Virus record (IMG/VR): IMGVR_UViG_3300002144_000287
Span: 1-46,924 of that record
Source: a virus
Length of the DNA stretch: 46,924 bases
Strand: one strand, 5' to 3'
The notes below the pieces were generated by a model. It saw only the letters and a list, made by a program, of their open reading frames with translations. It made no database searches and was not told where the DNA came from. The translations under genes and the position numbers were made by a program. Shown in pieces: positions 1 to 46,924 of the stretch. Each line of letters opens with the position of its first letter. The first letter of the stretch is position 1.

Positions 1-28
1 GCCACTTAAACAACATATTGAAATTCTA

Positions 29-36
29 ACTAAATA
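29..36 (+). promoter_or_regulatory. T4-type late promoter, ACTAAATA
   Basis: ACTAAATA fits the NNTAAATA form that recurs before gene blocks in this window and resembles the T4 late -10 element TATAAATA. It lies 42 bases before the ATG at 79 and could drive the four small plus-strand genes that follow. No -35 box is evident, as expected for a late promoter. Assignment is by motif and position only. Confidence 0.45.
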
Positions 37-78
37 TTATTATAACAAAAATAATAATACGACATTAGGAGCAGTGTT

Positions 79-357
79 ATGGATTTCTTAAAATTAGTAG
101 GAGATGTCGGTTTTCCTATTGCTGCCGCATGCGCCGCTGGATACTTTGTATTCTTAACCGTTAAGTTTATTCTGCAAGGAGTGAACGGAAGTGTTAACAG
201 TTTAAAAAACATCATTGGTGCGCTAGACAACCGTGTGCAAACAATGAATAACGATTTAGTAAAGATTGATGCATTACTCAGCTATGTAATTGGAGTCCGT
301 CCTAATATAGATAGGTTGGCAGCAAATGAAGGCAAAGAAGATGCGCGGCGGGACTAA
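79..357 (+). CDS. small membrane protein, paralogue of the gene at 753
   Basis: A 92-residue protein of unknown function. Residues 10-33 form one hydrophobic segment (GFPIAAACAAGYFVFL), followed by an amphipathic, probably coiled-coil tail rich in N, D and L and a charged C-terminus. The 115-residue protein at 753 has the same plan: GFPI, a transmembrane segment ending GYFV, then a DRV/LDNDM-type helix, so the two are paralogues. AGGAGC lies just before the ATG. One transmembrane segment plus a cytoplasmic coil would suit a holin-like or membrane-anchoring role, but no family is recognised. Confidence 0.7.
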   Translation: MDFLKLVGDVGFPIAAACAAGYFVFLTVKFILQGVNGSVNSLKNIIGALDNRVQTMNNDLVKIDALLSYVIGVRPNIDRLAANEGKEDARRD

Positions 358-375
358 CTATATATAAGTAATATT

Positions 376-567
376 ATGTTATTTTACGACTACATATGGG
401 ATTTAAGTAGTGCTGGTATTCAGCTTGACAGTGAGTTAGACACCGCAAAACTTAACTGGCAGCCCGGTGATTATTTTGAATTAGTTAATCTACCCAATGG
501 TGGCCAGGCTTTAAGAAGGCTTACTAAATTAGAAAAATTTGTCAATGGGGAAAATGTAAATGTCTAA
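376..567 (+). CDS. hypothetical phage protein, 63 aa
   Basis: A 63-residue soluble protein with no recognised domain. It begins MLFYDYIWDLSSAGIQLD and contains WQPGDYFELV, which suggests a small beta-rich fold. It lies 18 bases after the preceding gene and overlaps the next by 8 bases, so it is part of one transcript of small genes. Function unknown. Confidence 0.6.
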   Translation: MLFYDYIWDLSSAGIQLDSELDTAKLNWQPGDYFELVNLPNGGQALRRLTKLEKFVNGENVNV

Positions 568-748
568 GAATTTTGTATCAAAAGAAGAAGAATATAGAGA
601 ATGGATGGAATTTGAGCCAATTTGGTTTGACAGCGATATGATAACCGCAGTGTTAATTGGTGTCGGCGTTGGGCTATCCATTGGCTTTGTATTGTTCTAT
701 TCATGGGCAGACCCAGTGACTGCCCCACTACGTTACGTTACAGGATAA
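560..748 (+). CDS. small single-pass membrane protein, 62 aa
   Basis: A 62-residue protein with a charged, acidic N-terminus (KEEEYREWMEFEP) and one hydrophobic segment at about residues 28-48 (AVLIGVGVGLSIGFVLFY). The ATG overlaps the end of the preceding gene and follows a GGGGAAAA stretch that may serve as ribosome site. It sits between two paralogous membrane proteins, so the cluster may act at the cell envelope, for example in lysis. That is inference from topology. Confidence 0.6.
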   Translation: MSKNFVSKEEEYREWMEFEPIWFDSDMITAVLIGVGVGLSIGFVLFYSWADPVTAPLRYVTG

Positions 749-752
749 TCAA

Positions 753-1100
753 ATGGGAACTAATGAACTAGCATCAGCAATCAATCAATACGGGTTTCCT
801 ATAATTGCCGCAATGGGACTAGGATACTTTGTATACTATATATGGAACTGGGCTACAAAGGATATCAAACCCGTACTAAGCCAGGCTAGTGCTACACTAA
901 TCGGACTCGTTGATCGTGTGCGCATGTTAGACAATGACATGATTCGATTAAACACCAAGCTATCAATGGTATTAGAATACCGTAACGAAATCGAAGCCTG
1001 CGCCTCTACTAAAGAAAAGCAGGATCTAGATGAATTACTAGCTCAATATAAAAGTTTCAGCCAGGGATTTAACTCCAGTGGTACGAATACTAAGAAATAA
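753..1100 (+). CDS. small membrane protein, paralogue of the gene at 79
   Basis: A 115-residue protein with one hydrophobic segment at about residues 14-34 (YGFPIIAAMGLGYFVYYIW), then a long amphipathic helix and a Ser/Asn/Thr-rich tail ending in lysines. It matches the product of the gene at 79 in order and spacing of motifs but has a longer tail. Its end overlaps the convergent hydrolase gene by 11 bases. The sequence around the overlap, ACTAAG-AAATAAA-CTTAGT at 1089-1107, is a weak inverted repeat. Confidence 0.65.
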   Translation: MGTNELASAINQYGFPIIAAMGLGYFVYYIWNWATKDIKPVLSQASATLIGLVDRVRMLDNDMIRLNTKLSMVLEYRNEIEACASTKEKQDLDELLAQYKSFSQGFNSSGTNTKK

Positions 1101-1704
1101 ACTTAGTAACCTTTGTACTAATGAAGTCAACTACTTCGGAATCGGCAACTATTTCGTAATGGTTGCTGTCGGCGTAATGATATTCAATGTCTTCTCTAAC
1201 AGTCATTGAATACTGCGATACAACTCCATCATTTTTTATAAACGGGTTCATCCAAGGCGTGTCTCCAGTTGTTGACACTACTTGTATCCATGGGATCTCA
1301 ATTTTAATCATTTGACTGTCCAGTATTGGTTTACTGTACGTGCCAACATCATGTAGCAACTGATGGTACGGAAATACCCATTTCATTAAATTTGCATTTG
1401 CTACCCCAGCATAAGGAGTGCTCAGTGTCACAACATTAGATATAATGTTAGGACGAGTACTATATAGATGTGTTGCATATATTCCGCCAAGACTGTGTGC
1501 AACAATCATTGCCTTACCTGTTACCTTATGCAGAGTGCTGTGCATGCTGTTTAAGTTATCGTAAAAGCGATTGTGGCTATCATAGTTTAAATATACCACA
1601 TCAACTGAGTCTAATAGATTAAGTTGAGACAACCCCCTTACAACATAGTTAAAACTTTTATATGTTGCGTTTGCACCGTGAATAAAGATTAGAGTATGTT
1701 TCAT
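1090..1704 (-). CDS. alpha/beta-hydrolase (lipase/esterase-like)
   Basis: A 204-residue alpha/beta-hydrolase. HGAN at residues 9-12 fits the oxyanion-hole region. AHSLGG at 69-74 is the nucleophile elbow with Ser71, Asp159 in NDGVV fits the acid, and His182 in NHYE fits the catalytic histidine, so the triad looks complete. There is no signal peptide, so it is probably cytoplasmic, perhaps at the inner membrane. Its ATG overlaps the stop of the upstream cyclase gene as ATGA, implying coupled translation at the end of the curli-like operon. The substrate is unknown; lipase, esterase and thioesterase are all possible. Confidence 0.8.
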   Translation of the reverse strand: MKHTLIFIHGANATYKSFNYVVRGLSQLNLLDSVDVVYLNYDSHNRFYDNLNSMHSTLHKVTGKAMIVAHSLGGIYATHLYSTRPNIISNVVTLSTPYAGVANANLMKWVFPYHQLLHDVGTYSKPILDSQMIKIEIPWIQVVSTTGDTPWMNPFIKNDGVVSQYSMTVREDIEYHYADSNHYEIVADSEVVDFISTKVTKFIS

Positions 1705-3764
1705 TTAGATGTTGCAATGTACATGCCGTCCCAATTGACTGGCAATGTGCGAGTTTTCATTTCTTTGCACCGGATAATCCATGCATCGTAATAATTATCC
1801 ATTTCGCCGAAGAAACTTCCTTTAAGCTCTCGACAATATTTAATTGCTAGATCAAATTTTTTGATTCGATACAATTCTAACATCTTGTTATGTTGCTGTG
1901 TTTCGGATACATACGTTGAATTTTCCATCCACCATTTATGATTTCCTAACACTGTATAGATGCGTATACCTTCAGTCTTGCCCTTGACCGCAATATAGTC
2001 TAGCTCTAAAATTGCAAATTCGTCATCTACCTGTTGAGCAGTAATCGGACCAATGACAATTCTAACACCATACGGTTTACTTTGGCCCTCAAGCCTGGAA
2101 GCAGTATTGACACCATCCCCAAGACAAGTATAGTCAAAACGCTGATCACTTCCCATGTTGCCGACCACAACGGTATCTGTATTAATTCCCAAGCCCATAC
2201 CAAAGGCCGGGATACCCTCTTTAGTAATTTCTTCATTAAATTTATCCAAATCTTTTAACATATTGAGTCCCGTTTCCACTGCATGTTTGGCGTGCAGTTC
2301 GTCATTGATAGGAGCATTCCAAAAAGCCATTTGTGCATCGCCGATATACTTGTCTAAGGTTCCGTTATTGTCAATGATACGTTTAGTCATTGCAGTCATG
2401 TACCTATTCATTATTTTAGTAAGTCCTTGCACATCCTTTCCGTAATGCTCAGAGATAGTAGTAAAACCTCGAACATCGGTGAACATAATACTTAACTCTC
2501 TTGATTCGCCGCCCAACTGTAATAGTTCTGGATTCTTTTGTAATTTTTCTACTAGTGCAGGACTTAGGTATGTACCAAATTGTTTTTTAATTTGTTGTTT
2601 TTGTAAAAACTCATTTATAAACTTCAAGGTGTAACTGTGCAATGCAACTAGTCCCAAACAAATGCTAATAGTAAATCCGTCTATTAGGTATAATAATTCG
2701 TGATACGATTGCTGACTACCGTACAATACTCCCGAAATAACCAATGCTGTAAACCCAATACCAACATACACCCAGCGAGATAACAGAACGATTAAAATGC
2801 CAAGACCTGCAAGTAAATACAACTCAGCGCCGCTTGCCCATGCCGGGCGTTGGATATTAACTTGGTTAACCATAGTTCCGATAGCCGCTGCTTGTAAGTC
2901 TTGTGTGTATACTCCGCCGACTGCTGTAGCAACAGGATTAGACAATCCGCTTGCACTTACTCCGACAATAACAATGCCATTGTTAAACGAATCCGGCAAC
3001 TTAGTAAAACTATACGATGAAGCAGTTTGACTCCAATCGATCCACACACGCCCGAGAGCATCTGTATTAATAATAGGTCCTTGGCTTACACGAACTTTTT
3101 CAACTCCTAGCTCACTTAGTTTGACTTGAAAGTTGACTGCACCACTAATAATACGTAATGTTTCTAACGGGATGCTAGGGTACAATGCATCGCCCACCCC
3201 AACAAATATTGGCATGCGTCTAGTTACGCCGTCAATCTCCGGGAAGGTGTTAGTAATACCGCTTCCGAGACTCTGTTGCTCAATTACAGGAACGTTAGCT
3301 AGTATATTGTTAAATGTTATTAGTCTATCTATATATTGGCTGTTAATAACTGCACTACTTGGCTTCCTTGATGTATTAACTACATCGTTATCGGTTGCTA
3401 CATTAGGCAAAATGATTGGCATTGTAGTTAATGCCTTAGCAAGAACTTTATCTTTTTTAAATCTGTCTGGCTCTGACATAAGCACGTTAAAGATAACAAT
3501 ACCAGCGTCACGACTGTAGAGTTCTTTAATCAACTTTGCATACACATCGCGACTAAACGGCCATTGCCCATTTTCTGCGATAGTTAAATCGTCGATATTA
3601 ACAACATGGATATTATTGTTAGTAGCGGGCTTTGATACAATTAACGAATCGAAATAGTTAAGTCTAACTGACTCTGCAAATCTGTAATTTTGGGTTATAC
3701 CGTATAATAACGCGGCCAGTGTAATTAACGCCCAGAGGGGGCTTAGGAATAGTTTTTTCAGCAT
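1701..3764 (-). CDS. CHASE2-domain membrane adenylate cyclase
   Basis: A 687-residue class III nucleotidyl cyclase. The order is a membrane anchor at residues 7-27, a periplasmic CHASE2 sensor domain at about 40-300, three membrane segments at about 313-330, 333-350 and 358-380, and a cyclase domain at about 420-600. Metal-binding aspartates are Asp430 (FTDVRGFT) and Asp476 (DKYIGD). Lys472 and Asp544 (RFDY) match the adenine-selecting pair of adenylate cyclases, and Asn553 and Arg557 (GVNTASRLE) match the transition-state residues. It should therefore make cAMP from ATP. About 80 residues after the cyclase domain have no recognised fold. It shares an operon with curlin and FecR genes, so CHASE2 may sense envelope state. 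Confidence 0.9.
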   Translation of the reverse strand: MLKKLFLSPLWALITLAALLYGITQNYRFAESVRLNYFDSLIVSKPATNNNIHVVNIDDLTIAENGQWPFSRDVYAKLIKELYSRDAGIVIFNVLMSEPDRFKKDKVLAKALTTMPIILPNVATDNDVVNTSRKPSSAVINSQYIDRLITFNNILANVPVIEQQSLGSGITNTFPEIDGVTRRMPIFVGVGDALYPSIPLETLRIISGAVNFQVKLSELGVEKVRVSQGPIINTDALGRVWIDWSQTASSYSFTKLPDSFNNGIVIVGVSASGLSNPVATAVGGVYTQDLQAAAIGTMVNQVNIQRPAWASGAELYLLAGLGILIVLLSRWVYVGIGFTALVISGVLYGSQQSYHELLYLIDGFTISICLGLVALHSYTLKFINEFLQKQQIKKQFGTYLSPALVEKLQKNPELLQLGGESRELSIMFTDVRGFTTISEHYGKDVQGLTKIMNRYMTAMTKRIIDNNGTLDKYIGDAQMAFWNAPINDELHAKHAVETGLNMLKDLDKFNEEITKEGIPAFGMGLGINTDTVVVGNMGSDQRFDYTCLGDGVNTASRLEGQSKPYGVRIVIGPITAQQVDDEFAILELDYIAVKGKTEGIRIYTVLGNHKWWMENSTYVSETQQHNKMLELYRIKKFDLAIKYCRELKGSFFGEMDNYYDAWIIRCKEMKTRTLPVNWDGMYIATSK

Positions 3765-3770
3765 AGTAGG

Positions 3771-4178
3771 TTACCTACTATGAGCTACGCTTAAGTCGCC
3801 GGGCTGTATTTCATATTGCTGTTTTTTTATCTCTGGCGTGTTAGCACCTATTGGTTCCATATACGAACCTGATGCAGTTATACAATACACGCCTGCTTCG
3901 ATTTCACTAACAATAGTCCACGAAAATTTAGTCTTGTTTACAAACATTAACGTAGGAACTGGGACTCCCGGCCATTCTGCTTTGTCACCAACTGCGGCAA
4001 CACCTACCATTGATGCAACTGCTTCTTCGTTGTTGTCAGCTAAAAATGAACCTATTGCTTCATCATTTCCGCACATAATTGCCATCGGAAGTTGTATTAC
4101 TTTTGGCTGTTTAGCTTCTTGTGCTGTACTCACCGTTACTAACAACAATGCTGATAACCCTATTAATAAACTACGCAT
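3771..4178 (-). CDS. small exported protein, unknown function
   Basis: A 135-residue protein with a clear signal peptide (MRSLLIGLSALLLVTVSTAQ), probably cleaved near residue 20. The mature part has two cysteines (in MCGND and VYCITA) that could form a disulphide, and mixed beta-type sequence. It lies between a curlin gene and the cyclase gene, with only 6 bases to the next ATG. By position it could replace an accessory factor such as CsgE or CsgC, but no sequence match to either is visible. Confidence 0.7.
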   Translation of the reverse strand: MRSLLIGLSALLLVTVSTAQEAKQPKVIQLPMAIMCGNDEAIGSFLADNNEEAVASMVGVAAVGDKAEWPGVPVPTLMFVNKTKFSWTIVSEIEAGVYCITASGSYMEPIGANTPEIKKQQYEIQPGDLSVAHSR

Positions 4179-4202
4179 ATTATCTCCAATATTACTATAA
4201 AA

Positions 4203-4210
4203 TATTTAGC
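4203..4210 (-). promoter_or_regulatory. late promoter-like GCTAAATA inside the curli-like operon
   Basis: On the minus strand this reads GCTAAATA, identical to the motif at 6853-6860 before the first gene of the operon. It lies in the 35-base gap between the distal curlin gene and the exported-protein gene. It could give a second late start for the exported protein, cyclase and hydrolase. Confidence 0.35.
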
Positions 4211-4213
4211 AAA

Positions 4214-5002
4214 TTATTGCTGATCTACTAGAATCGAACACCCGGATGGATTCATACATTCTTGAGTTATTGCTGTTTCGGTACCGTATGCTGTACCATT
4301 AGACTGTATAAGTGTAAAATCAGTAGGTCCTACACTATTTGGGCTAATTGCAATGTTGGCACTGCTGGATTGGTTTCCAGACTGGTGTATACCAATGGTG
4401 TTCATATCGGACTCTACCAGCACCTCAGCAGTGTGTTGCCCGTCACCGGTTTGTGTTGTTTCAACAATGTTGGATGAGCTACTATTGTTGATTATAACTT
4501 TGGCAGTCTTATCGCCTGTGCCATCTTGTGTCCCAACTATTACGTTACTTTGGCCATTGATAATTTTGGCAGTATAGGAATTTCCCGCTGTGGAATCACT
4601 ATTATTTTGCTGGTTAAGGATTACGGCGTTACCGTCACCAGTGACGTATACCGTTGCACTATGGTTACCTAAGCTGTCGGCATCATCTGTAGCATTTTTT
4701 GTATCTTTTTCTTGTGAGATAGCTACTTGGTTGTTGTTGCCGGCAACAGTAAGACCCACTTGGTTGTTGCCTGTTGAGGAGGTTCCCTGTGATATACCGA
4801 TACTGTTATTATTACCTAGTACATTAGCAGGGGATGTTCCGTATACTGTTCCTGCAATGTTGTTGCCTTGACCAGTCTGCTGAATTTGTATAACTGTATT
4901 ACTACCTATTTGCTCAATGTACAAGCTATTGCCATTGGCGTATACGCTATTTGCAAATAGCAAATAGAAACTAATTGCTTTGAATGATAGTGATTTGAAC
5001 AT
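4214..5002 (-). CDS. curlin-repeat amyloid protein (CsgA/CsgB-like)
   Basis: A 262-residue secreted protein. A signal peptide ends near residue 22 (NSVYANG) and is followed by YIEQIGSNTVIQIQQTG, a curlin-type strand-turn unit. Imperfect repeats rich in Q, N, G, S and T run through the protein, such as GNNNSIGISQ, GNNNQVAISQ and GNAVILNQQN, fitting a beta-helical curlin fold. The C-terminus has two cysteines (ECMNPSGC), unusual for curlins. It shares the YIEQIG start of repeats with the product of the first gene in the operon. Export would be through the CsgG-like pore encoded at 10056. CsgA versus CsgB role cannot be decided. Confidence 0.8.
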   Translation of the reverse strand: MFKSLSFKAISFYLLFANSVYANGNSLYIEQIGSNTVIQIQQTGQGNNIAGTVYGTSPANVLGNNNSIGISQGTSSTGNNQVGLTVAGNNNQVAISQEKDTKNATDDADSLGNHSATVYVTGDGNAVILNQQNNSDSTAGNSYTAKIINGQSNVIVGTQDGTGDKTAKVIINNSSSSNIVETTQTGDGQHTAEVLVESDMNTIGIHQSGNQSSSANIAISPNSVGPTDFTLIQSNGTAYGTETAITQECMNPSGCSILVDQQ

Positions 5003-6080
5003 TACTACCCCCAGAGTTTAATTGTATGTCGTTTATTATACTGTCCTGGCTAGTAATAACTCTGCCATTGGTATCTAACCCTACTCTTATTTCAGCTAAA
5101 TGCGAAGCACTTTCCCGACGAAGAAAAATATTAACCTCGTCAACTAACGGCACAGTTTCTGGGCTGTTCTTTATGTTTGGCAAAATTGCATTGTACGCAT
5201 CTTGCATATTACCTAGTTGCTCGATACTTAATGATAACTGCCTGGCCAGTACATCTAATATATTTTCAAGGAAGTTTTGGTCTAATAGATTAAGGTCGAG
5301 TTCATTTGTTGCAAAAAGTTGTTCGTCTAATTCATTGACTGATAATTCTTGATAGGCTAACAAGTCTTCGTCTAGTGCCCCACGGCGATCATACTCGTCT
5401 TGTTGCTCTTGTACTCGTTGTGGCGGCGATATAATTAACATATTGTTAATATTAGCTGGATCGATGTCTAATATAATAGGACTAGATGGCGGCATACTAG
5501 ATGTTACAGTAACGGTAGCTTGATATGCCTGATTTAGTATAACAAAGCCAGTGTCGGTCTCAACTTTAATTTCGCCTACCCAACAGTCTGCGTCGGACTT
5601 AGCAGTTGGTGGACAACTTGGTAATAGAATGAATAAACTCTTACCTGTTTCATCGACGGTCATAGTAAAATCCGTGCCGCGCACAGTAACTGTAGCAGAC
5701 GGTGTTTTTAATTTAACATTCTCTCGATTATTTTTTGCAATTGCTCCACTAGCATATCTGACTGTACCCAATGCAACGTTTAACGCTAGTTTACCTGTAT
5801 CTTGTACAGGGTCGTATACAAAATCATCAATTATAAGGCTACTGTTCTCAGTAATCTGAACCCTGGTATCATCAATGAAAGTTAGTCCAATTTTTCCCTT
5901 GTAAGTTTTTACAAGGTCGTCCATCTGGATACCAGTTCCTTTTTTGGTATCTATATTAGATTTTTCTCGTTTAATTTCGCCTGGCGCAGTTTGTTCGCTT
6001 ACAGTTCCAATCGGATCAGCCAGCACTGACGTTAGGCATATAGCGATCCCGGATACCAGGAATACTAAATGCCTAATCAT
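4971..6080 (-). CDS. exported FecR-domain protein of the curli-like operon
   Basis: A 369-residue protein with a signal peptide (residues 1-21, ending SVLAD) and a FecR domain at about 45-190. RGTDF at 134-138 is the typical FecR core motif. A Pro-rich linker and an acidic, Leu-rich helical part at about 220-320 follow. The last 19 residues (SGGSNVQITIIQSN at the end) look like a single curlin strand. FecR domains are usually periplasmic, where they sense or bind ligands. It sits between two curlin genes, overlapping the downstream one by 32 bases. It may anchor or nucleate the fibre, or signal to the CHASE2 cyclase; both are inference. Confidence 0.8.
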   Translation of the reverse strand: MIRHLVFLVSGIAICLTSVLADPIGTVSEQTAPGEIKREKSNIDTKKGTGIQMDDLVKTYKGKIGLTFIDDTRVQITENSSLIIDDFVYDPVQDTGKLALNVALGTVRYASGAIAKNNRENVKLKTPSATVTVRGTDFTMTVDETGKSLFILLPSCPPTAKSDADCWVGEIKVETDTGFVILNQAYQATVTVTSSMPPSSPIILDIDPANINNMLIISPPQRVQEQQDEYDRRGALDEDLLAYQELSVNELDEQLFATNELDLNLLDQNFLENILDVLARQLSLSIEQLGNMQDAYNAILPNIKNSPETVPLVDEVNIFLRRESASHLAEIRVGLDTNGRVITSQDSIINDIQLNSGGSNVQITIIQSN

Positions 6081-6082
6081 GA

Positions 6083-6778
6083 TTAGTCGCCTTGTGTGAT
6101 ATTAACAGTAATACTGTCGCCGGCTGTTTGGATGTTGGCTAATTGGTCATTGGCTCCACTTTGATCAATTTCAATTGACCCCATTGAGCCTACATGTGTT
6201 AATGTAATTGAATGACCCGCAACTCCAGCTACCCCGGTCTGTGTACTAGATACAACGTTTGAATCGCCGGTTACTGTTGTGGTATTGGTTGCATTTGTAC
6301 TGTCAACCCCTATATCAATCCTGTTGCTATCTCCGGTTACTACTACCGTTTGTACCGTATCGTTTACAGCGATGCCGTCCGTACACCCACCTAGTGCATC
6401 TACTGTTTTACAAACATTTAGTTCATTGCTGTCGCCAGTGGTTGTTGCTGTAGTAGTTGTTCCAGTTGCGCCATCTATATTAATTGTTGTGGTGTTACTA
6501 GATCCTACGTCACTAGTAGTAACTGTACTGGACCCACCGTCTATATTTAACGTCGACGTATTTGAGCTACCAGACTGCGTTATGTCTACGGTGTTTGCAC
6601 TGCCGTTGATATATGCACTCTCAGTAGATGAGCCAACAGTATTCCCTGTGCCCGAGTCCTGGGTTACAGTAATAGTTGCGGTGTCGCCAATCTGCTCAAT
6701 ATACACATCACTAGCATAAGCAAGGGATGATATAAGTGCAACAACGATAGCAAACGAAAGTATATTCCATTTACGCAT
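6083..6778 (-). CDS. curlin-repeat protein, first gene of the curli-like operon
   Basis: A 231-residue secreted protein with a signal peptide ending at about residue 22 (SSLAYAS). The mature N-terminus DVYIEQIGDTATITVTQ is a curlin-like unit, followed by degenerate repeats dominated by T, S, G, D, N and V (SGSSNTSTLNIDG, VGSSNTTTINIDG, VTGDSN). Two cysteines occur near residues 123-131. The Q/N pattern is weaker than in the second curlin, so it may be a minor or nucleating subunit. AAGGAG precedes the ATG, and a late-type promoter lies 75 bases upstream. Confidence 0.75.
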   Translation of the reverse strand: MRKWNILSFAIVVALISSLAYASDVYIEQIGDTATITVTQDSGTGNTVGSSTESAYINGSANTVDITQSGSSNTSTLNIDGGSSTVTTSDVGSSNTTTINIDGATGTTTTATTTGDSNELNVCKTVDALGGCTDGIAVNDTVQTVVVTGDSNRIDIGVDSTNATNTTTVTGDSNVVSSTQTGVAGVAGHSITLTHVGSMGSIEIDQSGANDQLANIQTAGDSITVNITQGD

Positions 6779-6852
6779 TCTAACATACTCCTTAAGACCG
6801 GTTTATTATTATTATTATTTGGTCCTATATTTTATAGTACCCGGCATTCAAG

Positions 6853-6860
6853 TATTTAGC
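6853..6860 (-). promoter_or_regulatory. late promoter-like GCTAAATA for the curlin-FecR-cyclase operon
   Basis: The minus strand reads GCTAAATA, of the NNTAAATA late type. A start about 6 bases downstream would give a leader of roughly 70 bases carrying the AAGGAG ribosome site before the ATG at 6778. The same octamer recurs at 4203-4210. Confidence 0.45.
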
Positions 6861-6867
6861 CCAGTAT

Positions 6868-6885
6868 GTGTAAAAAAATTTACAC
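6868..6885. promoter_or_regulatory. palindrome between divergent promoters, possible operator
   Basis: GTGTAAA-AAAA-TTTACAC is a perfect 7-base inverted repeat with a 4-base centre. It lies midway between the leftward promoter of the curli-like operon (6853) and the rightward one of the Fis-like gene (6899). Its A-tract would narrow the minor groove, which Fis-type dimers favour, but the flanking G/C spacing does not match the Fis core. It could be an operator or cruciform. Confidence 0.4.
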
Positions 6886-6898
6886 CTATACCCACTAA

Positions 6899-6906
6899 GT
6901 TAAATA
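6899..6906 (+). promoter_or_regulatory. late promoter-like GTTAAATA placed for a leaderless start
   Basis: GTTAAATA is followed by ATAGC and then the ATG at 6912. A T4-type late start 5-7 bases after the motif would fall on or next to the ATG, giving a leaderless mRNA. The same TAAATA-RTAGY-ATG layout occurs at 16466, 19021 (minus) and, with TAAGTA, at 30050 (minus). Confidence 0.45.
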
Positions 6907-6911
6907 ATAGC

Positions 6912-7151
6912 ATGACATTACATCTCCAGCGTGGCGTTACGCTCGACGAATCAGACGCATTACAAAGCATGTGTACTGACCACTTTGCTAACTTTTCCGT
7001 CGATTTAAACGGAAAACTAAGCGATATCGAGTGCTCTCTGCTTAAGCAAGCAATGCACGAAAATGATAATAACCAAACTCGTGCCGCTAAATCTTTAGGC
7101 ATAAAGCGAGAAACGCTGATACACAAACTTAAAAAATACAATATTATCTAG
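6912..7151 (+). CDS. Fis-family DNA-binding protein
   Basis: A 79-residue protein whose C-terminal half matches the Fis/HTH_8 domain: LSDIECSLLKQAMHEND then NNQTRAAKSLGIKRETL and HKLKKYNII. E. coli Fis ends GNQTRAALMMGINRGTL...KKYGMN, a close match including the recognition helix. The N-terminal half fits the Fis dimerisation region in length. The start at 6912 was chosen over an upstream ATG at 6819 because it gives Fis-like length and matches the composite TTAAATA-ATAGC-ATG start element. It is divergent to the curlin operon and may regulate it or act as a DNA-bending factor. Confidence 0.8.
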   Translation: MTLHLQRGVTLDESDALQSMCTDHFANFSVDLNGKLSDIECSLLKQAMHENDNNQTRAAKSLGIKRETLIHKLKKYNII

Positions 7152-7224
7152 TTTGGTGTAGCTGGCTCTGCAATCTTCCCAGATACTCTCTACCTTATTT
7201 ATTAAATGAATGCAAGCGCAATCT

Positions 7225-7241
7225 CTGCATACTAAATGCAG
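7225..7241. promoter_or_regulatory. inverted repeat directly before the -35 box
   Basis: CTGCAT-ACTAA-ATGCAG is a perfect 6-base inverted repeat ending one base before the TTGACA box at 7242. Its position suits an activator or repressor site, or a hairpin ending transcription from the Fis-like gene, although no T-run follows. Confidence 0.35.
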
Positions 7242-7270
7242 TTGACATTTTTTGCAAGATATGCTACACT
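7242..7270 (+). promoter_or_regulatory. strong sigma70 promoter, TTGACA-17-TACACT
   Basis: TTGACA at 7242-7247 and TACACT at 7265-7270 are separated by exactly 17 bases. A start near 7277 leaves a short leader with AGGAGAAG before the ATG at 7302. It would be an early promoter read by the host polymerase for the exonuclease-guaC-groES run. Confidence 0.8.
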
Positions 7271-7301
7271 ATATTATAGTAAAGAATATCAGGAGAAGTT
7301 T

Positions 7302-7841
7302 ATGGATGCAATGATCGACATCGAAACACTGGGTACTCGTCCCGGATGTGTGGTGTTAACCATTGGAGCAGTTAAGTTTAACCCGAGTAGTTTTGCGGAA
7401 CCTGGTCCTGGGCTATATCTACGTCCAGATATTGAAGAACAAGTATCGTTGGGGCGTGAAATCCAAGAAGATACTGTACTTTGGTGGGAGCAACAAGCAG
7501 AAGATGTTAGGGAAGAAGCACTCAGTGAAGATAATCGCCAGGCGTTACTCGAAGTGACAAAAGAAATAAATCGCTTCCTCGTAGGCGTAAATAATATTTG
7601 GGCACAAGGACCCGCTTTTGACTTTGTTATAATGGAAAGCCTCTATAGGGATCTAGGCATTCCTACACCATGGAACTTTTGGCAGGTGCGGGATAGTCGC
7701 ACACTTTTCGGAGTACACGGTGACCCTCGCGAAAAAGGTAAAGCAGGACTGCATAATGCATTAGAAGATTGTGTAAGCCAAGCTACCGCAGTACAAAAAG
7801 TATATCACCAAATCGGAAAACACAATGAGAATCGAAACTGA
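7302..7841 (+). CDS. DEDDh 3'-5' exonuclease, DexA-like
   Basis: A 179-residue exonuclease of the DnaQ/DEDDh superfamily, like T4 DexA. Metal ligands visible are Asp6 and Glu8 (DIET), Asp107 (GPAFDFVIM) and, in the HNALED motif, His151 and Asp156. It should degrade single-stranded DNA 3' to 5', supplying nucleotides or acting in repair. The start at 7302 follows AGGAGAAG at ideal spacing; an in-frame ATG at 7236 lies inside the promoter and is rejected. It overlaps the following guaC by 17 bases. Confidence 0.9.
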   Translation: MDAMIDIETLGTRPGCVVLTIGAVKFNPSSFAEPGPGLYLRPDIEEQVSLGREIQEDTVLWWEQQAEDVREEALSEDNRQALLEVTKEINRFLVGVNNIWAQGPAFDFVIMESLYRDLGIPTPWNFWQVRDSRTLFGVHGDPREKGKAGLHNALEDCVSQATAVQKVYHQIGKHNENRN

Positions 7842-8988
7842 ACAGAAATACGACTATAAAGACGTGCTAATACGTCCAAAGCGTAGCACACTAGGATCAC
7901 GAAAAGAAGTAGATCTAGAACGCAAGTTTACTTTCCGTAACTACACTCCAGACTTTCCGGAAAACGTTGAGTCGTATCACTATCGTGGCGTGCCCATTAT
8001 GGCTGCTAATATGGACGGAGTTGGCACATTCGAAATGGCAGACACATTGGCTAAACAAGGCGTCTTTACTTGTTTAGTAAAAACATACAATATCGAAGAG
8101 CTAGTTAAATACTTCAATGAAGGGCATATCAATCGTTGCGATAATGTTGCTTATAGTATGGGAATCACTGATAAGGACTTTTATAAGTTTCAAAGTGTAT
8201 ATGGTGCTGTTACTACTAGCAACTTAAAATACGTATGCGTAGATGTAGCCAATGGATATTCTACACGCTTTGCTGAGTTTATTCGTAAATTGCGCACAGG
8301 ATATCCAAATATTGTAATCATCGCCGGTAATGTAGTCACAGGCGAAATGACGGAGGAGTTGATTCTTGCAGGAGCTGATATTGTCAAAGTGGGCATTGGT
8401 CCTGGTAGTGTTTGTACCACTCGCATTCAGACTGGTGTGGGCTATCCTCAGCTCTCTGCAGTCATTGAGTGTGCAGACGCAGCTCATGGCCTTGGTGGAC
8501 ACATTATTGCTGACGGCGGTTGCACTTGTCCTGGCGATGTTGCTAAGGCATTCGCAGCCGGAGCCGATTTTGTTATGCTGGGAGGGATGCTTGCCGGGCA
8601 CAACGAAGGTGGTGGTGAAGTAATCACAAAGTACTACTTAACCGACGAGCTGGAACCAATTCAACGTATGAGTGGGATTGACATGAACCGCGAGTTCCCA
8701 AAAGTAAAAGCAAAGCAGTTTATACAATTCTACGGCATGAGTAGCGATGCCGCGAATACAAAACATTTCGGCGGTCTTAAAGACTATAGAAGCGCCGAAG
8801 GCAGAGAAGTACTAGTACCATATCGCGGTGCAGTGCTAGCAACTGTACAGGATATACTAGGCGGCATTCGTAGTACATGTACGTATGCTGGAGCCAAGAC
8901 ATTAAAGCAATTGAGCAAATGCACAACATTTGTTCTTACTAATACCCAATACAATAGTGTATACGAACATATGGATAAATCAAAATGA
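7825..8988 (+). CDS. guaC: GMP reductase
   Basis: A 387-residue GMP reductase, converting GMP to IMP with NADPH. It matches E. coli GuaC along its length: [13 protein letters not shown], the AANMD motif, CVDVANGYS, and the active-site loop [13 protein letters not shown] with Cys197 and Thr199 as catalytic residues. GuaC is about 347 residues; the extra length comes mainly from about 25 residues inserted after GHNEGGGEV (near 255-290, before FYGMSS) and about 10 near residue 45. The family choice over IMP dehydrogenase rests on length, absence of a CBS domain and closer motif match. It probably shifts purine pools during replication. Confidence 0.93.
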
Positions 8989-9272
8989 AACTAAAACCAC
9001 TGCATAACCGTATCGTTGTTAAACAACAAGATACTAATAAAGAAACATCTACCGGCATTTTTCTTGTTAGTAATAAAGAAGAAGGTGTAGTCGAAGGCGA
9101 AGTTGTTGCTGTAGGCCCGGGAAAATACCAAGATGACAACACTTTCCTTGATGTTGTAGTTAACGTAGGAGATCGGGTGTTGTTTAACGTAGGGTCTGGG
9201 TTTAAAGTAGAGCTCGACAAAACATCGTATCATATGCTAACTGACGATGAGATTGTAGTGGTATTAGAATGA
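8985..9272 (+). CDS. groES: GroES-like co-chaperonin
   Basis: A 95-residue protein matching the Cpn10 fold: LKPLHNRIVVKQ at the start, then the mobile loop with the hydrophobic IFL at residues 25-27, aligned with the IVL of GroES that binds GroEL, then GVVEGEVVAVGPG and VNVGDRVLF. T4 uses its own co-chaperonin, gp31, with host GroEL to fold the capsid protein, and this could do likewise. The ATG overlaps the guaC stop (ATGA). No GroEL gene is present, so it should work with the host chaperonin. Confidence 0.93.
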   Translation: MKLKPLHNRIVVKQQDTNKETSTGIFLVSNKEEGVVEGEVVAVGPGKYQDDNTFLDVVVNVGDRVLFNVGSGFKVELDKTSYHMLTDDEIVVVLE

Positions 9273-9571
9273 ATATCATTATTGGACGTGAACACGCTGA
9301 ACAGTTAAAAGACAAGTACACAGTTCTAGAGCTAGAGAAGTTTACTCGCAACGATATTCTAATCGAAGCATATTGTGTAATCCCGGCTGATAAAATTAAT
9401 CTAGCAGATATGATGACGCTAGAGTCGGACCAGCGATTACATGCCGAGTTTATCGAAGCAAATTCCCGACAAGATTGGGAGCGTATGCGTGAACTAGACG
9501 AACATTTGCACGGAAAGTTTGGCGGGGAACTTGATAGTTTTTACGAAGAACTTTTATCAAGAGAACCATAA
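9269..9571 (+). CDS. hypothetical phage protein, 100 aa
   Basis: A 100-residue soluble, acidic protein without a recognised domain. An N-terminal beta-rich part (MNIIIGREHAEQLKDKYTVL) is followed by helical sequence with many E, D and R residues. The start overlaps the groES stop as ATGA. It is the last gene of the early run, before the late promoter at 9582. Function unknown. Confidence 0.7.
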   Translation: MNIIIGREHAEQLKDKYTVLELEKFTRNDILIEAYCVIPADKINLADMMTLESDQRLHAEFIEANSRQDWERMRELDEHLHGKFGGELDSFYEELLSREP

Positions 9572-9581
9572 TGTAGAATAG

Positions 9582-9589
9582 TATAAATA
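9582..9589 (+). promoter_or_regulatory. perfect T4 late promoter TATAAATA before csgF
   Basis: TATAAATA is identical to the T4 late -10 consensus. It lies 29 bases before the csgF ATG, in the gap after the early genes. It implies that the curli exporter genes are switched on late, together with virion genes. Confidence 0.65.
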
Positions 9590-9618
9590 CTACTGTTAGC
9601 AGTCAAGGGGTCACCATA

Positions 9619-10059
9619 ATGCGTACAGTAGTGTTTATTCTAGCAATTCTAGTTGCGACTACAGCAACATCAGCAGAATTAAACTTTCAATTTAATAGCC
9701 CTGCCTTTAATGGTATCGGCTATAGTTCTCACGTCTTAACAGTTGAACAATTAGAAGCAAATAGACGTAAGACTAGGCAAGACGACGCTCAAGCTAAAGC
9801 CGACAAATTATTAAGAGACGCCGAAAATACTAACATGGCTAAGTTTCTCAATAACTTAGAGTCAAGGGTATACGCAACACTATCAAAACAGTTAGCAGAT
9901 CAACTGTTTGCCGAAGAAGGTGCATCAAGCGGCGAAATGGATTTAATGGGCAACACTATTAAGTGGAGCAACGACGGATCCGAGATTACTCTGGAAATCA
10001 CCGACGAGTACGGATCCGTTACTACTGTTACTATACCAGTAGGAGACTTTCAATTTTGA
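9619..10059 (+). CDS. csgF: CsgF-like curli assembly factor
   Basis: A 146-residue exported protein. The signal peptide ends around residue 20 (ATTATSAE). The mature N-terminus LNFQFNSPAFNG matches CsgF, which starts MTFQFRNPNFGG and inserts this strand into the CsgG pore. The C-terminus (EITLEITDEYGSVTTVTIPV) also matches the E. coli CsgF tail NVTDRKTGQTSTIQV. E. coli CsgF is 138 residues. CsgF couples CsgG to surface nucleation of curli. It overlaps csgG and follows a perfect late promoter. Confidence 0.85.
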   Translation: MRTVVFILAILVATTATSAELNFQFNSPAFNGIGYSSHVLTVEQLEANRRKTRQDDAQAKADKLLRDAENTNMAKFLNNLESRVYATLSKQLADQLFAEEGASSGEMDLMGNTIKWSNDGSEITLEITDEYGSVTTVTIPVGDFQF

Positions 10060-10871
10060 AAAAGCTGTTGCTGTCATTGGTAGTCGTATCCTTACTAAGC
10101 GGATGCGGCATAACAAAGATTACCGGGCAAATTGACGATCCAGTGGCATGGTCTAATGGGTTAACCGGGCAACGACTTAAAGAGTTTAACGAATTAACAG
10201 CGCCTGCTGGGCCGCCAATGACTGTGGCTGTGTACAGTTTTGTAGACAAAACAGGACAACGTAAACCCAATGATAAAATTGCACAAATCAGCACTGCCGT
10301 TACGCAAGGAAGCGATGTATGGGTAATAGATGCGTTAAAAAGAGTCGGTGGCGGACAATGGTTTAAAGTAATCGAACGTGGTAATTTAGATGCACTAACT
10401 AAAGAACGACAGCTAATTAGACAAACAAGAGAACAGTATCAGGGTAAAGATGCAAAACCATTAAAGCCATTATTGTTTGCAGGCCTAATTGTAGATGGCG
10501 GCATTATAGCTTACGATAGTAACATAGTAAGTGGCGGTGTAGGAGTTAGGGTACTAGGAATAGGTCCAAATACACAATACCGTCAAGACCAAGTAACGGT
10601 GGCACTCAGAGTAGTTAGCGTGAATACCGGGGAAGTATTAGTGACAGTAAGTACCACTAAGACAATATTAAGTGTAGCAACTAGCGTTGGTGCATTTATG
10701 TTCTATGACATGGGTACAAAAAGTTTCGAAGCAGAAACCGGTAGTGCGGCAAACGAGCCTGTTAGTTTTGCTGTAAGAGCCGCCATTGAGCAAACAGTAG
10801 TTGAGATGATTAAACAAGGTGCGGCAAATGGGGTTTGGGATTTTAAACCAAACCCGCCGGCAAAGTGGTAG
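10056..10871 (+). CDS. csgG: CsgG-like curli secretion pore lipoprotein
   Basis: A 271-residue lipoprotein (E. coli CsgG is 277). The signal peptide ends in the lipobox LLSGC with Cys17. Later regions align closely with CsgG: YDSNIVSGGVGVRVLGIG, NTQYRQDQVTVALRVV, TGEVL, TKTILS, then NEPVSFAVRAAIE and WDFKP. CsgG forms a nonameric outer-membrane channel for curlins. Start TTG at 10056 was chosen because AGGAG at 10041-10045 is well spaced, it overlaps the csgF stop, and it begins the lipoprotein signal; the longer in-frame ORF reads through csgF. The constriction loop reads KIAQISTAV where E. coli has ASNFSTAV. Confidence 0.9.
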   Translation: MKKLLLSLVVVSLLSGCGITKITGQIDDPVAWSNGLTGQRLKEFNELTAPAGPPMTVAVYSFVDKTGQRKPNDKIAQISTAVTQGSDVWVIDALKRVGGGQWFKVIERGNLDALTKERQLIRQTREQYQGKDAKPLKPLLFAGLIVDGGIIAYDSNIVSGGVGVRVLGIGPNTQYRQDQVTVALRVVSVNTGEVLVTVSTTKTILSVATSVGAFMFYDMGTKSFEAETGSAANEPVSFAVRAAIEQTVVEMIKQGAANGVWDFKPNPPAKW

Positions 10872-10872
10872 A

Positions 10873-11334
10873 TTACCTGGTACCTAGTTCAGCTTCAGTG
10901 ACTCTCTTACGTAGCCCGGTACTGCTAAAGCTGTGATCTCGCTTATTATATACAATGTCGATGTTTCTGTCGATGCAAATCTGTTTTCCTGAAAACTCTT
11001 TATCGTAATATTCAACACCTAGAATACGCACGTCGATAGGCAACGTCAGTAGTATATCCTCAAGGTCTTTTTCAGTATTGTAAACAACAATTTCGTCAAC
11101 TGCCCGTTGACTACTTAACATAATTTGTCTCTCTACAATGCTTTGCACAGGTGTGTTTTTCGTCGGGCGATCTATACTGGCATCGTTTTGCAATCCAACA
11201 ATAAGATAGTCGCAATGATTTTTTGCTTCACTTAACATCGCTACGTGTCCTGCATGTAGCAAATCGAACTGGCTAAAGGTAATGCCAATTACCTTCTCGG
11301 CTTCTTTAAGTTCTTTAATTCGACTAAAAATCAT
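10873..11334 (-). CDS. cytidylyltransferase-like nucleotidyltransferase
   Basis: A 153-residue protein of the HxGH nucleotidyltransferase family, such as glycerol-3-phosphate cytidylyltransferase and the adenylyl domain of HldE. FDLLHAGH at 23-30 carries the HxGH motif (His27, His30) and SSTGLRKR at 137-144 matches the ISSTxxR-type motif. VERQIML at 67-73 is also typical. It should join a nucleotide to a phosphorylated sugar or polyol; the substrate is unknown. The ATG overlaps the clpS stop as ATGA. It converges on csgG with one base between them. Confidence 0.85.
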   Translation of the reverse strand: MIFSRIKELKEAEKVIGITFSQFDLLHAGHVAMLSEAKNHCDYLIVGLQNDASIDRPTKNTPVQSIVERQIMLSSQRAVDEIVVYNTEKDLEDILLTLPIDVRILGVEYYDKEFSGKQICIDRNIDIVYNKRDHSFSSTGLRKRVTEAELGTR

Positions 11335-11642
11335 GAGTCGGGTTCAATTTTAACTTGTAATGGGAATCCGTGATTACGAGCAAGCATTGTTACTTCAACA
11401 CCTTTTTGCTCTGCCATCTCGTGCGGCAATACTGCAACTACTGCTAACCCGTCGGTATGGATCTTGTCAGTTACTACTTCGGCTGGCTGTTGGTCGTAGT
11501 CAAATATTGCTTTTAATGCTTCAATTACAAACTCACGTGTCGTGACATCATCATTGATAAAAATAATTCGAAATTTATTAGGTTCGCGGAGGTTTTCTCT
11601 TACTCGTACACTGCGCTTAACGTCTTGATCTGATACCGACAT
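11331..11642 (-). CDS. clpS: ClpS N-degron adaptor
   Basis: A 103-residue ClpS. FRIIFINDDVTTREFVIEAL matches the core; Asn30, Asp31 (INDD) and His62 (KIHTDG) match the pocket that binds the alpha-amino group and side chain of N-degron substrates. The rest (EMAEQKGVEVTMLARNHGFPL) also follows the family. Normally ClpS delivers substrates to ClpA. No clpA is present here but clpX is about 1 kb away. AAAGG lies 13 bases before the ATG, and TATAAT occurs 5 bases before it. Confidence 0.9.
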   Translation of the reverse strand: MSVSDQDVKRSVRVRENLREPNKFRIIFINDDVTTREFVIEALKAIFDYDQQPAEVVTDKIHTDGLAVVAVLPHEMAEQKGVEVTMLARNHGFPLQVKIEPDS

Positions 11643-11674
11643 GGTTGATTATATACCTTTGTAATTTTAGTAGA

Positions 11675-11701
11675 AGTAGTGCAGATATGCTCTGCACTAC
11701 T
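11675..11701 (-). terminator. terminator-like hairpin after hsp20
   Basis: AGTAGTGCAGA and TCTGCACTACT form a perfect 11-base stem with a 5-base loop. It lies between the end of hsp20 and clpS. The following minus-strand sequence is only weakly T-rich (TTCTACT), so termination may be partial, or the hairpin may protect the 3' end. Confidence 0.55.
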
Positions 11702-11712
11702 AGTTTTAGCAC

Positions 11713-12153
11713 TTACTCTTGGAAAGTAATTGCAATTTTTTTAGGTTGTTTCTCTTCAGGAACAATACGCTCAAGCTGAATATACAGCATGCCGTTTTTC
11801 ATCCGAGCACCGTTAACTACAACATCGTCTGCTAGTGTGAAGCTACGCTTAAATTTGCGTACTGCAACACCGCGATGAATTAGTTCACCCTGTTCCTCAA
11901 CCTCTGTTGGATCATGAGAAATAGTTAGCACTCCGCTACTTGTTTCTATTTCGAGATCTTCTTGAGCAACCCCGGCTAACGCCATTTCAATTTGAAATGT
12001 GTTCTCGTGTTTACGAATGTTATACGGAGGGAACCCTGCATTCTGTGTATGTGCTGCCGGTCCGGCATGTCTGAACATAGTGTCAAGCAAGCGATCAAAG
12101 CCTACAGAGTGTGGGGTTAGTTTACTTACGTCAATGGTTGTTAGTCTATTCAT
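11713..12153 (-). CDS. Hsp20 small heat-shock protein
   Basis: A 146-residue small heat-shock protein with an alpha-crystallin domain at about 40-140. Typical elements are PPYNIRKHENTFQIEMALAG, the EIETSSGVLTI strand, HRGVAVRKFKRSFTLADDV and a C-terminal PKKIAI that serves as the IxI-type anchor. It resembles IbpA and the Hsp20 proteins common in marine T4-like phages. It should hold unfolded proteins. It has its own sigma70 promoter, an AGGAG ribosome site and a hairpin after it, so it can act as a single-gene unit. Confidence 0.92.
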   Translation of the reverse strand: MNRLTTIDVSKLTPHSVGFDRLLDTMFRHAGPAAHTQNAGFPPYNIRKHENTFQIEMALAGVAQEDLEIETSSGVLTISHDPTEVEEQGELIHRGVAVRKFKRSFTLADDVVVNGARMKNGMLYIQLERIVPEEKQPKKIAITFQE

Positions 12154-12220
12154 AATAATCTCCTTTAATTAAGCAAGACTGATTGTTGTAAGTCCACGGA
12201 ATTGTGCAACTTACATTTAT

Positions 12221-12249
12221 ATTGTAACAAATTACTTGACTCTTGTCAA
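12221..12249 (-). promoter_or_regulatory. sigma70 promoter of hsp20, TTGACA-17-TACAAT
   Basis: On the minus strand TTGACA (12249-12244) and TACAAT (12226-12221) are 17 bases apart, close to the ideal sigma70 promoter. The -10 overlaps TATAAATG, one base from the T4 late octamer (12214-12221), so the gene may be read both early and late. The leader is about 60 bases. Confidence 0.75.
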
Positions 12250-12267
12250 GGTCTGCTACAAATTTAT

Positions 12268-12609
12268 TTATTCATCTCCGATTAATGCTTCCAACATTTT
12301 ATAGTGTTCGTAAGCCTCTCGGAGTGCCGCATACTTTTCTAACTTTGCTGGATCGGGAGTTAAGATAGCAAGACGTTGTTCAATGCCTTCTAGCGTTTTA
12401 ACTAGGCTCTTACCTTTAATAGTAACATCGCCTTCGAAGTCTGCATTTCCTGTAACATACAGATCCGCCGTGTGAGTCCCTGCCGCAGTGAATGAATACT
12501 GAGGTTGTGTTGTTACAGGAATAGTTGACGCCATATTTGCCAAGTTGATATCCACCGAATCTAATGTAATTGTATAGATATCGTTATCTATTATGGTATT
12601 ATTCTGCAT
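12268..12609 (-). CDS. small phage protein, possibly structural
   Basis: A 113-residue protein. The first half is beta-rich and has a fibre-like stretch, [18 protein letters not shown], as seen in phage fibre and needle proteins. The second half is a helix ([10 protein letters not shown], then [19 protein letters not shown]). It overlaps clpX by 11 bases. The fibre-like repeat suggests a virion part, but function is not known. Confidence 0.65.
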
Positions 12610-13822
12610 TATTGGTCTCCTTTATAAACTCAGGGTCGATGCCATTGATAATAGTGTCTGCGGTTATAACTATTTCTGTAACACCATCTGCTTTTAATGT
12701 CTTAAGATTGAACATATAGGGAACCAGTATACGCTCTATAACGCCTTTAAGTCCCCGGGCACCAAGTTTGTCTTTTAACGCTTGGTCTACAATTGCATCG
12801 ATTGCGCCAGTGTTAAATGTTAACTTAACCTTATCAACCCGGAAATAAAATGCCATCTGGTCAACAATGTTATTTTTTGGTTCGGTTAATATTCGGCTAA
12901 AGTCGTCTCTTGACAAAGCATCAATTTCTACTGCAACTGGAAATCGCCCAACGAATTCTGGTATTAACCCAAAGTCTATAAAATCCTTAGGCGACGCATC
13001 TTTACTTAGAACCTCGGTCTTTTCCGCAGTAGCAAACCCAATGGTCTTCCCAGTTCTATTTTTACTAATGATTTTATCTAGTCCAGCAAATGCACCTCCA
13101 GCAATGAACAATATATTTCTAGTGTCCATTTCGATTTCGTCTTTGTGTGCAGCCTCACCGTATAGTACTTTGCATGTTGTGCCTTCAACCATTTTCAACA
13201 ATGCTTGCTGTACACCTTCTCCTGAAATGTCGCGGGCTACACCGCCGGTGTTGTCGCTACGTTTTGCAATTTTATCTACTTCATCGATGAAAATAATACC
13301 ATTCTCCGCTGCGTCAATATCGCCGTCGGCGGCTAAAATTAAACGCTCAAGTATAGCACTAGCATCGTCGCCTACATACCCTGCCTCAGTTAACGTAGTG
13401 GCATCTATAATAACAAACGGCACATCTAAGAATCGGGCAATGGTCTTGGCTAACATAGTTTTGCCTGACCCAGTTGGTCCAAACATTAAAACATTACTCT
13501 TGTCCACTTCAACTTTGGGGTCGGCATGGTACAAACGCTTGTAATGGTTTACTACTGCAACGCTTAGATAGCGTTTAGCAACTTCTTGCCCTACTACGTA
13601 GTCGTCTAGAAACTCTTTTATCTTAACAGGGTTAAGAGAATTTTTAATGCTTTTCTTTTTCCCCGACAGGCTATGCTTTTCTGTAGTAAGGATATTGCCG
13701 CACAGTTCAATACATTCGTTGCAAATAGCGGCATCGTTACTAACAATTAGCTTTCCAACTTCTTCTTTTGTCTTCTCGCAAAAATTACATATCAAAGAAC
13801 GGTTTGATGTTTGTTGTGACAT
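12599..13822 (-). CDS. clpX: ClpX AAA+ unfoldase
   Basis: A 407-residue ClpX. The N-terminal zinc domain has Cys12, Cys15, Cys34 and Cys37. The AAA+ domain has Walker A GPTGSGKT at 115-122, pore loop GYVG at 148-151, Walker B IIFIDE at 176-181 and the sensor-2 GARGL motif near 355. The IGF loop that docks on ClpP is kept at 261-263. It should unfold proteins and feed them to ClpP. No clpP is present, so host ClpP is the likely partner. The gene overlaps its upstream neighbour by 38 bases and lacks a clear ribosome site. Confidence 0.95.
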
Positions 13823-14168
13823 ATTTTATAAAAAATTCTGTTGGTTGAGTTAAGTATCTATCGTTTTTAAAGAAACGTTTTGGCCCATAGTGCATTGCCT
13901 TAGGATGTTGTACTAACTTATCCTTGGCTGGGCTAATTGAATTAGGACTTGTGTTAATTAACACTGTGTCAGACTTGTTAAATGCTGTTTCTAACCAATC
14001 TAACAAGTTGTATTGTTCTAAGTAAATGTAGACATTAAAATCAGTGCCTACATTTTTACATAACAATGCTATATTGCTAACATCATCCTCAGTTGGGTCA
14101 ATTAGCAGTACAGTGTAATTGTCAATTGAATCTAAAAAGTCCGGCGGTGTTATAAAATTACTGTACAT
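13785..14168 (-). CDS. hypothetical phage protein, 127 aa
   Basis: A 127-residue protein of unknown function. It has an alternating beta/alpha pattern ([22 protein letters not shown] is the clearest part, in two short pieces) that could be a small Rossmann-like or receiver-like fold, then a basic section ([14 protein letters not shown]). It overlaps the large membrane protein gene by 11 bases and clpX by 38. Confidence 0.65.
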
Positions 14169-16170
14169 TTTTTAACAAGTACGCTTCAATTTGATCTTGT
14201 TCAGTTTCGTTAAGGTCATCTAGTTCATATTCTCCGCTTTTAAGTTTCCCAATTATGTGCTCTATATACTTAACATCGTATGCATAGTGGGAAGTATTTT
14301 CTTTCGACACTTCAATCCATTTATCGCCGTTCCATTTAAACAGGCGACTTGGCAAGTAATCTGTACGTAAGAATATTTCCCCTTTTTGTACATTAACCGT
14401 CGGAAACACGCTACCAAATCCGCTATTAGTGGTGTTGTTATCTGCTTCGGCATGGAACAGCGGAGTTGTTTGTAGTATTTTACCCGGTGGAGCCTTTGGT
14501 AAATTGTAGTTGCGTACTGCTGTAACAAGAGGATTTTCAACTACTTCAGGTTCAACTACTTCAGGTTCAACTACTTCAGGTTCAACTACTTTAATTGTAT
14601 CTTCGTCTGGGTACGCAAACCCTTTAATCTTAAACTCATGTGGTGCAGGGTCTACTTTAGTTTGCAGATCCTTTTCGCTGGCGGAATCTGCGGCGCCTTC
14701 ACTAAAAGATGGTTTAGTATCATCCTCTTTGGTATTATCACTGGCATCGGGTGCTGTGTTAACAGGAGTTACTATTACCCCGGCGGCAGCCGATACTATA
14801 GGTCCAGTAGGCGTCCAATTATCGGGCATAGTGAACCCTTGTGACAAGTAAGGATGTGTATCCAGGGTATGCGGTTGATACATCCATCCTGGCTGAGTCG
14901 GATCGTCTTTTGTTTCTGGGGGTTCTTTGGTAAACACTTCGAGATCGTCATTACCTTTCTGTTCATCTTCCTGACCTAGTATTTCTTCGTTGCGTTTGTC
15001 CTCTGCATTTTTACGTGCCCAGGATAGTTGCTGTGCGCCTGCTAGAATTAAGATAATTGCAAGCGGATCAAATACACAAACTAACAAAATAATAACCCAA
15101 CGAACTGCATTTTCTAGTGTATTACTGTCGGTGTTGTTGTCACCGTAGATCAGTGCCGCAATATATTTAATTGGGCCAACTTCTGCTTCTAGTTTACGGT
15201 ACTCACCTTCAAGTGTGTATTTTTCCTGTGTTAACTTTTCAATCTCGGTGTTTGCATTTTTAATACGTGCATTCTGCTCATCTACTTGAGCATCGATATT
15301 AGTAGCAGTACTTGCTTTGCCAACTTGTGTACGCAAACGATTGATCAATTTGTTTGACTCTGCTACTTCGCGTTCAGCACTTAGACGCAGACGTTTGATC
15401 TCTGCGCCAGCGGCGCGGGCTTGCGGATTGTTTGTTGCTTGTTCTATTTTTGTTAGTAATGCTTTGCGCTCTTCTTGTTTGGCAGTTTGCCAATCGCCAA
15501 TTTTTTCAGCAGTCTTTTTACCAAATACACCGTCTGCACTGGCACCAATCATTTGCTGTGCTTTTTTAGTGTCACCGCTGTCGATATAACCTTGTAGTGT
15601 TTTTAAACCAGCGTCAATTCTATCAAGTTCATCTTGGTATAGTTTTGCCTGCGAACCAATAATTTTATTCTGCTCATCAATAGCAGGTTGTATACGAGCA
15701 TACGCATTGTCAATGCGTTGTTGTTCTTTGTCAATTTGAGCCTGGACATTTGCATCATTACCAGTTCCGCTGGTTTCTAGTTTTTTAATTTGCTCCTCGG
15801 CACGGGCAACTACACTAGTGTATCGCTCAATTTCAGCAGTAAGGCGGGACACTTGGGCAACACTTTCCTGGCTTGCTACTGTTTGACCTGTGTGGGCCTT
15901 AGATAAGAAACCAAAAATGCCCATGCTAGTAATAATCATTAAGACTATAGTTGCACTAGTTAGATAGGTCTTCATCCAAAATGCGGCACGGTTCCAGTTG
16001 TTGTGCAACCACACCGCGGTAACAACCTTACCGATTTCTAAACTGGTACCCATGACTACCACTGGTATAAAGGCTGCAGCAAAAATTGCAGTCAGACCAA
16101 TGATACTGTAATATGCGGCAATTACGCTAATTGCAATAGCAGTTGCCAGTGTTAAATAACCGAAAAGCAT
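14158..16170 (-). CDS. large membrane/coiled-coil protein with peptidoglycan-binding-like motif
   Basis: A 670-residue protein of unknown function. It has membrane segments at about 4-28, 32-55 and 72-92, a long coiled coil at about 95-335, and another membrane segment near 355-380. A Pro/Asp/Thr-rich cytoplasmic or extended tail follows, with four VEPEV repeats, and ends in a small domain (GEIFLRTDYLPSRLFKWNGD). Inside the coil, residues 204-228 read AQQMIGASADGVFG-KKT-AEKIGDWQ, like a peptidoglycan-binding repeat. The ATG at 16170 was chosen for its AGGATAAG site; a start 48 bases upstream would overlap the preceding gene. It could bridge membrane and cell wall in infected cells. Confidence 0.75.
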   Translation of the reverse strand: MLFGYLTLATAIAISVIAAYYSIIGLTAIFAAAFIPVVVMGTSLEIGKVVTAVWLHNNWNRAAFWMKTYLTSATIVLMIITSMGIFGFLSKAHTGQTVASQESVAQVSRLTAEIERYTSVVARAEEQIKKLETSGTGNDANVQAQIDKEQQRIDNAYARIQPAIDEQNKIIGSQAKLYQDELDRIDAGLKTLQGYIDSGDTKKAQQMIGASADGVFGKKTAEKIGDWQTAKQEERKALLTKIEQATNNPQARAAGAEIKRLRLSAEREVAESNKLINRLRTQVGKASTATNIDAQVDEQNARIKNANTEIEKLTQEKYTLEGEYRKLEAEVGPIKYIAALIYGDNNTDSNTLENAVRWVIILLVCVFDPLAIILILAGAQQLSWARKNAEDKRNEEILGQEDEQKGNDDLEVFTKEPPETKDDPTQPGWMYQPHTLDTHPYLSQGFTMPDNWTPTGPIVSAAAGVIVTPVNTAPDASDNTKEDDTKPSFSEGAADSASEKDLQTKVDPAPHEFKIKGFAYPDEDTIKVVEPEVVEPEVVEPEVVENPLVTAVRNYNLPKAPPGKILQTTPLFHAEADNNTTNSGFGSVFPTVNVQKGEIFLRTDYLPSRLFKWNGDKWIEVSKENTSHYAYDVKYIEHIIGKLKSGEYELDDLNETEQDQIEAYLLKNVQ
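14536..14590. repeat. 15-base tandem repeat within the membrane/coiled-coil gene
   Basis: The unit TTCAACTACTTCAGG occurs three times in a row and once more in part. Read on the minus strand it encodes VEPEV repeats in the Pro-rich tail of the large membrane protein. Exact DNA repeats suggest recent expansion by slippage. Confidence 0.85.
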
Positions 16171-16186
16171 GATTCTTATCCTGTCG

Positions 16187-16408
16187 TTAATGGAGCATAG
16201 TTGGTTCGGTGAAACCATTGATGCCGAAGATATTAAAAACCTCTAATACCGATTCAGGAACTTCGTTGTTTTCGTCGGTTCCCGGAATGAACACACACTT
16301 TAGTTTACCCTCGCTAGTGACTACAAATATGTAATCACTCGGATCTGCTTCAGTTGCTAAGAAATCATCTATGGTCATAGCTTCTTCGCTATCGTCGTGT
16401 GTACTCAA
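16187..16408 (-). CDS. hypothetical acidic protein, 73 aa, TTG start
   Basis: A 73-residue acidic protein (many D and E) of unknown function, with a beta-rich centre DYIFVVTSEGKLKCVFIPG. The start is TTG at 16408, supported by CAGGAG 8 bases upstream and a late-type promoter at 16431-16438. It precedes the large membrane protein gene by 16 bases. Confidence 0.6.
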   Translation of the reverse strand: MSTHDDSEEAMTIDDFLATEADPSDYIFVVTSEGKLKCVFIPGTDENNEVPESVLEVFNIFGINGFTEPTMLH

Positions 16409-16430
16409 ATTCTTGCTCCTGTTTGTTTAA

Positions 16431-16438
16431 TATTTATC
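16431..16438 (-). promoter_or_regulatory. late promoter-like GATAAATA
   Basis: The minus strand reads GATAAATA, one base from the T4 late octamer. It lies 22 bases before the TTG start at 16408 and could drive the run down to the gene at 12268. It is back to back with the rightward promoter at 16465. Confidence 0.5.
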
Positions 16439-16464
16439 GGTTTTTTGCTCTTGTTTTCTATTAT

Positions 16465-16472
16465 ACTAAATA
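16465..16472 (+). promoter_or_regulatory. late promoter-like ACTAAATA placed for a leaderless start
   Basis: ACTAAATA followed by GTAGC and the ATG at 16478. The layout matches the composite start element at 6899-6914. A transcription start 5-7 bases after the motif would coincide with the ATG. Confidence 0.45.
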
Positions 16473-16477
16473 GTAGC

Positions 16478-17146
16478 ATGTTAGTCAATGAAATAACTTT
16501 ATCTCAACCATTTAATATTGCCAAACTTGCAAACTTGTTAGTAGGTACGCAATCCAAACGAAAAATTGCTACTATTGTAAGAGATACTGTTGCATCTATG
16601 TTAGATGACGATATCGAAATTAGCATAGACACTAGCCCTAATGTTGAGCCTAGCGAGATGGTTATTAATGCATACTACGATCCAGAAGCCGACGAAGACG
16701 CCGATCCGGCTATTGAAATTGTGTTAGTTTTTAATCCAACTGACAAAGTTATTAATTGGTCTAAAAGTGGTGCGACAACGTTTGTTAACGAACTAAGTGA
16801 TGCATTAAAGCACGAACTACTGCATGCTACTCAATATCGTAACCGAAACTTCGTCGCTGGCAATAAAGGATATGACCGTCGTAATGACGAATACGAGTAT
16901 ATGAGTCGTCCAGACGAAATTGAAGCCTATGCAATGAACATTGCAGATGAATTAGTTAGAAAAGTTGATGTCGACGGTGCATTAGAGTTATTACGCATGG
17001 CCAAAAAAACAGCCCAGTTCAAAGATGAAATGGGCAAGTACTTAAGTCCTAACTTAATGGCTTACTTTACAATGTTTAATTGGGACGCTACTCACCCTAT
17101 ACTTAAACGTCTGTTAAAAAAGATCTATCAATATATTTCCCGATAA
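16478..17146 (+). CDS. zincin-like protein with HELLH motif
   Basis: A 222-residue protein with KHELLHATQYRN, an HExxH zinc-metallopeptidase motif at about residues 112-123, followed by RPDEIEAYAM, whose Glu could be the third ligand. No other family feature is recognised. There is no signal peptide if translation starts at 16478; an upstream in-frame start at 16397 would add a hydrophobic segment, but lies across the promoter. Its 3' end overlaps the convergent gene by 19 bases. A role in virion maturation or host protein cleavage is possible. Confidence 0.75.
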   Translation: MLVNEITLSQPFNIAKLANLLVGTQSKRKIATIVRDTVASMLDDDIEISIDTSPNVEPSEMVINAYYDPEADEDADPAIEIVLVFNPTDKVINWSKSGATTFVNELSDALKHELLHATQYRNRNFVAGNKGYDRRNDEYEYMSRPDEIEAYAMNIADELVRKVDVDGALELLRMAKKTAQFKDEMGKYLSPNLMAYFTMFNWDATHPILKRLLKKIYQYISR

Positions 17147-19008
17147 GGATTTGTATTCGTCCCAGCAACTACTCCTAGGCTCTTAACACGATTGATTGCA
17201 TCTCTTCTGCTATCAATTATATGTTGCTTAATGTCATCGTTTGCATTAGTTCGATTTATAATAGCTTCGTACTTTGCATGTATTGATTTTAGATCCACTA
17301 TCGCTTGATCTAACTCTGCTGATGCACGTTCTTTTCTGAGTCCGTCGACATCAGCAACGCCAATTGGGCGGATACCTTGGCGTGTTTGTGCATAGTGGAC
17401 TCTACCTTCTTGTATAGCTGACTTTAATGCTTCGCCGGAACGAGTAGAACTTACTAGTCCTAAGAAAAATTCACGAAAACCCAACCCCGAGTGGTCAACT
17501 CCGTAAGTGTGTAGATTATTGATAGTAGCAGAAAGAGAAATATCACTGTCGTCTTCTAATCCACTGGTTGCAAAATTAATGAATGTTCCACTGGTATGCA
17601 ACGAATATAACTCTACGGTTGTCTGATATTGTGCTAATAGTTTTGTATATGCTTTGTCTGCTTGTTCAACCCAGTACATAATATTAGGATCAGCAACCAT
17701 CATTGTAAAAACAGCGAGAATTTCCCAATCCACTGGGCTTTGGACGTATTGCGATATCCTAAACCATACTTGGTTCGGACTGCTTATGCATGCAGATCTT
17801 AAATTTTCTAAAGTGTGGACCAGTTGTTTAAATTCGCCTTGGCCAGTTAACCACCAAAAGAAATCTGTTAGTGTTGGGTTATTATGCAAGCCGGTACCTG
17901 TGCCGAACTTAGTTAAATATAAGTCAATGTCTGATTGCGGCAATGGTGTTGGTTGATCGGACAGCAATGTTAGGTCTGGGATTTCTACCGTATCTAGCAT
18001 GTTTGCTACGTCTGCTAACGTTTCGTAACGACCGCCAATTTTGTCCAGAGCTCCTGCTAGTCCAACAAGGGTACTTGCAGGTAATTCATTGATAACATCA
18101 GCAGTAAATAAATTTTTAGGATCTAGTAAATCTGCGAGCGTTTTTACGCTTGTTGGGTTAGGTAACTTAACTCCAGTGCGCTCAATAATTTCAGAGACAG
18201 CTTTGCCAGTAATTTTTGCTAATAACTCTTTAAGGTACATATCACGTACCAACGACAAGTCTGATACTTCTAACTCTAACACTAGCTGATTAAGATCGCC
18301 TAATCTACTAAGTCCGAGGGAATACATGTTCTCAATTAGCGTCTGAGCTTTGCCCATATTTGCTAAATCTGCAGGATCAAATAACGTACCAAGATTGCGC
18401 AATGCTTTACTTAACAACGCAAGTCGTCGTCCAGCTATATCATTAAGTGTTTCGCCGGGACGCAGTTGCTGTCTTATTAGTTTAATATTATCAATCTGAT
18501 CGTCGTTGCCAGTTAGCAAAACACGCAAGATTCCGTTGTTAGCTAGGTCTTCGTGAGTCTTAGCATCTAACGATATGTCGTCCCACGACATATCTTTAAA
18601 GTAGTGTATACCGGCATAACTTGCTTCTGCGGTATGAACCAATGGTGCAAACTGTTGCAACATATAATTTACACGGCGACTAAAGTTAGGTATTGAAGAA
18701 GGACTAAAATTAAGCTGTGCTGAACGCACATTACCTAGCATACTAAACACCGACAAGTCACTGCTTAAACCAGTGTCGGTTCCATGTAATAGTACCGGGT
18801 GATTTTTGATTAAGTTTGTAATCGAAGCTTGGTAGTTACTTGCTATACTAGGCCACAACTGAGAAAACTTGTGTAATGCATGAAAGATGTTCGTGTCAGA
18901 TGCATCAGCGACACTAGTAATGTCAGATCTATATCCAGGATTGATGTCTAATGCCTGATTGTTTAACAATCCAGATCCAGCAATTAAAACCGTAGGTGTA
19001 ATACTCAT
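17128..19008 (-). CDS. large phage protein, probably virion-associated
   Basis: A 626-residue protein with no recognised domain. It is mainly helical, Leu/Asn/Asp-rich, without a signal peptide or membrane segments. It stands at the end of the run PAAR-to-here direction on the minus strand, directly after the tail-tip PAAR gene, and has its own late-type promoter with a composite start element. That context suggests a tail or baseplate component. The C-terminal part (ELDQAIVDLKSIHAKYEAIINR) is probably coiled coil. Confidence 0.65.
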   Translation of the reverse strand: MSITPTVLIAGSGLLNNQALDINPGYRSDITSVADASDTNIFHALHKFSQLWPSIASNYQASITNLIKNHPVLLHGTDTGLSSDLSVFSMLGNVRSAQLNFSPSSIPNFSRRVNYMLQQFAPLVHTAEASYAGIHYFKDMSWDDISLDAKTHEDLANNGILRVLLTGNDDQIDNIKLIRQQLRPGETLNDIAGRRLALLSKALRNLGTLFDPADLANMGKAQTLIENMYSLGLSRLGDLNQLVLELEVSDLSLVRDMYLKELLAKITGKAVSEIIERTGVKLPNPTSVKTLADLLDPKNLFTADVINELPASTLVGLAGALDKIGGRYETLADVANMLDTVEIPDLTLLSDQPTPLPQSDIDLYLTKFGTGTGLHNNPTLTDFFWWLTGQGEFKQLVHTLENLRSACISSPNQVWFRISQYVQSPVDWEILAVFTMMVADPNIMYWVEQADKAYTKLLAQYQTTVELYSLHTSGTFINFATSGLEDDSDISLSATINNLHTYGVDHSGLGFREFFLGLVSSTRSGEALKSAIQEGRVHYAQTRQGIRPIGVADVDGLRKERASAELDQAIVDLKSIHAKYEAIINRTNANDDIKQHIIDSRRDAINRVKSLGVVAGTNTNPYREIY

Positions 19009-19013
19009 ACTAC

Positions 19014-19021
19014 TATTTATT
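19014..19021 (-). promoter_or_regulatory. late promoter-like AATAAATA placed for a leaderless start
   Basis: The minus strand reads AATAAATA-GTAGT-ATG, with the ATG at 19008. The 5-base spacer and its RTAGY sequence match the elements at 6899 and 16465. No ribosome site is seen. Confidence 0.5.
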
Positions 19022-19042
19022 CACCTAGAATATAAAGGGTTA

Positions 19043-19333
19043 TTAAGATCCAACAAATACTGTTGGACTACCAGATGCACTACCGGGACCGCAATGTGCC
19101 CCGCCTACTACTGGACAAAGCGAGTCCGCGCCTGCGCTATCACCTACTTCGACTACCATCTTGCCATTAATAAAAACTTGATTAGTACTAGCAACTAATG
19201 CGCCGCCACCATGGCTGTTTGGATCGCCATCAACACTTGCTAGCTGTCCGTCCACAAACACCGTCCCTTGTCCGCTTACCACTGTGGTTGCACCACAGGT
19301 ACGAGAGTCGCCATGTCTGTGAACTGCTGTCAT
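19043..19333 (-). CDS. PAAR-motif tail-tip protein
   Basis: A 96-residue PAAR-type protein. It begins MTAVHRHGDSRTCG and has glycine-rich short strands (GQGTVFVDGQLASVDGD, NQVFINGKMVVEVGD) and His/Cys residues (HGGG, LCPVVGGAHCG) that could bind the tip metal. PAAR proteins cap the spike of contractile tails, as T4 gp5.4 does. The start overlaps the preceding gene as ATGA. Confidence 0.88.
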   Translation of the reverse strand: MTAVHRHGDSRTCGATTVVSGQGTVFVDGQLASVDGDPNSHGGGALVASTNQVFINGKMVVEVGDSAGADSLCPVVGGAHCGPGSASGSPTVFVGS

Positions 19334-19629
19334 GCTTTTGCTAAAGTGATGCCAGTGGTTTGCTGAACATAGTGATCTGCAATTTCTTTACCGGTTGCAA
19401 ATACCATCATAATATGGCGTGAATCTAAATTTACTTGAGCAGTTTCAGTACCAGTTAATAACAACGGTACTAAAGCCAAACCCTGTTGTGTAACCATTGC
19501 GGCATAGGGTCTGTCTACTAGGTAAGTATCACCTTCGTACGATTTAACCGTGGCAACAATTTCGTCACCATTTACAAGTTTGAAAGAGCAAATATCACCA
19601 TTATTGATATTAGTTTTTGTTAATAACAT
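19330..19629 (-). CDS. small phage protein with LSm-like beta pattern
   Basis: A 99-residue protein. The stretch FKLVNGDEIVATVKSYEGD followed by TYLVDRPYAAM resembles the Sm1 strand pattern of LSm/Hfq-like folds, and the end is helical. No basic RNA-binding signature is evident. It lies between glutaredoxin and PAAR genes. The fold comparison is tentative. Confidence 0.6.
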   Translation of the reverse strand: MLLTKTNINNGDICSFKLVNGDEIVATVKSYEGDTYLVDRPYAAMVTQQGLALVPLLLTGTETAQVNLDSRHIMMVFATGKEIADHYVQQTTGITLAKA

Positions 19630-19635
19630 GTTTGA

Positions 19636-19884
19636 TTAGTTTCCTAGCTTTTCCATTAGGCCGTTACGACCAAGTTGAATTAATCCATGAAAGCCGCCAT
19701 GCACAAATAGTGTACCATCTTTGTAAATTTGCGGCACTGTACGATGTCCTTCGGATTTAATAAAAGACATCGCCTCTGCATCCTGAGTAACGTCGATTGC
19801 GGTAAACTCAACTGCTTGCTGTTGCAAGTATGCTTTTGCTTGATCGCAGAATGAACATTGTGGTTTTGAATATATTGTTAGCAT
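19636..19884 (-). CDS. glutaredoxin
   Basis: An 82-residue glutaredoxin with the active site CSFC (Cys10, Cys13), the cis-Pro motif TVPQIY and the GGFHGL glutathione-site region. It should reduce the phage ribonucleotide reductase, whose genes lie directly upstream. AAAGGAAA precedes the ATG. Confidence 0.93.
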   Translation of the reverse strand: MLTIYSKPQCSFCDQAKAYLQQQAVEFTAIDVTQDAEAMSFIKSEGHRTVPQIYKDGTLFVHGGFHGLIQLGRNGLMEKLGN

Positions 19885-19914
19885 AATAATGTTTCCTTTA
19901 CATGCATTACTTAG

Positions 19915-21063
19915 TTATAAACTAAACCCTTTAAAAGTATCTTCTTTAACATCTTGTTTGGTGCCGCCAATCACATACGAACTAATTTCAGTTTCTTGCG
20001 GGGCAACTTGTACTTCAGCGCCAGCAATCCACTTCTGTGTCCATGGCAATGGATTTGATCCGGGTTTAAGACCGCACTCAAGACCAACTGCCGTCATGCG
20101 CTTGCACAACAACCAATCGACGTACTGATTCAGTAACTGAGTATTAAGCCCAATCATTGATCCATCTTTAAACAAATACTCTGCCCATTCTTTCTCTTGG
20201 CGTGCCGCTTCGATGTAAATTGCCGAGCATTCTTCGCGTAGCTCTTCTCTAATTTTAGCGTAGTCTTTATCGTCCTGTGGCAATAACTTTAACAAAGTTT
20301 GTGTAGCACCAAGATGGATATTTTCGTCTCGGCAAATCAATTTGATAATCTTGGCGTTACCTTCCATTTTCTTAAGTTCAGCAAATGCCCAACTACATGC
20401 AAACGACACATAAAAGCGTAGACCTTCAAGAGCGTTAATACTTGTAATTGCAAGCCACAATTTCTTCTTTAACTCGTAAAGATTTACATTAACTTCCTTA
20501 ACTGTTTCCTTACCGCGAACAACACTTTTAATTTGATGAGTGCCTTCACCTAGCATTTTATAATAGCCAGACTGCTCGATTAGATCATCGTAATACTTAC
20601 TAATATCGGTCGAGCACGCTACGATCTCTTTACTGTCCATCATTGAGTCGAACACTTCGCTTGGGTTAGGATAGATGTTACGTATAATATGGGTATAACT
20701 ACGACTGTGAATAGTTTCATTAAACGCCCACGTCTCAATGAACGTTTCTAGTTCCGGTATTGTAGCAATAGGCAATAATGCCAAGTTTGGGCTACGACCT
20801 TGCACCGAGTCTAATAGGATTTGGCGTTTTAGGTTACTTGTAAAAATATGCTTTTCGTGGTCAGTTAACTCCTTAAAGTCGCTTGAGTCACGCAAAATAT
20901 CAACTTCTTCGGGTCTCCAAAAGAAGCCAAGTTGTTTATCGGTTAGCTTTTCAAATTGATGATATTTTAGGTGATCGTAACGCTGTATACCATTGCCTCC
21001 AGACTTGTCTAGGAAAGCAAGGGACTTAGTGTGATCGACTTTTTTAGTGTTAAAAACTGACAT
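19915..21063 (-). CDS. nrdB: ribonucleotide reductase class Ia, beta subunit
   Basis: A 382-residue R2 subunit, close to E. coli NrdB. It provides the tyrosyl radical for reduction of ribonucleotides. Iron ligands visible are Asp85, Glu116 and His119, and the radical tyrosine is Tyr123 (SRSYTH). FFWRPEEVD, LLPIATIPELETF and SMIGLNTQLL also match. The start at 21063 follows AAAGAGAAA and lies 14 bases after nrdA; an in-frame ATG at 21090 would overlap nrdA. No intron or intein is present. Confidence 0.95.
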   Translation of the reverse strand: MSVFNTKKVDHTKSLAFLDKSGGNGIQRYDHLKYHQFEKLTDKQLGFFWRPEEVDILRDSSDFKELTDHEKHIFTSNLKRQILLDSVQGRSPNLALLPIATIPELETFIETWAFNETIHSRSYTHIIRNIYPNPSEVFDSMMDSKEIVACSTDISKYYDDLIEQSGYYKMLGEGTHQIKSVVRGKETVKEVNVNLYELKKKLWLAITSINALEGLRFYVSFACSWAFAELKKMEGNAKIIKLICRDENIHLGATQTLLKLLPQDDKDYAKIREELREECSAIYIEAARQEKEWAEYLFKDGSMIGLNTQLLNQYVDWLLCKRMTAVGLECGLKPGSNPLPWTQKWIAGAEVQVAPQETEISSYVIGGTKQDVKEDTFKGFSL

Positions 21064-21077
21064 TATATTTCTCTTTG

Positions 21078-23396
21078 TTAAATTACGCAACTATCGCAGT
21101 CGTCTTGGCCCGGTAGCTCTTGCAGTTGTTCAGACTCTGACATGCCGGAGGCTGTCATCATAGCATTGACGTCAATTTCGCCTTGGCTATCGTATGTGTT
21201 AAAGTAGTACAACTGTTTTGTGCCATACTTAAAGCACATCAACAAATGCTGTAGCATTACACTCATTGGAATCTTTTCATCTTCGAAGTATTGCGGGTTA
21301 TATGATGTATTAACACTCATGCCCTGGTCGATATACTTTTGAAGAACTGCGCATAGCTTTAGATATCCTTCTGGGCTCTTTTGATCCCATAGTAGCTCGT
21401 ACTTGTTTTTTAACTTCCAGTATCCCGGCACTACTTGTCGCAAGGCACCATGCTTACTTTGTTTTACACTAACCAATGCACGTGGGGGTTCGATTCCGTT
21501 TGTAGCATTCGAAATCTGTGCCGATGTCTCTGCAGGCATAATAGCCATTAGAGTAGCGTTTCTTTGACCATGCTGTTTAATTTGCTCACGAAGTTCTGCC
21601 CATGGCATACGCTCTGTATGCGGAACTAGTTCGTCAACATCTCGCTTGTACGTGTCAATTGGCAAGCGTCCGTCAGCACTCTTTAGATCTTTCCAACGTA
21701 AGCAAGGTCCTTGCTCAACCGCAAGATCAGCACTGGCTTTTAGTAAATAGTAACTCCACGCTTCCGTAAACTCGTCTACTATTGCTAGCGATTCTGGACT
21801 CGAATATGTTAGGCCGCGGCGAGCCAAAAAGTATGCAAAGTTAATAATGCCAACGCCTAGCGGACGGAATTCCTCTGTTGCCAACTGCGCGGCGCGAATT
21901 GGGTAATTTTGGTAACTTAGTAATGCGTCAAGACCACGGACTGCTAGTGTACACATTTTTTCAAAATCCGCTGGGTCTTTAACATTACCCCAGTTAATTG
22001 CGGACAGAGTACACAATGCAATACGTCCTATTTCGTCATTGATATCATCAAGCGGAACAGTCGGTAAGTCAATCTCGCCACACAAGTTGCTCATTTTAAT
22101 AGGAGCAATTTCTTCTTTAAAAGGGCTGTGTGTATTAGCGTGGTCTACGTTCTGCAAGTAGATACGCCCAGTGTTCTTACGCTCTTCCATGAATGCGCCA
22201 AAGAGATCGCTGGCACGAATAGTTTTCTTACGCAATTTTGTACTGCGTTCAGCAATTTCGTACAGCTCTTTAAAGCGGTCTTGGTTACTATAGAACGCCT
22301 CGTACATTTCTGGAACGTCATGGGGCGAAAACAGAGTAATATTGCCGCCTTGAATTAGTCTTTCGTACATTAATTTGTTGAACTGGACCCCGTAATCCAT
22401 CTGGCGTACTCTGTTATCCTCAGTACCTTTGTTATTCTTTAATACTAAGAGGTCTTCAACTTCTAGGTGCCAAACTGGGTAGTACAATGTGGCTGCACCG
22501 TTGCGCACGCCGCCCTGACTACAACTGCGTGTTGCTGCCTGGAACATCTTAAAGAACGGAACTACACCAGTATGGTAAGCGTCACCATTACGAATTGGTG
22601 AGCCCAACGCACGAATGCGACCTGCGCCGATTCCGATGCCTGCTTTCTGACTAACATATTTTACAATTGAACTAGTAGTAGCATTGATACTGTCAAGGCT
22701 ATCACCTGCTTCGATTAACACACATGAGCTAAACTGTTTTTGTGGTGTGCGTACTCCTGCCATAACTGGCGTCGGCAGACTAATATCGAAGTTGCTAATG
22801 CTATTATAATAATCAATAACCCACTTTAGTCGTGTTTCTTTAGGATAACTCATAAACAGGGTTGCGGCAATCAACATGTATGCAACTTGCGGAGTTTCGA
22901 AGATTTCACCAGTTACTCGGTTCTGTGCCAAGTACTTGCCGCGCCATTGTTCCATAGCAACATAGGTGAAGTCTTCATCTTTACGATGACTCAACACCGT
23001 GTTTAAGCGATCAAATTCTTCTTTAGTGTAATTGTCAAGCAAGTCTTGTGTGTAGTAACCAATTTCTACGTTACGTTTTACAATGTCGTATAACGGCCAT
23101 GGTGTGAACCCGCCATAAACCTGCTTGTTAATGTGATACGACAATAGTCGTCCGGCTACCCATTGGTAGTTTGGTGTTTCATCAGTGATTAAATCGGCAG
23201 CGCTCTTAATAAGAGTTTCTTGGATTTCACTGGTGCTAATCCCATTGTAAAAGCTAATGTGACTTTTAATTTCTACTTCACTCGGGCTAACTCCGTTAAT
23301 CCCCTGGGTAGCCCAAAATACTACTTTGTGTAGTTTATCGATATCTAGAGGTTCTTTCCCTCCGTCCCTCTTAGTAACTTGAATGCCACTGGTCAT
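21078..23396 (-). CDS. nrdA: ribonucleotide reductase class Ia, alpha subunit
   Basis: A 772-residue catalytic subunit. An ATP-cone is at about residues 5-90, followed by the alpha/beta barrel. Matches to E. coli NrdA include SSCVLIEAGDSLDSINA, RIRALGSPIRNG, SNLCGEI with the radical cysteine, LCTLSAINWG and TNGIEPPRALVS. The C-terminus carries the redox pair Cys767 and Cys770 (DDCDSCVI), reduced by glutaredoxin or thioredoxin. AAGGAG precedes the ATG. It forms an operon with nrdB and glutaredoxin. Confidence 0.95.
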   Translation of the reverse strand: MTSGIQVTKRDGGKEPLDIDKLHKVVFWATQGINGVSPSEVEIKSHISFYNGISTSEIQETLIKSAADLITDETPNYQWVAGRLLSYHINKQVYGGFTPWPLYDIVKRNVEIGYYTQDLLDNYTKEEFDRLNTVLSHRKDEDFTYVAMEQWRGKYLAQNRVTGEIFETPQVAYMLIAATLFMSYPKETRLKWVIDYYNSISNFDISLPTPVMAGVRTPQKQFSSCVLIEAGDSLDSINATTSSIVKYVSQKAGIGIGAGRIRALGSPIRNGDAYHTGVVPFFKMFQAATRSCSQGGVRNGAATLYYPVWHLEVEDLLVLKNNKGTEDNRVRQMDYGVQFNKLMYERLIQGGNITLFSPHDVPEMYEAFYSNQDRFKELYEIAERSTKLRKKTIRASDLFGAFMEERKNTGRIYLQNVDHANTHSPFKEEIAPIKMSNLCGEIDLPTVPLDDINDEIGRIALCTLSAINWGNVKDPADFEKMCTLAVRGLDALLSYQNYPIRAAQLATEEFRPLGVGIINFAYFLARRGLTYSSPESLAIVDEFTEAWSYYLLKASADLAVEQGPCLRWKDLKSADGRLPIDTYKRDVDELVPHTERMPWAELREQIKQHGQRNATLMAIMPAETSAQISNATNGIEPPRALVSVKQSKHGALRQVVPGYWKLKNKYELLWDQKSPEGYLKLCAVLQKYIDQGMSVNTSYNPQYFEDEKIPMSVMLQHLLMCFKYGTKQLYYFNTYDSQGEIDVNAMMTASGMSESEQLQELPGQDDCDSCVI

Positions 23397-23415
23397 TGAT
23401 GCTCCTTGATTGTGT

Positions 23416-23859
23416 CTATTTGTATTGATGAATGCCTAATTGATCTGCATCCAGCATGAATTTTAATTTATATTTTTTTGGTATGTTTTGTCTATTTACT
23501 ACTTCGCCGTCGATTATATTAAGAATATATTTCTCATTTATTTCTAAGATATATAGTTCCCCTCTAGTCTCTTGGTCAATGTAGCAACTAATTATAGGCT
23601 CAATAACATGCTCGGTTAGATACATAGTATACAACATTCCTAAGCATTTTGCAAGCTCGCAATAGTAATTTTCGGCAATTAATGTCCATGGGTCTGGCCA
23701 TTCTTCTGGTTTACGGGCGTCTAAATAAAATGGTACCCAAGGGCAAGAATTCCAAAAGTCTGCGGTTTGCTCTAGTGCGTTAGTTAGTGGCAACCCACTG
23801 AGCTCTTTTCGAAATTTTTTCCACTTATCTAGTCGTTGGTCGGACTGAAGTTTCCACAT
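23416..23859 (-). CDS. hypothetical phage protein, 147 aa
   Basis: A 147-residue protein of unknown function with many tryptophans and tyrosines in the first half (FWNSCPWVPFYLDARKPEEW) and a basic C-terminal part ending IHQYK. It lies 19 bases before nrdA and probably shares its transcript. T4-like phages often carry a protein of this kind near RNR genes, but no named family is recognised. Confidence 0.65.
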   Translation of the reverse strand: MWKLQSDQRLDKWKKFRKELSGLPLTNALEQTADFWNSCPWVPFYLDARKPEEWPDPWTLIAENYYCELAKCLGMLYTMYLTEHVIEPIISCYIDQETRGELYILEINEKYILNIIDGEVVNRQNIPKKYKLKFMLDADQLGIHQYK

Positions 23860-23913
23860 TGTGGTATTTGAACCTTGTTGTTGATTACCGCAAGTTTATA
23901 TAATCGCGTACTA

Positions 23914-25287
23914 TTAGTTATGATAGCTAACGCGGTAGGTCAAAATTGTATCGTCGGCTGCATTTGTGGTATCCCATGCCAAATCACCAGTCACTGGATC
24001 TGCAATCAACGAAACGTTTAGCACACTGGTTTCAATATAATCAGTATCCCAAAAGTATGCGCTGCCTGTGCCAACACCTTTTAATGTACCTTTGCGTTTG
24101 CTAGTACCAATGGTCATAGTGAAATCGATTTCAACATTACTAAAGTTAGTTAACGCAGATGATCCAATAGCAATAGTACCTGTAGTACCTTGCGTTAACG
24201 TTAGTGTTTTGGCACTAGCAATATTAGCACCACTATGACTATCAACGAAGTTAGTATCTATTGTAGTATCAATGATATTAGTGCTAGTGGAATTAGTGAT
24301 AGTATAATCAGTAGTTGCATCACTAAGTACCTTGGTAGTATACAGATTATCAAATGCGCAGCCTTCCAACACTAGACCCGAAACTGCATTTTTTGTTTCT
24401 ATTCCATACCCGTGATTAATAAATGCACAGTCTACAAACTTAATATTTTTTGCAGTGTACCCAGCTGTTAATGTATGATTTTCAACATATACTGCTGAGT
24501 GGGTTGTTCCTGGGTCTACTACACTTGCGCTTGGACCTTCAAACTTAACACGCGAGAATGTAATATTGTCGCCACCGGCAATGTTAAAGCAAGGATTAAC
24601 GGTAATAGCCCCGTTATGTATACCTATATCTTCAAAGAAGTAGTCTTTGCCTTGGGTAGCAATTAGTCCAACAGCAGATCCGAAGTTACTACCTGTATTA
24701 CCATTGTTATCAGCTAGTGTAAACACATAATCCAACGTGTCGCCGAAGGCTGTACCATTGGCAAAGAATAATGTGCTATTCTTACCGTCGCCTATTATCT
24801 TAATAAACGGTGGGACTGCGATGCTGTCGTTAACTACATACTTGCCGGCTGGAAAGTAAACTGTACGTCTAGTAGTTACACCGCTAATAGTGCTCGAATA
24901 AGAGTAGGTGTTATTTAATGCTCTGCGGATAGCTAAGGTATCGTCAGTTTGACCATCACCTTTTGCGCCAAAGTCCCTAACGTTAACAAAATCGTCAAGT
25001 TTCTCTTGGAGACTGCGAGTGAATACTGTATTGCTAGGACCGGTAGATGCAACACTCCCTGATGGTTCGCCTTTAAAACTAAAAATGTTAATTAGAGCTA
25101 GAATGTCGCTATGCTCAGTTAACAATTCGGTCTTTCCTACAGTAGGGGCGCCCTCGGTAGTTGTTCCGTTGCCAATGAATAATCTACGCTGGTCAATACT
25201 CCACCCAAGCTCGGCACTAGCTAGTTGCGGTAAGTTGTCATGTAAGCCACGACGAACTTGAATACGTGAAATCTGAATTACAGCCAT
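23914..25287 (-). CDS. tail spike/fibre with pectate-lyase-type beta helix
   Basis: A 457-residue protein. The N-terminal 45 residues (VIQISRIQVRRG and LGWSIDQRRLFIGNGT) resemble a phage fibre attachment domain, and the fibre gene at 46251 starts with a related module. From about residue 95, FVNVRDFGAKGDGQTDD marks the pectate-lyase-3 family, followed by beta-helix repeats with many T, N and S. It probably binds or cleaves host polysaccharide. A late-type promoter lies 33 bases upstream and CGAGGA provides the ribosome site. Confidence 0.85.
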   Translation of the reverse strand: MAVIQISRIQVRRGLHDNLPQLASAELGWSIDQRRLFIGNGTTTEGAPTVGKTELLTEHSDILALINIFSFKGEPSGSVASTGPSNTVFTRSLQEKLDDFVNVRDFGAKGDGQTDDTLAIRRALNNTYSYSSTISGVTTRRTVYFPAGKYVVNDSIAVPPFIKIIGDGKNSTLFFANGTAFGDTLDYVFTLADNNGNTGSNFGSAVGLIATQGKDYFFEDIGIHNGAITVNPCFNIAGGDNITFSRVKFEGPSASVVDPGTTHSAVYVENHTLTAGYTAKNIKFVDCAFINHGYGIETKNAVSGLVLEGCAFDNLYTTKVLSDATTDYTITNSTSTNIIDTTIDTNFVDSHSGANIASAKTLTLTQGTTGTIAIGSSALTNFSNVEIDFTMTIGTSKRKGTLKGVGTGSAYFWDTDYIETSVLNVSLIADPVTGDLAWDTTNAADDTILTYRVSYHN

Positions 25288-25319
25288 CTCGGGTCCTCGA
25301 TAAAATAGTTCTTATAAAC

Positions 25320-25327
25320 TATTTACC
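25320..25327 (-). promoter_or_regulatory. late promoter-like GGTAAATA before the beta-helix tail gene
   Basis: The minus strand reads GGTAAATA, of the NNTAAATA type, placed 32 bases before the ATG at 25287 with a ribosome site between. A start near 25314 would suit late expression of a tail gene. Confidence 0.4.
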
Positions 25328-25332
25328 TCCAT

Positions 25333-26061
25333 TTAAATTTCGCCCAATGCTAATTTAGTGTAATATTCTTCGCACCGCTTCCACCATTGGTTTTTCCAAT
25401 GCTCAAACTCAGCGCCCTCTACAATAAACTCCTGATATTGCGGAGGTTCGATCATCTCTTGTGTGCTAGTATCTGTTTTGGGTTTAACACATACTAAAAT
25501 TACACCTTTATTAATATCAGTGCCGTGAATTTCGTTGTGTGCTAGTGCGTATGCCGCTAACTGCAACTTATAATCAGTAATCCATTCGTCTTTTTTAGGC
25601 TTATTTGATTGCTTAAAGTCGAGGATCGCAGGTACGCCTTTATGTACCCCAACTAGGTCGGTTGTGCCTGCATAGACTTCTGGAAAATACAACGGGACTT
25701 CAACACCCCAATACTCGTCTACGTTAACTAGTCCTTCTTTAATAACCACTTCTGCCATTGCATGACTAGCCCACGAAAATGGATTAGATCCACGCTCTTT
25801 AATTGCTCCATCAATTACATAATTTTCCAAATACGAATGCATGCGTGTTCCGCGATTGGCCGCTTCGGTTGTTATTTGCTGTGCTCTAGAATGACCTACA
25901 TTCTTACGCCAATTTTCTAGTGCTGCCTTAGACTCTTCAGTTTTAGTCTTGTCGAGAATTGTAGTGACACTTGGTAACCTGCCGCTAGGAGTGGCATATA
26001 ACCTGCGTCCGTTAACAGACTCGCGGCTCATTGGCTTGTACTCAAATTTGTTAGTAATCAA
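25333..26061 (-). CDS. PD-(D/E)XK nuclease, Cas4/RecB-like
   Basis: A 242-residue nuclease of the PD-(D/E)XK family. RGTRMHSYLE includes His75, GTTDLVG has Asp135, AILDFKQ has Asp148 and Lys150, and LQLAAYALA supplies the Q-x3-Y motif, as in RecB and Cas4 domains. It is probably a DNA exonuclease in replication or host DNA breakdown. The start is TTG at 26061, supported by TAGGAG; a later in-frame ATG at residue 11 is possible. No Fe-S cysteine set of Cas4 is seen. It shares a sigma70 promoter with two Fe-S carrier genes. Confidence 0.85.
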   Translation of the reverse strand: MITNKFEYKPMSRESVNGRRLYATPSGRLPSVTTILDKTKTEESKAALENWRKNVGHSRAQQITTEAANRGTRMHSYLENYVIDGAIKERGSNPFSWASHAMAEVVIKEGLVNVDEYWGVEVPLYFPEVYAGTTDLVGVHKGVPAILDFKQSNKPKKDEWITDYKLQLAAYALAHNEIHGTDINKGVILVCVKPKTDTSTQEMIEPPQYQEFIVEGAEFEHWKNQWWKRCEEYYTKLALGEI

Positions 26062-26076
26062 TTACTGGCTCCTAGA

Positions 26077-26400
26077 TTAAATGCTAAAACTGCTTCCGCA
26101 GCCGCAAGTAGATGTTGCATGTGGGTTATCAATTACGAAACTACTACCTCTAATATCTTCTTTAAAGTTAACAGTTGCGCCATTTAAGTACTGCATACTC
26201 ATTACGTCAACTAGTACAGTAAAATCTTCTAGCTGGGTTTCGAAGTCGTCTTCGTTTATTTCTTCGTCAAATGTAAAGCCGTAACTAAATCCACTACATC
26301 CCCCGCCTTGTACAAATACTCTGAGTTTTAATGCTGGGTTGCCTGTTTCGGCTAGTAGGCCGTTAATGCGCTCTTTTGCGGAATCTGTAATTGTAATCAT
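26077..26400 (-). CDS. A-type Fe-S carrier, ErpA-like
   Basis: A 107-residue A-type carrier with Cys35 (GGGCSGF), Cys99 and Cys101 (STCGCGSSF), the three cysteines that hold a transferable cluster. The [12 protein letters not shown] region fits ErpA more than IscA. It should pass Fe-S clusters to apo-enzymes. It follows a second A-type gene by 6 bases, and has no clear ribosome site, so coupling is likely. Confidence 0.92.
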
Positions 26401-26406
26401 AATATG

Positions 26407-26730
26407 TTATACTCTAAAACTTTCCCCGCAACCACATCGATCACGTTCATTGGGATTAATAAATTCGAACCCTTCATTGAGTCCTGTGCGCTGCCAATCT
26501 AATGTTACACCGTGAAAGTACACAATGTGTTCTTTGTTAATAAACACTGGAATAGTATCGCAATCGTAATGCGTTGCTGATGCTATATCAACGTTATCAA
26601 CATATTCAAGAGTGTATGCTAATCCAGAGCAGCCAGTGGTTTTAACCCCGACTCTGATGCCCACAGTCTGCGGGCGTTTGGTTATTAGCTTGTTTATTTT
26701 TTCAACGGCAGTTGGCGTTAATATTAGCAT
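26407..26730 (-). CDS. A-type Fe-S carrier, IscA-like
   Basis: A 107-residue A-type carrier with Cys34 (TTGCSGLAY), Cys99 and Cys101 (DRCGCGESF). It resembles IscA, and is clearly diverged from the adjacent ErpA-like protein, so the pair is not a recent copy. Its ATG lies only 7 bases after a sigma70 -10 box and has no ribosome site, suggesting a leaderless or nearly leaderless mRNA. Confidence 0.92.
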   Translation of the reverse strand: MLILTPTAVEKINKLITKRPQTVGIRVGVKTTGCSGLAYTLEYVDNVDIASATHYDCDTIPVFINKEHIVYFHGVTLDWQRTGLNEGFEFINPNERDRCGCGESFRV

Positions 26731-26737
26731 AGTTTAT

Positions 26738-26766
26738 ATAATACTACCTTATTATGAATTTGTCAA
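26738..26766 (-). promoter_or_regulatory. sigma70 promoter TTGACA-17-TATTAT with near-zero leader
   Basis: On the minus strand TTGACA (26766-26761) and TATTAT (26743-26738) are 17 bases apart. The ATG at 26730 begins 7 bases after the -10 box, so the transcript would start at or next to the start codon. The -35 adjoins the T-run of the upstream terminator. Confidence 0.75.
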
Positions 26767-26798
26767 GGAAAAAGAAAGGCTGTTGCCAGCCTTTCTTT
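26767..26798 (-). terminator. Rho-independent terminator after the 26825 gene
   Basis: AAAGAAAGGCTG and CAGCCTTTCTTT form a perfect 12-base stem with a TTGC loop (GCAA, a GNRA tetraloop, on the minus strand). On the minus strand it is followed by a T-rich tract just before TTGACA. It ends the late transcript coming from 27250. Confidence 0.85.
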
Positions 26799-26824
26799 GA
26801 AATCCATCTAATCCTAAAATTAGA

Positions 26825-27250
26825 TTATGGTGCTGGATCATCACCTTCGAAGTCGTCTTCGTCAGTTGAGGTGTTATTCATAACTGTATCGTCGCCTGCC
26901 TCTTCCATTTGTACTTTAGCGTCTACACTAGATGTGCTAAAGTTCCATGGAATTGATGCACCAGTGTCTAGTGTTACACGCTTACCTGCAATCTTAAGAA
27001 CTTGACGTGCTGTGCCGCCATCATCCTTAACTGTGATTGTCATTTCGCCTGCTACTAAAGCGTTCGATGCTTTATCAACTAAGAAGCAATCTGCAACTGC
27101 TGAACCATCTGTACAACGGAACTTTTTAGAACCTAATTGCTTAACGATCCAACCGTTTTTGCTGGCTGCGCCAGTGTGGAATTGTACTTTAATTTCATTT
27201 CCGCTTGCTGTCGGTGTTCCGAAGAACTTTTTGTTTAACGGTCTTCCCAT
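26825..27250 (-). CDS. small phage protein, probable virion component
   Basis: A 141-residue protein starting MGRPLNKKFFG, beta-rich (IKVQFHTGA, VLKIAGKRVTLDTG) with a very acidic C-terminal tail (DEDDFEGDDPAP). Proteins with this N-terminus occur in marine T4-like phages, where they are thought structural, as I recall. A 102-base leader with several stems precedes it, AGGAG is well placed, and a strong terminator follows, fitting high late expression. Confidence 0.65.
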   Translation of the reverse strand: MGRPLNKKFFGTPTASGNEIKVQFHTGAASKNGWIVKQLGSKKFRCTDGSAVADCFLVDKASNALVAGEMTITVKDDGGTARQVLKIAGKRVTLDTGASIPWNFSTSSVDAKVQMEEAGDDTVMNNTSTDEDDFEGDDPAP

Positions 27251-27352
27251 TTGTTTTCTCCTGTTAGAAGTCCAATGCCGGTTTTATCGGCTACGGGGAT
27301 GGTGCCCCATAAAATCGCCTGCGGGATTGCCTGCGGTCTTATATTCTATGTA
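27251..27352 (-). promoter_or_regulatory. structured leader before the 26825 gene
   Basis: This gap of 102 bases is GC-rich compared with its surroundings. It holds GCCG-7-CGGC (27277-27291), GGGG-6-CCCC (27295-27308) and a direct repeat GCCTGCGG at 27317 and 27329. ATAAAA at 27282-27287 region (minus strand) could instead pair with TTTTAT from 27309-27315, giving an alternative fold. Its role, whether RNA stability, control or attenuation, is unknown. Confidence 0.4.
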
Positions 27353-27763
27353 TTATGCCTTAGAAGCTCGTTTCGCCATTTGACTGACTACTTTGTCTGG
27401 ATTGTCTTTTTTAGTGCCATATGCAACAGCAGGCTCATCGTCAAGGTTCTCATCATTAAATGTTTTTAAGAATACATACTTAACGCCATGCTCGTCGTCC
27501 TTGATGTCTTTAATGAAGCCTTTTACTGTTTCGTTTGTTTTAAACGCTGATACTAAACTGTCTAGATTAAACGAGTCGGTTCCGGTATTCTTTACCATCC
27601 CGATTAAGCTATCAACTCTAACTTTGGGAATTAGATGTTTATCTTTACTACGGCGACGCAGAAATTCCAATACTGTAACTAGCTCAGCATCTCCGCGATC
27701 TTCTGCATCATCCTCGACAATGTCTGCATCAAACGCCTTAGTATTAAACTCGTTTAAACGCAT
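27353..27763 (-). CDS. hypothetical late protein, 136 aa
   Basis: A 136-residue protein with an acidic N-terminal part (DADIVEDDAEDRGDAEL) and a basic end (MAKRASKA). The first residues, MRLNEF, resemble the M-x-x-x-EF start of T4 internal head proteins, although no cleavage-type glutamate follows at residue 10. It lies 3 bases after the next gene upstream. Function unknown. Confidence 0.6.
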   Translation of the reverse strand: MRLNEFNTKAFDADIVEDDAEDRGDAELVTVLEFLRRRSKDKHLIPKVRVDSLIGMVKNTGTDSFNLDSLVSAFKTNETVKGFIKDIKDDEHGVKYVFLKTFNDENLDDEPAVAYGTKKDNPDKVVSQMAKRASKA

Positions 27764-27766
27764 ATA

Positions 27767-28486
27767 TTATGCTCTTTCTTCACGGCCAGCATCGTCGGTA
27801 CCACCAGTGGCAGCATCTGTTGCCGCAAACTCGTCTGCATCTGCTTCTGCATCCATATCTAAATCGTCCATTGGTGCTTCTTCAGGAGCGGCTGTGTCGT
27901 CTGTTGGCATATCCATTGGTGCTGAAATCTGCTCACCTGCTAAAGTACGGGCAGCAGAGTCAATTGTCTCGCGTCCGGTGCGCAACTGCTCTTCTAGTCC
28001 GTTGAGAATTGGGTCAACTGATGCTCTAAAAGTATCTGCTTGTTCTGCACCAATTTGGTCACGCAATGCATCAAGTAGTGCTGGCATCTGCTCGTTTTGC
28101 ATACGACCAATTTTTTCCATCATATCTTGAATTGTATCAACGATATCACGAGTAGCTAAAATAGCTTCGCTCTTAGCAGTTTCGCTTTCAACAATCTTTG
28201 CTTTTTTAGCAACAGACGTACCTGGTTGTGCAACACCGTGTTCGGCAAGCCATTTAACCAATCCTTCGCGGACCATTAACACTTCCATGTACTTGGCGTT
28301 TTTCTCAGCGTGATGAATAGCGTGACTCTTGCGTACACTAATGATGCCTGCATCCATTGCTTCGACTAACTTAGATGCTTTCTCTACTGTTAATCCTTTG
28401 TAGTTAAATGATCCACCAAAACGGCTTTCAACTACTTTATTAAGTTTTTTACTATTGGCTGTAAGGGCCATGTCTGAAATCTTCAT
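27767..28486 (-). CDS. helical protein with acidic tail, scaffold-like
   Basis: A 239-residue protein, mostly helical and probably coiled coil from about 90 to 180 (RDIVDTIQDMMEKIGRMQNE), with a long Asp/Glu/Ala/Met-rich C-terminal tail (residues about 190-239). Helical proteins with acidic tails are common among phage prohead cores and scaffolds. The start at 28486 overlaps the preceding stop as ATGA; an upstream ATG at 28501 is in-frame but overlaps more. Confidence 0.65.
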   Translation of the reverse strand: MKISDMALTANSKKLNKVVESRFGGSFNYKGLTVEKASKLVEAMDAGIISVRKSHAIHHAEKNAKYMEVLMVREGLVKWLAEHGVAQPGTSVAKKAKIVESETAKSEAILATRDIVDTIQDMMEKIGRMQNEQMPALLDALRDQIGAEQADTFRASVDPILNGLEEQLRTGRETIDSAARTLAGEQISAPMDMPTDDTAAPEEAPMDDLDMDAEADADEFAATDAATGGTDDAGREERA

Positions 28487-29040
28487 ACTTGTTCGTCCCA
28501 AAGTTTTATATATTTAGCAGAGAAGACAGTTTTCTCTAATTGTTCTCTAGCTTCTTTTAACCTGTACACTGAGTCGTCTAGCCTATACCAAATACTCTCT
28601 GCACGGGCATAATCCTTTTTCTTACTGGCACTTTTAATAGAATGCCTGTAGAATTCTATATCTGTAGTGTATTTAACAATTTTTCTGTCAGCGTCTCGAA
28701 CTTGTTTAGCCATGGCTTTTCTACCACTATGCATCAAAATTGCATATAGCAATGCCCTAGATTTGTTATAAAAATAGCCATCATCGATATTGGAAATATT
28801 TGTAACTTGCCAATCATCGCCTGACTCAGTTACTGAGATTAAGCCCACTCGATAGCCGCGTTTAGTCTCAATTATATAAGTATTTGTAGATGCGGATTTA
28901 CCTGACAGCAATCGTGTAGCTTCAGCCTGTTGCCAGCTCGCTACTTTTCTTGCAACTAAGTCAGTTAGTAACTGCCCGGCAACTTGCTTTCTTGCTCTAT
29001 TATGTGCTGTGGATTTTTTTCGTGTATTGGGTTTTGCCAT
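28483..29040 (-). CDS. hypothetical basic protein, 185 aa
   Basis: A 185-residue basic protein with a Lys/Arg-rich N-terminus (NTRKKSTAHNRARKQ), a beta-rich centre (TYIIETKRGYRVGLISVTE) and a helical C-terminal half. It may bind nucleic acid or be a head component. It overlaps genes on both sides. No family recognised. Confidence 0.6.
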   Translation of the reverse strand: MAKPNTRKKSTAHNRARKQVAGQLLTDLVARKVASWQQAEATRLLSGKSASTNTYIIETKRGYRVGLISVTESGDDWQVTNISNIDDGYFYNKSRALLYAILMHSGRKAMAKQVRDADRKIVKYTTDIEFYRHSIKSASKKKDYARAESIWYRLDDSVYRLKEAREQLEKTVFSAKYIKLWDEQV

Positions 29041-29215
29041 TGTTTTTCCGTCGTAGTAGAACGTCCTTATTAACTAATTGATTTGCAATTGTAACTTCTC
29101 GCTCAGTGAGGTCTTTTTTATACATTGCCGTTGCACTCTCGAACCGTGCTAATACATCAGCTTCTTCGTTATTTAACGTAATAGCTATGTGGTTGATTAA
29201 TTCTACTATTTTCAT
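29000..29215 (-). CDS. hypothetical phage protein, 71 aa
   Basis: A 71-residue protein (MKIVELINHIAITLNNEEAD at its start). The stretch LTEREVTIANQLVNKDVLLRR suggests a small winged-helix or helix-turn-helix-like fold with a basic end. The start at 29215 shares a base with the preceding stop (TAATG), which favours it over the ATG at 29251. Small proteins of this type occur in T4-like phages; role unknown. Confidence 0.6.
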   Translation of the reverse strand: MKIVELINHIAITLNNEEADVLARFESATAMYKKDLTEREVTIANQLVNKDVLLRRKNNGKTQYTKKIHST

Positions 29216-29472
29216 TATTTTAGTACGAGATGTACTATTAATCCAATACATGCAGTCATTAGAACTGCGAATAAGCTGGTACCTATTTTTATAAGTCTAT
29301 CACTGCTTACAAGGGCAGAAGCAGATATTGCACTTTTAATTTCGCCAATCCCGGTTTCGATTTTTTCAACTCGACGCTCCATATTGTCGAGCTTATATTC
29401 TAATGCTTCATAGCGTTCAGAGCAAATCTCAACGTGTGCTTCTAAACTTTGCTTTTCGATCGCGGTTGACAT
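29215..29472 (-). CDS. coiled-coil, tail-anchored membrane protein, 85 aa
   Basis: An 85-residue protein with a coiled coil (residues 10-50, EALEYKLDNMERRVEKIET) and a C-terminal membrane segment (residues 63-83, SLFAVLMTACIGLIVHLVL). This layout resembles haemolysin-XhlA-type holin helpers. The start at 29472 was chosen for AGGAGAA upstream; an ATG at 29511 is in-frame but lacks one. The 159-base gap before it holds a GGTAAATA at 29619-29626 on the minus strand and no other evident feature. Confidence 0.65.
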   Translation of the reverse strand: MSTAIEKQSLEAHVEICSERYEALEYKLDNMERRVEKIETGIGEIKSAISASALVSSDRLIKIGTSLFAVLMTACIGLIVHLVLK

Positions 29473-29631
29473 GGTTAACACATTCTCCTGTTTATAAGTG
29501 TTAGATAACAATATAGATCCACTGGTATCAAATAGTAGATCTGCTGTACTTAAGCCTTAGAATGTGCCAAATATTGCCTGGATCGATGCAATAATCAGGT
29601 TACTGCATCTAACAAGTGTATTTACCGAGTA

Positions 29632-30039
29632 CTACACGTTATTAAAATATATGTTTTTGTTTGTGCCAGTTGTAAAGAAGCACGGAAGCATAAGGGTCAC
29701 AGTTTCGTTCAGGTCGACGATTACAGGAACTTGTGTAAAGTCGGTTACTAGCAACCCTGTGTCATTGCCATCGTCTGTCAAAAATATACTGTCGTAATCA
29801 ACTGAGAATGTAATAGACCAGATACGATGCTTGCCTTTGTATGCACTGCCGAACTCGTATTGGTTTACATTTTCATGTGTACTATGTTGTTTAGTTATTA
29901 ACGGCTGTGTACGCAAACTTAATGTTTGTATCGTTGTTTGATAGTTGCGTTGTTGGTCTCGTAAGAAACCCTCAGCCCGATTTAGCACGTTAGTTTCTGT
30001 TATATCAATTAGTGTGTACAGCTTAAAGTCTCTTCCCAT
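29632..30039 (-). CDS. hypothetical late protein, 135 aa
   Basis: A 135-residue protein, beta-rich, with a well-spaced pattern of aromatic residues (HRIWSITFSVDYDSIFLTDD). No signal or membrane segment. The start at 30039 matches the TATAAGTA-GTAGT-ATG element; an ATG ten codons upstream lies within the terminator region. It may be a virion protein; not identified. Confidence 0.65.
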   Translation of the reverse strand: MGRDFKLYTLIDITETNVLNRAEGFLRDQQRNYQTTIQTLSLRTQPLITKQHSTHENVNQYEFGSAYKGKHRIWSITFSVDYDSIFLTDDGNDTGLLVTDFTQVPVIVDLNETVTLMLPCFFTTGTNKNIYFNNV

Positions 30040-30044
30040 ACTAC

Positions 30045-30052
30045 TACTTATA
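30045..30052 (-). promoter_or_regulatory. late promoter-like TATAAGTA placed for a leaderless start
   Basis: The minus strand reads TATAAGTA-GTAGT-ATG, with the ATG at 30039. It differs by one base from the T4 octamer and shares the 5-base RTAGY spacer with three other starts. It follows the terminator at 30056-30090. Confidence 0.5.
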
Positions 30053-30055
30053 GCC

Positions 30056-30090
30056 AATAAAAAACCCACATAATATAAACTATGTGGGTT
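30056..30090 (-). terminator. Rho-independent terminator after the 30141 gene
   Basis: AACCCACATA and TATGTGGGTT form a perfect 10-base stem with an 8-base loop. On the minus strand the stem is followed by TTTTTTATT. It ends the transcript of the small gene at 30141-30413. Confidence 0.85.
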
Positions 30091-30140
30091 AGTTCCCGTA
30101 AACGAGAGGGTCCTAAGGTAGTTAGGATAATCTAATTAAA

Positions 30141-30413
30141 TTAGAATGTGCAAACAACCGCGGCTGTTACGCCTGCGGCACCGTAGCTAGAACCGGCTGT
30201 TACGCCTGCGCCTTGCACTGCAAAGTATACTACGCCAGCACCTGCGGCGCCAGAGACACCTACGATTACGTTGTTTTCTACTTGCACTGCTGCTGCTGCG
30301 GCATCAATCTCTGCTTGAGTGATTGTTGCTTTAGTCATTGACACGATTTGTGTTGCGGAACCAATACCGTTAACTGGTGTTACGGCGCCATTTACTCTTG
30401 TTACTTCAGCCAT
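30141..30413 (-). CDS. small Ala/Gly/Val-rich late protein, 90 aa
   Basis: A 90-residue protein rich in A, G, V and T (ITQAEIDAAAAAVQVENN, then GAAGAGVVYFAVQGAG). It has its own late-type promoter, a strong AAGGAGAA ribosome site and its own terminator, so it is a single-gene unit likely expressed at high level. That suggests a minor but abundant virion or fibre part. No family recognised. Confidence 0.65.
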   Translation of the reverse strand: MAEVTRVNGAVTPVNGIGSATQIVSMTKATITQAEIDAAAAAVQVENNVIVGVSGAAGAGVVYFAVQGAGVTAGSSYGAAGVTAAVVCTF

Positions 30414-30460
30414 TTAAATTCTCCTTGAATATGCGGGCTTAATATACTGCCCTACATGTT

Positions 30461-30468
30461 TATTTATG
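30461..30468 (-). promoter_or_regulatory. late promoter-like CATAAATA
   Basis: The minus strand reads CATAAATA, one base from the T4 octamer, about 48 bases before the ATG at 30413. The leader contains AAGGAGAA at the right distance. Confidence 0.5.
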
Positions 30469-30488
30469 ATTGCGAATAAAAAACCTTG

Positions 30489-31544
30489 TTATTTCCCGAA
30501 GTGAGCGGCACCAAAACCGGCACGATTTACTACTTTAACTAGTCCTACACTGCTGTTAAATACAAATCCTTCACCTTCTTGCTTACCGCCTGTCCATTGC
30601 TCGAACCCTTTGACTTGCTGTTCAAGTTGCTGAGCAATGTTTTCTTTAAGTTTGTAAATGCTATTCCAGATAGCATATACTGCGTCAAGTCCGTCTTTGT
30701 TTGCAATTAAGTATCCGTTTTCTCCGGTTAGCTTCTGTAATTGTTTTCCACTGACATTAGTTTCAAGCCACTTAGCAAACGTATCACTGGTTTGCCCAGT
30801 GATTTGTTTATTCATGAACTTTTGCAATGCAGCAACTGCTACTTTATCCATGCCGCTTAGAAATTCGTCAGCACGTTTACCAAATTTTGATAAGTCTTGA
30901 CTGGCCGCAGACACTAGTCGAACTGGGTTTTTTAAAGTGAAGTTAATCCCCCCAGTTGGGGTTAGTATCAATACGTTGCCGCTGTTTGCCAGGCCTGTTT
31001 TTCCGTCCCATGCTGCATTATTGAAGCTATGGACTGCAATACCTGCAACTTTACCTGCAATACGTTTTCCAAGCTCGCTACTAGCCGGGACTCGGTACTC
31101 AACTGTAGTGGGCTTAAATATGTACTGTCCTTTAACTGGCTGTAACTGGCCTACCCACATTAAGTCGCCTTTAAACAATCCCTCAGAAGAGCCCACGGCT
31201 GCTTTTAAGCCGTCCCAAATTGTTGCTATTTGATCGTATAAGTTACCTCGGTCAGCACCACGTGCTTCGTCGTATTGCTTCCATTCTGCTGGGCTAGCAG
31301 GATACACTCCTTTGTTAGGCATGTACTTGTCAGTCATAACAAACTTACCGTCTTTGTTTCCAAAGAATAGTGCGATTCCTCCATCCCATTTAATACTAAC
31401 GCTACCAGGATTGTCAATTACCTCCTGTAGTGCTCGGAAATACCGTGCCGCATCCGGCGAACCTGTGAAGATTGCATCTTCGGGGTGAGGAATCCGAGGT
31501 CCTTCTTCAGTAATTAGTGTGTTAATAAATTCTAATAAGATCAT
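30489..31544 (-). CDS. putative nucleotidyltransferase/ligase-like protein (KxDG motif)
   Basis: A 351-residue protein. IKWDGG at residues 51-56 resembles the KxDG motif of ATP-dependent DNA and RNA ligases, where the Lys (here Lys52) takes AMP; nearby GDLMWVGQ and NVLILTP could be further strands of that fold. I recall similar proteins in T4-like cyanophages as an unnamed DUF. The ligase comparison is inference from short motifs. The N-terminus MILLEFINTLITEEGP resembles T4 internal-protein starts. Start 31544 was chosen as TAATATG with the upstream gene; a longer frame would overlap it. Confidence 0.65.
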   Translation of the reverse strand: MILLEFINTLITEEGPRIPHPEDAIFTGSPDAARYFRALQEVIDNPGSVSIKWDGGIALFFGNKDGKFVMTDKYMPNKGVYPASPAEWKQYDEARGADRGNLYDQIATIWDGLKAAVGSSEGLFKGDLMWVGQLQPVKGQYIFKPTTVEYRVPASSELGKRIAGKVAGIAVHSFNNAAWDGKTGLANSGNVLILTPTGGINFTLKNPVRLVSAASQDLSKFGKRADEFLSGMDKVAVAALQKFMNKQITGQTSDTFAKWLETNVSGKQLQKLTGENGYLIANKDGLDAVYAIWNSIYKLKENIAQQLEQQVKGFEQWTGGKQEGEGFVFNSSVGLVKVVNRAGFGAAHFGK

Positions 31545-31545
31545 A

Positions 31546-32283
31546 TTATAAAAAATTCCTGTACCACGCGGCTGTACCAATTGGAGCATGATCACCGGCA
31601 CTCTCGGGCAGTTTTAAATTGTCTCTTGCAAAACCTTCACGGGCATCAGCTACTAACTGCTGGTAATCAGCACGTCCTTTGATAGAATCAATAATGTCTT
31701 CAACGTTGTTTAACTTATTTGCTGGGATGCCTAATATTTTACTAACACCAGCTGGTGTCTTACCACCTTCTAGCGGGGTGTTATCGTCCCTATTGACTAA
31801 CCCGTTTTTGTAACTCCACTTGTAGCCTAATGCTTTAGCAATACTAGCAAGTAGCAGGTGTCTATGCATACCTTTGTAGTCACTGCCTTCGTTGCCGCCT
31901 TGCATACTAAAGTGTTGCCACGATGGTTCGCCAAACATAAAATCTGTTTGTACAAATCCATTTTGCGGATTGCCTGCAATCGGAGCTTTGTAGTGTACGT
32001 TGTCGCCACTTTTGCGAATATCTGTTTTAGCAACACCCTTCTTTAATAGCACTTGGACTAAGGTGTCTTTTTCAATTTTGCTCGCATCAACTGCTAAGTC
32101 TAAGTCGCCGGATGTTTCTTTACGGCCAGTTGTTCCGAGCATATTGTCTAATAGACTTAGTCCAGTTAACTGCTCAAGCCATTTTACAGTTGGTTCAACA
32201 TCAGCACGGTTGATTCTCTGCGTTAGTTCTGCACCAGTTTGGTCTTTAAATACATGCCCGCCTTCGGCGATTATCTTTTTCAT
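31546..32283 (-). CDS. putative nucleotidyltransferase-fold protein (GDLDLAV)
   Basis: A 245-residue protein. SGDLDLAVDASK at residues 58-69 resembles the D-x-D metal motif of the polymerase-beta nucleotidyltransferase fold (Asp60, Asp62), with FVQTDFMFG as a possible third acidic residue. The N-terminus MKKIIAEGG could be a short cleavable leader. It overlaps the 954-residue gene as ATGA. It may be a tRNA- or protein-modifying enzyme, or an injected toxin-like protein. Not proven. Confidence 0.65.
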   Translation of the reverse strand: MKKIIAEGGHVFKDQTGAELTQRINRADVEPTVKWLEQLTGLSLLDNMLGTTGRKETSGDLDLAVDASKIEKDTLVQVLLKKGVAKTDIRKSGDNVHYKAPIAGNPQNGFVQTDFMFGEPSWQHFSMQGGNEGSDYKGMHRHLLLASIAKALGYKWSYKNGLVNRDDNTPLEGGKTPAGVSKILGIPANKLNNVEDIIDSIKGRADYQQLVADAREGFARDNLKLPESAGDHAPIGTAAWYRNFL

Positions 32284-35144
32284 GCGGCTGCCTTCTTTAG
32301 TAATTCGATTACTTGTTGTTTTTCTGCTGGGGATAATTTAGAAATAATATCTGCATACTGGTTAACTTCGTCGTTGTTAACTAGCTCAGCTGAGTCTTGT
32401 CCTGTTGGTCTATCTAACCCAGTATCTGCAAACGCTTGCTGTGCATCGGTTAACTCAATCCCAGCATCTTGGAGCATTTTAGCAATAGCTTCGCTATCTG
32501 TGGGGTTGCCAGCTTTAGTCCATGCCTTTAACAACTTGTCGGATGTTATTTTATTAGTAGCATTTGTGCCTGCTTGCTTTGCAGTATCTACTGCTTTTCC
32601 TAGCAAGTCTTTTGCACCAGATGCAATGTCTGCTAAACTTATTTCGTTTAACGTATTGTCACCTGCTTCTTCGCTTTCTGCTTCAAAGTCGTCTGCTGTT
32701 AAGTTTACAGCATACTTGATGTGTTTAGGATTGTTCTTTAACACAGTCTTTAGTTTGTCCATACCAGCATCAGTAAATGTCTGCGCAGCATGATCCCACA
32801 TACCAGGAATGTCGCTTAGTTTTGCAACAACATTCTGAATAGCGCCTTTGGTCTTGCTATCAATACTAAACATTATACCAAACATGCCTTCGTTAAACCC
32901 GGTATCATCGCCCCAGGGTTCACCGTATATCTTTTCCCAGTCTTGGTTAAGTGGCAAATCATTTTCCAACCAGTACTCACCTAACTGGTCTTTCATCTGT
33001 GTGTCGCCTTGCTGATATGCCTCAAACCCCGGCTTCATTCCTTTTAAGAACCCATCACGCACTTGCTCAAAATATACCATGTCCGAAGCAAATCCTTGCT
33101 TCATGTCTGCTATTTCTTCTTTGCTAAATCCACTATCGATTCGATCTTGTAATTCTTCTTCTTTTTGCTCATTAAAATCATTGACAAAGTTTGCGGTAAC
33201 AGCGTAATAGCTTGAAGCAGAATTGCCACCGGGTGCAAATTCATTTAAGGAGCCTTCCGCCGCACCTTGTTTTCTGGCTTTTCTTTCAGCGGCTCTACGA
33301 GCAGTCTCTTTTGGTGTTACTGGCGTGCCATCAGAATAAAACTTGGTATTTTTTCCGTGTTTGGCCTGGCGGATCGTCTTTTGAGACTTTGCTAACGCAA
33401 TGGCATTTCTAAATTGTCGTGTATCTTCAATATCGTCTAACGAGCCTTCCGCCACACCTTCTAAATTTAATTTTTGTGCATCTTGTGGTTTTAGTGTTAC
33501 TGGATATTTTTTACCGCCGAACTCAAAAGATTTTTCTCCTGCTGCCGCGGCCTGTGCATGCACCATTGCGGCTTGTTCAGCATTTTCTTTACTGCCAAAC
33601 AGGTCAACAACTTTATCCCATAGTGCATCGGTTGCTCCAGCACCTGCTTTGTATCCGCCTATTGCACCTGCAATACCACCAGCGGTTGCGCCTAAGAAAG
33701 GAGCAAACATTTGTCCAATTAATGCGCCACCAATGCCTGTTAGTGCGGCAGTGGCAAGTCCACCTACTGCTCTTAGTGCGCCTGGAGCCACTTCCGCCAC
33801 ACCTTGTAAAGGTTCCCAAACAGATTTAGGATTGTTCATCCATCCCTCAACATCAGCAACAACTGAACCAGCCAATGAGCCACCGCTTGGTCGTTTTAGT
33901 ATAACACCGGGCCACATTTTCTTGAACTCACCAAACGTCATTTTTGCACCACCTGGCAACTGTCCTGGTGTAGAATCTGGAATGCCGTATTCTGTTGCTT
34001 CCGCTACCCCACGAGCTTTTTCTTCCGATAAAGCATTGCGTAAGCGCACTTCCAGGCTTTCAGCAGGTGCTTTCTTGCCACTGTCCGCAGTACTAGCGGC
34101 AGCAATAGCACCTTGACTTACTGATTGCATAACTTCGCGACCGTTGACAATCCAATTAAATAGGCTGTCGTTTTCTCTTGCCATTTCGCCAATATCTTTC
34201 AGCATGCCTTTGTAGTCTTCACTTGTAAATTCTTTAGCAAGTCTCGAAAGTTTGTTAAATGCTTCACTTGCCCCAGGACCGTTCTCACCAATTTTGTCAA
34301 CTAGGAATTTAACAGTCTCTGCATCATCTGGCAACAGTTTTAAATTTACATCTTTAAGTTGATCGGTCCAGCGTATATAGTTGTTGCCACCACCGATTTG
34401 ACTAGTCTTACTAACATCAAATGTTACTCTGCTGAAGTTGTTTTGATCAACAATGTTGGCACGAACATCAGCAAAATAATCGCCAAGCAGTTCAAATGCT
34501 TTACCTGTAATGAAACCAAATGCCGCAGTCTTGATACCTTTGCCAATGGCAGTAGAAAGTTTTTCGCCTTTCATTAAGCCAACTGTACCACGTAGTACCT
34601 GACCAGCAACAGCACCACCCACTGGTCCTGCAGCCATCGATGCGATAGCAGTCAACACACCAACGATCGCGGCTGTCTTACCAGGATTCTTTTCAGCCCA
34701 GGCTCCCATGTTACTGATAGCATCTAGTATTTTGCTGTCAGGGAATTTCTTATTAATAGAGTCTTTTAAGTTTTCAAACTTTTGATCAAAGTCTTTAACT
34801 GGTGTATCAGTTTGCAACCATCCACCAAACTGATCAATTAGTTTGTTCACTGACTGTACTGCTTGTACAGGGAGTTTGGCAACGTCAACTGACTTGCCTA
34901 ATGCTGTTCTGTTGTTACCACTGGCAACTGCGTTCTTTTCAACCGTACCAAAAATTTGTTGAATTTGGTCCGGGGTAAGTGTGTATTCGATTAGCGGCTT
35001 AAACTCGTTTACAATAGATTCAACAATGTGTTTTTGTTCTGCTGTATAACCATATGTTACGCTCTCAACTAGTGCATTAGTCTTGCGTAGATGCGATTCT
35101 ACTAACTTAGCGTTTTCGATTACAGTAAATTGTGTAACTTTCAT
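32280..35144 (-). CDS. 954-residue late protein, candidate processed internal head protein
   Basis: A large protein without a recognised enzyme domain. The first ten residues, MKVTQFTVIE, match the length and end of the T4 capsid-targeting peptide MKTYQEFIAE, which the prohead protease cuts after Glu10. Four internal sites have the same form: VAE at 380-382, 449-451 and 564-566, and AAE at 628-630, each followed by A, V or G. Glycine-zipper-like hydrophobic parts lie at about 157-192 and 455-502, suggesting membrane insertion. The remainder is helical and charged. It could be a polyprotein packaged in the head and injected with the DNA. Processing is inference. Confidence 0.7.
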   Translation of the reverse strand: MKVTQFTVIENAKLVESHLRKTNALVESVTYGYTAEQKHIVESIVNEFKPLIEYTLTPDQIQQIFGTVEKNAVASGNNRTALGKSVDVAKLPVQAVQSVNKLIDQFGGWLQTDTPVKDFDQKFENLKDSINKKFPDSKILDAISNMGAWAEKNPGKTAAIVGVLTAIASMAAGPVGGAVAGQVLRGTVGLMKGEKLSTAIGKGIKTAAFGFITGKAFELLGDYFADVRANIVDQNNFSRVTFDVSKTSQIGGGNNYIRWTDQLKDVNLKLLPDDAETVKFLVDKIGENGPGASEAFNKLSRLAKEFTSEDYKGMLKDIGEMARENDSLFNWIVNGREVMQSVSQGAIAAASTADSGKKAPAESLEVRLRNALSEEKARGVAEATEYGIPDSTPGQLPGGAKMTFGEFKKMWPGVILKRPSGGSLAGSVVADVEGWMNNPKSVWEPLQGVAEVAPGALRAVGGLATAALTGIGGALIGQMFAPFLGATAGGIAGAIGGYKAGAGATDALWDKVVDLFGSKENAEQAAMVHAQAAAAGEKSFEFGGKKYPVTLKPQDAQKLNLEGVAEGSLDDIEDTRQFRNAIALAKSQKTIRQAKHGKNTKFYSDGTPVTPKETARRAAERKARKQGAAEGSLNEFAPGGNSASSYYAVTANFVNDFNEQKEEELQDRIDSGFSKEEIADMKQGFASDMVYFEQVRDGFLKGMKPGFEAYQQGDTQMKDQLGEYWLENDLPLNQDWEKIYGEPWGDDTGFNEGMFGIMFSIDSKTKGAIQNVVAKLSDIPGMWDHAAQTFTDAGMDKLKTVLKNNPKHIKYAVNLTADDFEAESEEAGDNTLNEISLADIASGAKDLLGKAVDTAKQAGTNATNKITSDKLLKAWTKAGNPTDSEAIAKMLQDAGIELTDAQQAFADTGLDRPTGQDSAELVNNDEVNQYADIISKLSPAEKQQVIELLKKAAA

Positions 35145-35146
35145 GA

Positions 35147-35983
35147 TTATACCTTCAATAGTGCTAGCACTGCCTTAGCAGTAGTTTTATCTTGTTTACT
35201 AATCCAACTGCTCACTTGTGTAAATTCTTGTGACGGAGTAGTATTAGCTGGCTCTGCGCCTGGGTTTGCAGGTTGTGCTAACTTTGGATCTGGTTGAGCA
35301 CTAACTGGTGCTAATGCTGTTCCTGCTTTTATTGCAGCCAAGTACAGTGTCCATGCGTTAGCATTTTTAATTTGGCCACCTTGCCATTTTCCGTCTTGGG
35401 CTAATTTAAGCCACTGTTGTCCTGCCCACTTGTAAGTTTCGTCGCCGCCACCGCTAACTCCAATTGTAAACTGTGTTCCAACTGGTAGTTGCGTTGGGTC
35501 TTGTGTGGTTACTTGTTTAGTACCTTGTTCGCCGGGTGTTAGTTTTTCTTTTTCTACTGCCGCGGTGTTGTCTTGTGCTGGCTTGGCTGGTACTTGATCG
35601 CTTTTAGCACCAAACTCGTTCGCTGACAGTTCGGCAGCAACTAAATCTCTTATGTACTGCTTAGTTTTACCTGTGTTTTGCGATGTTCCGGGTGTAGGGG
35701 CAGGGAAATCAGTCTCGGGCGCATGCTTTCTATACTGCAATATAAACTGATGCAGAGTTTTATCATTATTATTATTTGGATTGGCAGCGGCTTTTTTGTT
35801 CCAACGTGTATACACATCGTTTGTTAAGTCGTTAATTTGATCGTTAGCTTCGCCGCTTGCACGACCTTGCTCTGCGCCAGCTTTCATGTTCTGACCTTTT
35901 AGCCCAGCTTTTACTGCTCCAGCGGCGCCACGTGCAAAGTCCTTAATCGGACCTTCGTTAATGATAATTTCAGTTGTTTTCAT
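35147..35983 (-). CDS. late protein with T4-type capsid-targeting-like N-terminus
   Basis: A 278-residue protein. MKTTEIIINE-GP closely resembles the T4 internal-protein leader MKTYQEFIAE-A, ending in Glu10. The rest has an Ala/Gly-rich basic helix (DFARGAAGAVKAGLKGQN), Pro/Ala/Gln-rich linkers and a short GTQFTIGVSGG, ETYKWAGQQWLKL module that could be a small beta domain. It lies directly before the 954-residue gene. AGGAGAGCAGGAA precedes the ATG. A packaged internal head protein is the favoured idea. Confidence 0.65.
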   Translation of the reverse strand: MKTTEIIINEGPIKDFARGAAGAVKAGLKGQNMKAGAEQGRASGEANDQINDLTNDVYTRWNKKAAANPNNNNDKTLHQFILQYRKHAPETDFPAPTPGTSQNTGKTKQYIRDLVAAELSANEFGAKSDQVPAKPAQDNTAAVEKEKLTPGEQGTKQVTTQDPTQLPVGTQFTIGVSGGGDETYKWAGQQWLKLAQDGKWQGGQIKNANAWTLYLAAIKAGTALAPVSAQPDPKLAQPANPGAEPANTTPSQEFTQVSSWISKQDKTTAKAVLALLKV

Positions 35984-36230
35984 TTCCTGCTCTCCTAATG
36001 CCCCGAGAAAACTTCGACATGTCTTGAGCTTTAATACTGTTTAATAGTCGACGCTCTAAGTCTAACGCGGTGTTTTCATCGTAACATTCTCTAATGTGAT
36101 TAATTAAGTTAATAGCGCCTTGGATAACATGCACTGCGCGGCTCTCGACTACATAGCCGTGGTCGCGAGTTTTGCTGGAGATAGTAATATCCGACAGTTC
36201 GTCTAAAATGCTACGTGTCTTTTTTTGCAA
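35970..36230 (-). CDS. hypothetical late protein, 86 aa, TTG start
   Basis: An 86-residue, charged, helical protein (INLINHIRECYDENTALDLE). TTG at 36230 is the likely start, with AGAGG 9 bases before it and a late-type promoter 29 bases upstream. It is the first gene of the late run down to 30489. Function unknown. Confidence 0.6.
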   Translation of the reverse strand: MQKKTRSILDELSDITISSKTRDHGYVVESRAVHVIQGAINLINHIRECYDENTALDLERRLLNSIKAQDMSKFSRGIRRAGNENN

Positions 36231-36258
36231 GGTAAGCCTCTTTAAGTGTTACAATGTG

Positions 36259-36266
36259 TATTTATT
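36259..36266 (-). promoter_or_regulatory. late promoter-like AATAAATA for the internal-protein block
   Basis: The minus strand reads AATAAATA in the 40-base gap between the radical SAM gene and the late block. It would drive the genes from 36230 to 30489. It separates an early metabolic run from a late run. Confidence 0.5.
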
Positions 36267-36270
36267 ATCT

Positions 36271-37296
36271 TTAGTTCGATTTACATTTTCCGCAAATCTC
36301 GTCGCATACTAACAGTCGTCCTTCTTTATAGGTTGACTGCTTCCAGCTGTCTTCTACCGCTTTAAACCAGTTAATGCAAGTTTCGATCTCGTTTTCTAAT
36401 GCATTGTTGCTGTTAATCAACGGTGTAAGTTGCGAGTTTAGAGCCTGCATGTAACTACCTTTGCCAAATGTAGCAGGGTAGAATCCAGTATAACAGCACG
36501 GACTAACATCGCCGGTTGCTGAAATATAGATTCGTTTATTTTCTACTGTGTCGCAAGTTAGTTCGATTTCGTTATTTTCAGGATCTAGTCTTGCGGCAGT
36601 ATTTTCTACTGTACGTTCTTCACTACGTTGGTCAATGAATACCGTTTGCCAGTCAGTTGGTCCAGTGTAATCTCCAAGTACGTGTGTTAGTTCCTTTTGT
36701 TGATTAAACACTGGGCCAGTATCCCTACCATGCTCAATCATTGAAAAACTTTTAAATCCTAAATCTCTGCACAATTGACGCATTTCTTCAATTTGATGTT
36801 CGTTGTGTTTGAACTTAATTGTTTTCCAAACTGCATGCCCGCCAGCGCCAATGAAGAATTGCGAATTTTTAATTACTGTGCGCCATAGTGTGTTTTGCCT
36901 ATAGATACTATGAGTCTCTTCAATGCCGTCGATGCAAAACAATACTATTGCGCCAGATTTTGCTAATCGTTGCCAAAATTCAGCAGGTCTCGCTCCACCG
37001 TTAGTACTAACTACAATTCGCAAATCGGCGTTTTGTTCTCTAAAATACTCAACAATGTCCGGACCGTCAGGATTCATAACGATGTCGCCAAAGTTACCAT
37101 TTATAACAATCTCACGCAACTGCTGTAGGAATGCAGGTTTGAATATTGTTTTGGCTTGCTCTAATGTCATGTATGTTTCAGGGTACCCATCATTGTGCGG
37201 ATAGCCATTGAAGTTCCTTGGGCATTGCGGACACGATGCGTTACATAGTGTGCTAACTTCTAAGTGTACTTCTTTAATATCTTTATAATTAATCAT
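36271..37296 (-). CDS. radical SAM protein with SPASM-like C-terminus
   Basis: A 341-residue radical SAM enzyme. CNASCPQC at residues 18-25 is the CxxxCxxC motif that binds the [4Fe-4S] cluster. Further cysteines in the C-terminal third (SPCC, ETCIN, LVCDEICGKC) suggest a SPASM/twitch domain with extra clusters, as in peptide- or protein-modifying enzymes. The substrate is unknown. It is last in a run with amidinotransferase and DUF6614-like genes, and these may act in one pathway. Confidence 0.88.
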   Translation of the reverse strand: MINYKDIKEVHLEVSTLCNASCPQCPRNFNGYPHNDGYPETYMTLEQAKTIFKPAFLQQLREIVINGNFGDIVMNPDGPDIVEYFREQNADLRIVVSTNGGARPAEFWQRLAKSGAIVLFCIDGIEETHSIYRQNTLWRTVIKNSQFFIGAGGHAVWKTIKFKHNEHQIEEMRQLCRDLGFKSFSMIEHGRDTGPVFNQQKELTHVLGDYTGPTDWQTVFIDQRSEERTVENTAARLDPENNEIELTCDTVENKRIYISATGDVSPCCYTGFYPATFGKGSYMQALNSQLTPLINSNNALENEIETCINWFKAVEDSWKQSTYKEGRLLVCDEICGKCKSN

Positions 37297-37308
37297 TGCT
37301 TAATATGT

Positions 37309-37641
37309 TCAGTCATTAGTGCCCCAGTCTCTGTATAGAGCATGTTGAATATTGCCCGACACAAACTGATTAAAACTTTTATGCTTTGCTTCTAGATCGC
37401 CTTCAAGCGGGGCTACTCGCTTAAATGCTTCGTCCATTTGAGACATCCCAGTGAACTCCATCATTATATGCCATTCGGGTAAATCCTGAATACTGCGAAA
37501 ACCCATTTTGCATCTGGTAATGCGATATCGTACCATCTTCCCCTCTGCTTGTAACTGGTCTAGGAAACCTTTCATGTTGTTAACCCAGTCCACGTCACTT
37601 ATGTCGCCTTCTTTGTCTGCCCAGATGTGATAGATGTCCAT
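37309..37641 (-). CDS. DUF6614-like small protein
   Basis: A 110-residue protein. MDIYHIWADKEG, the YRITRCKMGFRS stretch, WHIMMEFTGMSQMD and a C-terminal ALYRDWG match what I recall of the DUF6614 family, probably a dimeric alpha/beta-barrel fold like Dabb proteins. Its function is not known. It is placed between amidinotransferase and radical SAM genes with 1 and 12 base gaps and has a strong GGGAGG ribosome site. Confidence 0.7.
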   Translation of the reverse strand: MDIYHIWADKEGDISDVDWVNNMKGFLDQLQAEGKMVRYRITRCKMGFRSIQDLPEWHIMMEFTGMSQMDEAFKRVAPLEGDLEAKHKSFNQFVSGNIQHALYRDWGTND

Positions 37642-37642
37642 A

Positions 37643-38776
37643 TTATTTCCTCCCGGGAAAGTAATCTTGTTGACTGCCGGTGCGATCTAAGTCGCTAGTA
37701 ACACAGTGCCAACCACCGTCCCAAAAATAACGATGTCTAAAGTTGATAACGTGTGCAGTTATGCCACGAGCATCAAATGCGTCAAATACTGCTTTGTTAT
37801 AGTTATTACATACAACATTATGTTTGTCGATAACCAACATATTAACATCGAACACGGTTTCTTCTACATAGCCAACCCAGTGCCCTAACCATCCTTCAAC
37901 GAAATTAGTAAAGTCGTCGTTTAGTTCTTCGCCTGGGACCCACCATTTGCCGTTATTCTTTTGCTTTAAGTCCATGAACGGCTTAATTCTATTCCAGCTT
38001 TGCCCCGGCAACGAAATAACTTCCCAACCGGGATAAGTCTTTTCGTAAGTAATTGGGCCTAATAGGCTAACAATAAGTCCCGGTGCTACAGGGCAATAGA
38101 TTCCGTCGCTATGCCCAATCGTGTCAATGATATGTGTTCGGTAGTCCGGAAACAGGCGTATGGTCTGCTGTGTTTCTTGATCCCGATCAACTGCGGTTGA
38201 TCGATCAACTGTTCCAAAGAATAAATCTTTACCTATCCTGGCACACTGTGCTCGATTTAACGTAAGTTCGGTATTTTCAATTACAGTATTGCCGTTGCTT
38301 GCAATATAGTCAGTGATATGCTGGTATGCTCGGTGCGGAATTAATTGGCTATCAACTGAACGGGCAAGCTCTTGTTTAATTGGATCTGGCAGATCAGCCA
38401 GGTCCGAGATAGTTGAAACAACAGGCCAATGCTCTGCACGAATTCTGTTGTATACTGTTACTTCTGATGTCCAGCTATGATAAAATTGGTCCCCTATCAT
38501 AACAGAAAAGTCGCACGGTGTCATTGGCGGTGTTGCAATTTTTCCATCTACTATATAATCCGTGTACTCATCCGAGACTACCGGTCTATGCACTTTTACA
38601 TTAAACTGATTAAGCAATGCAATTAATTTCTGAAAGTCTTCTTCGGTCTCTCTTGCAATACGTTCCATAACAGTACGTACCCGTTCGTTAGTAATGAACT
38701 TATAAAACTCAGGGCTATACGATCTGCCAACAATGCACTCTCTTAACGGATCCCAGGGTTGATGGACACTAAACAT
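37643..38776 (-). CDS. amidinotransferase-family protein (glycine amidinotransferase-like)
   Basis: A 377-residue protein of the amidinotransferase superfamily, whose members move an amidino group from arginine to an amine, as in creatine or streptomycin synthesis. HQPWDPLRECIVG matches the N-terminus of AGAT, HSDGIYCPVAPGLIVS carries the catalytic His (His222), and GGWHCVTSDLDR carries the catalytic Cys (Cys358). The acidic DAA(D/N) motif of the family reads NRAQ at 174-177, so the usual catalytic Asp looks replaced. It may act on another substrate or by another route. The ATG shares a base with the helicase stop (TAATG). Confidence 0.85.
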   Translation of the reverse strand: MFSVHQPWDPLRECIVGRSYSPEFYKFITNERVRTVMERIARETEEDFQKLIALLNQFNVKVHRPVVSDEYTDYIVDGKIATPPMTPCDFSVMIGDQFYHSWTSEVTVYNRIRAEHWPVVSTISDLADLPDPIKQELARSVDSQLIPHRAYQHITDYIASNGNTVIENTELTLNRAQCARIGKDLFFGTVDRSTAVDRDQETQQTIRLFPDYRTHIIDTIGHSDGIYCPVAPGLIVSLLGPITYEKTYPGWEVISLPGQSWNRIKPFMDLKQKNNGKWWVPGEELNDDFTNFVEGWLGHWVGYVEETVFDVNMLVIDKHNVVCNNYNKAVFDAFDARGITAHVINFRHRYFWDGGWHCVTSDLDRTGSQQDYFPGRK

Positions 38777-40161
38777 TAATCTGCCTTCTTTAAACCAGCT
38801 AACATACTTTTAAGTTTGCTGCCGTCTACTTGGGCGCTAACCTTAGGTACATCGGCTCCTGCACTAACAGTAGCACTACTAGTTTTAATCTTACTTAGAA
38901 TGTCGTTACCCACTGGGCCACGTTGCTCTTGGCTTTCACCTGGATCTGTAATACGCATAGTGTCGACGTTGTATTCGAGATCAACTTTTGTACCGACGCC
39001 AGTTGAACTACGACTTTTCATACACTGAATTTGATAGCGTCCATGTTCGCGCATTGCTCTGCTTGTAAAGATACCAAACACGTTGTCTGCTGTGTTAATT
39101 TTACTGATACCGCCTGAAATGTGACTATGATCAAATTCGACTTCTTCAACAGCTGACCGGTTTAACTGCGATGCTGTTACAAATAATACATTCAATTCCT
39201 TTGCCAAGTTGCGTAATTCTTCCGAGACATACTTGTCCTTAACAAACAAATCGTTAGGACTAACTTTAGCACTAACAGGCATCAACAAGTCTAAATAGTC
39301 AACCATCATAAAGTCAACCTTGTGGCCAGTTTGAACCTGGTATTCTTTTAAGAACGCTCGGATGTCATTGATATTGCTTTGTGCAGGCAATGCTTTAACT
39401 TGATAGCTACCAGACTTTTTACCTACCATACGAATTTTAAGCTCAGTGTTTTCAATATCTTTACGAATTGCTTTAGTACCCTGGCTAGTAAGCATAGCGT
39501 CAGTGCGCAAACTAACTAATTCTTCGTTAAGCTCAAGTGTAATGTATACGCCAGACAACCCTTGTTGGATCCAGTTTAACGCAATGTTCATCATAACCAA
39601 TGACTTGCCAGATCCCGAGCCGCCGGCAAAAATATTAAGTTCGCCGCGACTAAACCCGCCGTATAGTAACTTGTCAATTTGAGGCCATCCAGTGCTAACT
39701 TGTCCACCACTGTTAAAGTACTTGTTAATACGCTCGCCCGGGTTAGCAAAGTAATCAGTACCCATATCTTTTGTTAGAGAAATTTGTACTGCATCTTTAA
39801 TTAGTTTTTCAACTGGGTCAAAGTCGCCTTTCTCTAATAGGTCTGCGGCTTTAAGAATTGCACGTTCTAGCTCTGCTTTTCGAGTAAATGATTCAAACTC
39901 TTGCATGAACCAATCGTAATGTTCCGCATTAAGATCAGTATGAGTTTTTAGAGAAGTACTCGATGTTGCATTTACTTGGTCAAACGTTGGTAATGTTTTA
40001 TATTTGTTTGAATGCTCTTGTATAAACTTTGCCGCCTCTTTAAGACTGCGATCAAAGTTATCGGGGTTATAGATGTTTTGCACACGCACAAAACTTCCCG
40101 CATCTGCTAGCATCATCTCCAGAAATAGCTTCTGCAAATCAACAGTATAATCTTTACTCAT
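38776..40161 (-). CDS. replicative DNA helicase, DnaB/T4 gp41-like
   Basis: A 461-residue replicative helicase. An N-terminal helical domain covers about 1-140. The RecA-like motor has Walker A GGSGSGKS at 180-187, Walker B (VDFMMVDYLDLL) and the DnaB-type motif HISGGISKINTADNV. It is the hexameric helicase that unwinds the fork ahead of the polymerase, working with the primase encoded upstream in the same run, as gp41 and gp61 do in T4. Confidence 0.92.
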   Translation of the reverse strand: MSKDYTVDLQKLFLEMMLADAGSFVRVQNIYNPDNFDRSLKEAAKFIQEHSNKYKTLPTFDQVNATSSTSLKTHTDLNAEHYDWFMQEFESFTRKAELERAILKAADLLEKGDFDPVEKLIKDAVQISLTKDMGTDYFANPGERINKYFNSGGQVSTGWPQIDKLLYGGFSRGELNIFAGGSGSGKSLVMMNIALNWIQQGLSGVYITLELNEELVSLRTDAMLTSQGTKAIRKDIENTELKIRMVGKKSGSYQVKALPAQSNINDIRAFLKEYQVQTGHKVDFMMVDYLDLLMPVSAKVSPNDLFVKDKYVSEELRNLAKELNVLFVTASQLNRSAVEEVEFDHSHISGGISKINTADNVFGIFTSRAMREHGRYQIQCMKSRSSTGVGTKVDLEYNVDTMRITDPGESQEQRGPVGNDILSKIKTSSATVSAGADVPKVSAQVDGSKLKSMLAGLKKAD

Positions 40162-41050
40162 AATATTCTTTTAGTTCCTTTACCGACCGCGGAAATGCAT
40201 TTAAATCAAAACACTTTAATAAAATGTTTTTTTCTACTCGTAGGTATCGTTGTATTATAGACTCGTATAGTAAACTTTGCAACGGCAAATCTGCATCAAG
40301 ATCATCATTTTCGATTGCTTTGATATAATTAGTTATTTGCATATACCCACTGTGCACCTGCTGTTGATTTGTTTGCCAACGTTTGCATATCATTTCAAAT
40401 GCTAGTTCATCAATGACGTTTGCATCAAGGTATTTGAAAATTCTCCGACATGTGGCGTTAGTATCATTAAACATGTCTTCGCTGTCAACTACCATCCATC
40501 CCTTTTCTTGAGCTGTTTGTTTTTGGTTATCAACCATATCAAAGAAATAGTCAATATATCCGCTAAGATATTCTCGCTGTTGCCATCGCTTTAGGTCTGT
40601 AAAAACTTTAGCAGTGGAATCCCAGTCAGCAACCCTCTCATCTGGCATAAATGATTTTGCTACATTTTTAATTTTTTGCTGGGACACCATACCAAAGATT
40701 GGGTCTTTAGACCCTAGATAAATGTGGCTGTCTGATAGCTGGCTATTGTCGGCTATCCATGGCATTATTTTACTAAAGTTTGCATCACTGGTTGGAGTAA
40801 TAATGCTATAAACGGTTGTGTCGGTAGGGCCAATCGGTCTTCCAGTGGTGATCATCTCCTCATACGTGGGAGCATGCCACTGCCGAGGATATGCATGAGC
40901 AGTTAGATTACCTGACACGTCAGGAATAAGCGTATGCAATAATGGTCGGTCAAGTTCCGGTACTAGAACTGGTAGATCTGTTGTTGATCTAATCACTGTT
41001 TCTAAAAAACTTCCGCCACTGCCAGGTAAAAATACTATCCAAATATTCAT
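40154..41050 (-). CDS. P-loop protein, sulfotransferase-like
   Basis: A 298-residue protein. FLPGSGGSFLETVIR near residues 7-21 resembles the 5'-phosphosulfate-binding loop of sulfotransferases or a related P-loop. The centre has WMVVDSEDMFND, comparable to the second strand region of that fold. It lies between primase and helicase genes and overlaps both neighbours. A sulfotransferase or nucleotide kinase-like role is possible; the assignment is weak. Confidence 0.6.
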   Translation of the reverse strand: MNIWIVFLPGSGGSFLETVIRSTTDLPVLVPELDRPLLHTLIPDVSGNLTAHAYPRQWHAPTYEEMITTGRPIGPTDTTVYSIITPTSDANFSKIMPWIADNSQLSDSHIYLGSKDPIFGMVSQQKIKNVAKSFMPDERVADWDSTAKVFTDLKRWQQREYLSGYIDYFFDMVDNQKQTAQEKGWMVVDSEDMFNDTNATCRRIFKYLDANVIDELAFEMICKRWQTNQQQVHSGYMQITNYIKAIENDDLDADLPLQSLLYESIIQRYLRVEKNILLKCFDLNAFPRSVKELKEYYE

Positions 41051-41709
41051 AAGTCTTTAATAGTCTCGTTTATTTTTAGAGCCATAGCTCTATGCAGTTG
41101 CTCCGCTGTAGCTATATCAGTTAAGTCGAGTTTAGTGTCTATCCAGGCTGTTGGGTTACTATTGATTGCTAGCATCAATGCTTTAATGCTACTAGCGCGA
41201 GCACTCATTTGTGCGGTACTGCTAGTGCCGCTAGGGTCTACCATTGCCCGTGCGTCTTTAGAATAGTTAGAAAAATTATCGGTAGTGTAACCCGAACTTC
41301 CTGGTAGTTGATTAAATTCGTGATATATCGGCAACACCGTAGTCCAATAAAATACACGCTTGTTTAAACGAGCGGCTAGGCTATTTAGAATCGGAATATA
41401 CTGACTTAATTTAACGTACTGATTGTATACTGTGTCGCCGCACTCCACAGATAATACTTTACCAAGATCGGGTACTACTGTTGTTTTGCTGGTGCTGGCC
41501 CATTCAATGATAATAGTATCAGCATCACTTTCAATCAGGCTGACACATGCACGAAGAAATATATCCTCGTTATTTGCAGATAGCTGAGCTTGGTTAATAA
41601 CGGGAATATCTAAAAGCTGATTAAGAATAGGTGCAAACCCGTCGACATTTTCGTATGCTAATTCTCTAGCAGATGAAAGCCTGCCGCCGTGTATATGTAT
41701 CTTACGCAT
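41047..41709 (-). CDS. hypothetical phage protein, 220 aa
   Basis: A 220-residue protein without a confident family. IHIHGGRLSSARELAYENVDG at the start and DADTIIIEWASTSK in the middle give an alternating alpha/beta look that could be SGNH- or Rossmann-like; the latter part is helical. It overlaps primase and the P-loop gene (ATGA), so it is co-translated with replication genes. Confidence 0.6.
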   Translation of the reverse strand: MRKIHIHGGRLSSARELAYENVDGFAPILNQLLDIPVINQAQLSANNEDIFLRACVSLIESDADTIIIEWASTSKTTVVPDLGKVLSVECGDTVYNQYVKLSQYIPILNSLAARLNKRVFYWTTVLPIYHEFNQLPGSSGYTTDNFSNYSKDARAMVDPSGTSSTAQMSARASSIKALMLAINSNPTAWIDTKLDLTDIATAEQLHRAMALKINETIKDL

Positions 41710-42727
41710 TCATTTTTCTCCGTAACTGTATTTTTAGTGGGTTATCTTCAACTGCATCTACTATCGATTTAAGCACAAATAGCTTGCCTAAGTTTTCAAC
41801 AGCTTCGGATATATCTTTATAATCTTGCTGCCAAATTGGAAAACTAACCGACCAGCCGTACTTCACTGCAATATCAACCATTTGCTGTCCTGCTTTATCA
41901 GTATCAGCAACAACAATAACTTTCTTGTCTAGTCCTTCTATTAGATCCGCTTGCGTTTCAGAAATCTCTGCGCCCAATACTGCTACACCATCTATTGCCA
42001 TAGCATCAAACGGCCCTTCGCATACAACAACAAACTTATTATCTGCTAGTTGCTTGTCTAAATTAAACACATTGCCCGGCTCGTAACTTGAATGATACTT
42101 AGGCTTTACATTGGGATCAGTAGCACGGGCAGTATAGCCCATTACTTTACCTTTCCACGTTATAGGTATAATTACCCGCTTATGCAGATTGTATGCTTGT
42201 TCGTCTGTCCAATAAAACTGATAACGTTCTATATCAACTTTTCTGTCAAGTACATAATTAATTGCATCCGACAGATAGCTGTTAACTTGCTCATCCTCAT
42301 CTTGTAACGATAGCTCAGTTAGCCAATCGTCAAATGATTGTGCCTGCTTCGGCAATGGTCTTGATTTTAAACTAACCTCAACTGGGGCTTCTACTACTTG
42401 CTCCGGCCCGATTAGATCTTTAACTCTGAGTGCTTCAATTACTAATCTGCTAACAGTGCGATCGTCGACACCAAACCATTGTAATAATTTCTTAAACTTA
42501 TAATTTAGCTGGCGCCCAGGTGTGTAATTAGACTTAAAGCCACAGTTAAAACAATGATAGTTTACAGTACCTTGGCCACTGAATATTACACCCCCACGTA
42601 GTCGAGTGTCTGGGCTCTCGCCATTATGATGACAACACGGTGCATTGAAACTAATCCATCCACTTGATGTTGTCTTGCGTTTAGCCGGCAAGAATTGGGT
42701 TAAGGTATCTTTTATTTCTGTCCACAT
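41702..42727 (-). CDS. DNA primase, T4 gp61-like
   Basis: A 341-residue primase. A zinc-binding part at about 31-63 (CCHHNGES, YHCFNCGF) precedes a TOPRIM catalytic domain with FVVVCEGPFDAMAIDG and VIVVADTDKAGQ, which give the Glu and DxD metal-binding residues. It makes primers for lagging-strand synthesis with the helicase encoded downstream. It begins the replication run and its ATG lies 8 bases after a sigma70 -10 box, with no ribosome site. Confidence 0.9.
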   Translation of the reverse strand: MWTEIKDTLTQFLPAKRKTTSSGWISFNAPCCHHNGESPDTRLRGGVIFSGQGTVNYHCFNCGFKSNYTPGRQLNYKFKKLLQWFGVDDRTVSRLVIEALRVKDLIGPEQVVEAPVEVSLKSRPLPKQAQSFDDWLTELSLQDEDEQVNSYLSDAINYVLDRKVDIERYQFYWTDEQAYNLHKRVIIPITWKGKVMGYTARATDPNVKPKYHSSYEPGNVFNLDKQLADNKFVVVCEGPFDAMAIDGVAVLGAEISETQADLIEGLDKKVIVVADTDKAGQQMVDIAVKYGWSVSFPIWQQDYKDISEAVENLGKLFVLKSIVDAVEDNPLKIQLRRKMNA

Positions 42728-42735
42728 TATACAAT

Positions 42736-42764
42736 ACTATAACACATGTTAGCGCCAGTGTCAA
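42736..42764 (-). promoter_or_regulatory. sigma70 promoter TTGACA-17-TATAGT with near-zero leader
   Basis: On the minus strand TTGACA (42764-42759) and TATAGT (42741-42736) are 17 bases apart. Only 8 bases separate the -10 box from the primase ATG at 42727, so the mRNA would start at or next to the start codon. It drives the run to 36271. Confidence 0.78.
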
Positions 42765-42765
42765 G

Positions 42766-44244
42766 TTATAATGCTAATAATTTTTGGATATAAAGTTGTA
42801 AATTGGCTTGACGCTCGGTATTGATTGCGGTGTGATCAACATTGTTGATATTAACAAAGTTATGTACTTTAGGATCTAAGTTGCAGTATTGTACTTCTTC
42901 CATTAATGCAAAGCAATTATTAACTTGATAAGGTGCTTTCAATGATTCCATCTCGTAATACATTTCTAGTGCGTCCCTGAAAGTAATACCAGACTCTTTG
43001 TACTTCCAAATTGGCTGTCCGTTTTCGATAGTCCAGGTATAACCGTATTCTTCAGCATTACGGTCGATTTCGCTGTTATTCGGAGCATTGGTATCACGCT
43101 CGAGTATCAATGGGTGCCAACTCCAATTCGGAATCTCGTTTTCAACAAACCAACGATGCCAACTAATGTAATCTTTACGTGTGTCTCCGGGTAAACCAAT
43201 GATCATGCTAGTACGGAAACTCACTTGATTTTTCCAAATATCGCGACGTAGTTTTTGTAAGTAGGTTTGGCCGCGACGATAGCTCCAGGGTTTAGCAATA
43301 AACTTGGACGCTCGCTCATTAAAACTTTCAATACCAAAGTAAGCGCCAACAAATCCAGACTCTGCCAACAACTCAGGTGTTTCAGGATGGGCTTCTAGCA
43401 AGTCGGGTCGCATAAAAGCGCTAACGTTAATTTTAAAAGGTAAGCGTTGCGTTAGCTCGTAGAAGGCATGCACTTTATCAGGGTCATCATTGAACGTGTC
43501 ATCTACTAAATAATAGTTAGTAGTTCCAAATCTGGCATAGTTGTCTAACATTTCTTTTTCAATGTGTTGCATCTCTCGCAGATACTCACCTTTGCGTTTT
43601 CCAATATGCGGAAACGCACAGAACTTACATTTAAAAATACAACCGCGGCCGATTTCAATGGGCAGGCTTTCGCCAGGCAAAATGCAATCTTCGTCTGCCC
43701 ACTTATGGTCTAACCGTTTAATATCGAATTGATCGTCCATTGAAATTGGGCAAGGGGTAGTTTCCCTGATAACCATGTTTCCGTTTTTACGCTCGGGTAG
43801 AATAATTTTGCCTTTGCGGAAAACTTGGTTACACAAAGCTAATACACCATTTTCAGCGTAGCCAAAGAAGTGATAATCGAAGCCAGTTCTGTTAGGATAT
43901 CTGTTAGTAGCGTATTGCACCACTGGGCCACCAGTGATAAACACTACCCATGGATAACGTTCTCTTAATTTAGGCAAGTATTTTTCAACAAATCGTTTAG
44001 ATTGTCCAATGTTGTTCTCCATTGTTCCCATAGTGCCCCAACCAATGATTTTAGTTTCTGTTGTTACAAAATGTTCAATTAGTCTTACCAAGTCTGCGTC
44101 GGCCATTTGTACAGTAAAGTCAATTACCTGCACAGAATAGTCATGCTGGCGTAGCCACCAAGCCAACTGATGACCGCCGGTTGTCCTATACAGGCGTTCA
44201 GTGCCGCATATGCCAGACAATAAAAGTACTTGAGGGCTAGCCAT
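42766..44244 (-). CDS. B12-binding-type radical SAM protein
   Basis: A 492-residue protein. The N-terminal 190 residues look like the Rossmann/B12-binding domain of this family (VLLLSGICGTERL, then WGTMGTMENN, FITGGPVV), although the usual DxHxxG histidine motif is not seen. The radical SAM domain has CIFKCKFC at about 207-214 and GESLPIEIGRG just before. It resembles MiaB/BchE-like class B enzymes or B12-type methyltransferases. The start shares a base with the stop of the DUF3050 gene (TAATG), implying coupling and joint function. The substrate is unknown. Confidence 0.87.
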   Translation of the reverse strand: MASPQVLLLSGICGTERLYRTTGGHQLAWWLRQHDYSVQVIDFTVQMADADLVRLIEHFVTTETKIIGWGTMGTMENNIGQSKRFVEKYLPKLRERYPWVVFITGGPVVQYATNRYPNRTGFDYHFFGYAENGVLALCNQVFRKGKIILPERKNGNMVIRETTPCPISMDDQFDIKRLDHKWADEDCILPGESLPIEIGRGCIFKCKFCAFPHIGKRKGEYLREMQHIEKEMLDNYARFGTTNYYLVDDTFNDDPDKVHAFYELTQRLPFKINVSAFMRPDLLEAHPETPELLAESGFVGAYFGIESFNERASKFIAKPWSYRRGQTYLQKLRRDIWKNQVSFRTSMIIGLPGDTRKDYISWHRWFVENEIPNWSWHPLILERDTNAPNNSEIDRNAEEYGYTWTIENGQPIWKYKESGITFRDALEMYYEMESLKAPYQVNNCFALMEEVQYCNLDPKVHNFVNINNVDHTAINTERQANLQLYIQKLLAL

Positions 44245-45062
44245 TAGACAACTCCAGCGGTTGCAAATAATTCCGAGTACAATGCAGTTTCGTCTGGATC
44301 ATTGATAATAGCATAGACTTTATCCCATAATCTAATACGTGCATCAATTGCGCTCAGTGCCGCTTGCTCGGCTTCGTGTATCTTAACAGGATCGTGTTCG
44401 CATAGTGTCTCAACCATATGTAATGCTGCCGGACCGTGTTCCCCGCCATCAATATCGATGTGTCGTTGTAGGTAGTAATGAAACTTAGGCGCATCATGTT
44501 CGGTTACCTTCATTTGGTTAAGCAAACTGGTAAACATGTCAGGGATAAGTGTTTCTCTACCAAATGCAAATGCGCCGGCAATGACATGTGGCTTCTTAGT
44601 GTGAATAAAGCTAAATGTTGTACGCATAAAACTTGCACTTGCTGGAGGCACTTGGGCATTGCCCATTGCTTCGTCAAAGCCGTAGTTTCTCACCCGCTCA
44701 ATGAAGGCTTCAAAGTTGCGACCATTAGCTCCAATTTCAAGCATAGCCTGTGCATACAAATCATGATGGGTAATAGTTCCATTCCCGGACATGTCGACAT
44801 CACTTTCTTCGCCTAGGACAATTTCGTTAATGAGTCTGGCAACACCAGCTCTTGCCCATTTGGTAGGTACCCAACATTCGGTACTAGGGCATACATGATG
44901 CTGTAACGATTTAATAAGACTCATAAAGTCCCAAACAGCATAAACATGATGCTCCATGAATATGTGTAAGTCAGCTAGTGATTTTAAACTGTTGCCTGTG
45001 AATAACGGATGTGCGCTTAGAACTGCTTGTCGCTCTTCAATTCTTGAAATATTCAATTTCAT
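44244..45062 (-). CDS. DUF3050 haem-oxygenase-like protein (probable di-iron oxidase)
   Basis: A 272-residue protein matching DUF3050, a family of the haem-oxygenase-like di-iron oxidase fold. DLHIFMEHHVYAVWDFMS is typical, as are LINEIVLGEESD (Glu85 and Glu86) and YYLQRHIDIDGGEHG (His201, Asp203, Glu208, His209), which supply possible iron ligands. It should activate oxygen. It lies next to the radical SAM gene with coupled start. Known relatives of this fold oxidise amino acids, fatty acids or guanidines; the substrate here is unknown. A late-type promoter lies about 60 bases upstream. Confidence 0.85.
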   Translation of the reverse strand: MKLNISRIEERQAVLSAHPLFTGNSLKSLADLHIFMEHHVYAVWDFMSLIKSLQHHVCPSTECWVPTKWARAGVARLINEIVLGEESDVDMSGNGTITHHDLYAQAMLEIGANGRNFEAFIERVRNYGFDEAMGNAQVPPASASFMRTTFSFIHTKKPHVIAGAFAFGRETLIPDMFTSLLNQMKVTEHDAPKFHYYLQRHIDIDGGEHGPAALHMVETLCEHDPVKIHEAEQAALSAIDARIRLWDKVYAIINDPDETALYSELFATAGVV

Positions 45063-45094
45063 AGATATGCTTCTCTAAATTATGTGGATGCTGC

Positions 45095-45112
45095 TGCACC
45101 GGCGAAGGTGCA
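45095..45112 (-). other. leader hairpin before the DUF3050 gene
   Basis: TGCACC-GGCGAA-GGTGCA is a perfect 6-base stem with a 6-base loop in the untranslated leader. It may affect RNA stability. No T-run follows, so it is not a terminator. Confidence 0.4.
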
Positions 45113-45122
45113 TTGTATTTGA

Positions 45123-45130
45123 TATTTATT
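45123..45130 (-). promoter_or_regulatory. late promoter-like AATAAATA before DUF3050/radical SAM pair
   Basis: The minus strand reads AATAAATA, a T4-type late octamer with one difference, 60 bases before the ATG at 45062. The leader includes the hairpin at 45095-45112. Confidence 0.42.
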
Positions 45131-45194
45131 AGGAATGTAACTGCTGGGAATTATAAGTTGTGAATGGCCTAAGGCAATGCCTAACAGCACGGCA

Positions 45195-45212
45195 TTGTCA
45201 CAAAACTGTAAC
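45195..45212 (+). promoter_or_regulatory. Pho box upstream of pstS
   Basis: TTGTCACAAAACTGTAAC matches the E. coli PhoB box CTGTCATAAAACTGTCAC at 15 of 18 positions, including both TGT half-sites and the A-rich centre. A -10-like TTAAAT lies about 11 bases after it, as in host Pho promoters, where PhoB replaces the -35. It puts phage pstS under host phosphate control. Confidence 0.75.
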
Positions 45213-45262
45213 AATTGATCACTTAAATAGATATGTAATTAACACAAAGGAGTATTACACAA

Positions 45263-46138
45263 ATGAACAAACTATTAGCGGCAATGTTTGCCACTATTGC
45301 ATTAACTGCAAACGCATTTACCATCACTGGCGCAGGCGCTAGTTTTCCTTATCCAGTCTATGCTAAATGGGCAGAGCAATATAAAGCAGAAACTGGTAAC
45401 ATCGTAAACTATCAATCAATCGGTAGTTCGGGTGGTATTAAACAGATCGACAGAAAAACAGTAGACTTTGGTGCAAGCGATGTTGCTCGCAGTCAAGAGG
45501 AGTTGGATAAACACGGACAAGTACAGTTCCCAATGGTAATGGGTGGAGTAGTTGTAGTTGTTAACTTACCAGGAGTAGAGTCCAATCAACTAAACTTAAC
45601 ACTAACACAAGTAGCAGACATTTTCTCTAGTAAGATTACCAACTGGAAAGATGTGCAAGCAGGATTACCAGATAGACCTATCTCTATTGTTCATCGTTCT
45701 GACGGTTCAGGTACTACTGCAATCTTTACAGGTTATCTGTCAGCAGAGTCAGCAGACTTTAAAGCTAAGATAGGTGAAGGTAAAGCAGTCAAGTGGCAAG
45801 GCAACATTGTTGGCGGCAAAGGAAATGCAGGCGTGGCAGCAATGGTTGGTCAGATCAAAGGTGCAATTGGATATGTTGAGTATGCATATGCAAAGCAAAA
45901 CGGATTGACTACTACAAAGATTAACGGTGTTGAACCTAGTGCTGAAGCATTTAAGAGTGGTGAGTGGACACTGACTGCATCGACATTTATCATTGTTTAC
46001 CCTAACGGAGAAAAGACACAAGATGTTTACAAGTTCTTTGAATGGTGCTACAACAATGATGCAATTGCAGAGTCATTGGACTATGTTGCACTAAGTGCCA
46101 AAGTTAAAGCAGAAACAAGAGCATTGTGGAAAAAATAA
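45263..46138 (+). CDS. pstS: PstS phosphate-binding protein
   Basis: A 291-residue periplasmic phosphate-binding protein. A signal peptide ends at about residue 18 (LTANAF). ITGAGASFPYPVYAKW, the SIGSSGGIKQI motif, GASDVA and HRSDGSGTT with the phosphate-contacting Ser/Asp/Arg set are present. It is shorter than typical PstS (about 320-346) because of a gap in the late part (around FKSGEWTLTASTF). It feeds the host PstCAB importer. AAAGGAG and a Pho box precede it and a terminator follows. Confidence 0.93.
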   Translation: MNKLLAAMFATIALTANAFTITGAGASFPYPVYAKWAEQYKAETGNIVNYQSIGSSGGIKQIDRKTVDFGASDVARSQEELDKHGQVQFPMVMGGVVVVVNLPGVESNQLNLTLTQVADIFSSKITNWKDVQAGLPDRPISIVHRSDGSGTTAIFTGYLSAESADFKAKIGEGKAVKWQGNIVGGKGNAGVAAMVGQIKGAIGYVEYAYAKQNGLTTTKINGVEPSAEAFKSGEWTLTASTFIIVYPNGEKTQDVYKFFEWCYNNDAIAESLDYVALSAKVKAETRALWKK

Positions 46139-46180
46139 CTCGCTGGGCTGGCAGCGTATAATAGGATAAGTAAAACCAGT

Positions 46181-46203
46181 AAGCACCTTAGGGTGCTTTT
46201 TTT
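46181..46203 (+). terminator. Rho-independent terminator of pstS
   Basis: AAGCACC and GGTGCTT form a 7-base stem with a 4-base loop, followed by a run of T. It lies 42 bases after the pstS stop. Confidence 0.9.
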
Positions 46204-46206
46204 ATG

Positions 46207-46214
46207 GATAAATA
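46207..46214 (+). promoter_or_regulatory. late promoter-like GATAAATA before the fibre gene
   Basis: GATAAATA, one base from the T4 octamer, directly after the pstS terminator and 36 bases before the ATG at 46251. AAAGGAAA serves as ribosome site. It suits late expression of a fibre. Confidence 0.55.
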
Positions 46215-46250
46215 ACTAAGTATACATAACGCACTCAAAGGAAACGCAAA

Positions 46251-46924
46251 ATGGCAACAAGAAAATTAGTATCAAAACATGTAAATGTAGCAAGTGGCGA
46301 CTATATTGGCCGAGTCGGCGAACTTTGGGTGGACACAGTAACCAACACTATGAAGATTAGTGACGGGACAACTCCGGGCGGTGCAACACTTACAACAGAC
46401 GGTGGTGCAGGTGCTGTGACTTGGGCAGCTATTACTAATATTAATAATATCAATGGTCCAGACAATATAGCAGTAGGTAATAGTGCAGGTTTTACTAACC
46501 AAGGTACATATGGCATTGCACTTGGATTTGGTGCAGGCGATGAGAACCAAGGCATTGCCGCAATCAGCATCGGCTACACGGCGGGCGTTCTCAATCAAAG
46601 CGAAGGTGCAGTAGCAGTTGGATATCAAGCAGGTAACACAACACAAGGCACAAAGGCAGTAGCAATTGGTGTAGAAGCAGGTCAAACAACTCAAGGCACG
46701 AGCGCAGTAGCAATTGGTGATCAAGCAGGTAGAACAACTCAAGGCACTCTGGCAGTAGCATTAGGCAATAGTGCAGGTGAAACAGATCAAGCCACAAATT
46801 CAGTAGCAGTTGGCAATCTTGCAGGTCAAACAACTCAAGGTGACTATGCAGTGGCAGTTGGACCTTATGCAGGTAACATAACACAAGGCGGATCAGCAGT
46901 AGCAGTTGGATATCAAGCAGGTAA
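46251..46924 (+). CDS. tail fibre/adhesin with YadA-like repeats, partial at 3' end
   Basis: At least 224 residues, running off the window. The N-terminal part (LVSKHVNVASGDYIGRVGEL, WVDTVTNTMKISDG) is a phage fibre-type domain like the start of the protein at 23914. From about residue 72, 16-residue repeats of the form AVAIGxxAGxTTQGTx follow, similar to the AxAIGxxAxA repeats of trimeric autotransporter heads such as YadA, which wind into a three-stranded beta-roll. It is probably a trimeric receptor-binding fibre. No stop codon appears in the window. Confidence 0.85.
   Translation, partial: MATRKLVSKHVNVASGDYIGRVGELWVDTVTNTMKISDGTTPGGATLTTDGGAGAVTWAAITNINNINGPDNIAVGNSAGFTNQGTYGIALGFGAGDENQGIAAISIGYTAGVLNQSEGAVAVGYQAGNTTQGTKAVAIGVEAGQTTQGTSAVAIGDQAGRTTQGTLAVALGNSAGETDQATNSVAVGNLAGQTTQGDYAVAVGPYAGNITQGGSAVAVGYQAG
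46464..46924 (+). repeat. 48-base tandem repeats in the fibre gene
   Basis: The repeat unit is 48 bases (16 codons), with starts at about 46464, 46512, 46560, 46608, 46656, 46704, 46752, 46800, 46848 and 46896, continuing past the window. The first three copies are the most diverged; later copies share GCAGTAGCA and ACTCAAGGC stretches. Copy number may vary between related phages. Confidence 0.9.

Follow-up and report, generated by a model that had tools for sequence, protein, structure and literature searches.

Two overlapping genes of a virus of bacteria, encoding a DUF3050 protein and a radical SAM protein, appear to form a phage-encoded two-enzyme tailoring module with a presumed shared substrate and a product that would serve infection, a reading to which we assign a probability of about 0.6. 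The linkage between DUF3050 and radical SAM genes is well supported by the sequence comparisons described below. The kinds of enzyme involved are already known; the conserved phage tandem seems to be new, and the literature searched yielded no account of phages that pair DUF3050 with radical SAM genes. A 2022 report placed a DUF3050 gene on a Nit1C contig together with the radical SAM gene nitD (PMC9716671).

The gene pair and its predicted enzymes

The window, the whole 46,924-base IMG/VR virus record analysed here, carries phage genes for a tail spike, a DnaB helicase and a ribonucleotide reductase. Both genes of the pair lie on the minus strand: the DUF3050 gene (44244..45062; 272 aa; PF11251), encoding a HamA-type haem-oxygenase-like diiron oxidase, is followed by a cobalamin-fold, class B-type radical SAM gene (42766..44244; 492 aa; PF04055 and PF02310). 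At their junction (44242..44246, minus strand), the coding strand reads ...TCTAATGGCT..., and the TAA stop and the ATG start have the A at 44244 in common, so that the TAATG overlap described in the sequence-only reading is indeed present, as a one-base overlap. Overlaps of 1-4 bases (TAATG, ATGA) also occur in the related loci L012, L013 and L015. Searches of GenBank phages by tblastn with either protein gave no match. Elsewhere in the window are a gene for the curli secretion channel CsgG (9963-10871, plus strand; E 4.5e-53), curli genes being reported in pelagimyophages (PMC7029224), a divergent phosphate-binding-protein-like gene (45263-46138, plus strand) and a repetitive adhesin-like ORF with GNxAGxxTQGxxAVAVG-like repeats that runs off the window end (46251-46922, plus strand).

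The late-type promoter that had been proposed ahead of the pair did not hold up, and we dropped it because its motif matches were at chance level. The motif TATAAATA occurs once in the window, away from the pair, against 4.3 occurrences expected; the near-match AATAAATA at 45123-45130 (minus strand), near the start of the pair, is one of five in the window against 4.7 expected; and sigma-70-like matches are likewise no more frequent than chance. A strong sigma-70-like match at 42736-42764 (minus strand; TTGACA-17-TATAGT with an extended -10) sits between the radical SAM stop and a primase-like gene, where it may mark the boundary between two transcription units.

The DUF3050 protein matches PF11251 over the entire profile (E 1.6e-83; 280 bits against a cut-off of 22.2) and retrieves HamA (PDB 9vwb) in a phmmer search with an E-value of 1.7e-57. 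Its AlphaFold2 model (pLDDT 88.7) has HamA as the nearest solved structure, with 40% identity, TM-scores of 0.81/0.88 and a Z-score of 29.9 (rmsd 2.0, 244 residues aligned), followed by HrmI, CADD and UndA at Z ~20 (207-227 residues, rmsd 2.6-3.2). The candidate diiron ligands are E85/E86, H99, E170, H201, D205 and H209, and they include an HxxxDxxxH motif whose codons, for residues 201-209, span 44436..44462 (minus strand). In an alignment of 48 DUF3050 proteins, E85, E86, H99, E170 and H201 are present in all 48, and D205 and H209 in 47 of 47, with one gap. A homology model of a DUF3050 protein gave identical ligand residue types (PMC4520260). The assignment to the haem-oxygenase-like di-iron class is thus borne out by the family match, the HamA fold and the invariance of the candidate ligands, and by sequence and predicted structure the protein is a HamA-family haem-oxygenase-like protein with a complete candidate diiron site.

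HamA acts in the valine-derived fragin/valdiazen pathway (PMC11659414) and is proposed to contribute to the formation of an N-N bond, its exact reaction likewise being a proposal (PMC11705231); no reaction was found in the literature as searched for DUF3050 proteins outside the ham, pvf and mgo pathways. HamA, PvfA and MgoB, from the clusters of those names, share with the window protein the Pfam family, a close predicted fold and the full set of candidate diiron ligands. The closeness to HamA and the proposed N-N chemistry would be consistent with the pair making a small diffusible metabolite of ham/pvf/mgo type (a diazeniumdiolate, or an N-oxygenated amino-acid signal or metallophore), in which case the HamA step would come from the phage. 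However, ham, pvf and mgo clusters pair this enzyme with an AurF-type N-oxygenase and an NRPS-like partner, whereas the window pair has a radical SAM gene, and neither an AurF-type nor an NRPS-like gene was recognised among the neighbours of the pair that were read. In the window and seven further phage records of up to 228 kb, all of which may be fragments of the whole phages, there is no AurF-type N-oxygenase (PF11583), and AMP-binding (adenylation) domains occur in only two of the eight, away from the pair; a full ham-like pathway was dropped for these reasons. Since, in the DUF3050 tree, HamA itself groups with bacterial sequences and not within the phage clade, and its own reaction is a proposed one, we consider a ham-type metabolite improbable.

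The second protein matches Radical_SAM (PF04055) with an E-value of 2e-17. A match to the B12-binding family PF02310 at residues 27-136 scores 25.5 bits, below the cut-off of 32.1, and lies in an N-terminal domain (about residues 1-145; 43810..44244, minus strand) with alternating strands and helices in the structure model (pLDDT 89.9). The CxxxCxxC [4Fe-4S]/SAM motif, here CIFKCKFC (43618..43641, minus strand), is intact in 11 of 11 paired homologues, and conservation of a DxHxxG motif is absent from their alignment. The best solved folds are OxsB, MgmA and TsrM (Z ~21 over 360-430 residues, rmsd ~4.1-4.4), so the class B-type assignment made earlier stands at the fold level. RimO, MiaB and AprD4 come within about one Z unit of these, which means that the fold alone is no proof of cobalamin use; AprD4 has a B12-type fold yet is not known to use B12, so that a cobalamin fold may go without the cofactor. 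With class B enzymes (OxsB, TsrM, MgmA, CysS, TokK) and the PhpK and ladderane (TIGR04072) subfamilies, its best fold and profile matches, the protein shares a B12-binding-type N-terminus and a CxxxCxxC core. No NCBIfam subfamily was reached, the scores being 68.7 of 600 bits for PhpK (TIGR04479) and 56.4 of 360 for TIGR04072, and with scores this far under every curated cut-off it falls in no named subfamily. It is predicted to be a radical SAM protein with a B12-binding-type N-terminal domain.

Linkage and partner exchange in phages

Among the scored loci from scans of IMG/VR, clustering of DUF3050 at 95% identity left 22 non-redundant clusters. DUF3050 queries retrieved every locus but L054, which came from the radical SAM scan; L041 was left out of the adjacency count, as its DUF3050 frame was missing from the gene calls kept. 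Neighbours were readable for 21 of the 22 clusters, L040 being cut by the contig end, and a radical SAM gene lies directly beside DUF3050 in 20 of these 21 (the exception is L042). Half of the 20 have a B12-fold partner from the family found in the window (the window, L011, L013, L015, L016, L017, L020, L022, L023 and L054), and the other half adjoin a SPASM-type radical SAM cassette. Gene orders vary, with DUF3050 first, radical SAM first, tail-to-tail arrangements and DUF3050 between two radical SAM genes. The search for such pairs elsewhere that the sequence-only reading had proposed as a check therefore came out in its favour: the pair itself, or DUF3050 with another radical SAM gene, recurs in many phages and several bacteria.

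This adjacency has to be set against the abundance of radical SAM genes in these genomes. The largest record has about 9 in 228 kb, from which we roughly estimate that some 6% of genes would have an immediate radical SAM neighbour by chance, and large records hold at most 9-11. The loci are also related, so that 20 of 21 does not amount to 20 independent events. Moreover, the window-type radical SAM family is also found in phages whose records show no DUF3050, and can therefore act alone. These points would fit two independent auxiliary genes that lie side by side without a joint function. Against this, the immediate neighbourhood is nearly constant and persists in several orientations, the partners have co-diverged and been exchanged, and some bacteria pair DUF3050 with divergent B12-type radical SAM genes. 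We regard adjacency without joint function as quite unlikely.

Co-divergence and exchange are both apparent from the comparison of the two families. Across 11 pairs, the identities of the partners correlate with r 0.93, a value as high being obtained in 2 of 10,000 permutations. In the tree of the 48 DUF3050 proteins, the cassette-linked phage proteins and that of the myxobacterium Enhygromyxa salina form one clade (100/96), within which a B12-linked subclade (10 phages and Enhygromyxa; 100/99) is nested among SPASM-linked proteins. This nesting indicates that one radical SAM partner gave way to another without loss of the adjacency. The radical SAM tree calls for long-branch caution and is used here for one point alone, the intermingling of paired and unpaired members.

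The genomic surroundings of the window pair also bear on a role in making or modifying a nucleotide or DNA base (DNA hypermodification). The next gene downstream is primase-like and is followed by a DnaB-like helicase gene, which would agree with such a role. In L020, L022, L023 and L054, however, which lie outside the clade of the window, the pair is not beside these replication genes, and the fold match to viperin (Z ~13, 230 residues, rmsd 4.2) covers the radical SAM core only. DNA hypermodification thus seems very improbable.

Other genes of possible biosynthetic interest were noted in these records. A few genes downstream of the pair, the window has a second radical SAM gene (36271-37296, minus strand) with a weak SPASM match, which falls into one cluster with genes from three related phage loci, L019 among them. 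The product of the gene at 37643-38776 (minus strand) resembles arginine:glycine amidinotransferases in the PDB over its C-terminal part (E 4e-10; the matched stretch includes GGWHCVTSDL), and it has a 27% identical relative near the cut-off DUF3050 of L040. The large phage contigs of L019 (203-211 kb) and L040 (32-40 kb) show about 5-6 radical SAM matches in a row, and that of L040 has an AMP-binding match at 42.8 kb. Near members of the window-type radical SAM family in L022 (12921-15927), L051 (12200-19866) and L056 are proteins with SGG(I/L/A)DS motifs, resembling asparagine-synthase-type ATP pyrophosphatases, together with Rieske, desaturase-like and fatty-acid-hydroxylase-type proteins; the gene content of these neighbourhoods suggests further phage biosynthetic clusters.

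SPASM cassettes and bacterial relatives

The SPASM cassettes (L025:3491-10744, L027:4577-10741, L029, L031, L032:4524-10762, L036 and L038:7099-14191) combine DUF3050 with as many as three radical SAM genes of SPASM type and one radical-SAM-like gene without a Pfam match (cluster 3), and many of the genes around them are putative tail genes. They also contain an ORF of ~64 aa whose leader (HxHxFxDDY) is conserved and whose tail is Cys-rich (for example NCQCNCQRGSI or CNCNCNCNCSRGIL); this ORF lies upstream of a radical SAM gene whose best NCBIfam match, below cut-off, is the PapB ranthipeptide maturase. From this composition, each cassette looks like a phage-encoded RiPP-type cluster. Like the window pair, the cassettes (L025-L038) have a DUF3050 of the same phage clade with radical SAM adjoining; they differ in the SPASM type, the multiple radical SAM genes and the Cys-tailed small ORF.

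These cassettes raise the possibility of a RiPP-like maturation in which the target of the pair is a structural protein or peptide of the phage, such as a tail protein or adhesin. The sister DUF3050 clade, with its Cys-tailed ORF and tail-gene-rich surroundings, speaks for it, as do relatives of the window in which a gene with a weak BppU_N match lies just upstream of DUF3050, and so does a report of pelagimyophages with radical SAM cassettes in their host-recognition region (PMC7029224). On the other hand, no Cys-tailed ORF is found at the window pair: a search with a profile of the SPASM-type precursor gave no match in the window or the B12-type loci, and the leftover Cys-containing short frames near the pair look like chance. 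The two tail-like neighbour families reach an hhalign probability of only 6.7%, for which reason we do not claim a common tail-protein neighbour for both DUF3050 classes, and the Enhygromyxa pair sits with asparagine synthetase genes instead. Structural protein or peptide maturation is consequently a reading that we think rather unlikely.

When 84,980 species genomes were searched with an alignment of the radical SAM proteins, one full-length relative came up, in Enhygromyxa salina (L122; 43% identity), where the gene is tail-to-tail with DUF3050 and the pair adjoins glutamine-dependent asparagine synthetase genes. The position of the Enhygromyxa DUF3050 inside the phage clade suggests a transfer from a phage lineage. 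Among 282 Myxococcota genomes, 32 have DUF3050 and none besides Enhygromyxa has a close radical SAM homologue; in 2 of 20 Myxococcota loci read (L162 and L168), a different, unrelated B12-type radical SAM gene lies directly upstream of DUF3050. A Mesorhizobium plasmid carries, in a row, two genes for radical SAM proteins, one for an alanine racemase, DUF3050 and one TldD-type gene, and on the Thiodictyon plasmid pTs485 (L181, 6926-14716) several genes of cobalamin biosynthesis (cobM, precorrin-8X methylmutase, cbiE) follow DUF3050 in a run.

A proposed tailoring module

In PQQ biosynthesis, the haem-oxygenase-fold oxidase PqqC, which is not known to use a metal, and the SPASM radical SAM enzyme PqqE act on one peptide-derived scaffold. 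PqqC matches the DUF3050 model in fold (Z 18.7, 227 residues, rmsd 3.5), and the resemblance to the window pair is an analogy only. In the module that we propose, the radical SAM enzyme would act through a 5'-deoxyadenosyl radical, probably together with cobalamin. Its target would be a carbon centre in a substrate that is amino-acid-derived or peptidyl/carrier-bound, and the change a C-methylation or the formation of another C-X bond. The diiron enzyme would then use O2 to oxidise the same substrate, whether by N-oxygenation, by hydroxylation or by oxidative cleavage. The product might serve infection either as a modified component of the tail or the host or as a small effector.

The two-step pathway suggested earlier is a fair inference from the linkage, the overlap, the co-divergence and the partner exchange. 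A lipid, cofactor, amino acid or nucleoside had been suggested as the substrate; the context points mildly towards amino-acid or peptidyl chemistry, as HamA acts in a valine-derived pathway, the SPASM cassettes have a Cys-tailed ORF with a PapB-like gene, and the Enhygromyxa pair adjoins asparagine synthetases. Counting against the tailoring module are the capacity of adjacency to persist through shared inheritance, many of the loci being close relatives, and the finding of no precursor peptide, carrier protein or ligase beside the window pair. More speculatively, and with less confidence than for the pair itself, DUF3050 diiron oxidases joined to radical SAM enzymes of B12-fold or SPASM type might represent a widespread phage strategy for making ribosomal-peptide or amino-acid natural products during infection, with the Enhygromyxa copy acquired from a phage; we think this broader picture rather unlikely.

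The conserved, partner-exchanging link to radical SAM genes provides a testable handle on the role of the DUF3050 family. It also suggests that the chemistry of large phages goes further than boosting host metabolism and includes O2- and radical-dependent reactions that they encode themselves.
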